Of a stretch of DNA of 64,000 bases, positions 1 to 64,000 are shown piece by piece. Every line of letters begins with the position of its first letter. Position 1 is the first letter of the stretch. The DNA comes from Euptelea pleiosperma (Eukaryota > Streptophyta > Magnoliopsida > Ranunculales > Eupteleaceae), in the NCBI GenBank assembly GCA_035048495.1, contig CM068549.1, forward strand, positions 10,712,000 to 10,775,999. The letters are read 5' to 3'. The translations under genes and the position numbers were made by a program. The notes under the pieces are model-generated. The model did no database searches. It saw only the letters and a list, made by a program, of their open reading frames with translations, and was not told the DNA's origin.

Positions 1-904
1 AACATCGACATGACAGTTTTTCCGTGGTAACCTTTGCCAAGGAAAGCCACATCCAGACGGAAAATATTACTAACTGGAAAGTTAAACGAAACAGAAGTTA
101 CCTACGTAGCACCGTTACAAATGTAGCTTCCAACCTTAGCCAAGGTCCATTACCGATGCGTCCACGTCCTTTGAATCAACGTTATGATTCCACGCGCGCC
201 CTTCTAATCAAGAAGCCTTGTCCGCTTGTTCAGTTTGGTACTCCCCAAACATACCATCGATCAGCCACTCTGATATTAATTCTCAACTCTCCAGCCTCTG
301 CTGAAGGTGAAGGACTCAATACACCCTGAACCCTAAGTTGCGCATAGTCCAATCGATTGTGGGCTAGTACGGATGGGTTTTTCCTTCATAAAGGTCCAAT
401 CGATCGGACTCAGAATGAGTTCTGTCCGTAGAGTCCGATCGATTGATCAGGAGAGTCCAATCGATCGGACTTTGAAACAGTTTCTGTTCTGTAGGGTCCA
501 ATTGATTGATCAGGAAGATCGAAATCCAATCGATTGGCCTGGATAGTCTAATCAATTGGACATACCCCTATAGTCAAAATCTTGACTATACTCGGGTCCA
601 TCCTCTGACTAAGTTTGACCATTATATTTTATTCATTTAAACCTTATTCCTATGGCCACTAAGTCACTTACCTTTCTAGGCGAGCGTACACGATCTTTAA
701 CGGATAAATGGACAGTTGCTCAGATGACTCCTATCGTCAACCGTCTGATTCTTCCTGTCTCTGTCTTTTAGTCTTCACGTAGTCGGTGAAGTATGTATAC
801 CACGACATCTTCAACGCTACACTAGTGCTCGTAAGAAAGGTTACAAGAAGTTTTTGTGTCACACGGAATCTTTGCCAAACTAGAATATGAGATTATTCTT
901 TACA
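1..904 (-). mobile_element. SIRE-type Copia LTR fragment (cut by window edge)
   Basis: This stretch matches the right-hand part of the two LTRs of element B: the leader-like block near 30-330, the CGATTG palindrome array, and the closing sequence ending TTATTCTTTACA at 904. Read on the minus strand it is the LTR start (TGTAAAG...). The neighbour at 905 is gypsy gag, so the copia LTR was inserted into element F, as a solo LTR or as the end of a longer element outside the window. The TSD cannot be tested. Confidence 0.85.
337..570. repeat. CCAATCGATTGG palindrome array in copia LTR
   Basis: About seven imperfect copies of the self-complementary motif CCAATCGATTGG, spaced some 20-45 bp apart. 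It matches the arrays at 5005-5250, 11700-12006 and 46850-47125. In the minus-strand LTR it lies in U3, upstream of the expected TATA box. Confidence 0.8.
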
Positions 905-2405
905 GTCTACCGGCTTTGACTCAGCCGAGACTTCCATTAACAAATGCTCATTGTCCTTCTTACTTTTTCACGATGAGCATTTTGAGAGTTGACGACCCCG
1001 CTGTAAATCATGTTGATTACCCCGTTGGGTTGTCTTCTTTCTTCTCTGTCGACCTGTCTTCGTTCGATGTCTTCTTCTTCTTCTTCGCTTCGGTCTTCCT
1101 CCCAGACCACAAATCGGTCTATATGCCCTTGATTCACCAAATACTGCAGCAGGTTCATCAAGGCATAGCATTCATCCATAGGATAATCTCTAGCTCTATG
1201 GTACGCACAAAACGGCTTATCCGGCCGGTCGGCGTAGGTTGTCTTAGGGGCCTTGAAGTAAGCCTCCCCTCGGATTTTCTCTAGAATTACAGATCTTTTC
1301 TCGTTTAAGGGCATGTATTCTCTCGGCCCTTCCATATTTTTTCTCTGAAACCTCTCTCTCCCCCGATCCCTACTGACGGATCGGTCTCTCTTACTTCCTC
1401 CCTTCCCAGCAGAGGATCCGACCTCATTAATTTTGACATCGACTGGCTCAATTCGAGCTTTAATTGCATCCTCCACTTTGATTTGCTCTTCTAGGGCTTG
1501 GTAGGCGTCCTCCTGCCTAGATGGATTTTGCATCACCAACTGTTTCTGAGCCCGAGACCCCACCAAGATGCTGACTTGGAGGGCAAACACGGCAGTTCGT
1601 TCTTTTAGCTGGTCAACCTGAGCAACCTCCTTCCTGAAACGAGCCATATAGTCTCGGAGTGACTCTCCTTTGACTTGCTTGATGTTAAGAAGAGCTGTGA
1701 CGCATAACATCCGCTTCCTCAGATGAATGTACTTCGTGGTGAATACATCCTCTAAGGTCTTAAAATTTATGATCGAGCCTTCCCCCTGGGTATAGAACCA
1801 AACTAGGGCAATCCCCTTCAAAGTTGTCGGGAACATCCGACAAAATAAGCCGTCAAAGGATGGCGAATCCCACAACACCATGGCTTGCCGGTAGTGAAAC
1901 AAACGGTCTATCGGATCTGCTGCCTAGTCATATAACTCAAAATACGATTGTTGGAACTTCCTCGGGATCTCGATTCTCAAGATATTCTCTGAGAAAGGCG
2001 ACCTCAATGCCCGCAAGGCGTCTTTGGCAGCTCCAGCTGTCGTCTTCTCTCCGATTATTGGTCTTGCATCTCAGTCTTGCTGGATCATTTCAGTCACCTT
2101 CTCTATCATGACCATATTAGTGCGATGTTCCGACTCTGGGTTCTCCCGGGCGAGTGGCTGCTGATCTCGCACTATATCTCACCCCCATGCAATACTGTCT
2201 TGGCAGTCTCCCCCGTGCAAGTTGGAGCTTTATCCTTGTTCTTCAACTCCTTTCAAGGTAGGTTCTTTCAGATCGTCTTCTCGGTCTCTCAGTGGATCTT
2301 CCTGATCGACCGCATCTTCCATCATCTGTTGTTTCAGTTGGCAATTCTCTCTTCTCACATTCTCCATCCCATTTCTCATTTTTTGCATTTCATCGAGTAG
2401 CCAGT
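905..2405 (-). pseudogene. Tat-lineage Ty3/gypsy gag, main part (element F)
   Basis: Gag of a Tat-type Ty3/gypsy element, the capsid/nucleocapsid precursor that packages element RNA. The longest open run is 1902-937. It holds the plant Retrotrans_gag core (DPIDRLFHYRQAM, then a region with WF, LRDYMARF and EVAQVDQL) and, near its end, a zinc-knuckle-like C-x2-H-x4-D-x4-C run (CAYHRARDYPMDEC) followed by the typical LVNQGHIDRFV. The usual histidine of the knuckle is D here. Upstream (2400-1926) the frame continues as a coiled-coil-like acidic N-terminal part but carries several stops, including TAG directly before AADPIDRL near 1923. Element E is inserted at 2405; the gag start lies at 59770 and the two halves rejoin in frame across E. 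No F pol is in the window. Dead copy; lineage call is confident. Confidence 0.85.
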
Positions 2406-2856
2406 TGATATTCGCTTAAAATTGCATTTTTTTACTATTATCCTCTAAGTGTTATCACAATCACCTACGTAAAATGACTATATTTATCTACTTTTCTACG
2501 TAAGAGTCTCTTTCATTATGTAGAACATACTTTTTTGGACGAAATGGTATATTGCATGAATTAAACACATTCTCGAAACTCTAGATATTAAGCCATTTTG
2601 ATTAAATCTCATGACATGTTTTTTCTGCCATAGGGACACCAATCGAACGAGTCTGATGGAATGCGGGTGCACAATCAACCTCCAGAACCTAGTATCAAAG
2701 CTTAAAGAGCCCACAGGCTATGATAAAAAGATAGAAGCCAAGTACAAATCAAGCACGAGGATCGTAAAGCTGAATCAAGAACCGAGAGAGCGACAAAGCC
2801 GATGAACGAGAGACGGATCCAAGAGACTCAAAGCCACACCAACGGATCATCAATGA

Positions 2857-2921
2857 TGGCTTGATCTAATTGGAAAGATCATAGAATAACCATGTTGAAG
2901 AATGGGTTCTCAGACCCTCTG
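2857..2921 (+). other. tRNA-like A/B-box module in E LTR
   Basis: A D-arm-like stretch (CTAATTGGAAAGATC) followed about 35 nt later by a T-arm-like GGG-TTCTCAGA-CCC. It lies at the same LTR position as clearer copies in A (12735-12788) and D (33316-33371). The 3' LTR copy is near 58160-58230. This copy is degenerate, so it is not a tRNA gene. Confidence 0.5.
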
Positions 2922-3249
2922 CCAAATCTCCCTCTCTTATTTCCCTTATTTTTCTCATTTCACTAACTTTTCTCCCTTGTTTATCTTCCATCTCTTTAGA
3001 TCTATCTTACAAGCCGTTAGATCACCCCATTTGCCCATCGGATCGCAAATCGGACCATCCGACCCTCAAATCTGACCTCCGGATCCTTAGATCGACCATC
3101 TGATCGACCAATCAATCATCTGATTACCATACTATCTCACTTCACTCCATCTCCTCTTTTTTTCCCCGCACTAACTGTAACCCAACCTTACCCAACATTC
3201 ATCTCACCCATGACCCGGACCCTAAATGCGCGACCCGTGACCCGATTCC

Positions 3250-3440
3250 AACTAAAATAGTGGATGAATAATGGTGAATAGGGATGAATAGTAGATGAAT
3301 AATGGATGAATAGTAGATGAATAATAGTGAATAGGGGTGAATAGGGATGAATAGTATATGAATAATGGATGAATAGTACTGAATAGGGTGAATAGTGGTA
3401 AATAGTGGATGAATAGGGATGAATAGTGATAAATAGTGGC
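3250..3440 (+). repeat. GAATAGTG minisatellite in E LTR U3
   Basis: Irregular tandem array of 8-13-bp units built on GATGAATAGTG, between the tRNA-like module and the TATA box. The 3' LTR copy at 58560-58690 is shorter by several units, so it has changed length since insertion. Long Tyr/Ser/His-rich reading frames here are artefacts of the repeat. Confidence 0.9.
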
Positions 3441-3626
3441 ATGGGTGGTATTGGTGTGAATAAGGAAACAAAGATTTAGTTTTGGGAAATGAAAAGGGTG
3501 AGGACGGATGGAATTAATCATATAGAACGGGTGGCCCAAAGTAAAGAGGGGTTGTTGCTACAACATGGGTCTAACAATCCAACGGTTGAGATATCTCTCC
3601 CTTTTAAAACATCTTTAAAACCCTAA

Positions 3627-3634
3627 TATATAAG
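3627..3634 (+). promoter_or_regulatory. LTR TATA box (E 5' LTR)
   Basis: TATATAAG followed about 30-40 bp on by a CT-rich leader (CTCTCTCTCTCTCC). The same motif is at 58875-58882 in the 3' LTR, and at 33928 and 54770 in D. Confidence 0.7.
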
Positions 3635-3745
3635 GGGAAGACGACTTTTTCAAAGGGGGGTCTCCTTCTCTCTCTCTCTCCAGTGCCTCTCTCCATCACT
3701 CTCTCACCCTTCACCCCGTCTCGTTGACCTTCTCCACCTTCTTCA

Positions 3746-3846
3746 ATGGCTTCCCTCATGGCCTGCAACACACCGGTAAGTCTGGACAGCACCTCTCCAA
3801 GCGTGTCCCAAACGTCATCAAGCAGCCGGTGGATTGCAAGTTCTTT
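3746..3846 (+). other. Exon-1-like ORF in LTR U5 with transit-peptide character
   Basis: Downstream of the TATA box an ATG in good context (TTCAATGG) opens MASLMACNTPVSLDSTSPSV and then reaches donor-like GTAAG sites (3776 and about 3856). The 3' LTR copy (about 58996-59100) keeps a similar frame but has lost the first ATG (ACG). The Met-Ala start, many Ser/Thr and few acidic residues resemble a chloroplast transit peptide. No gene is recognised. Confidence 0.4.
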
Positions 3847-4126
3847 TCCTCACGGGTAAGTACTTCTCTCTCTCACCAGTGAGCCTCCCTTTGGACCATC
3901 ATCTCTTGGAGATCCCATGCATTGCTAGCTCCTCATTTTTCTCCACTGTGATTCCTATTACAAGCCGTAGCCTGCACCTCCTTGCACCTGCAACCATCTC
4001 TCTCATTCTATCTCTACTTCTATTTATTTCTCTTCTCTTTTCTTTGAGTTAATGTTTGTTTTATTTTTTCTTTCTTGTTGGTTAAACAATTCTGATCATG
4101 TAGCTTTCTTTTATGGATCAATAGAA

Positions 4127-4131
4127 GTGTT
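4127..4131. repeat. Left TSD of element B (GTGTT)
   Basis: GTGTT directly before TGAAATTTTACTGG; the same 5-mer follows B at 24610-24614. Removing B joins E's LTR exactly as in the uninterrupted copy near 59390. Confidence 0.95.
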
Positions 4132-4914
4132 TGAAATTTTACTGGTCTATTCTCTTTAACTCAATATACCTAGAAGGGGGGGTTGATTAGGTATTTAAAT
4201 TTAATTATACCTACACAGTTTTACTGGTCGATGGTAAGGGGATAAAATCGCATGCCTTGGTTCTTTGATAAAGGATTATCACAACCGACTCAAATCAAAT
4301 ATACCTTCGTGGTATATTGTCTTTTTGTCATTTGATCTAATCAAGATAGATTGCAGAATACAAACAAACAATCATGCAAGACAAGATATTTTTACGTGGA
4401 AACCTTAGCCAAGGAAAAACCACGGGAGCACGTCCAGACGGAAAGTATCACTAACTGAAAAGTTAAACGAAACAAAGGTTACTTACACAGCACCATTGCA
4501 AATACAGCTTCCAACCTTAGCCAAGGCCTACAGCTAAGAAGCCTTATCCGCTTGTTCAGTTTGGTACACCCCAAACTTACCGTCGATCGGCTCCTCCGAT
4601 CTTAATTCTCAACACTCCCGCTTTTGCAGAAGGTGAAGGATTCAGTACACCCTGAACCCCAAGTTGCTCAAAAGGTGTTTGAGTCACATTGGTACTTTCA
4701 GGCTTACTAGGTTGAATATAGAAGTGGAAACCTAGGCTGAGTAAAGATCAAGCTCTTGGCTTTGATCGAGAAGAGAACAAGCTCACAAGATGTGAATGAA
4801 AATAAGCTTCTTGCTCTTCGAATGGACACTCTAATAAATATAGCCTTTGCTTCTCTCTTTTGAAGATTGAGTCACTCTGTGTTTTTGTGTGTTTAGAGAA
4901 GGCATAGAATGGTT

Positions 4915-4924
4915 CTATTTATAG
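4915..4924 (-). promoter_or_regulatory. LTR TATA box of element B
   Basis: Minus-strand CTATAAATAG, a standard plant TATA context, with the palindrome array 80-330 bp upstream. The other LTR has CTATAAATG at 11614-11622. Confidence 0.7.
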
Positions 4925-5004
4925 AATTCCAAGACCTTGAGTCGTGTGGAACGTGGGATAATGGAACCATGAATTTTGGATCTAAAAAGACCAATTCTGC
5001 TCAA

Positions 5005-5250
5005 GGTCCAATCGATTGGGGATAAATGTCCAACCGATTGGGTTCAATAAGTTTTTTGTTCCGAAGGCACAAATCGATTGCACAGGGTTCTCCAATTGAT
5101 TTGACATATATAGCTTTCTATCCTGAAGGCTCCAATCGATTACATAGAGTCTCCAATCGATTGTGCTCAAATAAGTTTCTGCCTCGTAGTCTCCAATCGA
5201 TTACACAGTGTCTCCAATCGATTGGGGATAGATGTCCAATCGATTGGATT
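5005..5250. repeat. CCAATCGATTGG palindrome array, left LTR of B
   Basis: About nine copies of CCAATCGATTGG or near variants in 245 bp, in U3 directly upstream of the minus-strand TATA box at 4915-4924. The core is self-complementary and includes a CCAAT box on both strands. Confidence 0.88.
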
Positions 5251-5591
5251 ATCCCACTAGTCAATAAAATTGACTTTGACTCAGGTCTGTCCAATGACTA
5301 AGTATGATCATTATATTTTGTTCATTTTAATCAACTCCTATGGCCACTAAGTCACTTACCTTCCTAATCGAGCGTACACGATCGTTAATTGACAAATCGG
5401 CAGTTACTCAGATGACTCCTATCGTCAACTATCTGATTCTTGCTATCTCTATCTTTTAGTCTTCACGTAGTTGGCGAAGTATGCGTACCACGACATCTTC
5501 ACGCTACACTTGTGCTCGTAGAAACGGTTACAAGAATGTTTTTATATAAAATAGAATCTTTGCCAAATTGAATATGAAAATATTCCTTACA

Positions 5592-5606
5592 ATCTCCCCC
5601 TTTGGC
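5592..5606 (-). other. Polypurine tract of element B
   Basis: Minus strand GCCAAAGGGGGAGAT abutting the LTR start TGTAAGG. This is the usual SIRE-type plus-strand primer site. Confidence 0.88.
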
Positions 5607-6168
5607 AATTCCGTGACAAAAAATATTTAATCATATAGAAGGTAAAAAATAAAAAATACAATCCCCACCCTCTAACATGATTCACTCACTATCTCACACT
5701 CTTTTGGAGATAATCGAACAGATAGTGTAATGGCTTTTGATCTGTTCCCTGCACATTCTACCAACAATACATACCCTGTAATATCATCAGTAATCAATAA
5801 ATCATATAAAATGTAGTGAGCTTATTATGCACATCACAAGTAGAGAAATCGAAAAAATAATAAAATTTTTCTCCCCCTAAATTTCTCTCTCCCTATCTCA
5901 TGCATTAACTTATTTTTACCGCTATGATTTTTTCTCCCCCTTTTTGTCACAGATTGACAAAGGTACAGAAATATAAGCATGCAATGAATATTTATCATGA
6001 GAAACAAGTGCAATATATACATTCATAACCAAATACATACTGATTTATAACCTGTAACACAATATAACACAAGCAGAGTATAACCATACATAATCTGAGT
6101 TTATCGGTGTACAATAATAACAAAAATAAAAGCACTCAATAACTCTGAAGATAGCTCTCTCCAGGAGT

Positions 6169-7324
6169 CTATGTAGATGGTCTAACACCATCATGCTGAT
6201 CAGGGCCATGTGCTGGTGGATGCTGTCCAAAGCCCATCATGGTGAACTGGTACTCCATGTATTGCTGCATATCATACATGGAGCCCGACATCCTCTCCTG
6301 TCCCTCCTCTAATCGGCGAAAGCTTTGTGCCATCCGCTCATGCGCTGTGAGACGCTGGTCGAATCCCACCATCTGATGATGAAGAGACTCAAAGGAGTAA
6401 GGGACATGCATCTCATGAGGCTGGATAAAGGATAATTGTGGCTCTGGAGGATGTATCTCACTATCTGGTTGCTGACCCCTTGGCTCGGTATCATCCCCCA
6501 AGTCCTCATCGAAAATATCATCGAAGTGTGGAGGTACATCTGTCACTCTCTGAACCTAAGACATGCTCTTCTTGATAGTCGAAGGCCCAATAGGCCCCAT
6601 GGGAGAGCACACCTCCTCAGTAGCTCAAATAGGCACATCCAGATGAAGTAGGATAGAGCTCACAAGTAGAGGGAAAGGGATGTAAGAGGTATGAAGGCAC
6701 TCCAATCAAATATCTGTCCTATGAGTGTCTCAGTCAACGTGACCCTAGAAGTCGTCATCTCACGAGTCTTAGGAATGTACTCATATGAGGTAGACGGATG
6801 AGGAATGTCCAACAAGGTAGAGATAAGATCAGGTGTAATAGTCAGGTAAGCCCAGAGACAAAAGTCTGGAAGGATAGCTCACTCGGGTCATCACACTGAA
6901 TGGCGTGCATGTTGACATAAAAAATTTTAACTAAGACAGGGTAAAATGGAATGGTCAAGCGAGTGATAGGAACCCACTCGCGAGATACGAACAATGAATA
7001 GACCATAGTACCCAAAATAGTGCTAAACTCAACTACTCTCTCAGTAGTGAATTTCTGACTAGAGAAATGCTCAAAGCGATCTCTAACGAAATTGAAAATG
7101 AACGGAGAGATAGGAGCACTCACCGGTGGAATATCGCTATGATGGGCACGACCCCGAGCTCTCCTAGGTCCTCTGGATGATTCAACCCACTCAGAGTGTC
7201 GCGACCCACTGAATCGACCACCCCGTTTGACTCGTGATTGAGTCCGTTGAACCAGCGGTTCTTCATCATCACTTTCTTCTTTAGATACCACAATAGCTCT
7301 TCTATGACGAGGATTCGTTGCCAT
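6169..7324 (-). pseudogene. Extra ORF of element B (plant 'transposon protein'-like), frameshifted
   Basis: In the position where SIRE elements may carry an env-like or additional ORF there is a minus-strand frame starting MATNPRHRRAIVVSK at 7324. Residues 1-80 are polar, with a basic/acidic stretch and Arg-rich runs. Residues 80-160 look folded (FEHFSSQKFTTERVVEF, REWVPITRLTIPFYPVLVKIFYVNM). Near 6845 the frame shifts by one and continues as GLPDYYTPDLISTLLDIPHP; after further damage a last open piece (6546-6169) is rich in Gln, Met and His. The order 'helical start, REW..., YPVLVKIFYVNM, then GLPDYYTPDLI' resembles the putative plant transposon protein domain found in many plant retroelement ORFs (Transposase_32-like). 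That assignment is from memory of the pattern and unproven. Function unknown. An array of CCAATCGATTGG motifs lies just upstream. Confidence 0.55.
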
Positions 7325-7464
7325 GAGCACCAAGAAAGGAAGAAAATACAAAAAAATCTCCATTTTTGCTCAGAAACTCTCCAAAAACACAACGAAAAGG
7401 GTGAAGTAGAATACAAGGAAATCGAGAGAATCACTCCACAAAACCTTATGTGAACAGTAGATCG

Positions 7465-7625
7465 GGCACCTGCAATCGATTGGGAGAAATCTCAGAGGCG
7501 ATTGGATCGATTAGGGTTGAAAATGACCCATTTTGGGTTTTATAAAATCGAACGTCGCACTGTCCAATCGATTGGGCTGTACTCTCCAATCGATTGGGCT
7601 GTACCCTTCAATCGATTGGACTGGT
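7465..7625. repeat. Internal CCAATCGATTGG array upstream of the extra ORF
   Basis: Five copies or near-copies (about 7473, 7500, 7563, 7585, 7607) of the LTR palindrome occur here, inside the element, 140-300 bp upstream of the extra ORF's start on the minus strand. Confidence 0.8.
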
Positions 7626-7744
7626 TCGAGAAGAAAAAAAAAATTTTTAAAAAATTTTAAATCAATAGGCTCATTTTCCAGGACTCCCAAGAAAATCTTT
7701 TCAAGTCAAAAAATCCTTTTTAAACTGCTCAAGAAAAGATAAAA

Positions 7745-8866
7745 CGTCAGAAAAACATAAAATTCACTTCATGAAGACAATCTCGATAAGCAATAAACAC
7801 TGATTCTGATTTGAGAGAATTAACTAACACGTTAGTGCAATCTTTTGCTCCATCAAAAATATTAATTCTTTTAGACCTTAGCGCAAGTCACAGATCACTA
7901 ATAATCATAGATTCAAATATCAACAATAAATATCATCACGTGTAAGTGATCTGAGTCTATCTGTGGTACCGGATAAGATTTCAGTAATAATTTCTCATAA
8001 GTATCAGAATCTGGAGGTATCCTGTATCCGATCATAAAATCCTCATTTGAGTTATTTAGGGATCTCACATACTCTCATGTATAAGGGTATTTGCTGATGG
8101 ATAAGAATTTTTCTAGCAAATTGGCTGTCCTTTACACCATTTTTATTTACTTTGAATATAGGTAGCTTTCACTCTCCATGTAGGTAGCCCTTTTCTACAG
8201 CAATGAGAATCAGATTTTAATTTTAAACATGGCCATACAGATGGCATACACTCTAACTTTTGTGGAGGTAGCCGTTTCCTTAAAAAAAATAACTCTCATT
8301 GGGAAGCCAACAGTCGACTATAGTGTAGTTTCGAAATCAACTGAAGGCAGAAAGACTACTAATTTGAAGTTATAATCAGTAGAAGTTTATTCTTAATTCT
8401 AATAATACAAGATTTCACACCTCTATCAAATCTATTCTTACAGAAATACTCAGTGTGCATGTGAATGTGAGATATACTGTTTCAATAATCTTCTAATGCA
8501 TACTAGTAAAAATTGACTAATCATAACAATTAAAAGATATAATACCTAGATTAGCAAAATTTTTACTAACAGTTAAGTCATTTTTCTTGGAATGTCTTAG
8601 AAATTACTGCTCATCAAAATTGTATAGAATAATAATTTTAACATTCTTCTGAACACTTGATCTTTTAATTTTTCTGAAATATTATCAAATTTTATTCTTC
8701 AAAATGAAGCAACATAAAAAAGAAACAAAAATCCCTCAAAACATAAGAATTTTAGAGCAAGAGGAGATAGAGAGCACATTGCTCAGAAATATGACATTGA
8801 TGAACATTTCTCCTTCAGAGAATCTTTCTTAACCCACACCGATGTGAGTTTGGCAGATGGATCAAC
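7745..8866 (-). other. Non-coding spacer where copia pol should be
   Basis: About 1.1 kb, AT-rich, with stops in all frames. It contains several short repeats of the type GGTAGC near 8160-8275. None of the copia pol motifs (protease DSG, integrase HHCC/DDE, RT YVDD) is seen. Confidence 0.6.
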
Positions 8867-10690
8867 TCACTTAGGACCTTTCCTCTTTTGAGTTACATAA
8901 CTCTGAGGTTGTTTGAATTTTTCAAGAGACTCAATCTCCTTGATTAATTCTTTAGACCTTTCCAGCATGTCTTTCATCTTCATAGATAGCACATCCAAAT
9001 AATTTATCTCATAATGTGTCTTCATACGAATTCTCTGACTTTTCACATTCTGAGTGGTATTCACCATTTTTTCTAGAGGATTTTGATGTGTTCTTCTCAA
9101 CTTGTGATAGTCTTTAATCACATGACCCATGTTTTTGCAGTATTTGCACCGACGACTGCTTTTTACCATTTTGATCGGGTCATTGATCTGTATGGGAATA
9201 GCTTAGGCTTTAACAAAAATCATATTGGATGAAAACCTTTTTTCTTGATTGTTTTTGTAACCCAAACCCTGTTTGTCTCCGTAGACTTTTCCCACACGAA
9301 GAATCTCATCAAGCTTTGTAGAGCTGGATGAGAATCCTGACACATCCCTTTTTGATTTGAGAACCTCATTCTCTAGGAATTCCTTACGTGTCATGCAAGT
9401 TTGGAATTCACATTCCAGTGACTTGTTCCTCTTTAGCAGAGACTCATTCTCTTTTTAATTTTTCAGTGTCAATTACTAAGGCTACATTTTCAGAGTCAAG
9501 ATATTTAACCCTGTCAGATAAAACTTTGTTAGCCTTGATGAATTTTATCGATTCCTCATACAGTTCTTTCATACCATTACATTTCCTGGACTCTCATCAT
9601 CACTTTTCTTGGACTCTCCATGAGATCCATAGGGACTATTAAAATGAGCAACAAAAGTTGTATACTTATCAGTCTTTTCATTGCTATCTGAATTATCAGA
9701 ATGATCTTCTGATTCTTCATTTCATGTGGCATTAAATGCTTTTGCCTTGCCCTTGTATTCTTCTTTGTTTGGGCACACATTAGCAAAGTGACCGAAACCC
9801 TTACATTTGAAACATTGGGGATCGCTTGAGAGGCTTTCCCTAGGGTTCCTGTCACTTCTACTACCTCTCTCATGAGGTCTAGCATGATCCACAGTTTTAT
9901 CAAACTATTTATTGTTCTTGAACTTATCGTTTTTCGAACGAAAGAATTTTTTGAATTTTTTCACGAACAGTGCCATTTCTACTTCAGAGTCAACATCTGA
10001 CTCTCAGAATCTTGAGCTTCAGAAACCTTAAGGGAATTCCTTTTGATTTCTTTGGCTGTCTCAAATTCATCTCATAAGTTTGTAGAGACTCAACGAGCTC
10101 ATCGACTTTAAGAGAGTCAACATCTTTGCTCTCTTTAATCGCAGTTACCTTAGCTTGAAATCTATCAGGTAAGGATCTCAAAATTTTCCAAACAACTTTT
10201 GATTCAGGGATGACCTCACCCAAATTGTGAGCAGAGTTCACAATATCACTAAGTTTGGCATAAAACTCAGTAAAGGTATCATTCTCTTCCATTCTCATGG
10301 ATTCGAACTTAGACGTCAATATTTGAAGTTTGGAAATCTTAACGGCTGACGTTCCTTCGTGTGTGACTCTAAGTATGTCCCGTGCTTCTTTAGCTAGGGA
10401 ACACGTAGAGATTCTTCTAAATTCATTCTTGTCAACAACATTAAAATAGCATTTAACCCTTTGCTATTAAGACAACAACAATCTATGTCCGCTTTAGTCC
10501 AGTCATTTTTCGATTTAAGAATGATTTTATCTCCTACTTTCATTGTGGGTGGTAACCAACCATCCACTACAGACATCCAGACTATTTCATCAATGGACTT
10601 TAGAAAAGCCCTCATCTTAGCCTTCCAATAGGCATAGTCTTCCCAATCAAACAATGGAGGTTTGGATGTATTTCCACCATCTCTTTGCAT
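8867..10690 (-). pseudogene. SIRE-type copia gag, broken
   Basis: Copia gag: forms the particle and binds element RNA. It starts at 10690 directly after the leader. N-terminal part: PPLFDWEDYAYWKAKMRAFL, the usual 'F.G..Y..WK..M' opening of SIRE gag. The UBN2-type core follows (10319-10000: MEENDTFTEFYAKLSDIVN, ILRSLPDRFQAKVTAI). A zinc knuckle CFKCKGFGHFANVC lies on the minus strand near 9828-9787, in a different frame from the core. Next come a coiled-coil stretch (9560-9240), GLGY, and a second knuckle-like CKYCKNMGHVIKDY in which the last Cys is Tyr. The end reads KGPK, which in SIRE lies just before protease; here a stop follows. At least three frameshifts and stops, so no full product. 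The order and length up to KGPK are normal for the family. Confidence 0.85.
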
Positions 10691-10765
10691 TTTGACAAAT
10701 TAATAAAAATAGACTAATTTTTCAGGAATCTAAATTTAGGTGATTAAACCTTAAATAGAAATACC

Positions 10766-10777
10766 CGCTCTGATACC
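10766..10777 (-). other. Primer-binding site of element B (Met-tRNA type)
   Basis: Minus strand TGGTATCAGAGC, complementary to the 3' end of plant initiator Met-tRNA, two bases from the LTR edge at 10780. Confidence 0.93.
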
Positions 10778-10779
10778 AA

Positions 10780-12273
10780 TTGAAATTTATCGGTCCGTTC
10801 TCTTTCACTCAATATACCTAGAAGGGGGGGTTGATTAGGTATTTAAATTTAATTATACCTACATAGTTTTACTACTTGATGGTAAGGGGATAAAATTGCA
10901 TGCCTTGGTTATTTGATAAAGGATTATCACAACCGACTCAAATCAAATATACCTCCATGGTATATTGTCTTTTTGTCGTTTGATCTAATCAAGATAGATT
11001 GCGAAATACAAATAAACAATCACACAAGACAAGATATTTTTACGTGGAAACCTTAGCTAAGGAATAACCACGGGACTACGTTCAGACAGAAAGTATCACT
11101 AACTGAAAAGTTAAACGAAATAAAGATTACTTACGCAGCACTATTGCAAATACAACTTCCAACCTTAACCAAGGCCTACTACCGATGCGTCCACGTCCTC
11201 TGAATCAACGCCACCAATCCACGCGCGTCCTTCCAGCCAAGAAGCCTTATCTGCTTGTTCAGTTTGGTACACCCCAAACCTACCGTCGATCGGCTCCTCT
11301 GATCTTAATTCTCAACACTCCTGCCTTTGTAGAAGGTGAAGGATTCAGTACACCCTAAACCCCAAGTTGCTCAAAAGGTGTTTGAGTCACACTGGTACTC
11401 TTAGGCTTACTAGGTTGAATATAGAAGTGGAAAACCTAGGCTGAGTAAAGATCAAGCTCTTGGCTTTGATCGAGAAGAGATCAAGCTCACAAGATGTGAA
11501 AGAAAATAAGCTTCTTGCTCTTCAAATAGACACTCTAATAAATAAAGCCTTTGCTTCTCTCTCTTGAAGATTGAGTCACTTTGTGTGTGTTTAGAGAAGG
11601 CATAGAAGGGTTTCATTTATAGAATTCCAAGACCCTGAGTCGTGTGGAACGTGGGATAATGGAACCATGAATTTCAGATCTGAAAAGACCAATTCTGTTC
11701 AAGGTCCAATCGATTGTACACTTGGTCCAATCGATTGAGCCATGTCCAATCGATTGGGGATAAATGTCCAATCGATTGGGCTCAATAAGTTTTCTGTTTC
11801 GAAGGCACCAATCAATTGCACAGGGTTCTCCCATCGATTTGACATATATAACTTTCTATCCCAAAGGCTCCAATCGATTACATAGAGTTTCTAATCGATT
11901 GTGCTCTAATAAGTTTCTGCCTCGTAGTCTCCAATCGATTACACAGTGTTTCCAATCGATTGGGCTAGGTCCAATCGATTGGGGATACATGTCCAATCGA
12001 TTGGACTATCCCACTAGTCAATAAAATTGACTTTGACTCAGGTCTGTCCAATGATCAAGTATGACTATTATATTTTGTTCATTTTAATCAACTCTTATGG
12101 CTACTAAGTCACTTACCTTCCTAATCGAGAGTACACGATCGTTAACTGACAAATCGACAGTTACTTAGATGACTCTTGTCGTCAACCATCTGATTCTTAC
12201 TATTTCTGTCTTTTAGTCTTCACGTAGTTGGCGAAGTATGCGTACCACGACATCTTCACGCTACACTTATACT
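10780..12273 (-). repeat. Element B 5' LTR, main part
   Basis: Matches 4132-5591 closely. It is cut at 12273 by element A; its last 75 bp are at 24535-24609. Total about 1,570 bp. Confidence 0.92.
11700..12006. repeat. CCAATCGATTGG palindrome array, right LTR of B
   Basis: About twelve copies or near-copies in 300 bp, three more than in the left LTR. Array length therefore varies between the two LTRs of one element. Confidence 0.88.
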
Positions 12274-12734
12274 TGATATTCGCTCAAAAGTGCTTATTTT
12301 AAGCCATTATCCTTATAGCGATGTCGCATTCTCCTACGTAAAACTTGTCTTTTTGTCGACTTTTCCATATAAGAGTTTTTTCCATTGCGTAGAACGCATT
12401 CTTTAGATGAAAATTGACTATTTGCATGAAATATACGCATTTCGGATAGTCCAGTATCAAGCCGTTTTAGTTGAATCTCATTACGCGCTTTTTCACTTGT
12501 AAGAGACCTTATCGGGCGATTCTCGAGTACTGGCGGGCCCACGATCAACCACAGAAGACTTCTATCAAAGCTTAAAGAGCCAACATGCTATGATAAAAAG
12601 ATAGAAGACATGTACGGGTAAAGCTAGAGGATCGTAGAGCCGGAACAAGGACTAAGAGAGAGAAGAATAGCTGGAGACCAAGAGAAGGACTTAGGTGTTA
12701 AAGGCCACACCAATTGACATCAAAGGATATGTTT

Positions 12735-12788
12735 GACTTATTGGTAGAGCGGACGAGAGAGAATAAAGAAGACTAGGGTTCAAGACCC
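12735..12788 (+). other. tRNA-like A/B-box module in A LTR
   Basis: The D-arm-like GACTTATTGGTAGAGCGG (12735-12752) resembles a pol III A box. The perfect T-arm GGG-TTCAAGA-CCC (12776-12788) fits the B-box consensus. The distance between them is right for a short tRNA, but no acceptor stem or anticodon arm is evident. The 3' LTR copy (about 23387-23445) has one stem base changed. Confidence 0.6.
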
Positions 12789-12862
12789 TCCAATGCTTTT
12801 ATTTTTGTATTTTTCTCTCACCTCTCTCCTATTTCTCTCTTTATTTATCTATCTTGGCCCAT

Positions 12863-12937
12863 GACATAGGCCCATGACCCATGACCCATACCCATACCCA
12901 TGACCCATGCCCATTACCCATGCTCATGCCCATTTGC
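12863..12937 (+). repeat. CCCATG/CCCATA hexamer array in A LTR
   Basis: Tandem CCCATGA/CCCATAC units. Copies of different length lie at 23512-23595 (A 3' LTR) and, reversed, 35500-35585 (C LTR). It lies between the tRNA-like module and the TATA box, as the minisatellite does in E. Confidence 0.85.
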
Positions 12938-13035
12938 AACAACAAGAGAGAATTGATCTCACTTGACCGATTCTTCTCTCCCCCATACCTCTCTATCCTA
13001 GTCACTCTCTCTCTCATCTAACTAACCCATTCCCA

Positions 13036-13063
13036 ACCGTTGGATCTCTCTAGATCCAACGGT
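13036..13063. repeat. Perfect 11-bp inverted repeat upstream of TATA
   Basis: ACCGTTGGATC at 13036-13046 and its exact complement at 13053-13063 around a 6-nt loop. It is decayed in the 3' LTR near 23700 and mostly kept in C near 35370-35400. The CCAACGGT half-site recurs in the E and G LTRs. Confidence 0.8.
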
Positions 13064-13097
13064 CATCATTTTTATAATAAGCAAAAAGAAAAAAAAA

Positions 13098-13106
13098 TCT
13101 ATAAGA
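13098..13106 (+). promoter_or_regulatory. Probable weak TATA box of A LTR
   Basis: TCTATAAGA followed by a CT-rich leader. It is in the same relative place as the TATATAAG of D and E but is a weaker match. Confidence 0.45.
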
Positions 13107-13348
13107 GATCTACGATCTCTCCTTCTTGGGTTGGTTCCCTCCCCCTTCTCTTCATCTCTTTCTTCTTTCTTTCTCTTCTTCACCCTTCTTCTCCGGCGAG
13201 CTCACCATTAATGCCTCCACCTCAAGGCGCAAAGCGTCAAACAACAATGTTTCCTTACTGCCCATTCCATTCACCACAATCAAAGGCTACAATCCTCAAT
13301 CCTATTGAGGTCTATCCAATCGAAGTTGCACCATCTACCTCTTCAATG

Positions 13349-13779
13349 GTAAGCTTCTCTTTAATTCATCTCTCTAACCTTCCTACCTTCTTTCTCTCTC
13401 TTCTTTCCCTCTCTACCTTTACATGCTTTCTAGGGTAATATTTTAATGGCTTTCTAGATTAATTTTGTTTAATGTTATTTCCATTGTAAAGCATTTGAAC
13501 AAGCATTGTAAGCATTTGTTTTTAGTTTAATGAACAAGTTTTAAATTCAAGTTTAAGTTGTTTTCATTTATTGTGTTTTTCATTCTCGTTTCTCTTATGT
13601 TTTTTTATTCTAATAGTTTTAACAACAATCTCAAGCATATTTTAAATCAACCTCCACCATTCTCACCCTTCTATTTATTCTGAGCATTTTTTGATTATTC
13701 TTGTTTCTTATTGTGCTAACTAATCCCGAGTGCGGACGATATCCGACACGAGCCACTGTGCAAGTCTACTTATTTGTAG
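13349..13779 (+). other. Probable intron contained in LTR U5
   Basis: Donor ATG|GTAAGC at 13349 and a T-rich acceptor ending TTTGTAG at 13779 (TTTGCAG in the 3' copy, 24443). D (donor 55541, acceptor 55933) and E (donor 3776 or later, acceptor about 59612 in the 3' copy) keep both sites. Inferred from sequence only. Confidence 0.45.
13730..13749 (+). other. Conserved U5 hairpin (A 5' LTR copy)
   Basis: GTGCGGACGATATCCGACAC folds as GTG-CGGA / TCCG-(A)-CAC with one bulged A and loop CGATA. Homologous hairpins with changed but still paired bases lie in every LTR of the group (24394, 24789, 55882, 59563; reversed at 34704, 44761, 50242; fragment 41497). Confidence 0.65.
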
Positions 13780-13867
13780 ATTAAGTGAACCAATTCGGAG
13801 AAATTACAAATATTGTTGAAATCAAGGGTTTCCGTAACCAACGACGCGGAAAAGCCTTAATTTCAAA

Positions 13868-13880
13868 TGGCGCCGTTGCC
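13868..13880 (+). other. Primer-binding site of element A (Asp-tRNA type)
   Basis: TGGCGCCGTTGCC two bases after the LTR end. This is the PBS form typical of Athila elements. Confidence 0.93.
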
Positions 13881-15415
13881 GTTCGGTTGACGGGATTGCA
13901 AAAAGACGAACAGGAATTCGGAAAGCTGCTTAATCTTCAAGATCCGATCCAAATCGAAAACTTTCCACTTTATTTTTCACATTTTTTACTTATTATTTTA
14001 ATGGCTTGGACGGCCGAGTGCAAAGTTGTAATAATTTAGGGATTCATTTTCTCTCCTTTTAGAATAACTGCTAGATAATTAACTAATTAAAAATATCAAA
14101 AATATTAGGGTCAGATTTCAATTCTGCTATTTCTAGTTAGATCACTATTGGTTATTTGATTCAATTTGGAAGATTTCCAACTCTGGGTAATTCAAAAGTA
14201 GATATTTCCGAATCCTAATTCGGGAATAGCTAAAGTTGAATTTTAAACCCTAATTGGAACTAATTCACAATACCTGCCCTAAATCATTGCGTGTTTTTTG
14301 AAACCCCAAGGGCGGTATACCTTCCAATTTTATACCATAGACCATTGTGGACTAACATGATTGCGGATTGCGTTTACCAAGTGAGTAGGGAGCGAAAGCT
14401 CAAAGAGGTGGAGTCGGGCCCAAGCCCATTTGGATACCCCTCCCTATCTCACGGAGGAGACCCCGTGCGTAGCCAACCGACAGGTAAGTTTCTATACCTC
14501 GCCTTGAGTGCGATCGTGATCATTGTGCAAATACTGTGCCGATTGTCTATTTGCTTTTGCAAACATTATCGGAATTACTTGGTTTGATCTTAATAAAACA
14601 TATAAAGAGCAAACCCAGCTCTAACTTGAAACTGGTGGGATTTCATCACTCACCTCGTCATTCCGGCTTTTGTGCAACCACAGCCAATAATTAAAATCAA
14701 TCAAGAATAGAGCCTACTTAGATCGGTGTTCGAGGAAAACTCAACATAAAGCGACCCCTTCAAAGATCAAGTCGATTAAGCCCATGAGTGCGGGTCCCTG
14801 TTATCTAACACACCCATAGGTCCCTACTACTCAAGTATACCGAGCTCGTAAGTGGCCTCCTTGATTGTCTATCGGATTAGCTAGTATCGGATTAGGAACA
14901 CGAACCAACCCTAGCTCCTCTTCTGAGAAAACTCATCTTCACGCTTGACAAATCCGGTTAGTCTGGGACGTACTTAAGTCAGCCGATGTGCTGCACGTCT
15001 GTCTAGGCTTCGGATTATCTTGCAGTCAACTTGAGTTAGTACTAGCGGATTTGCTTTGAAGAGTGTATCCTGGTGAGAACCTAAATCGTGAAAAGTTAGT
15101 CCGGTGGGTAATAGAAGATAAACCAGTGGTCCGCCCACTGTCATAATCTACGCTATCCCTATACTAAACAAGATAATTCATAATACTATCCTGATTGTTT
15201 AGAAATAGGATTATCTGTTGCTCTGTGTGCATCATCTAGGCTCATTCGATTTCGTAGTCCTCATATTTTTTACCGACTCTAGGGCTTGCTTTTACAAGCA
15301 TATGCCCATTTGGATTTGATCCAACCCGAGACTGATTCGATCTGAGAGTCAGTCTACCGCACCACTCTCTTCCACCTAATCTATCTCCCTACTCTGAGAG
15401 ACTCACATCTCTCTG
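13881..15415 (+). other. Element A untranslated leader
   Basis: About 1.5 kb without a usable ORF. Well-conserved blocks are shared with E (25650-25760) and, reversed, C (44040-44120): a segment containing CTCAAAGAGGTGGAGTCGGG, then a donor-like CAGGTAAG. A second block near 14785-14850 contains GTGCGGGTCCCTGTTATCTA. Confidence 0.7.
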
Positions 15416-16984
15416 ATGGATGTTGAACGGCCTCTATTCGAGACCTACCACAATTTCTTTGAAGATCTAGGTGATAACTCTGAGCACTGGTATACCAATC
15501 CTGAGTGTCGTCATGACACTCCAGTCTCACAGAGTTCGATGGGACATGAAGCACAGGACGATCCAGTGCTAAAATCCCTACTTAAGGATTTAAGAAACTC
15601 AGTTTCTGCCCTTGATGTTGCGGTCCAGGAAGAGGTCTGTAATTTTTGTAATACCCCGAACTTTCGTTCTAGGGTATTATGGTAAATTCACCTAATAATG
15701 AAAACCCGAAACTTTTTCAAACTCTTATTATTATTTTTATTGTTTAATATCATGTATGAGTATGTGTATTTAATTTGGTTTCATTCTGACAACTTTGAAA
15801 AACCTATTATTTTTGAAACTCACTCTTTATGGCTAAATTTCTTACTAAAAATAATGAACCATAACTTGCAGGGGACTTTTTCTTTTCCCAGCTAACAATC
15901 CAAAATTTTTATAAAAAAATTATTTTATAGGCCCGAGACACCAAAAATATTCTTATTTTATCCTTACCAACTTACCTGTGAAATTTGAAACCTTTCTTGA
16001 GACATGAAAACCCTAGCGGGAGATTTTAACAAAAATAGTATTTTCATAATTTTTAAACTTTCCTACCATTCTTATATTTTCAAAAATAATATTTAATTAT
16101 ATTTTATTTATTTAATAGGAGCGTGGGACCCGCAAATCACTTTCGGGTCATTCCGATGTCACTTGACACTTTTCCGGTGCTTTGAACATTTTTTATGATT
16201 TTTATGTATTTAGACTACTTTTATGTGATTTGTGTGTGTGACATGTGTCAATACCTTATTGTATGGACTTTAAATTATATAATATATTTTAATTAAATTA
16301 ATGTATAATTATTTGTGTTATGATTGTTGGGTGGGTCCGTATGGCCAATTTAGAGGCCTTTTTAGGGCTTAATAATATTCTTAAATGAAGCCTATTGATG
16401 TATATGGGCCTTGGGCCCATTTCTAACCCATTAGTAGTGTAAAATATAAGTTTTTGAGGGTTGAAAAAGTCATCCCTTTGCTAGTTACGAATTTCAACAA
16501 AATAGAAACCCTAATCCTTCCCTAAACCTATTTATGAAAACCCTAAAGCTTTAGAAGCTTTCACAAACCCAACTCGATTGAAGAATAGAGAAAGCTCCAT
16601 TAAACCTTCATCCGGGCACCGATCGTACTCGAGCAAGAAGGGAGAATTGACGGAGACTCCGATTTGAAGAACATACTCCGAGGAGAGGACGATCCGACGA
16701 CTTTCAAATTTAAAGAAACTTTTGATTTTCATTAAAGTTCAATAAACCTTAAGGTAAGTGTGTTTGTTCCATCCTATACTTATTTTTCTTCAAGAGTTTG
16801 TTTTTCTTTCATTAGGTAATGGTTGATACTCATTATAAATTAATTTCAACAATATTTATTTTATTCTTATTGGGTGGATCTTTATTTTGGGCCACTATGA
16901 TGGGTTTGGCCATGGTTTCTTTTACACTTATAACGGATGACTATGTTCTTTATCATTTTATTTATATTTTTATCATTTAAATAT

Positions 16985-18010
16985 TTTTATAATTATTTTT
17001 TCCAAATACCTCTGTGAATCTATTTTTCAAAACCGTTTAGTTTGTATTTTTTTGATTTTTATTGATTAAGTTATGATTTTTCTAAGTTGTATGACTTTAC
17101 CAAAAAAACCAGAATTTTAGATTTTACACGGTCCGATTCACTTGCGATTTCGATCTATATTTTTAACTTAAATATTTTTTTAATTATTTTTTATGGATAC
17201 CTCTGTCAATCTAGTTTCTAGAACCTTTGAGTTTATATTTTTCTAATTTTTATTGATTAAGTTATAATTTTTCAAACGTGCTGGACTTTTCTGTAAAACC
17301 CAGAATTTCAGATTTTACACGGTCCATTTCACTTGAGATTTTGATCTATATTGTTAACCGAAATATTTTTTTAATTATTTTTCATGGATATCTCTATCAA
17401 TCTCGTTTCTAGAACCTTTGAGTTTATATTTTTCTGATTTGTATTGTTTAAGTTATGATTTTTCAAACATGCTGGACTTTTCTGTAAAACACAGAATTCC
17501 AGATTTTACATGGTCCATTTCACTTGAGATTTCGATCTATATTTTTAACCTAAATATTTTTTTAATTATTTTTCACAGATACCTCTATAATCTAGTTTCT
17601 AGAACCTTTGAGTTTGTATTTTTCGGATTTGTATTGATTAAGTTATGATTTTTTAAATGTGCTAGACTTTTCTGTAAAACCCAGAATCCCAGATTTTGTC
17701 TGACCCACTTCATTAAGGGTTTTGACCCATATTTTGAATCTAAATATTTTTCTATTTCTTTTTCCTAAATACCTCTTTAAATCTAGTTTCTATAACATTT
17801 GAGTTTGTATTTTTTTGATTTGTATTAATTAAGTTATGATTTTTCAAATGTACTGGACTTTTCTATATCCCAGATTCTGTCCGGCCCAATTAATTAAGAG
17901 TTTTGACCTATATTTTGAATCTGAATATTTTTCTATTTATTTTTCCTCAAAACCTCTATGAATCTAGTTTTTAAATCTATTGAGTTTATATTTTTCTAAT
18001 TCATATTTAT
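16985..18010 (+). repeat. ~190-bp tandem repeat inside T1
   Basis: Six diverged units, each beginning near ATACCTCTGTGAATCTA (about 17009, 17196, 17387, 17577, 17767, 17946) and containing TTGATTAAGTTATGATTTTT. T2 has the same array at about 30570-31440 with one unit fewer. Confidence 0.85.
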
Positions 18011-18126
18011 TTAGTTATGATTTTTATAATACAGTACATTTTTTATAAAAAATCTATTAATTGTTCGTGGTTCGGTCATGATTATTAACTATTAAGGTTT
18101 TAACCTTGTTGTTTGACTAAACCCTA

Positions 18127-18585
18127 GATGGTTTGACCTATACCTGTATGCATGGGGATCCCACCCATGTGTCTTGGATCCCTCATAGGGTTCGGCCAAG
18201 TGTCTTGGATCCCTCTTTAGGGTTCGACCTTGTGTCATGGATCCCTCATAGAGTACGGCCATGGCGTGTTGGATTCTCTTGCGATTTTCACTTATATTAT
18301 TCATCGATGTTGATTGTGATATTTGGTCATGTCTTATTGACTATTATACCTAGATGGTTCGACCTATACTTGTATGCATGGGGATTCCACCCATGTGTCT
18401 TGGATCCCTCATAGGGTTCGGCCAAGTGTCTTGGATCCCTCTTTAGGGTTCGACCTTGTGTCATGGATCCCTCATAGGGTTCGGCCATGGTGTGTTGGAT
18501 TGTCTTGTGATTTTCACTTATATTATTCATCCGTGTTGATCGTGACCTTCGGTGATTGTTACATGTTATTCATGGTTAACCCTAA
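18127..18585 (+). repeat. ~230-bp duplication with nested ~30-bp repeats in T1
   Basis: Two copies of a block starting TTTGACCTATACCTGTATG, each with three to four copies of a shorter unit built on CTTGGATCCCTCATAGGGTT. T2 carries the same at 31513-31900 with a partial deletion of the second copy's start. Confidence 0.85.
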
Positions 18586-20949
18586 TTCGTTCTCATATTA
18601 TTACTCTTAATGATTATTGGTTCATTTTATATTTTTATTTAAATGTTAAATACATGTGTGCTTATGTCATGTAACCCTAGTACATCTTGTTGTCATACCA
18701 TGATCATCACGTCATTTCATATAAGGGGTGCATAAGGGAACGGGGTTGAAGTATATTATATACGTTTATATTGGTTTTATCAATTAATCAGGGTTCGGTA
18801 CCCTAGGGTGAAAGGCCTCAGACGTTATTATATCCTGCAGATGGGTCGATGAGACCGCTCCCAGTGTGGGAAGGAGATGGAGACCCTATGTGGTTATGGG
18901 TACTAGTTGCATTTGCATCCCTTACTCATCTGCATTCATCCTCATATTCATGCCATCCTTATTATAGGATTGAGATGCATACCTTGATTAAAAAAACTTG
19001 TATAGTATGATATCATACCACGCACACTGTTGTATTACTGGGCCTCGGCTCACGGTGCTACGCCGATACCATTTTCAGATTTTGAGGAGCCGGGTACGTG
19101 AGATGATTTTGAGACGAAAGACTCCGGTGCATTCGAGGAGATCGGCGAGGATTTAGGAGTCGATCCCACACTTTAGAAAGTTGTATTTGATTATTTTATA
19201 ACATTATTATTTATTTTCACGGGCATGTAAGCCTTTGATTGAGAGCATGTTCTCACTTCCATCTTTCCACATTTAGTTGATTGATTGAATTATTTGAATT
19301 ATAAATTATTTGAATTATTTGTTTCCTACATCTAGACTCTCTTTTTTTACTTAGTGGGTTTTCGAATGAACCTTAGTAGTCTAATTGACCTAATTGGACC
19401 ACTAGGGGACATTCATGGATCACCTCTGGGTTCGGATACGGGTCGATCCACGGATTTTCGGGTCGTATTTGGGTATCCGGATTCGGGACGTGACAATTTT
19501 AGTACATTTGAACTTCCGCCGCAGACCTATTATAATAACACATATTATCCGGACAATGGAAGTCATAATAACTTTGAATGGGAACAATAGTATTTTCCTC
19601 AACAGCAACTGCAACAGGATATGTATCATTCCGGGTTTCACCAACCCTGTGGACAATATGATGGGCAGTACTCGCAGTCGCAGTACCAGCCCGATCCACA
19701 GACTGAATATTTTGGTCAACAGTGGATCTTGCAGGATTTTTAGAGTCAACAGATAGTCCCCGTGTCACTTCAATCCTATAACTTTCATGCTCAGTTGGAC
19801 TACATTCAAGAGTTGGCACCTCAGCTTCCTTTAGTTGATTAGCCACGGTCTGCTACTAAACCTAGTCTAGAAGAACTCCTCTCTCAATATATCATCCAAC
19901 AACAGCACTCCATGGAGAGCTTGGAACACCGTCTAGGTGAGTTAGAATCAGAGAGAGAGGAAGTCAACTTCACTAGCCTACCTATGGCTTATCCAGAGGG
20001 GAATACTATGGCCTCAGTCCAAAATGAAGATTCGCACAACTGGACCCAGTACCAAACTTTACAAGAAGAAATTGAGGTTGCTACAAACAAAGGATTAGAC
20101 TACAATATTGATGAGCCAGAGTCTCCATCTTCGGTGTCCTTCAAAGCACCGACTTCTGAACTTAGCTTAGAGGAATCATCTATCTCTGTTATTTCTATCT
20201 GGGACTCTGAAGAAGTTATTCATAACATTGAGTTGTGTCTTGACTATAGGATCCCAATTGGCTTAGACTTATCCATCCCCACTACGCTTGGATTGTGAAA
20301 CAATCGTGATGAACCCATGTTTCCATCTATGGTGCCCTTACAAGCAGCTACTTCTGCACCGAGCACAGAGATACCCATATCCATCTCTATCTCTAATGAT
20401 TCTGCATCTGTACTGGATGCAGATATTCCTACCATTGAGCAATATCTAGAAAATGGGATTCCAGCTGCCCAGGACCTACCGTTCCCCACTGAGGATAAAC
20501 ACATTGAGTGCAGGGATTGGAACATCCCTCTCACATTAGGAAACCTCGAGGTCAAGGTCCACAATTTTGACCCGCCACCATACGTCGATGTTGTCAATAA
20601 ACAGTGTGCCGTAGAGAATCTAATTCAGGACTCTCCCGAGGAAAAACTCTCCAAGTGTGAAGAACACTTTGCGCCTGACTTCATCTCGGAGTCAGACAAT
20701 TATGCTATTACTGATCTGCAGGAGTCTGCTCCATTCAGATACATTCCCGCTAAACTCAATGAGTTTGTGGCTCTACTAACCATGGCCAGAGAACCCACTA
20801 CTACTCTCATTTTAGTCTTTACTGAGAAGCTTCGATCCATTCCAACTGAACTACATGTTTTTGCGGGTCTGCAAAGAGCACTTACTATCCTTCTCTCAGT
20901 TTACACTGAGAAAGACCTGTTAATACAGGTATACCTAGATAAGGGATAG

Positions 20950-22916
20950 GATAATAGTCTCTGTTCTACCTTAGAAGACTGCAGATTCACTGAGTCTCCA
21001 TGAATTTTAACCTAGTTGGGGATACTTGATATACCCCCATCATGTTTGGCTGAAGACATAAAATTTAGCGCTTTCGGAAAGGCAATTCCGATATTCCTAG
21101 AGTACATGAGTCTCTATATTTGTTATTACTGTGATATCTTTGGACATGTAGGTACATTTATTCTTCAGATCATCAGGTACCACACACTGTCGAGTTTATG
21201 CCGACTTGGTAATATCCTCCTTGAACCTTTGCATCATCATTACTAATTTTTCATCATCTTTTGTCTCGGTCATGAGCACCGAGGACGGTGCTATATTTTG
21301 TTTGGGGGTGGGTTTTTACCAAAACTCATGTTTTCATTTTGATAAAAAAATAATAATAATAAAAGAAAAAAAAAGAAGAAAAAGAGAGAGAAACCTTGTG
21401 TTTTTGGGTGTGATTTCATGTGATTTTCGAAAATGCCCTGACTTGATTAGTGAAAACCTTCTGGAAAGTCTATTCATTGAAAATGATGTCTGTTTTGAAA
21501 AATCACTTGTTAGCTCGTCATTCAGTTTGAAAGCAAGCATTACTACAATGGATTGAAAACTCTTTGAAAACTCAGATTCTGCAAAAATGTTTACATATCA
21601 ACGTCTGAATTATCCGATGTTTAGATTTTTTAGAAATCCAAAGAGAATAATTGTGGAGACCTAACCCTGTGAGCTTTTGAACTTTTCATTATTTCTGAGG
21701 GTTATAAAATTATTCTAAGTCACAAGATGACTCACAATTCTTCTAGTCCCCTAATATTTCCATTGAGTGGTCTCATTAACCTTTGCTTTGGTTATGGAAC
21801 TCAGAACGACATCAAATTTGGATTATTACATAAAGAACCTTCTCTATATCCATTCGAGACATCGAAGATGAAAGTACAAACCCTGAAAAATGATATAAGC
21901 CATCTTTCTAACCAATCAGACTTTTTAGCTTCCATAACATCTATACCGTTAGAAACCATTTTTGAGCCTATTGATGAAAACCTTTTCTTGTTAACCCATC
22001 AACCAAAAACCCAATCCCAAAAAGAGTTCAATACGATAACCTACTTCTGAGAGGGATCAAAGAGTATTTGGTATGATTACACCATGAAAAAATAGAAACC
22101 AAGAAATGAAAAGAAAAGAGAACAAAACAAATGGTTCGAGCTGAAAAGAAACATGATCGAAAAAAAAAGAAAAAAGAAAAAGGAAAGGTTGAAGAATATC
22201 CAAAAAGACAAAAATTGGAAAAAGAAAAGAAGAAAAAAATCAAGAAAATATTATCCCTGGAAAAAGTTGCAATGCATAGTGAGATACCCTCTCAGAATTT
22301 TTGAATACCAGAATATCCTTCTTTTCTGAACCTGTCCTAAGCTTTAATACAACTTATGCAAGTCCTATTTGATTCTAGATTTGTACCATCATCAAGTGTG
22401 GAGAATGGAGAAAAGAAAAATTATAAAGTTTGATCCGACGTTCTTAAGTGATATGACATTCCAATCATGAGATCTTCTTAAATCTTCTTATACCCTCCAT
22501 TCAAGAACTATATATGTGAGACGTTTGCTAGTTTTTATATTCATCTCCTCACATATAGTTTAAGAGAAAAGTATAAAACTATTTCTGAGTGATTCACTTC
22601 TGAGTGGTATACAAGTGAGGATTGAGGTCGAGGCAAAGAGTCTCTAAGGAGATCCAGATATCTCTACTGCCAGATAAGGATGATGTTAAACACACACACA
22701 CACTGAGTCTGAGTAATCTTTTGTTTGAAGGTCCATTTGTAGAAGTGTTGCATTTTACTGATTAGTTCTAATTTGTAAATGATTTCTTGCATCCTTAAAA
22801 TAATCTGATAAAATGGAGTTTTTTCTGAGTAATGCAAATAAGTTTTCTAGCATGTTATGCCTAGTCCTCTTTCGCTCACTTATTTCACAATAATTGCCAA
22901 GGATTGGCAATATGCT
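20950..22916 (+). other. Element A 3' tail
   Basis: About 2 kb from the end of the gag-like frame to the PPT. It contains a TTTCGGAAAGGCAATTCCG block (about 21070), GAGGACGGTGC and TTTGGGGGTGGG near 21283-21313 (a G-rich motif known downstream of pol in Athila elements), a purine-rich run (21340-21395), a short conserved ORF (separate entry), and a (CA)n run near 22690. The same order is seen in C, D and E. Confidence 0.75.
21727..22050 (+). CDS. Conserved ~107-codon tail ORF, function unknown
   Basis: An open frame starting MTHNSSSPLIFPLSGLINL in the 3' tail. Element C has the same frame open on the minus strand (36847-36533), starting later at MSDLINLRFGHGTQND. It shares almost all residues, including YPFETSKMK, TLKNDI, FLASLTSIPLETIFEP and NENLFLLTHQP. 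The D (49480-49800) and E (56500-56760) copies are broken by frameshifts and stops. No transmembrane segment and no known motif. It could be the remnant of an Athila env-like ORF or of an unrelated accessory ORF, or open by chance in two related copies. A following purine-rich stretch (22085-22240) would be Lys/Glu-rich if translated. Confidence 0.35.
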   Translation: MTHNSSSPLIFPLSGLINLCFGYGTQNDIKFGLLHKEPSLYPFETSKMKVQTLKNDISHLSNQSDFLASITSIPLETIFEPIDENLFLLTHQPKTQSQKEFNTITYF

Positions 22917-22928
22917 AGTTGGGGGTTG
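22917..22928 (+). other. Polypurine tract of element A
   Basis: AGTTGGGGGTTG directly before the 3' LTR. The same tract precedes the 3' LTRs of D and E and, reversed, follows that of C. Confidence 0.9.
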
Positions 22929-24529
22929 TGATATTCGCTCAAAATACTTATTTTAAGCCATTATCCTTATAGCGATGTCGCATTCTCCTACGTAAACTTA
23001 TCTTTTTGTCGACTTTTCCATATAAGAGTTTCTTCCATTGTGTAGAATGCATTCTTTAGATGAAAATCGACTATTTGCATGAAATATACGCATTTCGGAT
23101 AATCTAGTATCAAGCCATTTTAGTTGAATCTCATTACGCGCTTTTTCACTTGTAGGAGACCCTATCGGGCAATTCTCGAGTACTGGCAGGCCCACGATCA
23201 ACCACAGAAGACTTCTATCAACGCTTAAAGAGCCAACAGGCTATGATAAAAAGATAAAAGACATGTACAGGTACAGCTAGAGGATCGTAGAGCCAGAACA
23301 AGGACTAAGAGAGAGAAGAATAGCTGGAGACCAAGAGAAGGACTTAGGTGTTAAAGGCCACACCAATTGACATCAAAGGATATGTTTGACTTATTGGTAA
23401 AGCGGACGAGAGAGAATAAAGAAGACTAGAGTTCAAGACCCTCCAATGCTTTTATTTTTGTATTTTTCTCTCACCTCTCTCTTATTTCTCTCTTTATCTA
23501 TCTATCTTGGCCCATGACATAGGCCCATGACCCATGACCCATACCCATGCCCATACCCATACCCATGACCCATGCCCATTACTCATGCTCATGCCCATTT
23601 GCAACAACAAGAGAGAATTGGTCTCACTTGACCGATTCTTCTCTCCCCCATACCTCTCTATCCTAGTCACTCTCTCTCTCATCTAACTAACCCATTTCCA
23701 ACAATTGGATCTCTCTAGATTCAACGGTCATCATTTTTACAACAAGCAAAAAGAAAAAAAAAGTCTATAAGAGATCTACGATCTCTCCTTCTTGGGTTGG
23801 TTCCCTCCCCCTTCTCTTCCTCTCTTTCTTATTTCTTTCTCTTCTTCATCCTTCTTCTCCGGCGAGCTCACCATTAATGCCTCCACCTCGAGGCGCAAAG
23901 CGTCAAACAACAACGTCTCCTTGCTGCCCATTCCATTCACCACAATCAAAGGCTACAATCCTCAATCTTATTGAGGTCTATCTAATCGAAGTTGCACCAT
24001 CTCTCTTCAATGGTAAGCTTCTCTCTAATTCATCTCTCTAACCTTCCTACCTTCTTTCTCTCTCTTCTTTCCCTCTCTACCTTTACATGCTTTCTAGGGT
24101 AATATTTTAATGGCTTTCTAGATTAATTTGGTTTAATGTTATTTCCGTTGTAAAGCATTTGAACAAGCATTGTAAGCATTTGTTTTTAGTTTAATGAACA
24201 AGTTTTAAATTCAAGTTTAAGTTGTTTTCATTTATTGTGTTTTTCATTCTCGTTTCTCTTATGTTTTTTTATTCTAATAGTTTTAACAACAATCTCAAGC
24301 ATATTTTAAATCAACCTCGACCATTCTCACCCTTTCATTTATTCTGAGCATTTTCTGATTATTCTTGTTTCTTATTGTGCTAACTAATCTCGAGTGCGGA
24401 CGATATCCGACACGAGCCACTGTGCAAGTCTACTTATTTGCAGATTAAGTGAACCAATTCGGAGAAATTACAAATATTGTTGAAATCAAGGGTTTCCGTA
24501 ACCGACGACGTGAAAAAGCCTTAATTTCA
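22929..24529 (+). repeat. Element A 3' LTR
   Basis: Full-length partner of 12274-13865, 1,601 bp, ending TTTCA before the TSD ATGCT. The hairpin copy is 24394-24413 and acceptor TTTGCAG ends at 24443. Confidence 0.95.
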
Positions 24530-24534
24530 ATGCT

Positions 24535-24609
24535 CGAAGGAACGATTATAAGAATGTTTTTATGTCAAACGAAATCTTTGTCAAATTGAATATGAAAATA
24601 TTCCTTATA
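24535..24609 (-). repeat. Element B 5' LTR, last 75 bp
   Basis: CGAAGGAACGATTATAAGAATG... continues the B LTR after element A, ending TTCCTTATA. TSD GTGTT follows at 24610-24614. Confidence 0.92.
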
Positions 24610-24614
24610 GTGTT

Positions 24615-24908
24615 TATTTTCATTTATCATTCTCTATGATTGGTCTAACTAATATTTCTTCATTAGTTGTGATAATCCCCTCAAAAAATATTTTAAAAAT
24701 CAAATCCCATCATTCTCACCTCTCCACATATTTCTGAACATGTTTCTATTATTTGTGTTCTTGAATGCACTAACCCGACTAATCCTGAGTGCGGATACGA
24801 TATCCAACATACCACTGTGCATCATGTTAATTTTGAAGAAAATCGGATCATACAAATATTGTTGATCCTAGGGTTTCCGATCCAACAACACGAAAAACTC
24901 TAGTTTCA
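24615..24908 (+). repeat. Element E 5' LTR, second part
   Basis: Continues exactly where 4131 stops and matches 59395-59683. The conserved hairpin is at 24789-24810 (GGATA-CGA-TATCC core). Ends AGTTTCA. Confidence 0.93.
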
Positions 24909-24910
24909 AA

Positions 24911-24923
24911 TGGCGCCGTTGCC
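24911..24923 (+). other. Primer-binding site of element E (Asp-tRNA type)
   Basis: TGGCGCCGTTGCC two bases after the LTR end, as in A. Confidence 0.93.
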
Positions 24924-26494
24924 GCTCGGGTGTACAAGAGTGTGAAAAGGAACGTAGATGATGGAATCGGGAAGTTACTAAAAGCGGAAAGCTCAAACTT
25001 GAAAACTTTCCATCTTTTATTTTTTATATTTTTAGCACTTTTTAATTACTATTTTTAATGCCCCGGACGGCCGGGTGCAAAGTTGTAATAGTTTAAGAAT
25101 TTCTTTGATTCCATTTTAGGTTATCTGTTAGATCTTGTTCTATAATTTTTTAGAAACCCTAGATTAAGTGATAAATTCAAAAAAAAAATTAGGGTTTTCA
25201 TTCTCTACAGATTTATAGAAGATTACACACAGTTTCACTTTTTGGAAAGTTTCCACAATTGTGCAATCTGGCAAAATTAGGGTTTCCATAATTGAAACAT
25301 TCCAATTTGAGAGAGTTTCTATCTTTAGAAATCCTCTAAAAATTGAAAATATATAAAAAAGGAAACATCCGAATTTAGCAAGACTCCAATATTAGAAACA
25401 TTCTAAAATTAAACGGGATTTACATATCTTAACTTTCTTGGAAGGTTTCCAAAATTCAGGAAACGATTCAAAATTAGAAATTTTCCAATTTGGAAATTTC
25501 TAAGTTCGAATTCCAACTCGAATTAGGATACTAATTCACACTTGCCTTAATTAATTGTTTGTTCTGAGCACCTTAAAAAAGGCAAGAACCTTCCATATCC
25601 GAGCCCAAACTTAAACCCTTAGATCTCATCTGCAGGAACACGATCCAGTGTGGGTGGGGAGTGAAAGCTCAAAGAGGTGGACTCGGGCCCAAGCCCATTA
25701 GGATACCCCTCTTTAACCCACGGAGGTAACCCCGTGGCGTGGCCCACGGCAGGTAAGTCCCTTTCCTCGCCTTGAGTGCGATACGATGTTATTGGGTGAA
25801 TCATTGCCACTTGTTTATTTGCTTTTGCATACCTATTATTCGACTTGCATGGCGTGCCCGTTAATAATTGAATATTAATCGAGTAGACCTAGCTCTTTTT
25901 AAAACTGGTGGGATTTCATCACCCACCTCATCACTCCAGCTGCATTGATCCCCTAGATCTATCTGTAATAAAAAGAATCAAGAGCAAGAACCAAACTAGA
26001 TCGGTGTTCTAGGACACCTCTACATGTAGTCTTTCCATCCATCCTAGGTCGAATAAGTCCACGAGCGCGGGTCCCTATTGTCTAACACACCTATAGGTCC
26101 CTACTACGTAAGTATACCGAGCTCACCAGTGGCATCCCTGGTTCTTTGATTGGTCTACTATTTGTTGGGTTAGGAACATGCACCAACCCTAGCTTAACCC
26201 GAGGGAACACTCTTCTTAAACACTTGACCAATCCGGTTAGTCTAGGACGTATTTAAGTCAGCCATTGTGCCGCACGTCTATCTAGGCTTCGGATTGTCTT
26301 GTTGTTGACTAGAGTTAGTACTAAAGGATTCGCTTTGAAAAGTGTAGTCTGGTGAGAACCCATGAATGCAAACAGTTAGTCCAGCGGGTAACAAGATAAA
26401 CCAATGGTCCACCCACTGTCATAATATACCTCAGCCCACAAACTAGCAAGATCATCCCTCAAAATATCCTGATTGTTTTAGAAATAAGGTTATC
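24924..26494 (+). other. Element E untranslated leader
   Basis: No usable ORF. It is AT-rich to about 25620, then holds the leader block also seen in A and C (25665-25750, CTCAAAGAGGTGGACTCGGG, donor-like CAGGTAAG at about 25750). A second block is near 26065-26110. Confidence 0.7.
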
Positions 26495-28980
26495 ATGTTT
26501 ACTCCTTGTGCATCATATAGTCTACTTCAGGTTAGTGTTCTCCTCTGGCAACTTTTTGCCAAGTTTACGGCTTATTTTTTCAAGCATATTCCCATTTGGA
26601 CCCGATCCAATCGTAGATTGATTCGATCTGAGAGTCAATCTAACATTTTAGATTCTTCATCGGTATCTTCACCTACTCTATCTCCTACCCTCCCCTCCTC
26701 TCCCAAAGAAACTACCTTCGTAGAACTGGCGGCTGAACGACCTCTCATTGAGATGTATGCGCCTATCTCTGTAAACCCATCCACTTGTATTGTTCAGTTC
26801 AAAATCCAACTGCACATAGTACAATTGCTGCCTACCTTTCATGGTCTTCCAAGAGACGACCCGTACACTCATCTAAGGCAGTTTCTGAATATCTGCACTA
26901 TCTTCAAACTTCAACACCTTGATGACCAGAGCGTCAAATTGAAACTTTTTCCCTTCTCTTTGAAAGATAGAGCTGCTGATTGGTTTTATTCTTTGCCCGA
27001 GAATTTGATTACCACATAGGACGAACTAGCTTGGAAGTTTGTATTCAAATTTTACCCCATGTCTAGGACGAACAAGATAAAGCAGATCATCCAAGACTTT
27101 CGACAAAAGTCGAATGAGAGATTCCATGAAGCATGGGACATGTTCCAGGAAACGCTCACCAAATGTCCCCATCATAACTTCGACAAGGGGAGTCTAGTCC
27201 ACATGTTCTATAAAGGACTCACTGATGAGTCTAGAACTCTGCTAGAGTTGATGTGCCAAGGCAAATTCATGCACAAGACTCCCACAGAAGCTTACATTTT
27301 CTTAGGAGAACTAGACGAGAACTCCTAGCACTGGAATACCAATTTTGTGTGCAGTAGTAACACCCTGTTCAAACGGACTTCTATGGGATGGGAGGCAAAA
27401 GGTGATCCTGAGCTATAATCCTTAATTCAGGAACTTACCAAATCAGTCTTCGCCCTTGCTGTCTCGGTCCAGCAACCTGTGCACTATTCTCAGTCTCTAG
27501 GATATTACCCTCCTGTCCAGCAAGATGTCTGTACTTTCAGTTCATTTCAATCTCCAATGCAGACTTCCTATGATAACACTTCATATCTGGACAATAGGAG
27601 TCACCATTGTTTTGATTGGGAACAATATTTTCTTCAACAGCCACTTTCGTAGGACAATTATCCTTTGGGTTTCATCAACCCAATGGAAAGTATGACTGGC
27701 AATACTCGCAGTCGCAGTACCAGCCAGCTCCACAGACTGAATATTTTGGTCAACAGTGGACTCATCTGGATTCCCAGAGTCAGCAACCAGTCTCAGACTC
27801 ACTACCGGCCTACCATTGTCATAATCTTTTGGACTTCTATTAAGAGTTGGCACCACAACTTCCCTTAGTTGAACTGCCATAGTTTGCTGTTAAACCTGGC
27901 CTCAAAGACCTTCTCTCTCAGTATATCATCCAGCAACAACATTCCATGGAGAGGTTGGACCACTGTCTAGATCAGTTAGAGTTTGAGAGTGTGGAAGTCA
28001 AATGCCCCAGTCAACCAATCGCTTATCTAGAGGGGAATGACATGGCCACTGTCTATGAGGAGGAGTCACTACCCATGCACCAGAACTGGAATTTTTGAGA
28101 TGAACGAGAAGTTATTACCACCACTAGACCGACCCAGATTATTGAGGAGCCAGTGTATCCCTTTTCGGTGCCTTTAACAACACCAAATCTTGAACCTAGC
28201 TCAGACAGATCTATTTCTCACTCTACCTCTATTGACCCTGATGTCGATCTGCATGACATGGAGTTGTGTCTCGATCGTAGGATCCCAACTATCCTAGATC
28301 TACTGTTCGTGACCTCCATTAGATTGTGCAACAATAGTGCTGAACCCGTGTCTCTATCTATAGTGCCCTTACAGGCCACCACATCTGAACCGAGCACAGA
28401 GATACCCATGTCCATCTCTATTTATGATGATTCTACCTCTGCACTGGATGCAGACATTCCCACCGTCTAGCCGTATCTAGAAAATGGGCCTCCAGCTGTC
28501 CTGGACCTACCGTTCCCCACCAAGGATGAACACATTGAGTGCAGGGATTGGAACATCCCTCTCGCACTAGGAAACCTTGAGGAAGAGATCAACAGTTTTC
28601 ACCCGCCACCATACGTCGATATTATCGATGACCCGGGTGCCATAGAGAGTCTACTTCAAGACTTTCCCGAGGAAAAATTGTCAAAGTGTCAAGCACACCT
28701 TGAGTCTGACTTCATCTCGAAGTCAGACAATTCTGGATTCACTGATCTGCTGGAGTCTGCTCCATTCAGATCATTCCCGCTAAACTCAATGAGTTTGCGG
28801 CTCTGCTAACCACGGCCAGAGAACACCCTTCTACCATCCTATTCATTCTCACTGAGCAAATTTGATCCCTCCCCATTGCACTCAATGCTCTTTCACATCT
28901 GCTTAGAGCAATTACTGTCCTTCTCTCAGTCTACACTGAGAAAGACTTGTTCTATACAAGTCTCCCTAGACAAGGGATAT
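26495..28980 (+). pseudogene. Athila-type gag of element E, with stops
   Basis: Gag of an Athila-lineage element. The Retrotrans_gag core runs about 26830-27330: LPTFHGLPRDDPYTHLRQFL, then LKLFPFSLKDRAADWFYSLP, then after a TAG at 27017 MSRTNKIKQIIQDFRQ, FHEAWDMFQETLTKCPHHNF, FYKGLTDESRTLL and a C-terminal TPTEAYIFLGELDEN. The core spacing is the family norm. Further stops follow (27326, 27416, 27648, 27839, 28097, 28468). Downstream the frame resembles A: QYSQSQYQP, YIIQQQHSMERLDHCLDQLE, and the acidic Ser/Thr-rich part to about 28980. No zinc knuckle, protease, RT, RNase H or integrase follows; the sequence goes straight into the 3' tail. A pol-less organisation, not a mere truncation, is likely because A and C end the same way. 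Confidence 0.85.
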
Positions 28981-29258
28981 GATAACAGTCTCCGTTCCCC
29001 CTTAGGTATCAGGAAGAGAGCGGATTCACTCAGTCTCCATGAGTTTTAACTTGGTTGGGGGTACTTGATATACCCCTGTCATGTCTGGCTGAAGACGTAA
29101 AACTTAGCGCTTTCGGAAAGGCAATTCTGGTATTCCTAGAGTACATGAGTCTCATGCATTTGTTATTACTGTTATATCATAGGAAATGTAGTTACATTCA
29201 TTCTTCTGATCATCAGGTACCACACACTGTCGAGTCTCAGCCGACTTGGTATATAACA
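28981..29258 (+). other. Element E 3' tail, first part
   Basis: Tail sequence homologous to 20960-21215 of A (GGTTGGGGGTACTTGATATA, TTTCGGAAAGGCAATTCTGG). It ends in TSD TAACA before T2. The tail resumes at 32845-32869 and then 56018-57691. Confidence 0.85.
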
Positions 29259-32200
29259 TATAATACCCCGAACTTTCGTTCTAGGGTATTATGGTAAATT
29301 CACCTAAATGAAAACCTGAAACTTTTTTAAACTCTTATTATTGTTTTTATTGTTTAATATCATATATGAGTATGTGTATTTAATTTGGTTTCATTCTGAC
29401 AACTTTGAAAAAACCTGTTATTTTTGAAACTCGCTCTTTAGGACTAAATTCCTACTAAAAATAATGAATCATAGCTTGCAGAGGACTTTTTCTTGCCGCA
29501 GCTAATATTCTAGAACTTTTATACAAAAATTATTTTGTGGGCCCGAGACATCAAAAATATTCTTATTTTATCATTACTAACTTACCTGTGAAATTTGGAA
29601 CCTTTCCTGATACATAAAAACCTTAGTGGAAGATTTTGAGAGATTTTGACAAAAATAGTATTTTTATAATTTTTGAACTTCCTACCATTCGCATATTTTT
29701 CAAAAATAATATTTAATTATATTTTATTTATTTAATAGGAGTGTGGGACCTGCGAATCACTTTTTGGGTCATTCCGATGTCATTTGACACTTTTCTAGGG
29801 TTTTGAACATTTTTATGATTTGTGTGTGTGACATGTGTCAATACCTTATTGTGTGGACTTTTAAATTATATAATATAGTTTGATTGAATTAATTTATAAT
29901 TATTTGTGTTATGATTGTTGGGTGAGGCTGTATTGTCAATCTATAAGTCTTTTGGGCTTAATAATATTCTTAAATGAAGCCTATTGATGTATATGGGCCT
30001 TGGGCCCATTTCTAACCCATTAGTAATATAATATATAAGTTTTTGAGGGTTGAAAAAGTCATCCCTTTGCTAGTTACGAATTTCAACAAAATAGAAACCC
30101 TCATCCTTCCCTAAACCTATTTATGAAAACCCTAAAGCTTTAGAAGCTTTCACAAAACCAAACTCCATTAAAGAATAGAGCAAGCTCCATTAAACTTTCA
30201 TCCGGGCACCGATCGCACTCGAGCAAGACGGGAGAATTGACGGGGACTCCGATTTGAAGAACATACTCCGAGGAGAGGACGATCCGACGACTTTCAAATT
30301 TGAAGAAACTTTTGATTTTCATTAAAGTTCAAGAAACCTTAAGGTAAGTGTGTTTGATCCATCCTATATTTATTTTTCTTCAAGATTTTGTTTCTCTTTC
30401 ATTAGATAATGGTTGATACTCATTATAAATTAATTTCAATTATATTTACTTTATTCTTATTGGGTTGAGCTTTATTTTGGGCCACCATGATGGGTTTGGC
30501 CATAGTCTATTTTGTGCCTATAATGGATGACTATGTTCTTTATCATTTTCATTATATTTTTATAATTATTTTTTTTAAATACTCTGTGAATCTATTTTTC
30601 AAAACCGTTTAGTTTGTATTTTTCTGATTTTTATTGATTAAGTTATGATTTTTCTAAGTTGTATGACTTTACCAAAAAGCCCAGAATTTTAGATTTTACA
30701 CGGTCTGATTCACTTGGGATTTCGATCTATATTTTTAACCTAAATATTTTTCTAATTATTTTTCATGGATACCTCTATCAATCTAATTTCTAGAACCTTT
30801 GAGTTTATATTTTTCTGATTTGTATTGATTAAGTTATGATTTTTCAAACGTGCTGGACTTTTCTGTAAAACCCAGAATTCCAGATTTTACACGGTCCACT
30901 TCACTTGAGATTTTGATCTATATTTTTAACCTAAATATTTATCTAATTATTTTTCATATATATCTCTATCAATTTAGTTTCTAGAACCTTTGAGTTTATA
31001 TTTTTTCGATTTGTATTGATTAAGTTATGATTTTTTAAATGTGCTAGACTTTTCTGTAAAACCTAGAATCTCAGATTCTGTCCGACCCACTTCATTAAGG
31101 GTTTCGACCCATATTTTGAATCTAAATATTTTTCTATTTCTTTTTCCTAAATACCTTCTTAAATCTAGTTTCTATAACATTTGAGTTTGTATTTTTTTGA
31201 TTTGTATTGATTAAATTATGATTTTTCAAATGTGCGGGACTTTTCTGTATCCCAGATTCTGTCCGGCCCAATTAATTAAGAGTTTTGACCTATATTTTGA
31301 ATCTGAATATTTTTCTATTTATTTTTCCTAAAAACCTCTGTGAATCTAGTTTTTAAATCTATTGAGTTTATATTTTTTTAATTCATATTTATTTAGTTAT
31401 GATTTTTATAATGCAGTACATTTTTTGTAAAAAAAATCTATTAATTGTTCGTGGTTCGGTCATGATTATTAACTATTAAGGTTTTAACCTTGTTGTTTGA
31501 CTAAACCCTAGATGGTTTGACCTATACCTGTATGCATGGGGATCCCACCCGTGTGTCTTAGATCTCTCATAGGGTTCGGCTATCTGTCTTGGATCCCTCT
31601 TCAAGGTTCGACCTTGTGTCATGGATCCCTCATAGAGTTCGGCCATGGCGTATTGGATTCTCTCGCGATTTTCACTTATATTATTCATCGATGTTGATTG
31701 TGATATTTGGTCATGTCTTATTGACCAATACTTGTATGCATGGGGATCCCACCCATGTGTCTTGGATCCCTCATAGGGTTTGGCCAAGTGTCTTGGATCC
31801 CTCTTTAGGGTTCGACCTTGTGTCATGGATCCCTCATAGGGTTCGACCATGGTGTGTTGGATTGTCTTGTGATTTCCACTTATATTATTCATTCGTGTTG
31901 ATCGTGACCTTCGGTGATTGTTACATGTTATTCATGGTTAACCCTAATTCGTTCCCATATTATTACTCTTAATGATCATTGGTTCATTTTATATTTTTAT
32001 TTAAATGTTAAATACATGTGTGCTTATGTCATGTAACCCTATTACATCTTGCTGTCATACCATGATCATCACGTCGTTTCATATAAGGGGTGCATAAGGG
32101 AACGGGGTTGAAGTATATTATATACTTTTATATTGGTTTTATCAATTAATTAGGGTTCGGTACCCTAGGGTGAAAGGCCCCAGACGTTATTATATCCTGC

Positions 32201-32839
32201 AGATGGGTTGATGAGACCGCTCCCAGTGCGGGAAGGAGATGGAGACCCTATGTGGTTATGGGTACTAGTTGCATTTGCATCCCGTACTTACTTGCATTCA
32301 TCTTCATATTCATGTCATCCTTATTATATGATTGAGATTCATACCTTGGTTAAAAACTTGTATAGTATGATATCATACCATGCACACTGTTGTATTACTG
32401 GGCCTCGGCTCACGGTGTTATACCGATACCATTTTCAGATTTTGAGGAGCCGGGTACGTGAGATGATTTTGAGACGAAAGACTCCGATGCATTCGAGGAG
32501 ATCGGCGAGGATTTGGGAGTCTATCCCACACTTTAGAAAGTTGTATTTGATTATTTTATAACATTATTTATTTATTTTCACGGGCATGTAAGCCTTTGAT
32601 TGAGAGCATGTTCTCACTTCCATCTCTCCACATTTAGTTGATTGATTGAATTATTTGAATTATGTGTTTTCTACATCTAGACTCTTTTTTTTACGTAGTG
32701 GGTTTTCGAATGAACCTTAGTATTCTAATTGACCTAATTGGACCACTAGGGAACATTCATGGATCACCTCTGGGTTCGGGTACGGGTCGATCCATGGATT
32801 TTTGGGTCGTATCTGGGTATCCAGATTCGAGGCGTGACA
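29259..32839 (+). mobile_element. Solo LTR T2 (same family as T1)
   Basis: Starts TATAATACCCCG (TG decayed to TA) and ends GGCGTGACA. TSD TAACA at 29254-29258 and 32840-32844. Length 3,581 bp. It matches T1 throughout, with several indels and one fewer 190-bp unit (array 30570-31440). Confidence 0.92.
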
Positions 32840-33315
32840 TAACATCCTCCTTGAACCTTTTTGCATCATTGATATTCGCTCAAAAGTGCTTATTTTAAGT
32901 AATTATCTTTCTAGTGTTATCACACTTTCCTATGTAAAACTATCATAATTATCAATTTTTCTACGTAAGAGTTTTCTCCATTGCGTAGAATACACTTTTC
33001 AGGTCAAAATGATATATTCGCATGCATTCATACGCATTTATTTGACCCACATGCGAAGTCATTCTCATTACGCGATTTTGCTATCGCAGGAACACTAAAT
33101 TGGATAATTCTGATAGAATGCGGGCCCAAAATCAACCTACAATACCTTTGATCAAAGCACGGAGAGCTAGTGGGCCTAAACAAGAAGATATAGGCCAAAG
33201 ACGGGAAGAGCGGGAGGATCGAAAGAGTCGAGAGACGACCAAGAGAGAAGGAGAGACAAACCCCCAAAGAGGAGACTAAGGAGATTAAAGCTTATCGACA
33301 ACACAAGATGAAGAC

Positions 33316-33371
33316 TTGCTCAGTTGGTTAAGCATGCAGAAGACTAAGTCAAAGACTAGGGTTCACGCCCC
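33316..33371 (+). other. tRNA-like A/B-box module in D LTR
   Basis: TTGCTCAGTTGGTTAAGC (33316-33333) is close to a real tRNA D arm and A box. GGG-TTCACGC-CCC (33359-33371) is a T-arm with a 7-nt loop. The 3' LTR copy is 54164-54219. No anticodon arm or acceptor stem closes around it. Confidence 0.6.
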
Positions 33372-33927
33372 TCTGCTATCACTTTTCTCTTTATTTTGTA
33401 ATATTTTCTATCTGCTCTCTCCTCTCTCTCCAAACCATCATTCTCTCTCTACTCTCAAATCCACATCATCCGATCCTTTCCCTTGCCTCAATCACTCAAT
33501 TCTATGGCCTACCTTGGCCAATTTCCATTGCTCGATCATCACCGTCCATCTCTACTATACGATCGCTCAGTCAGTCCCCCAATCATCTATCTCACCATCT
33601 CATAAATTCAATGGCCCTCATCACTTCATGTTCAATCCTATTGGCCTAAGCCAAGATGAAGTACAAACCCATTACCCTTGGCCCAACCATTCAGTAGGAC
33701 CCACATGCCTAGCATGGACAGGAAATGGCTGCTAAAGAAGGAAAGAAGAGAATTTTGAAAAAGAATTTTTAAGAATCAAAGCATTTTTCAAGAAAGGAAT
33801 GTTTTCTCAATCTTTTCAAAAAGTGGAGGCATTTGCATTTTTTTTAGAAATCGTGGGTTTCTAAATCTAGGAACCCACAGTTCCTACCAAAAAAAATAGA
33901 GGAACGTTGAGGAAACCTAACGGTTCC

Positions 33928-33935
33928 TATATAAG
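33928..33935 (+). promoter_or_regulatory. LTR TATA box (D 5' LTR)
   Basis: CCTATATAAG followed by a CT-rich leader. Identical motif at 54770-54777 in the 3' LTR. Confidence 0.72.
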
Positions 33936-34400
33936 AAGGAGGCAGCAGCCTTTACCGCCTCTCCCCTCTCATTCCATCTCCTTACAAAACCCTAGCCGTT
34001 CCATCTCCCCTCTAATCCTTCCCCTCTCTTTCTCTCTCAGTCGACCCTTACAAAAGAAGAAAACTAGAAAAAAAAAGAGAAAAGAGAAGTGAAAGAAGGA
34101 GGAGGCACCTCCTTGCTGTTAGTGTGCACGCCCCGCTCGCCCCCCTCATCTTCTCCGGTTTGCCATCCCTTTACCACCATTGTTGCCATCCTCCAAGCTG
34201 CCATCGCTCCTCCCCACGATCTCTTCTTTCCTTCTCTCTATTCTTTGAGCAACCGCTCCACACAAAAGAAAAAAAAAGAACTAGAAAAAAAGAAAGAGGA
34301 AAAAGAAGAAGAGAAGAGAGGAAGGAGGGAAGGACGCCCTCATATGTCCAAACCGTTGCCACGCTCCTCCATCTCCTTCACCGCCACCTACTGCTGCCAT

Positions 34401-34419
34401 GGCCTGCAAGTTGCAGGCC
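34401..34419. repeat. Perfect palindrome in D leader
   Basis: GGCCTGCAA-G-TTGCAGGCC, 9-bp arms with a 1-nt centre. The 3' LTR copy (55242-55262) has 10-bp arms and a C centre, so the arms are kept while the centre changed. Confidence 0.8.
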
Positions 34420-34587
34420 GTTAAACCTAGTACCATCGTTGTTGCCAGCGCCTCCATCAAGGATTGCCGCCCACCGTTGCCACCTCAGCCGTTACTGCTT
34501 GCTCCATCACTTGCCGCCTCCCTCTACAACGCTCCCATCTCATCTCGCTACCCTTCTCCTCAAAAGGCGCAGATCAGCCTTGCATCT

Positions 34588-36164
34588 TGAAATTAGGATT
34601 TTTTCGCATCGTTGGTTATGGAAGCCCTAATCTCAACAATATTTGTAAATTTCTCCGAATTGGTTCATTTAATCTGCAAAAATGCAGACTTGCACAATGG
34701 TTCGAGTCGGATATCGTCCGCACTCGGGATTAGTTAGCACAATAAGAAACAAGAATAATCAGAAAATGCTCGGAATAAATAGAAGGATGAGAATGGTGGA
34801 GGTTGATTTAAAATATGCTTGAGATTGTTGTTAATATTATTAGAATGAAAAAAAAAATATAAGAGAAACGAGAATGAAAAATACAATAAATGAAAACAAC
34901 TAAAACTTAAATTTAAAACTTGTTCATTAAACTAAAAATAAATGCTTACAATGTTTGTCAAAATGCTTTACAATGGAAATAACATTAAACCAAACTCTAG
35001 AAAGCATGTAAAGGTAGAGAGGGAAAGAAAGTAGGAAGGTTAGAGAGATAAATTAGAGAGAAGTTTACCATTGAAGAGGTAGATGGTGCAACTTCGATTG
35101 GATAGACCTCAATAGGATTGAGGATTGTAGCCTTTGATTGTGGCAGATGGAATGGGCAGCTAGGAGACGTTGCTATTTGACACTTTACACCTCGAAGTGG
35201 AGGCGTTAATGGTGAGCTCACCGAAGTTGCTCACCGGAGAAGAAGGGTGAAGAAGAAGAGAAAGAAAGAAGAAAGATAGGAAGAGAAGGGGGAGGGAACC
35301 AACCTAAGAAGGAGAGATCGTAGATCTCTTATAGACTTTTTTTTTTTTGTTGCTTGTTGTAAAAATGATGACCATTGGATCTAGAGAGATCCAACGGTTG
35401 GGAATGGGTTAGTTAGATGAAAGAGAGAGTGACTAAGATAGAGAGAGATGGGGGAGAGAAGAATCGGTTAAGTGAGACCAATTCTCTCTTGTTGTTGCAA
35501 ATGGGCATGGGCATGGATCATGGGCATGGGTTATGCGTCTTGGGTCATGGGTATGGGCTTGGGTCATGGGCTTAGGTCATAGGCCAAAATAGATAGAGTG
35601 AGAAATAGGAAAGAGGTGAGAGAAAAAGTACAAAAATAAAATCCTTGGAGGGTCTTGAACCTTGCTCTTCTTTATTCTCTCTCGTCCGCTCCACTAATAA
35701 GTCAAACTTTTCCTTTGATGTCAATTGGTGTGGCCTTTAACACCTAGGTCCTTCTTTTGATCTTTAGCTATTCTTTTCTCCCTTAGTCTTTGTTCCGGCT
35801 CTACGATCCTCTAGCTTTGCCTGTACATGTCTTCTATCTTTTTATCCTAGCCTGCTGGCTCTTTAAGCTTTGATAGAAGTCTTCTGTGGTTGATAGTGGG
35901 CCCGCAAGTCCTCGAGAATTGCCCGATAGGGTCTCCTGTAAGTGAAAAAGCACGTAATGAGATTCAACTAAAACAGCTTGATACTGGACTATCCGAAATG
36001 CTTTTATTTCATGCAAATAGTCGATTTTCGTTTAAAGAATGCGTTCTACGCAATGGAAGAAACTCTGATATGGAAAAGTCGACGAAAAGACAAGTTTTAC
36101 GTAGGAGAATGTGACATCGCTATAATGATAATGACTTAAAATAAACACTTTTGAGCGAATATCA
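34588..36164 (-). repeat. Element C 3' LTR
   Basis: On the minus strand TGATATTCGC...TTTCA, 1,577 bp, homologous to A's LTRs including the reversed CCCATG array (35500-35585), the tRNA-like module (T-arm near 35650, D-arm near 35690-35705) and hairpin (34704-34723). Confidence 0.93.
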
Positions 36165-37236
36165 CAACCCCCAACTAGCATATTGCCAATCCTTGGCAAT
36201 TATTGCGAAATAAGTGAGTGAAAGAGGGCTAGGCATAACATGCTAGAAAACTTATTTGCATTACTCAGAAAAAACTCTGTTTTGTCAGATTATTTTAAGG
36301 ATGTAAGAAATCATTTACAAATTAGAACTAATCAGCAAAATGCAACACTTCGACAAATGGACCTTCAAACAAAAGATTACTCAGACTTATACTTTTCTTC
36401 TTTTCTTTTTCCAATTTTTATCTTTTTGGCTATTCTTCAACCTTTCATTCTTTTTTTTCTGATCATGTTTCTTTTCAGCTCGAACCATTTGTTTTCTTTT
36501 CTTTTCTTTTTCTTTCTTGGTTATTATCTTTTTCATAACAAATATTCTTTGATCCCCCTCAGAAGTTGGTTATCATATTGAACTCTTTTTTGGGATTGAG
36601 TTTTTGGTTGATGGGTTAACAAGAAAAGGTTTTCATTAACAGGTTCAAAAATAGTTTCTAACGGTATAGATGTTAGGGAAGCTAAAAAGTCTGATTGGCT
36701 AGAAAGATGGCCTATATCATTTTTTAGAGTTTGTTCTTTCATCTTCGATGTCTCGAATGGATATAGAGAATGTTCTTTATGTAATAATTCGAATTTGATG
36801 TCGTTCTGAGTTCCATGACCAAAGCGAAGGTTAATGAGATCACTCAATGGAAATATTTGGGGACTAGAAGAATTGTGAGTTATCTTGTGACTCAGAATAA
36901 TTTTATAACCCTCAGAAATAATGAAAAGCTCAAAAGCTCACTGGGTTAGGTCTCCACACTTGTTCTTCTTGGATCTCTAGATAATCTAAACTTCAGATAA
37001 TTCTGATGTTGATATGTGAACATTTTAGCTGAATCTGAGTTTTTAAAGATTTTTCAATCCATTGTAGTAATGTTTGCTTTCAAATTGAATGAAGAGCTAA
37101 TAAGCGATTTTTCAAAACAGACATCCTTTTTCAATAAATAGACTTTTCAGAAACTTTTTACTCATCAAGTCAGGACATTTTCGAAAATCACATGAAACCA
37201 CACCCAAAAACACAAGGTTTCTCTCTCTCTCTCTTA
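36165..37236 (-). other. Element C PPT and 3' tail, with open tail ORF
   Basis: PPT (minus AGTTGGGGGTTG) followed by tail homologous to A 21386-22916. The tail ORF seen in A is open here too (36847-36533). The tail breaks off at a CT-rich run at 37236, equal to A's purine run, and resumes at 42808. Confidence 0.85.
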
Positions 37237-38841
37237 GTCTGCCTACCTTATTTTTTGTTTTGGGTGTGTACGCTGATTTAGTCTACCTAACCTGATGAAC
37301 AAATTTTTGATTCATTACCCAGACCCAATGCTTGAATACCTAATGAACCCAATCACTCTTTCAGGTTCAGATCCATCTTTTAGACCTGATTAGTAATTGG
37401 GTCGTTGGATCTGAATTTACCGGTACCTGACCTAAACCCATCCCATTGACACCCCTACTCTTTAGTATGGTGAATGGATTTGGACAGAATGTATATATTC
37501 ATAGAGTTGATAAAAGAAATTGGTCATTCATTAAAATTGCAAATTTATCAAAGGTCGACTATGATACACTAATTTTCAATGCAAGAGAATAATTTGGAGT
37601 ATGAATTGATAGAAGGAAGGAACTTTATAGTCCTAAAACTCACTCAATGCACCATCAATCAAAATCATACCTTCTTAGCAGGCAGCAACCTTTACTAATC
37701 AAAATCATCTCACTCAATGCACCATCAACATGGCTCATGAAACAGCAGATCACAAACCCCAAACCCAATTTTTTGGCCATAAGCCAATTTTCAGGAGTGG
37801 GATTTTTCTTGTATTCTAGCTATACATATCATTTGCTGTGAAGAGAGTTTCCTCTTTCATTTGTTGTGTCCAACTCTTCATAGGCCTGTAACTAGCAAAG
37901 AAACAATAAGTTATTAAGTATTCAGACAAGATGTCAAGAGCACAAACAAAAAGTTTGCATCTTATGCATGACGGGGGACATTTCCTTTTTTTTTTCATTA
38001 ACACAGAAACCTGCTGATACTTCAACACACTACGGTAGGATTCATGTAAGCCTAGGCCAGAAGTATACGCAACGGTTAGTATGATGATAATAGAATGCTA
38101 TATATACTTCAGGTTAGTTAGGCTTATTGGTATAGTTGATGATAACAGAATGTTAGTAATATTATTGAAGGCTCATTGGTATGTACCCCATGACTAAGGA
38201 AACTACACTAGTGTGTTAAAAGTGCATGTAATGTTTTCAGATCCACCTATGGTCCAACCTGGGGAAATTTTCTTAGTGCCTAAAGGAATAGGAATTTAAA
38301 AATAAAAAATGAAAGAGAGTAAGGGAGAAAGAAACAAGATGAATTTTCCAAAACCTGAATGGTTCAGATCATCAAAATGGATCAGTTATTAGTTAGAGAT
38401 CTCTTAGGCCTACTGAATGATGATCCTTAATCCTGAATGTGCATCACTTGTACTAACTTAAAAAAAAAAAAGATCATAAAGGCCTTTGGGATGATTTTTA
38501 TGCTTACAGAGAATTCCTCCATATGGATTGATGGAGATTCTCTATTGGTACTGAGTTGACTGAAAAAAACCTCCAACTTCTTGACACTTCATATGTCTAT
38601 TTTAGGAGATTGACTGTTTACACACAAACCATCATGTTGGCAAAGAATCTTGAACATCCATAGAGAAGACAACTCTAATGCAAAATCGACTTGCTAATTT
38701 GAGTAGTAGTCAGTTCTTGATCTGGGCTCACATGCTGGTTATGTAAATTACTCTTCGAGGTAGTTTTTCCCTTTTTTTCTTTAATAAAATATCCTGTTTA
38801 GATGGCAAAATAAAGACCAAAAAGAAAAATTGTGAAGTTAC

Positions 38842-39144
38842 CTTTCCAACACACCTTCCAGCAACTACAGCCCATATCCTTTCTTTCCACAACAGAAACA
38901 CTTAAACTTGGCATACTTGCGTATCTAGAACTGCAAACAGACACTTGGACATAAGCTATGTCATTTATGCCAAAATTTAGTAAAAGAAAAAAGGTAAGAA
39001 TGGCTAGCATACCTGTTGGTTTGAACAAAGATCGCCACAAGGGCATGTCCCTCGAATGCATTCTCTGTTAAGTATCCAGTTCAGACATTCATCTCCACAA
39101 CCCAAACTGCTATCTAGAGGTAGCTTTCAGTAGCAAACCATTAT
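38842..39144 (-). pseudogene. Two exons of an ASHH2/SDG8-like histone methyltransferase
   Basis: Exon 1 (39144-39013) begins IMVCY, then a TGA, then LPLDSSLGCGDECLN and RECIRGTCPCGDLCSNQQ, ending at a consensus donor CAACAG|GTATGC. This is the cysteine-rich AWS domain that precedes SET in plant ASHH2 (SDG8/EFS), which methylates histone H3 Lys36. Exon 2 (38930-38842) starts after acceptor TTTGCAG and reads F-stop-IRKYAKFKCFCCGKKGYGL, then a stop and LLEGVLE, ending at AAAG|GTAACT. This is the AWS end and SET start. The catalytic SET exons that should follow (with the NHSC motif) were not found. Three in-frame stops, including one at an AWS cysteine, show that this is a dead fragment, not the working gene. 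Identification rests on the Cys spacing and GCGDECLN / TCPCGDLCSNQQ; it is strong for ASHH-class and good for ASHH2. Confidence 0.8.
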
Positions 39145-41068
39145 CTGGTGATAATTAATAAAATCTAGATATTAGGAAAAACACAAATTACTTCATTAGG
39201 AACATAGTATAACCTATTAAAGCTTATTGAACAGATCTTAATGGAGTGTGGGCATTTGGAATCATATTCTATGCTCTGTCAATCAATATGAAGGAAACAC
39301 AATCCATATAACATAGCACATAGTTGGAAATGGGGATCTTATTCACATGCTGACCTTTCATATTTAATGTACATGTTATATCATGGACCTTTAAGAACAT
39401 TTACTAAGTTGACAATGGGGGTAGCAATATAGAATACCTTATATATGGGTGATGAGGGTTAATAATTTTTGCATCAACATTGATGGATAGATGATGAGGA
39501 AACATCTTCCATTGCAAAATAGTGTTGTGTTTGTTGTGGTTCATAAGTCATCTTTCCCCTTCCTAAGACCTAAATGTAAAATTGAATGCAAGAAAGGAAT
39601 ATTTCAGGAAAAAAAAATTTCAACAAGCAAAGTTAGAAACACATGTTGAAACCATCAAAAACTAATTTGATTTTATTTTGAAGGTGCCTATGTTGTTAAA
39701 AAGATTTATAGCTCTTCATCGATCTTTTTTTTGGGACTTTGAGCATTCAAATTTGAACAGTGTTACCGCATTATAGATAGAAAATAAGTGGATTTTAGCG
39801 TCAATTTTAAGCTAGATAAAGCTTATAAGGTGGATGTGGATGAGGATGGCGTGGAGATTTCTACTCCAAATTAGCCTTAACTGCAAAAAGGAACTGTGTG
39901 GTTGAGCATAGACTCATCCACAAGGACCACAACATAACCCCTTAATAAGAAGACAATTGAATGAAAACATAAGAAGACACAAAAGAGCAAAACATGAGCA
40001 TTGAGATACATAATAATATCATAAGCATTCTAGATGAAAACATGAAGAAATATATGCCAAACTAACATTAGTAAATCTGTGAGCAGAAAGTCTCCATTAT
40101 ATATAGCAAGGGGAAAAGAGAAACAATCACCTTCCACCAGATCCTATTTGCATAACAAGCATGCCTCCATTGCCGAAGTTGTTGAGGCTCCCAAATTGCT
40201 CCACATTCAGTCCATTTGTACCACCTCATCAGGAACACTCGTTGCTTCAATTATGAGATCAAATCATAAATAGCTATTTCTTGACATATGTACACAATAA
40301 GTATGCATGCAGCAGTCATTATATCATTTTTAGTTTCAATAAAAAATGATTTTCAAATCATTAAATCTTTCTTTGTACCTACTTTTATGGTTTGGAGTGA
40401 ATTGTGTTGTGTTATTGTATCTGGGATTATCATATTTCTGTACCTGTAAGGTGATACAAACATGTAAAAATGTTCTAAGAAACACAAAGTTGTAAACATT
40501 TTATAGAACTCCAATTGTAAATCATCTCACCCTAGACAATAAATGACCTGTTGTATATTGTTTAATGACACTTTTTTCTTTTACTTTTTTGGGATGATGT
40601 CTTCCTCAGGTTCACTCTGTGAGGCACCAAAAAAAAATTCAGTCATGATTTCTTTCCATTTGCTACAAAACCATCATTTAATTTAATCAAAATGGACAAA
40701 ATGTACAGCATCAACCTAACTTTGGGCTATCAGTATAAATTTAGGTTGAATGATAGCCCAAAGTTATACTGATTTGACGAACTTAAACTCTGATGTGGAA
40801 ATTTTACTAACTTTTAACTAACATGTTTTATGACCGTCCATGTGTTAGCTCCTATCGGACAGCTATGCAGGTTATGGTGCTGAACGACACCATATATTTC
40901 CTCAACTCCTGGTTGCTCTGATCTCCCAATTGGGCATTTGATCCCATGTAGCACCATCAGCATTCCTCAGCTTGCTACACACATTGATAGCCAAATGAGT
41001 GTCTTTATATCAGCATATAAAAAGCCATTCACAAATTATAGTATGAGAAAAAGAAAACATATTGTACA

Positions 41069-41126
41069 TGCGGTTTCAAATCTCTATGTACAAGATTGTT
41101 TTCACGGAGAACTTGCAACCCTGAAG
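41069..41126 (-). pseudogene. ATG1-like protein kinase exon fragment
   Basis: A 58-bp exon-like piece on the minus strand encodes LASGLQVLRENNLVHRDLKP after an acceptor GTTTAG. It holds the catalytic-loop HRDLKP motif of Ser/Thr kinases, and LASGLQVLRENNL is the form I know from plant ATG1 autophagy kinases. The base change at its end (CCGCATGTACAA where CCGCAGGTACAA is expected) would destroy the donor. No other kinase exon was found nearby, so this is a fragment. The kinase call is firm; ATG1 in particular is from memory. Confidence 0.65.
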
Positions 41127-41480
41127 CTAAACAAGATAACCCAAAAGAGAACAAATTAAACTTCCCTTGTCCTTCTCCAACATGAAGCATGCAAGACAAA
41201 AATGAGGTAAAGAACAGTACAACAAACCCAATTCGCATCCAAGTAAGACTACTCATACAATAAAGGTTTATCATAGAACCCTACCCAATTGCCTCATAAA
41301 GTGCCTCACAACTAGACCAACTAGTCCAAATCATTGCTCGTTTACACTAGACTAAGGAGAAAAACAAGCATACAATTTTTCACCTCTCGACAAGCATGCT
41401 CGATCGTCTTACACTCAGAATTGCATGGCCCTTCAGTGTCTTGGTCTGAGAAAAATTTTTCATTTCATGTTATCTGCTTG

Positions 41481-41626
41481 CACAAACTAACCCCGAGTGC
41501 GGATCGACATCCGACACGAATCCCTATACAATATCGCATATTTTGCAGGAATTAAATTGGAAAAGATACAAATTTAGTTGGAATTAGGGTTTCCGTAACC
41601 AACGACGCGGAAAAATCCTACTTTCA
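41481..41626 (+). repeat. LTR 3'-end fragment within the gene-fragment block
   Basis: About 145 bp equal to the last part of the Athila-like LTR: hairpin 41497-41517 (CGGAT-CGAC-ATCCG), TTTTGCAG, GGGTTTCCGTAACC... to CTTTCA. It is most like the G type. No PBS follows, so only the LTR end is present. Confidence 0.85.
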
Positions 41627-42386
41627 ACAATCAATCAAGTAATATTCATTAAATGAATCATGGGTATCTCTGCTTCACATCTATAGCTGCAACTGCCTCC
41701 ATTCACATAGTAAGAACCCACATCATCCAACCTATGATTGTCCATTTCTGAATTGAGAGCCAATAGGTTGCTTGCATGGATCTTATAGGCAGAAGGCAAT
41801 GTTATGAAGGAGTTCAGAGAGAGATGATGCAGGGGCTGCAACTTGACATTCAGCCATGATGGTTCTTCTTCTAGTTGTAACTGCTCTTCTTGGAGACTTT
41901 AAATAAGCATGTTCTCAAGCTTCTCGCACAAAGATTCAGGATATCAGTTAGTTCTTTGTATGGCTCATCTCTATAGAAATTGTGATCTGAACTTGAGTTG
42001 GTTGCCTTGAGGTTGGCAGTGGCGTTTTCCTAGAGAGTAGCACCATACACAAGTACACACTACAACAAATAACATAAAAGCAACATTTTTGTTCCATATT
42101 AAATAAGTTTTTTGAATGTCAAATAAGTTTTTTGAACTATTACATACAAGCAACATTTTTGTAGCTAAATCACCCTTTGAAAGGGAAAAGGTAACAAAGT
42201 GAGTATACAAATTGTTGCAAAAGTTACCTTTGTTTTCAGGTCTTTGATCCATCACCTACAGTGCTCTGTTTTGGAGGTCTAATACTATGAATTACCGCCT
42301 GAAAACAAATGATTCCATATTTAATAAGAGGCATAGAGCCTTGACAAGATCCATAACGAAAAAAATACTATTGTTTGTATACTCAC

Positions 42387-42679
42387 TTCATCCTTTGTGG
42401 CAAGATGAAAAGCGACCTTTAGAGTTTTCAAGCCTTGCAATTCTGGTAGAGGAATGTCCAATGCTTCATAATACAAGATATCAGAAGTCTATCAAGAAGA
42501 AATCACTAAAGAAATTCTTAGCCACATACGGTACATTATGGATGATTCTATATAAAAGCATATAACAAGTCTAAAAAGGCTAGGCCTAGATGATACACTA
42601 CCTGATTGTAGTGGAGCAGCATGTCCGAAAAATGTTTCACTCCCCGGAACTTAATGAGCTGGGGTTTAGGTTGCTAAGA
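42387..42679 (-). pseudogene. Two unidentified host exon fragments
   Basis: Minus strand. The first (42679-42602), between acceptor AAAAGTCAG and donor CAG|GTAGTG, contains PQLIKFRGVKHFSDMLLHYN. The second (about 42470-42387), ending at donor GAA|GTGAGT, reads YEALDIPLPELQGLKTLKVA then FHLATKDE. Both look like genuine coding sequence with proper splice borders. I do not recognise the protein. They may belong to one gene. Confidence 0.4.
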
Positions 42680-42807
42680 CTGACTTTTAAATTCACACGT
42701 TTTAAGGATAATAATTTCCCACACAAATCCATGGTGTCTGATTACCTCACACTTACAAACTTGATTATTCACACTGCGGCATGTCCTTTCCGATATATAA
42801 TCATATA

Positions 42808-43865
42808 TATTTTTTTTCAAAAGCAAAACATGAGTTTTGGTAAACACCCACCCCCAACTTAAACACGGCACCGTCCTCTGTGCTCATGATTGGGACATAA
42901 AATGATGAAAAATCGGTAATGATGATGCGAAGGTTCAGGGAGGATGTTACCAAGTCGGCATAAACTCGACAGTGTGTGGTACTTGATTATAGGAAGAATG
43001 AATGTACCTGCGTGTCCAGAGATATCACAGTAATAATTAATTCATGAGACTCATGTACTATAGGAATATCGAAATTGCCTTTCCGAAAGCGCTAAGTTTT
43101 ACATCTTCAGCCAGACATGACGGGGGTATATCAAGTACCCCCAACCAGGTTAAAACTCATGGAGACTGAGTGAATCTGCAGTCTTCCGATTCCAATGGTG
43201 GAACTGAGACTGTTATCCTATCCCTTGTCTAGGTATATCTATGTAGAACAGGTTTTTCTCAGTATAAACTGAAAGAAGTATAGTAAGTGGTCTGAACAGA
43301 CCCACAAAAATATTTAGTTTAGCGGGGATGGAGCGAAGCTTCTCAATAAAAATTGAGAGAAGAGTAGTAGTGGGTCCTCTGACCATGGTTAGCAGAGCCG
43401 CAGACTCATTGAGTCTAGCGGGAATGTATCTGAATGGAGCAGACTCCTGCAGATCAGTAATACCAAAATTGTCTGACTCTGAGATGAAGTCAGGCTCAAA
43501 GTGTTCTAGACACTTAGGTAAATTTTCCTTGGGAGAGTCTTGAATTAGACTCTCTACGACACACGGTTTATTGACAACATCGACGTACGGTGGCAGGTCA
43601 AAATTGTGGACCTCTTCCTCGAGGTTTCTTAATGTGAGAGGGATGTTCCAATCCCTGCACTCAATGTGTTTATCCTCGGTGGGGAACGGTAGGTCCAGGG
43701 CAGCTGGAATCTCATTTTCTAAATACTTCTCAATGGTAGGAATGTCTCATCCAGTGCAGATGTAGAATCATCAAAGATAGAAATAGATATGGGTATCTCT
43801 ATGCTCGGTGCAGAAGTAGCTGCCTGTAAAGGCACCATAGACGGAAACACATGTTTATCATAATT
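42808..43865 (-). pseudogene. Element C tail and degenerate acidic gag-like frame
   Basis: Homologous, reversed, to A 20290-21345: the GGGGGTGG motif and GAGGACGGTGC (42845-42885), then the acidic Ser/Thr-rich frame broken by frameshifts. There is no gag core and no pol. Confidence 0.75.
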
Positions 43866-44630
43866 GTTGCACAAAAGCTGGAATGACGAGGTGAGTGATG
43901 AAATCCCACCAGTTTCAAGTTAGAGCTGAATTTGCTTTATGTATTTTATTACGGCCAAACCAAGCAATTCCGATAAGTGTTGCAGAAGCAAATAAACAAT
44001 CAGCATAGTGTATGCACAATGATTACCTGCCCATTGGCTACGCATGGGGTCTCCTCCGTGAGATAGGGAGGGGTATCCAAATGGGCTTGGGCCTGACTCC
44101 ACCTCTTTGAGCTTTCGCTCCCTACTCACTTGGTAATTGTAATCCGCAATCACGTTAGTCCACAATGGTCTAAGGTATGAATTTGGAAGGTATACCGCCT
44201 TTGGGGTTTCAAGAAACACGCAATGATTAGGATAGGTATTGTGAATTAGTTCCATTTAGGGTTTGAAATTCAACTTTAGCTATTCCTGAATTAGGGTTTG
44301 GAAATATCTACTTTTGAATTACCCAGAGTTGAAAACCTTCCAAAATGATCAAATAACTAATGGTGATCTAACTAAAAATAACAGTATTGAAATCTGACTC
44401 TAATATATTTTTTATACTTTTTAATTAATTAATTATCAAGCAGTTATTCTAAAAGGAGAGAAAATGAATCCCTAAGTTATTACAACTTTGCACTCGGCTG
44501 TCCGAGGCATTAAAATAATAAGTGGATAATGTGAAAAATAAAACGGAAAGTTTCCGATTTGGATCGGATCTTCAAGATTAAGCAGCTTTCCAAAATCTTG
44601 TTCGTCTTTTTGCAATCCCGTCAACCGAGC
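43866..44630 (-). other. Element C untranslated leader
   Basis: Reversed copy of A's leader (about 13885-14680), including the conserved block at 44040-44120. It joins the acidic frame directly at a TTGTGCAAC junction (43866-43874), so everything from the end of the leader to the middle of the gag-like region is deleted. Confidence 0.8.
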
Positions 44631-44642
44631 GACAACGGTGCA
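44631..44642 (-). other. Decayed primer-binding site of element C
   Basis: Minus strand TGCACCGTTGTC, two bases from the LTR. It derives from TGGCGCCGTTGCC with losses at both CpGs and one deletion. Confidence 0.75.
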
Positions 44643-44644
44643 TT

Positions 44645-45347
44645 TGAAAGTAGGATTTTTCTGCGTCGTTGGTTACGGAAGCCCTAATCTTAACAATATT
44701 TGTAAATTTCTCCGAATTGGTTCACTTAATTTGCAAAAATGCAGACTTGCACAGTGGTTCGTGTCGGATATCGTCCACACTCGGGATTAGTTAGCACAAT
44801 AAGAAACAAGAATAATCAGAAAATAATCAGAATAAATGGAAGGATGAGAATGGTGGAGATTGATTTAAAATATGCTTGAGATTGTTGTTAAAACTATTAG
44901 AATGAAAAAAAAATATAAGAGAAACAAGAATGAAAAACACAATATATGAAAACAACTTAAACTTAAATTTAAAACTTGTTCATGAAACTAAAAACAAATA
45001 CTTACAATGCTTGTCCAAATGTTTTACAACAGAAATAACATTAAACCAAATTAATCTAGAAAGCCATTAAAATATTATCCTAGAAAGCATGTAAAGGTAG
45101 AGAGGGAAAGAAGAGAGAGAAAGAAGGTAGGAAGGTTAGAGAGATGAATTAGAGAGAAGCTTACCATAGAAGAGGTAGATGGTGCAACTTCGATTGGATA
45201 GACCTCAATAGGATTGAGGATTGTAGCCTTTGATTGTGGCGGATGGAAAGGGTAGCAAGGAGACGTTGCTGTTTGATACTTTGCACCTCGAGGTGGAGGC
45301 GTTAATGGTGAGCTCGCCGGAGAAGAAGGGTAAAGAAGAAGAGAAAG
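44645..45347 (-). repeat. Element C 5' LTR, truncated
   Basis: Matches 34588-35268 of the 3' LTR, with the hairpin at 44761-44780 (one pair lost). It breaks off in the leader region at 45347, so U3 and TATA are missing. Confidence 0.88.
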
Positions 45348-46200
45348 GGGCTATTGCTCACTACAAAGATCTTTTCACGATGATTCTTCAAGGTACACCT
45401 GACTGCATTTCTTGATCTAATGGATATGGGAGTAAGGAGTAAAGGTCCTATTGGAGAGTGTTGAAGTTGAGGGGTTTAGAGGGCGGCCAGCAAGTTCGTG
45501 GGGATTGTTGTTCCTCAACCAACCATATGATGGAAGGTGGAGCAAGAGGGAGATGTAGGGAAGTCTTGGGGTTTAGGTTAGAATAGAAAGGCTACAAGTA
45601 TAGTAACCCTAATAGGTTTTGGTCTTTACCAATCCCTATTGGAAAACAAAAGGTATGGTCAAAGGAGGGTACGGACATGAAGGTATTAGATAGGTATGAA
45701 CAAAATATCAACAAGTTTTGGTTAAAATAATAGGTTAATAAAAGGTTTGTTAGAATAGGATATATGAACAATGATTTTTTTACTAGTTTAATGGTTGAGT
45801 TGAGAGGAAAGGGAATAAAATATAATAAGTGAATGGTAGGTTGGATGGACATGGGCCTTGGGTATTAGGTTAGGAAGAATGGAGATTTTATGGATTGGGT
45901 TTTTGATATTGTGTTTCTCGACACACCAAAAGAGGATAAGGTCTTAGGAAAGAAGGGATAGAAATTACAAAATTAACCTAGGAGTATAGAAGGGTTTATA
46001 GTTTGGTTGGGTTAAAGTGTGAATTGTTTAATATTGTGGCCACAATAATAAAGAAACATGCATGATATAAAATATGGGCTTGTATGGGTGTTATGACTTA
46101 GTTCATTCTATAAAAACATTTTAAAGGTGAGATGGCTTTGGGATAGGATGTAATATATTTCAGAAAATTATAATGGATGTAGGGCGTGATGGGTATAGGG
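45348..46200. other. Unassigned AT-rich sequence
   Basis: No recognisable domain or repeat partner elsewhere in the window. The short plus-strand frame at 45348-45415 (TILQGTPDCIS) is not assignable. Confidence 0.3.
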
Positions 46201-46553
46201 ACCGTGTACGCATCACATGTACATAATATATGTACGTACATTAATGCGCGCAAGGCATAGGTAAAAAATATTTGTAAGAACTAAAATAAATACACTAATT
46301 ATATTTAAAATAATACACTACGCATATGGGACTCAAAACAGTCCAAAAAATGCATGGGCTTACTGAGCCAATGTGGGCCCACAAGAGTCGGCCTAGGAAC
46401 CCTGAAAAAATAATTTTTCTCGAAATTTGTTGAAACTTCACAAAGATGTCCTAACCATTAAAATATAGTGTTTCATGAAGAGGAAAGTGTGAAAAAAATC
46501 CTAAAAATTAAAATTGACCAAAATATCCTCTTTATGATTTTCGGGGTTTTACA
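46201..46553 (-). repeat. Start of a Tekay-like LTR, truncated
   Basis: On the minus strand it begins TGTAAAACCCCGAAAATC at 46553, the same class of start as T1/T2 (TGTAATACCCCG), and runs left without a clear end. It is not the same family as T1/T2. It abuts SIRE gag on the right. Confidence 0.5.
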
Positions 46554-47475
46554 CATTTAATTTCTCAGTGCTTTGGGAAATATAGGGTAAGTCCTTTTTC
46601 AGTTGAACAAGTTCAAGTTCAAGTTCAAATGACTTCCTCTTCTCTAGACATTCTTGGTAATCAGTTTCAAGAAATTGAACTTTGTCTTGGAGGCTAGCTT
46701 TCTCTTCTTCATGCTGTTTAAAAATAGTTTTATATTTTTCATGCTCACTTTCTAAAGACATTTTAGCATCCGTACAAGTTTGAGTCGTGTAGAACGTGAG
46801 ATAATGGAACCATGAATTTTGGATCTGAGAAAATTAATTATGTTCAAGGTCCAATCGATTGTACACTTGGTCTAATCGATTGGGCCATGTCCAATAGATT
46901 GGAGATAAGTGTCTAATTGATTGGGCTCAATAAGTTTTCTATTCCGAAGGCACCAATCGATTGCACAGGGTTCTCCAATCGATTTGACATAAATAACTTT
47001 CTTTCCCGAAGGCTCCAATTGATTACCCAGAGTCTCCAATCGATTGTACTCAGAAAGATTTCTGTCTTGAAGGCTCCAATCGATTACACAGTGTCTTCAA
47101 TCGATTAGGGATACATGTCCAATCGATTGGACTTTCTCACTAGTCAATAAAATTGACTTTTACTCGGGTCTGCCCAATGACTAAGTCTGACCATTATATT
47201 TTGTTCATTTTAATAAATTCCTATGGCTTACTAAGTCACATACCTTCCTAATCGAGCGTACACAATCATTAACTGACAAATCGGCAGTTACTCAGATAAC
47301 TCCTATCGTCAACCATCTGATTCTTGCTGTCTCTGTCTTTTAGTCTTCACGTAGTTGGCGAAGCATGCGTACCACGACATCTTCACGCTACACTTGTGCT
47401 CGTAGGAACGATTACAAGAATGTTTTTATGTCAAACATAATCTTTACCAAATTGAATATGAAAATATTCCTTACA
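46554..47475 (-). pseudogene. SIRE-type copia fragment: LTR joined to gag coiled coil
   Basis: Minus strand. 47475-46783 is the first part of the B-type LTR (TGTAAGGAATATT..., palindrome array 46850-47125). It then joins directly to a coiled-coil stretch of SIRE gag (46761-46554) with heptad-like Glu/Lys/Leu runs (KYKTIFKQHEEEKASLQDKV). The second half of the LTR, the PBS and the gag N-terminus are deleted. It is inserted in D's integrase region; the TSD partner is lost. Confidence 0.75.
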
Positions 47476-47476
47476 A

Positions 47477-48738
47477 GAAATGCCTTCACACTAGTCAAAA
47501 CAGGACAAAAGTCAATTCCTAGCAAGAGTTAAGTACTACTCTTGCGATGACCCTTATTTGTATAAATACTATCCTACCTAGATCATTCGTCTCTATGTCC
47601 CTGAGTCGGACTAACTCAATATCTTGTCCTCGTGTCATGACCAACCTTGTGGTGGTCATTTTAGCACTAAGAAGACTACAGAAAAAGTTTTACAATACGG
47701 ATTCTAGTGGCCCACGCTATCTAAAGATGCCCACATCTTCAGCAAAACCTATCATAATTGCCAGCATCTAGGCCGCATCTTCCAGAGAAACATGATGCCC
47801 CACTCCCATCCAAGTCGATGAAATATTTGACATCTGGGGCATCGACTTCATGGGCCCCTTTCGGGTTTCCTATGGGTTTGAGTACATTTTCCTTGCGGTA
47901 GACTATGTATCCAAATGGATATAAGCCATTCCCACCAAGACCAACGACAACAAAGTAGTGGTCAGATTCCTGAAGGAGTTCATCTTCGCCCGGTTCGGTG
48001 CCCCTAAGGCCATCATTAGTGATGGGGGCACCCATTTCTGTAATAGGATATTCGAGAAATTAATGAAAAAGTATGGGGTAACCCACAAGGTTGCCCTAGC
48101 TTATCATCCGCAGACTAGTGGTCAAGTAGAGGTTTCTAATTGTCAGATCAAGCAGATCTTGGAGAAGACAATCAATACTACACGTAAAGACTGGTCTAGT
48201 CATCTCACTGATGCTCTATGGGCATACAGAACCGCCTACAAGACCCCACTCAATATGTCTCCCTATCGTCTGGTCTTTGAAAAACCTTGTCATCTATCGG
48301 TAGAGATTGAACATCGTGCCCTGTGGGCCATTAAAAAACTCAACTTCGAGCTAGAAACCGCAGGAGAGGAGCAGAAACTTCAAATGAATGAGTTAAAAGA
48401 ACTCAGAAATGATGCCTATAACTTGTCCAAGAATTACAAAGCAAAAAATAAAATGGATACATGACAAGAGTATACTTAGGAAAGAGTTCCATCCAGGACA
48501 GAAGGTCCTTTTTTATAATTCCCGTCTTCATCTCTTCCCTGGAAAACTGAAATCTAGGTGGACCAGTCCCTATACGGTCACAGCAGTCACACCCTTTGGG
48601 GCAATCACTATTGAGGATCCCAAGGATCACTCCTCTTTCTAGGTGAATGAGCAGCGTCTAAAGGAATTCCATGAACTTGACGTATTGTTCATTCAGACTT
48701 CTGAGATCGATCCCATCGATCCTGTTTATGTCGACTGA
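47477..48738 (+). pseudogene. Athila-type integrase (3' part of pol), element D
   Basis: Integrase inserts element cDNA into host DNA. Order: the approach to the zinc domain (YYSCDDPYLYKYY, CHDQPCGGHFSTKKT), an H2C2 with its first late Cys changed (KTYHNCQ), then the rve core with WGIDFMGPF (Asp 1), IISDGGTHF (Asp 2) and YHPQTSGQVE (Glu). Further on come HDKSILRKEFHPGQKVLFYN and a GPF/Y-type end KLKSRWTSPYTVTAVTPFGA, finishing at VYVD-stop (48738). The best open run is 47958-48464. Frameshifts occur near 47800 and 48450, and stops at 47921 and elsewhere. The three catalytic residues are all readable. Upstream RT and RNase H are absent: the fragment is cut at its left by the SIRE insertion. 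This is the only pol sequence in the window. The lineage call (Athila) rests on the SGQVEVSN / RKDWSSHL / FPGKLKSRW run. Confidence 0.88.
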
Positions 48739-50130
48739 TGATCCACTCAGTCTCTTGTGCTCCAACTTGGTTGGGGGTGCTTGTCACCCCTATTGTATCT
48801 AGCTGAAGACGTAAAACTTAGCGCTTTTGGAAAGGTAATTCCGGTATTCCTAGCATACATGAGTCTCATGCATTTCTTATTATTGTTATATCTCTAGACA
48901 TGCAAGTACTTTCATTCTTCCCATCATCAGGTACCACATACTGTCATGTTTCTGCCAACTTGGTAACATCCTCCCTGAACTTTTGTATCATTACCGATTT
49001 TTTCATCATTTTATGTCCCGATCATGAGCATCGAGGACGGTGCTGTATTTTGGTTGGGGGTGGGTACTTTACCAAAAACTCATGTGACATTTCATAAAAA
49101 AAAAACATGAGAAAAAGTGGAGAAAATATATTTTGTGGTGATTTTCGAAGTTTTAAAGGTGTCTTTTGTTGATTTTCGAAGTGTTTTAAAAAATCGTTAC
49201 AATGATGAGTCAAAACTCTTCGCAAAGTCTATTTATTGAAAATGATGTCTACTTTGAGAAAATCACTTATTAGCTCTTAGTTCAGTTTGGAAGAATACTA
49301 TAGTGGAGTTAAACTCTTAGAAAACTCAGATTCAGCAAGAATTTTTCACAAATCAACATCAGAACTATCCATAGTTTGGACGATCTAGAGATCCAAGAAG
49401 AACAACTGTGAAGACCTAACCCAGTGAGCATTTGAGCCTCTCTTCACTTTTGAGGGATATAAATAACTTTGAGTCACAAGATGACTCACCTTTCTTCCAG
49501 CCCCCAACTATTCCCTTGTAAGATCTCATTAATCCTTGCTTTGGTCATAGAACTTGGAGTGACGTCAAAGACGGATCATTACAAAAAGAACCTTCTCTAC
49601 ATCCATTCGAGACACCACAGATGAAAGTGTAAAACCTAGAAAATGATATAGGCCATCTTTCTACCCCAATCAGACATTTTTGGCTTACCTAACATCTACA
49701 CCATTAGAAACCCTCTTGAGCCTTATGATGAAAACCTTTTCTTGATAACCCGTCAACCAAATCCAATACCCAAAATGAACACAACTCAAACACCTACTTC
49801 TGAGAGAGATAAAAGAATTTCCGATATGATCACACCATGAAGAGAAAGCAAGAAAAGAAAAGAAAGACAAGTGGATCAAGCAAAAAAGGAAATATGAAAA
49901 GAAAAGAAAAAATAAAATAAAAGAGAAATAGAAAAAAGAAAGTTAGTAGAACAAAAGTCAAAAAGATGATCAAGTGAAAAAGGTAGAAGAAAGAGAAATC
50001 AAGGAATTGGTGTCACCACCCTCGGAAAATGCTGCAAAGAACAGTAAGATGCCCTCTCAGAACTTTCGAATCCCTGAAGGCCCTCATCTTTTTGACCTTT
50101 TCCTAAGCCTCTATACAACCCAGGGCAAGC
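48739..50130 (+). other. Element D 3' tail, first part
   Basis: Same order as A's tail: GGTTGGGGGTGCTTG, TTTTGGAAAGGTAATTCCGG, GAGGACGGTGC, GGTTGGGGGTGGG, A-rich run, broken tail ORF (49480-49800), purine-rich stretch. It ends in TSD CAAGC (50126-50130). Confidence 0.8.
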
Positions 50131-51210
50131 TGAAACTAGGTTTTTTTCCGTGTCGTTGGTTACGAAAACCGTAGAATCAACACATTTATAATTTGATCCG
50201 AATTTTAATCCTACAAAATATAAAATTTTGTATAGGGATTCGTGTCGGATGTCGATCCGCACTCGGGGTTAATTAGCACAGGCAAGAACTTGAAATGACG
50301 GATTTGTTTTACAGAAATTGCTTTGAAATTAGTGAAAAATGTGGAGAGTTGAGAATGGTGGATTGATTTGAAACATCTTTGACAATTTTTATAAAGAGAA
50401 CATGCTACCATCAATAAAACAAAAATTCAACATATAATAATCGAACTAACTTTATTAATCAATTGAGTAGCTTCATTATATTAAAATGACTTATAACATG
50501 GCATAAAATCTAACTAAGAAAAACAATGAAAGAGAGCAAGTAAGAGAGAGGAAAGGTTAGATATAGATAGAGAGAGAAAGTAGGGGGAAAGTCCTAGAGA
50601 GAGAAAGAAGGGAAAAATTCACCATGTTTATTACTTACTCGAGAGGGGGTTGTTTGGCCGGAGAGAATGAACCCAATGAATGATCCGGCCAGCAAGCGAT
50701 GATTATGGTGGTGCAGAATAGTGCTGGCCGGTTGTTGTAGTGGTGGATAATCGGTGACGTAGGCGGAGGAATGGAACAATCCGGCAAGAGAACCCCCCCA
50801 CATGTAATGGAGATGAGCACTATCCGTGGTGGAGCAAAGGTTGTCGTCCAAGAGAAGGGCAGCAAGGGAGGTCCACCGGAGTTGTTGGATTGCAACTTCG
50901 GTGTGGAGTTTAGGCGGAAGAGGCCGGCCTGTTGATCGGTATGGTGGCTGGAGGATGGCAGCGGCAAGGAGGAGGGGCGCACCAGCTTTGCACCCCTCAC
51001 TTCCTCTTCTCTCTTCTTCTTCCTCTTTTTTTGTTTTTCTTTTCTATTTATTTTTTTTTTTTGTAGAACCGGTGGAGAGCTGATTAAGGACGACTGGAGG
51101 AGAAACGATCGGTGGTTGCAAGGTGAAGGCGGACTGGTGTGCGGTGTGCCTTAGAGATGACAGAACGATGGCGAACGAGAGAGAGATTGGGGTTGTGGGG
51201 TGAAATGGAC

Positions 51211-51657
51211 TGGAGTTGCAGGTTGCAACTCCAGCAACGTTGAAGAGAGGTGACGCTGGTTCGTGTGGTGATGGGGGCGGCAGCAGTGGAAGCTATTACT
51301 CCGTTGAGAAAGGATGGCGAGGGCGGACTAGTGCAGCAGGTGGAGGCGCTTGGACGGATTGGAGTTGCATGTTGCAACTCCAGCAACCGTTGAAGAGAGG
51401 TGCTGATTGGCGGTGGAGCTCATGGATGGAGCGACATGCAAGAGGAGGAAGGGCGAGCTTTAATGGTGCTTCGCCAGACTGGTTCACCAGTCCGACGTGG
51501 GGAGGAGAAGAAGAAGAGGAAGAAGAGCAGAAGGAGTTGCTGGTGGCGGTGTTCCTTGGTTCCGTGACAGAGAATGGTGGAGATGGAGAGAATGGTTTCT
51601 GGAAGAGAGGTTCAACACCGTTTAAAAAAAAATGGCCGGAGTTACAGACCTGTAACT
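51211..51657. repeat. Three perfect palindromes in G leader
   Basis: TGGAGTTGCA-GGT-TGCAACTCCA at 51211-51233, the same arms with loop TGT at 51360-51382, and CCGGAGTTACAG with its exact 12-nt complement around a 2-nt loop at 51634-51659. The first two sit in about 150-bp spaced repeats. Confidence 0.8.
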
Positions 51658-51984
51658 CCGGCGAAGAAGATGAAAAAAAGAAAAAGAACGAGAAGAGGAC
51701 GAAGAAGGAGAGGAGAATGAGAAGGAGAAGGAGAGTCTTACTTGCTGGAGATGAGGGTCGTGATGATCTAGACGGTGACGGAGGAGGACGTTGGAGAAGA
51801 GCACGGCGGTGTGGAGGAGAAGAGCTAGCCGGAGTTGCAAGTCCAGCCAGCAATGGCAAGTAGAACGTTGGGGGCCACCAGTCTGCTGGTTCTGCTGGGG
51901 GAAGTTGCAGCAATGTGCTGCACTTGAAGAGTGAAGAGGAGGCGCCCAAAGATTTGCAAAACGTGAAGGAGAACTAGGGAGGAA

Positions 51985-52035
51985 CTATGGAGAAGAAGAA
52001 GAAGAAGAAGAAGAAGAAGAGGAGGAGAAGGGTTT
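51985..52035. repeat. (GAA)n microsatellite in G
   Basis: About ten GAA/AAG units followed by GAGGAG. It is CT-rich on the LTR's own strand, like the leaders of A, D and E. Confidence 0.9.
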
Positions 52036-53160
52036 GAAGGAAGAAGGGGAAGGAGAGGAGGAGAGGGGTTTGGGGATTAGTGTTCAAAAGAACCCCTTTC
52101 TTTTCCTTTTAAAAGCTCCCACTTTCCTTTAATGGAAAATGGGAATTTTTGAAATAAAAAAAAATATATTTTTTTTTAAGGAAAACCCTATTTTTCTTTG
52201 GGGAATTTCCTCATTTAGTGGACCCCCCTTTTTTATTTAAAAACAATTAATTTAAAGCATTTGAAAATCGCAAGGTCCACTAAATGGTCGGGCCACAGGT
52301 CGATGATGATGGGCTCGGCTACTGGCCTACATGGATTGATGATGTCCATCGTCTCACAAGATGATGTGACAAACAATTTGATGACGATCGGATGGATGGT
52401 GACTTGATTGGGACCCAGATTAGTAGATCAACGGATCTGGAGAGATCCAATGGTCCGGTGGAAGATCCAACGGTCAAAAAGCTAAGAGAGATGAGACAGA
52501 GCCAACGGGCAGGAGTTCTGAGGTTAGGTCAGTAGATCTGAGGATCAAGTGGTGATGTATAAGGAGATGAAGAGAGACGAGAGAGAAATAGGAGAGATGA
52601 GAGAGAAAACTCTACAGACTATAGAGATAACTGCTGGCGGAGGGTCTGGAACCCTAGTTTTCAATATGTTTTCTTCCCGGGCTTCGCCAGCAGAGCAGAT
52701 TATCATTTTATTCTCATTTCATGTGGCTTCGACTGCTTTGGTCCGTCTCTTGGTCATCAGCTCTCCATCTCTCTTGGTTCTTTGGACCGGCTCTGTGATC
52801 CTCTGACTTGACCCGTACTTGGCATGTATCTTCTAATCATAGCATGTTGGCTCATTAAGCTTTGATATTAGGCTTCTGTGGTTGATCGTGAACCTGCAAG
52901 TCTCGAGAATAGTCCAATCGAGTTTCCTGCAAGAGAAGAGCACGGAATGAGACTTGATCATAACGTCTTCATATTTAGACTTCCAGAAATGCGTTTAATG
53001 CATGCAAATATACCATTTCGTCCAGAAAAGTGTGTTCTACGCAACAAAAGAGACTCTTACGTAGAAAAATAGATAAATAGAACATTTTAACGTAGGAGAG
53101 TGTGATAACGCTTAGAAGATAACAGTGAAAAATACACACTTTTAAGCGAATATCACAAGC

Positions 53161-53716
53161 CCTATTTGATTCCAGGTTAACACCATCACAGAATGTGGAG
53201 AATGGAGAAGAGAGAAACTATGGAGTTTGATCTGACACTCCTGAGTAATATGACATTCCAATCATGAGATCTTTTGAATCTTCTGTGTCCTCATTTCTAG
53301 ATAATATATGTGAGATATTGCCAGTTTCAAACATCTATTTCATCACATATAACTTGAGATAAAAGAATAAAACCATTTCTGTGTGATTTACTTCTGAGTG
53401 GTATACAAGTGAGAATTGAGGTCGAGGCATATAATCTTGTAGGTGATTAGAGAATCTATTGCCAGATAGGGATGATGTTGAGCACACACACACGCTGAGT
53501 CTGAGTAATCTTTGGTTCAAATATCCACTAGTAGTTGTGCTACACTTTACTGACTAAGTTCTAATTTCTGAAAGATCACTTCACCCTTGATATAAACTGA
53601 CAAAACGGAGTTTTTCTGAGTAATGAGAACAACTTTTCTAACATGTACTAGGCCCTTCTGAGCTAATGTATCTCGCACTAATTGCTAAGGACTGGTAATA
53701 TGCTGGTTGGGGGTTG
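53161..53716 (+). other. Element D tail end and PPT
   Basis: Tail homologous to A 22355-22916, with a (CA)n run near 53485. PPT GGTTGGGGGTTG at 53705-53716 abuts the 3' LTR. Confidence 0.88.
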
Positions 53717-56012
53717 TGATATTCGCTCAAAAGTGATTATTTTAAGTAATTATCTTTCTAGCGTTATCACACTCTCTTACGTAAAACTGCCATAATTATC
53801 AACTTTTCTACGTAAGAGTTTTCTCTATTGTGTAGAACATACTTTTCTGGTCAAAATGGTATATTCGCATGCATTCATACGCATTTATTTGACCCACATG
53901 CGAAGTCATTCTCATTACGCGATTTTGCTATCACAAGAACACTAAATTGGATAATTTTGATAGAGTGCGGGCCTAAAATCAACCTACAATACCTTTGATC
54001 AAAGCATGGAGAGCTAGTAGACCTAGACAAAAAGATATAGGCCAAAGACGGGAAGAGAGAGAGAATCAAAAGAGTCGAGAGACGATCAAGAGAGAAGGAG
54101 AGACAAACCCCCAAAGAGGAGACTAAGGAGATTAAAGCTTATCAACTAACACAAGATGAAGACTTGCTCAGTTGGTCAAGCATGCCGAAGACCAAGTCAA
54201 AGACCAAGGTTCAGTCCCCTCTACTATCACTTTTCTCTTTATTTTGTAATATTTTCTATCTCCTCTCTCCTCTCTCTCTCTCTCCAAACCATCATTCTCT
54301 CTTTACTCTCAAATCTACATAATCCGATCCTTTCCCCTGCCTCAATCACTCAATTTTACGGCCTACCTTGGCCAATTTCCATCGCTCGATCATCACCGTC
54401 CATACGATCGCTCAGTCAGTCCCCCAATCATCCATCTCACCATCTCATAAATCCAATGGCCCTCATCACTTTATGTTCAATCCTATGGGCCTAAGCCAAG
54501 ATGAAGTACGGACCCATTACCTTTGGCCCAACCATTCAGTAGGACTCACATGCCTAACATGGACAGGAAATGGCTGCTAAAGAAGAAAAGAAGAGAATTT
54601 TTAAGAATCAAAGCATTTTTCAAAAAAGGAATGGTTTCTGAATCTAGGAACCCACGATTCTACCATTAGAAAAAGGAGGAAAAGTTTTAGAAACCGTGGG
54701 TTTCTATTACAGGAACCCACGGTTCCTACCAAAAAAAATAGAGGAACGTTGAGGAAACCTAACAGTTCCTATATAAGGAGGAGGCAGCAGTCTTTACCGC
54801 CTCTCCCCTCCCATTCCATCTCCTTACAAAACCCTAGCCGTTCCATCTCCCCTCTAATCCTTCCCCTCTCTTTCTCACTCAGCCGACCCTTACAAAGAAG
54901 AAAACCAGAAAAAAAAAAAAAGAGAAGAGAAAGAAGGAGGAGGCGCCTCCTTGCTGCTGGTGTGCACGCCCAGCTCACCCCCCTCATCTTCTCTGGTTTG
55001 CCATCCCTTTACCACCATTGCTACCATCCTCCAAGCTCCATCGCTCCTCCCCACGATCTCTTCTTTCCTTCTCTCTATTCTTTTAGCAACCGCCCCACAC
55101 AAAAGAAAAAAAAAAAGAACCAGAAAAAAAGAAAGAGGGAAAAGAAGAAGAGAAGAGAGGAAGGAGGAGGGAAGGACGCCCTCACTTGTCCAAATCGTTG
55201 CCGCCCTCCTCCATCTCCTTCACCGCCACCTGTTGCTACCACGGCCTGCAACTTGCAGGCCGTTAAACCTTGTACCATCATTGCTGCCAGCACCTCCATC
55301 AAGGATTGCTACCCACTGTTGCCGCCTCAGCCGTTACCGCTTGCTCCATCACTTGCCACCTCCCTCCACAACGCTCCCATCTCATCTCGTTGCCCTTCTC
55401 CTCAATAGGTGTAGATCAGCCTTGCATCGTTCCAGCAAACACCACCCTCATAGCATCACCATGGCATCCTCCCTTGCTGGCCTTACCATAACCAGCAAGT
55501 TAACTACTCCATCTTCATTTTCCCTACTCCATGCACCAAGGTAAGCTTCATCAACAGTTTGATCTTCATCCTCTTCCAATTGTTCTCTTTAGTTTTCTCT
55601 TCTTCTTCTTCTTTCTAGGGTTGCAAATTTGCTAGCTTGATTTAAAAGTCGCTTTCTAGATTAATATTTGTTTTTGTTTGATTAAGTTGTGTACCCACTT
55701 TTGATCAATTAATAAAGTTAGTTACAATTTTCTATTTCTTTCTCTAGATGCATTTTAATCTTTTTTTAATCTTATTCAAATAGACTTGTTTCAATCCGAT
55801 CCATCCCTCTCATCTAACCATCATATTCTCTAGCATTGTCTGTGTCATTTTATGCCCTTGATGTGCATGACCTAATCCTGAGTGCGGGCGATATCCGACA
55901 CATATCCCTATATAAAGATCTAAAATTTTGCAGGATTTAAGAACCGGATCAATTACAAATGTGTTGAAATTAGGGTTTTCATAACCAACGACGCAGAAAA
56001 ACCCTACTTTCA
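53717..56012 (+). repeat. Element D 3' LTR
   Basis: TGATATTCGC...CTTTCA, 2,296 bp. Contains tRNA-like module 54164-54219, TATA 54770-54777, palindrome 55242-55262, exon-like ORF 55461-55540, donor GTAAGC 55541, hairpin 55882-55901, acceptor ending 55933 and terminal stem. Followed by TSD ATCAT. Confidence 0.94.
55461..55540 (+). other. Exon-1-like ORF with transit-peptide character in D U5
   Basis: ATG in good context (TCACCATGGCA) opens MASSLAGLTITSKLTTPSSF, then SLLHAP, and runs directly into a consensus donor AAG|GTAAGC. Rich in Ser, Thr, Leu and Ala, no acidic residue, Met-Ala-Ser-Ser start: the profile of a chloroplast transit peptide. The ORF cannot be compared in the 5' LTR because C cut it off. 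No specific gene recognised. Confidence 0.45.
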
Positions 56013-56017
56013 ATCAT

Positions 56018-57704
56018 CCATTTCAATTTTTCATCATTTTATGTCCCAGTCATAAGCACCGAGGACGGTGCTATATTTTGGTCGGGGTGGGTTTTTACCA
56101 AAACTCATGTTTTCATTTTGATAAAAAAAAAAAAAAAACAACAACAACAAAAAAATGAAAGAGAGAGGAAGCATGGTGTTTTTGGGCGATTCCGATAATT
56201 TTCTAGAACATTTTTTTGAAAATGCCTTGGCCGATGATTTGCTGAAACTTCTGTTAAGTCTTTTTTATAAAGGATGTCATCTTTTAAGGTGTTACATGTT
56301 AGCTTTGAGTCAAGTAGACTACAGTGATTGCAGACACTTAGAAAAATTCAAATTCAGCACAAATTGTATACTATCAACATCAGAGTCATCCTAAGTTTAG
56401 ATTCTCTACAGATCCTAAAAGAATATTTGTGAAAACTTAACCCAACGAGCTTTTGAGCATGTCGTCACTTCTGAGGGTTATACAATTATTCTAAGTCACA
56501 AGATGACTCGCTAGTTCTTCATTCCCCCACTTATTCTATTGCCAGATCTCATTACTTTTTGTCTTGGTCATAAAACTAGGAACAACATCGAAAATTGGAT
56601 TCTTACGAAAGAACATTCTCTATATCCATTCGAGACATCATAGATGAAAGTGCAACCCCTGAAAAATGATGTAGGCCATCTTTCTAACCCCATCAGCCTT
56701 TTTGGCTTACCTAAAAATCTTCACCATTAGAAACTTCTTCGAGCATATTATTGAAACATTTCCTTGGCAGCCCATTCACCGAGAACCGAACCCAAAATAA
56801 GAAATACATTACCCTACTTCTGTGAGGATATAAAAGAATGACTGGTATGGATGCACAATGAAAGAAAAATCGGAAGAAAAGAAGGAAAACAAGTCAAAAA
56901 GAAAATACAAGTTGAAGAAGGAAAGCTGAAAATGAAAGTAGAAAAATGTATTAAGCCGTCTCAAAAATATCAGAAAAAGAGAAAAAGAGAAAAGAGAAAA
57001 AGAAAAAGAAAATACAAATGATGTTACAACTTCAGGACAAGTTGCAAAGAAAGAGTTGAGATATCCTCTTAGAATTTTGAATCCTTGTGTATCCTTATTT
57101 TTCTAAACCTATCCCAAGCCTCAATACAACCTAGTAAAGCCCTATTTGAATCTAGGCTAGCACAATCATAGAATGTGGAAATTGGAGAAAAGAGAACCTA
57201 TGAAGTTTGATCCGATGTTACCAAGCGATATGATATTCTGATCATGAGATCTTCTGAATTTCTATAGTCCTTCTTTCAAAATAATATATGTGAGATACTT
57301 GTTCATTGTTATCAACCTATCTCCTCACATATCACTTGAGAGAAAAGCAGTTAGACCATTTCGGAGTGATTCACTTTCGAGTGACACACAAGTGAGATTT
57401 GAAATCCAAACATAAAATCTTAGAGGAAAATCTAGAGATCTTTACTACGGAATGATGATAATGTTGAGCACACACACACGCTGAGTTTGACTATTCTAGG
57501 TCCTGATTATCAATCTGTAGTCTTGCTACAATCTTCTGACTATTTGCTAGCTTGTAACTATTTTCATGCATCCTTCAAATGAATTTGACAAAATGGAGTT
57601 TCCTCTGAGTTAATGAGAAAAAGTGTGCAGCATGTGTCTAGCCCTTTTAAGCTCAATTTTTCGCATTAATTGCCAATGATTGACAATATGCTGGTTGGGG
57701 GTTG
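56018..57704 (+). other. Element E 3' tail, last part, and PPT
   Basis: Continues from 32869 after D: CCGAGGACGGTGC near 56058, purine/A-rich run 56120-56160, decayed tail ORF (about 56500-56760), Lys/Glu-coding purine stretch (56860-57015), (CA)n run near 57470, PPT GGTTGGGGGTTG at 57693-57704. Confidence 0.85.
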
Positions 57705-59683
57705 TGATATTCGCATAAAATTGTATATTTTCTACTATTATCCTCTAAGTGTTATCACAATTGCCTACGTAAAATGCCTCTATTTATCCACTTTTCTACG
57801 TAAGAGTCTCTTTCATTACGTAAAACACACTTTTCTGGACGAAATGGTATATTTGCATGAATTAAACACATTCTCGGAACTCTAGAAATTAAGCCATTTT
57901 GATTAAATCTCATTACATGTTTTTTCTGTCGTAGGGACACTAATCGGACGAGTCTGATAGAATGCGGGCCCACAATCAACCTCCAGAACCTAGGATCAAA
58001 GCTTAAAGAGCCCACAGGCTATGATAAGAAGATAGAAGCCAAGTATGAGTCAAGCACGAAGATCGTAAAGCTGAATCAAGAACCGAGAGAGCGACAAAGC
58101 CGATGAATGAGAGACGGATCCAAGAGACTCAAAGCCACACCAACGGATCATCAATGATGGCTTGATCTAATTGGAAAGATCATAGAAGAACCATGTTGAA
58201 GACTGGGTTCTCATACCCTCTGCCAGATCTCCCTCTCTCATTTCCCTCCTTTCTCTCATTTCACTAACTTTTCTCCCTTGTTTCTCTTCCATCTCTTTAG
58301 ATATATCTTCCAGGCCATTAGATCACCCCATCTTCCCATCGGATCTCAAATCGGACTATCCGACCCTCAAATCTGACCTCCGGATCCTTAGATCAACCAT
58401 CTGATCGACCAATCGATCATCTGATCACCATACCATCTCACATCACTCCCTCTCCTCTTTTTTCCCCCGTACTAACTGTAATCCAACCTTACCCAACATC
58501 CATCTCACCCATAACCCGGACCCTAAATACGCGACCCGTGATCTGGTTCCAACTAAAATAATGGATGAATAGTGGTGAATAGGGATGAATAGTAGATGAA
58601 TAATGATGAATAGTATATGAATAATGGATAAATAGTGCTGAATAGGGTGAATAGTGGTAAATAGTGGATGAATAGTGATAAATAGTGGCATGGTTGGTAT
58701 TGGTATGAATAAGGAAACAAAGATTTAGTTTTGGGAAATGAAAAGGGTGAGGACGTCGGAATTAATCATATAGAATGGGTGGCCCAAAGTAAAGAGGAGT
58801 TGCTGCTACAACATGGGTCTAACAATCCAACGGTTGAGATTTCTCTCCCTTTTAAAACATCTTTAAAACCCTAGTATATAAGGGGAAGACGGCTTTTTCA
58901 AAGGGGGGTCTCCTCTCTCTCTCTCTCCAGCGCCTCTCTCCATCACTCTCTCACCCTTCACCCCTTCTCGTTGACATTCTCCACCTTCTTCAACGGCTTC
59001 CCTCATGGCCTGCAACACACCGGTAAGTCTGGACAGCACCTCTCTAAGTGTCCCAAATGCCATCAAGCAGCCGGTGGATTGCAAGTTATTTTCCTCACAG
59101 GTAAATACTTCTCCCTCTCACCAGCGAGCTTCCCTTTGGACCAGCATCTCTTGGAGATCCCAAGCCCTGCTAGCTCCTCATTTTTCTCCACTGTGATTCC
59201 TGTTACAAGTCGTAGCCTGCACCTCCTTGCACCTCATTTTGCACATGCAACCGTCTCTCTCATTCTATCTCTACTTCTATTTATTTCTCTTCTCTTTTCT
59301 TTGAGTTACTGTTTGTTTTATTTTTTCTTTCTTGTTGGTTAAACAATTCTGATAATGTAGCTTTCTCTTACGGATCAATAGAAGTGTTTATTTTCATTTA
59401 TCATTCTCTACGATTGGTCTAACTAATATTTCTTCATTAGTTGTGATAATCCCCTAAAAAAATATTTTAAAAATCAAATCCCATCATTCTTACCTCTCCA
59501 CATATTTCTGAACATATTTTCGTTATTTGTGTTCTTGAATGCACTAACCCGACTAATCCTGAGTGCGGATATGATATCCGATATACCACTATGCATCATG
59601 TTAATTTTGCAGAAAATTGGATCATACAAATATTATTGATCCTAGGGTTTCCGATCCAACGACACAGAAAAACCCTAGTTTCA
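57705..59683 (+). repeat. Element E 3' LTR
   Basis: TGATATTCGC...GTTTCA, 1,979 bp, uninterrupted. Contains the shorter minisatellite (58560-58690), TATA 58875-58882, hairpin 59563-59585 (CGGATA-TGA-TATCCG) and acceptor TTTTGCAG ending at 59612. Confidence 0.95.
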
Positions 59684-59770
59684 CCGGTCCATCATCTTCT
59701 GGACTTTGGGGCTCACGACTTCATCGTCTCCTTCGAGTCTCACTGATGTATCTTTTGATTTGGTATGCAT
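59684..59770 (-). pseudogene. Start of Tat-type gag (element F)
   Basis: Minus-strand ATG at 59770 opens MHTKSKDTSVRLEGDDEVVS and reaches KMMDR at the E insertion point. The frame continues in phase at 2400 with LLDEMQKM. This is the N-terminus of the gag at 905-2405. Confidence 0.75.
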
Positions 59771-59840
59771 TGTTAATACTATCTCCTTTACCGTCTGGAA
59801 ATAACTTTTGATAAAGCGTGCAAGTGAAAGTCTTCAAATT

Positions 59841-59856
59841 CTCATAGACGGCACCA
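59841..59856 (-). other. Primer-binding site of element F
   Basis: Minus strand TGGTGCCGTCTATGAG, about 70 bp upstream of the gag start. The usual Tat/Ogre-type form is TGGCGCCGTCTGTGGG. Confidence 0.75.
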
Positions 59857-59861
59857 AAAGA

Positions 59862-60742
59862 TGTACAGAAAAATCCCACACCCTCTTGAGATGCGCACAA
59901 AGATCAGAAATAAACTTCGTAGTGTCTGAATCCGACGTACGTATGACCATCTCCGATTGATCCGACCAACATTCCCGATCCTTCTATCTTATAAGTCAAA
60001 GTTGTCGAGTACTTAGTCGAGATATCTAGTTGATTTGTCGACTATGCAACTTAGTCCTGCCGAGATCGCCGAATCTACCTGAAAATGAACTTCGTTGGTA
60101 GATTTCTCTACGATGATTAAGTCAGTCCCTCTTTGCCAAGTAATCTCGAAAGTTGGGCTAAGATCACTTGCCTTCTTTGTTACTGTAGCTCTCTATTTAT
60201 AGAACACCCAACTCCTAACTGGCATTGGCATGGAAAGACAACGATGGGAGAATAACCGTAGTATTCAGCACTGATCTGCGAGCTTACTTGCTAGGTATGA
60301 AAGTATCTGCCTGTTAGATATGGTCTATGACGTGTCCAAAGGCATGATCGAGACCGTACCAATCAACTCTAGAATTTTTGTCTCTAACGTGACTCATTGC
60401 AGATCATGATTTGTAGTAATCGTATGACAGATGGCGGCATTTTGTTTGTTCCCCTGTTAATCATTATCCGAACGTCCGACTAAAGGAATATTTTGGTCAT
60501 ATATCAAATAGATTTTCTCCCATCAACTGTTTACCCCAACTCTACGAGTTACAGGTTCTATCATGTCTTTAAATTGGCATACCAGGCAAAAGTTATCTTT
60601 AATCGGACAATCGCTCTCGATAAGGGTATATCTCGCTAGCATCTTTTAGTCAGGGAACATGCGGCATTATCAAGTCTCGACAGTTGTCGTGCGAAAAATA
60701 TCCTTTACAATGTGCTTAGGAGGTTTGAGGGCCAGTGTTACA
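59862..60742 (-). repeat. Element F 5' LTR (boundaries tentative)
   Basis: The left edge is set by the PBS. The right edge is the minus-strand TGTAACACTGGCCC at 60742. A plant-type TATA box (CTATAAATAG, minus, 60193-60202) sits in the middle, which supports an LTR of about 0.9 kb. The partner LTR is outside the window. Confidence 0.6.
60193..60202 (-). promoter_or_regulatory. LTR TATA box of element F
   Basis: Minus-strand CTATAAATAG, the same sequence as in element B. Confidence 0.6.
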
Positions 60743-62984
60743 ACCGTCGAGAGCGAAGATATTTTGCTAGTGTCCCAAACCGAAGGTGTATGAGCAACAG
60801 CCAAGATACGCCCTAGTGCAGTAGTAGCAGTAGGATAGTGTTTTTTATGTGATTCACAGAGATGCAGAGAATACGACAAATGTTGTGGAAGGTACCTTTA
60901 TTATTGATCATTCCCCAGCTAGTGTTCTTTTTATTCAGGTTCTACGTATACACTTATGGCATTTGCATTTGTTCGTGTGTTTAGATCTGTTGCCTAAGTT
61001 GTTGGAGGTAGTGTAGTCGATTGTTTCTCCATTGGGTGGTTCAGTATCTATTAATCGAATATGCTAAATATGTCTATTCGGGGCCATTTTAGTAACTTTT
61101 AAGCCTTTTATTGTCTAGTTTGGAGCCCAGTTGATACCTATGATCCTCAAGCTTATTTTTAGCCCATTAGTAGACCTAAATTATGATTTATAGCCTTTCT
61201 TTTATAAGCCTAAATAAAAGTGACGAAAATTACTTTTCACAAATCTTTAAACCTAATCTTTTTCTCTCTCTTCTCTGCTCCTCTTCACTCTCTAAAGCCT
61301 AGGGTTTGAAAAAACCCTTCGATTGTAGACTACTATCTCTAGAACTTGGATTAGCGATCACATGCAAGTGAAAACCTTATTAATCCTTTATATTTTTATA
61401 TGTTGATTTTTATTCTAAAAATTTTGATAATAGATGAGCATGATTAGGGTTTTGATTGATTAATGGTGTTTATGATTTATTTAATGTTAAGTTTAATTTT
61501 TTTGTACATCCATCATGTTTAATCCCTTATTTGGTTATGAAGAAATCATGTATAAACTTTTGTTATAAATCTATGAAAAAATATATTATAATCTTTGATT
61601 TTCTTTAAATTCTTACAAAATTATTAAAAAGTAAATTGCTGTCAAATTTTATCTCATTCGTTTCTTAACCTTTATGAGTTTCATTTTTTTTTTCAAATTA
61701 TGTTTAAAGAATATAATAAAATGATATTTTTAGAATTTAATATAAATTACAGAATTCTCGAAATTCGAAATACTAATTTACTCGTTATTATTAAAAAAAA
61801 ATATTTTCTTGTCAAAATTTTATCTCATTCTTTTCTTAACCTTTTTGAGCTTTAAGATAATATTCATTTTAAAATTTAATATGAATCAACTAATTCTCAA
61901 AATTTGAAATAACATTTTTGTAAGAATTATTTTTTAAATATTTTTAATTTTATTTTAGAATTTCAATTTTAAAAAGAAAAGAAATTAATGTTTACAAAAG
62001 AAAAAGTATTTTGATACGTCCTTCATAAGAACAATAGTTTTCTCTTTAAGTTTAGATTTTCTTGCAATTCTTGATAAGGGTTTTGAACCCTACTATTTTA
62101 TGAGCCGAGTTTGGATTTTTTTGCGATTCTTGATTAGGGTTTCAAACCATATTTTATGATCTCTACGAATTTTGATTTTCTTACAATTCTTGATTAAGAT
62201 TTCGAACCCTATATGATACCTTCGGGTTTGGATTTTATTATGATTCTTGATTAAGATTTCGAACACTGATATTTTATGAATACTTCATATTTGAGTTTTC
62301 ATGTGATCTTTATCAAGTATGTTGGTTAACTGAGAAACATGCGAGTATTATTTAAGATGGCTATGAATTATATTAATTGTTATAATTCAAGACTATTCAG
62401 CTGTAGTTGCATTATTTATCATAAAGTTATTAATTACTTCTATTAGCCCAATATATTTTTTGAGTTTGCATCATCAATCAATTTCTAAAAATATAAAGTA
62501 AGTTTCTAGAAATTAAGAATTGAGTTCTCAAAATTTTTTGCAACACATTTTCTATAGATGTTCAAAAATCCAAAATCTTAATTATGTAAGAAAATAACTT
62601 TTTGACACACCTTTAGACCTAGAATTGAAACCTTAGACTATTTTTCCCTATTAGTACTCTCTGTTAGGTTTCTAGATTTGGGTGATAGAACAAAAACGTT
62701 ATGAATTTAAATAAACAAGTTATGAATTTTTCAACGAATATATGTCACTAATCCCATCGATTTTAGGGCAAAGTTCCAATTTCGATTTTTAAAATTTCGA
62801 TGTTTGACCGAATTTTGCATTTTTCACTCAAATGACTAAATTTAGAGCTTAGAATGAAGAGGGTGCATTGGTCATTGGTTGACATGGCCACCGAAACCAA
62901 TACTCAAAATCATGCCCAAAACACTATAAATTAATGTTTAGGAAGAAAAACCAGTCTTTCAAATTATAAAAACTTTGGAAACAT
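60743..62984. other. Unassigned flanking DNA
   Basis: AT-rich, no long ORF, no TE ends recognised except a local tandem repeat (next entry). 61255-61330 has a CT-rich then AGGGTTTG stretch that looks like a plant 5' leader, followed by intron-like DNA. A short minus-strand frame near 60755-60879 (HLCESHKKHYPTATTALGRI) is not recognised. Confidence 0.35.
62048..62290. repeat. ~60-bp tandem repeat, four units
   Basis: Units built on GGATTTT...ATTCTTGATTA, then TTTCGAACCCTA, then a TATGA-type end. They are diverged from one another and therefore old. Confidence 0.7.
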
Positions 62985-62987
62985 TAA

Positions 62988-63917
62988 GGGTCTGTTTGGT
63001 ACGCATGCAAACCATTACGTGTGCAGTGGTTTGCGCGTGCATGCAATGGTTTGCACACCCATATTATTTTCTTGCATTTGGTTCGCACTAACTTTTGCAT
63101 ATGCAAAGTTCAAAATTTAAGCATCGTTCATATTTACTATCATTTGATCCACACGCATGCCCACTTAGGAAAGTACGGAATATGTGGACACCACATATTA
63201 AGTACAAAAAAAACTAGAATTTTTTGTACTTAATATGTGAGCCCAACATATTTGAACATGAATTTCAAATTTTCAAAAACGAAAAAAAAAACAGAAAAAT
63301 AATGGGCAATAACAGAATTATCAGACGTTTTTTTTTTTCACAAAATTTTTCAAAAAATAATGGTCGTTATTTTCCGATATATTTTTTCAGCATTTTAACG
63401 GTATATAACGTAACGGGGGAGGTCCGAATCCGTTATGGCAAAAATAACGGCCATTATAATGGATTTGGACCTCCCCCGTTATGTCATGTACCGTTAAAAT
63501 GGTAAAAAAATAACCATCGTTATTTTCTGTTGTAACAAAAATAACGACCATTTTTTTTTGACAAAAAAGGGCCATTATTTTTTCGTTATCTTTTTTTTCC
63601 CATTTTTCTCGTTTTTTAAAATTTTAAATTTCAAGGCTACTTTTTCCATTATTTCTATATTTTTTTTTTTTTTTGGACTTGATTTGAAAAAATATTGGAT
63701 TTTAATTTGTACCTTATGCAAATCGTTTGCACAAGGAGGTTGTGTAAATGATTGCTCAGGAGGTGAAATGGGTTTTTAATTGCTAAAGAGGGTGAACATT
63801 CATTTGCCCCTGTGCATGTGCAAATCGCCGAATGCACGCGTATCAAACATGCGTGGGAAACAATTGCACGTGTAAACCTATTTGCACACCCAATTTGCAT
63901 GTGTATCAAACACACCC
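62988..63917. mobile_element. Harbinger/Tourist-like non-autonomous DNA transposon
   Basis: Ends GGGTCTGTTTGGTACGCATG and, inverted, GGGTGTGTTTGATACACATG. The flanking trinucleotide TAA (62985-62987 and 63918-63920) fits the TWA target of PIF/Harbinger. 930 bp, no transposase. The middle (about 63270-63625) is a large imperfect foldback centred near 63445, with arms including AACGGGGGAGGTCC. Confidence 0.8.
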
Positions 63918-63920
63918 TAA

Positions 63921-64000
63921 GTGAATACCAAAAAAGCATTATATTTGGAAACAGCCATGCTCGGAGAATTCTGAACTAAGATGACAAACCGATCTGCTGC
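63921..64000. other. Flank right of the MITE, nothing recognised
   Basis: 80 bp, AT-rich, cut by the window end. Confidence 0.3.

Follow-up and report, generated by a model that had tools for sequence, protein, structure and literature searches.

The window analysed here is a 64,000-nucleotide stretch of the 613 Mb genome of Euptelea pleiosperma (positions 10,712,000-10,775,999 of contig CM068549.1, assembly GCA_035048495.1). Within it, element A is bounded by a 5' LTR at 12274..13866 (+), which begins with TG and ends with CA, and a 3' LTR at 22929..24530 (+); blastn aligns the two at 95.7% identity across 1606 columns. The 5' LTR is followed directly by a primer binding site (PBS), TGGCGCCGTTGCC (13868..13880, +), which is also present at 24911 and which we take to be of the tRNA-Asp type, as expected for the Athila clade of Ty3/gypsy elements. 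An earlier report, in its available text, assigns a tRNA-Asp primer to Diaspora and Calypso (PMC1142308). Seven open frames of at least 200 aa in the window were scanned for protein families; six had none, and one, at 937-1920 (-), carries a Retrotrans_gag domain (8.4e-11) and had no relative at E 0.001 in the protein database.

Reading along the LTR of A, a possible TATA box picked out by eye (TATAAGAG, 13100..13107, +) lies 5' of a CT-rich leader, and is followed by a putative 5' splice site ATG^GTAAGC (caret, exon-intron boundary; 13349..13354, +), a T-rich stretch, a putative branch point CTAACTAAT with overlapping CTAAC and CTAAT motifs (13716..13724, +), a short hairpin a few bases 3' of it, a putative 3' splice site ATTTGTAG (13772..13779, +; many copies read TTTTGCAG) and finally the LTR end, the distance from the hairpin itself to the PBS downstream being about 120 nt. 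The donor, the branch-point motif and the acceptor thus stand in the order required to delimit a putative leader intron of 431 nt wholly inside the LTR (13349..13779, +). The same putative donor occurs at 24013 in A2, at 55541 in D and, reversed, at 45159 in C2.

The sequence-only reading had claimed nine copies of the hairpin in the window, and all nine are in place and in the right orientation: A1 (13730..13749, +), A2 (24394..24413, +), E1 (24789..24810, +), E2 (59563..59584, +), D (55882..55901, +), C1 (34704..34723, -), C2 (44761..44780, -), G (50242..50262, -; 21 nt) and a fragment, F (41497..41517, +; 21 nt). Those of A, D and G/F fold as GTG-CGGA(T)-loop-(A)TCCG-bulged A-CAC at -5.5 to -7.6 kcal/mol. 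The folds of E1, E2, C1 and C2 are weaker or partial (-4.2 to -5.9 kcal/mol); E1 has one C-A mismatch in the stem and GAAG at the acceptor position, C1 has one broken outer pair, and C2 has a C-G to U-G change and GCAA at the acceptor position. The inner stem CGGA/TCCG is identical across all types, A and G/F being separated by a T indel and loop changes and E amounting to A plus two bases.

An A-type pattern, GTGCGGANNNNNTCCGNCAC, had 1,095 matches in the genome (557+538), against 1 (0+1) for a reversed-pattern control. To avoid selecting copies by the hairpin itself, the stretch 3' of the hairpin was taken from the nine copies in the window to make a first profile, which was run over 264 kb around the window; 42 LTR ends, 20 being exact-hairpin seeds, supplied the same 3' part for a second profile, which was run over 304 kb and returned 28 matches, of which 27 kept the upstream part and one, lacking it, was dropped. 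Removing one copy that is split across two sequence pieces leaves a 26-row alignment; a 41-row set combines 21 LTR ends from the 264 kb scan with 20 hairpin-seeded ones, one incomplete row having been left out. Of the 27 profile-found copies, 13 form all seven pairs perfectly, 7 keep every position paired but with G-U wobbles among the pairs, and the remaining 7 carry one mismatch or more, the 3' arm being deranged in two of them. Except in two deranged copies, length changes are confined to the apical loop. Two copies on the same strand 6.9 kb apart, L016:394-554 and L016:7274-7434, have a deranged hairpin in common (GTGCGGACTCTA) and may be the LTR pair of a single element; the upstream parts of the two fall in different similarity clusters, and both still keep the branch point and acceptor. 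At the hairpin no Rfam family exceeded its gathering score, and the 10 stretches of viral_contigs that match the motif, none of them with the branch-point and acceptor context when inspected by eye, were taken as chance matches.

CTRAY is the plant-type branch-point consensus. It occurs no more than 16 nt upstream of the hairpin in 27/27 profile-found copies (shuffles: mean 1.22, maximum 5 in 300), and 21/27 have a YAG whose end falls 28-33 nt beyond hairpin start+20 (shuffles: mean 3.14, maximum 9), comparisons that test composition only, since the acceptor is part of the profile and the copies are related by descent. Three of the six copies without a YAG in that interval read CAA, CAT and GAAG, each with a close relative that bears an acceptor; in the other three a YAG lies at 25, 25 and 21/35. 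The donor played no part in selecting any copy. A strong one, xG^GTAAGY, lies upstream, at -485..-325, in 25/41 copies (shuffles: mean 0.165, maximum 3 in 200), a set in which 20 copies were seeded by the exact hairpin and all share descent; over the whole stretch the motif is found in 28/41 copies in sense and 3/41 in antisense. Counted by similarity cluster, 12/24 have the donor in the -485..-325 interval and the other half have no strong donor there. Eight further G-type copies, drawn from a listing of G-type matches, yielded xG^GTAAGY in 5/8 (4 within -485..-325) and a YAG at the expected place in 5/8 (TTTTGYAG in 4), their branch point being no evidence because the search pattern already contains TAACC. 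Twin donors 12-18 nt apart were seen upstream of the hairpin in several LTR families, namely in L015, L018, L019, L021, L065, L067 and L070. A reading frame in exon 1 was considered and set aside, the ATG not being retained in C1 and C2.

Across many LTR families of this genome, donor, branch-point motif, hairpin and acceptor are found together, and the spacing between them hardly changes. By its letters the putative intron has the make-up of a U2-type spliceosomal intron, with a GTAAGY-like donor, CTRAY and a pyrimidine-rich YAG acceptor. Reverse transcription of spliced RNA would leave intronless LTRs, and for the A type we found none, either genome-wide (613 Mb) or in the 304 kb scan; the single hit of that search in 613 Mb has 2 mismatches and lies outside any LTR. 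This suggests that only unspliced RNA is copied or that splicing does not occur.

The claim that the inner stem covaries did not survive. CGGA/TCCG is constant, and the apparent changes are differences in apical-loop length together with CpG decay. A tree-based covariation test on the last 190 nt of 41 LTR ends gave no significant pair (best E ~1), and no hairpin pair was among the best 30. Across the 26 rows, 96.0% of stem cells are paired, versus 95.6% after shuffling the 3' letters, a level reached in 128/500 shuffles, and the covariation score was equalled or exceeded in 36/500. The one two-sided change in these rows, G-C to A-U in L059, involves two CpG sites, and decay of both gives an identical result. 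Conservation extends beyond the paired bases: none of the 26 rows departs from the GA that precedes the stem or from the bulged A. Columns of the 5' arm show 0-2 events each, and the 3' arm is variable, with 6 events at its last base; in the profile-found rows the 5' arm and the preceding GA are nearly unchanged and many neighbouring columns vary.

Two other possible hairpins that looked better by eye fared no better. One around the 3' splice site (AATCTGC/GCAGATT) is paired in 67.6% of cells versus 64.9% when shuffled (reached in 15/500), with a covariation score reached in 50/500 shuffles, and is not convincing. The other, a longer inverted repeat TAGGGTTTCCG/CGGAAAAACCCTA at the 3' end of the LTR (13824..13859, +), ends next to the PBS and is present in most aligned LTR ends; at 90.9% paired versus 90.6% shuffled (reached in 199/500), it is well paired, does not covary and is likewise not convincing.

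Thermodynamically the hairpin is marginal: between 4 and 7% of base shuffles are as stable as the isolated fold (A 7.1%, G 4.0%, E 7.3%), and RNAalifold on the 26 rows gives z of -1.1 to -1.9 in the alignment windows that hold it. Searches with the flanks only found 638 A-type and 1,360 G-type copies, and among the 100 listed of each the stem is intact in 44 A-type and 58 G-type copies. In a stem, C>T keeps a G-U pair and G>A breaks the pair. Among the 100 A-type copies listed, stem changes were pair-keeping in 37 cases and pair-breaking in 31, C>T numbered 35 versus 26 for G>A (p 0.31), and the rate of change was 0.098 per stem CpG site versus 0.021 at other stem sites. Among the 100 G-type copies listed, which are not independent, 40 changes were pair-keeping and 15 pair-breaking, and C>T outnumbered G>A by 35 to 10 (p 0.0002 only if the copies were independent, which fails). 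Events on the local tree, given as raw counts without a significance test and with two deranged rows masked over the hairpin, were 11 C>T (5 sites) versus 3 G>A (5 sites) in the stem, and 54 C>T (29 sites) versus 45 G>A (22 sites) outside it. This excess of C>T over G>A, seen in the G type and the local set and not clearly in the A type, is a hint, and our sole sign, of selection on pairing. The genome holds 229 copies of a variant, G5A, in which one pair is broken to A-C. Among the 100 copies listed, at least 5 same-strand pairs lie 6-12 kb apart; these would be LTR pairs, suggesting that elements probably spread without a perfect stem.

What is conserved here could be a linear sequence, approximately CTAAYCCCGAGTGCGGA..ATCCGACAC, that a splicing factor recognizes in the RNA or a dimeric factor in the DNA, in which case the hairpin would be the by-product of a near-palindrome. 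We regard this as a serious rival to a structural role, possible though short of probable. It would explain why the unpaired GA and the bulged A are invariant and the 5' arm nearly so, and it is consistent with the absence of covariation, with a fold barely better than shuffles and with the similar numbers of pair-keeping and pair-breaking changes in the A type (37 versus 31 among the 100 listed); it sits less easily with the pair-keeping preference among the 100 listed, non-independent G-type copies (40 versus 15) and with length changes that stay in the apical loop save in the two deranged copies. It is improbable, in our estimation, that the near-palindrome arose by chance, has no present function and was simply inherited through an expanded group. 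The marginal fold, an A-type stem decay that tracks CpG (0.098 versus 0.021 among the 100 listed) and the multiplication of broken variants such as G5A all fit such an origin, but a 5' arm and preceding GA that are nearly fixed in rows not selected for the hairpin, amid many neighbouring columns that change, argue against it.

Comparably unlikely is a packaging, dimerization or reverse-transcription signal in U5 that its place inside the intron would confine to unspliced genomic RNA. A position about 120 nt upstream of the PBS, the removal of the hairpin that splicing would bring about and the failure to find an intronless A-type LTR would all suit this signal, but the apical loops, CGATA, CGAC and TGA, are short and lack self-complementarity. 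A kissing-loop dimer signal was rejected on the same grounds, the loops being too short and non-palindromic.

The reading that we prefer, an even call in our judgement, is that an intron lies wholly inside the LTR, at 13349-13779 in element A, and that the hairpin belongs to its 3' end. A leader intron in which the hairpin separates the branch point from the acceptor would account for the constant spacing of the splice signals. The link to splicing suggested by the sequence-only reading finds support in the positions of the branch point, the acceptor and, in many families, a donor upstream in the same LTR; the argument that it used, compensatory change in the inner stem, was mistaken. We infer both the splicing itself and a role of the hairpin in it, which might proceed as follows. 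The LTR promoter would drive a leader transcript from which the intron is partly removed; the 20-22 nt stem would fold between branch point and acceptor, cutting the gap from branch point to AG from ~56 nt to ~36 nt; and, in what we see as the likeliest role of the hairpin, this shortening could bring the distal AG into use, or the stem could tune splicing or intron retention. Unspliced RNA, retaining the hairpin and the full R-U5, would then be the template for reverse transcription. A broader proposal, that a large group of plant retroelements carries a complete, regulated spliceosomal intron in each LTR and that the hairpin sets the amount of unspliced RNA for packaging and copying, is doubtful on present evidence, and we offer it tentatively. 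If true, both LTRs would contain the intron, which could also govern how RNA processing reads the 5' versus the 3' LTR.

Leader splicing from an LTR would have parallels in retroviruses. HTLV-1 and the spumaviruses have a leader donor in R, inside the LTR, and package unspliced RNA; unlike those of the putative intron described here, their acceptors lie downstream in the genome and not in U5. Plant LTR elements are generally said to be intronless, with Ogre and EVADE given as exceptions in the accessible part of one source (PMC12786077). As described in the available portions of two reports, these elements splice a retroelement intron from only part of their RNA (PMC12786077, PMC6317226), a likeness to the splicing we infer, but their introns lie between or within coding parts, whereas donor, branch point and acceptor all fall within the LTR here. 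Diaspora, a soybean element of the Athila group, is closer in that the accessible text describes five predicted donors in its LTR, a long 5' leader and a tRNA-Asp PBS; it differs in that the two acceptors predicted for it lie on either side of the gag-pol start codon instead of in the LTR (PMC1142308). According to the same text, no intron upstream of gag had been reported until then, in 2005 (PMC1142308). In yeast, a stem between branch point and acceptor was found in 21/88 introns and proposed to shorten the effective distance, again from the available part of the paper (PMC12350175); those stems belong to introns of yeast genes and have DMS-probing support, whereas the present fold is predicted from sequence. 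LTR splicing goes unmentioned in the accessible parts of PMC3276544 and PMC11410651. Our literature search for an intron in an LTR returned no paper, in a coverage that excludes most subscription papers and so leaves novelty unproven, and searches on covarying conserved stem-loops of plant LTR elements and on introns 5' of gag likewise returned none.

If the intron is real, the promoter repeat of an abundant type of plant retroelement conceals a switch that the host splices, and every solo LTR could deliver a donor, a branch point and an acceptor to its surroundings; the intron would also be relevant to the very long leaders described in this group of retroelements. More generally, apparent covariation in CpG-rich, decaying repeats needs to be checked against CpG decay. 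Elsewhere in this repeat-rich window, positions 27074-27180 (-) match the plant snoRNA R71 (RF00097) at 51.4 bits, against a gathering score of 40. Tandem repeats with ~191 nt spacing lie at 16997-17868 and 30569-31250, and the two arrays are probably two copies of a related element.
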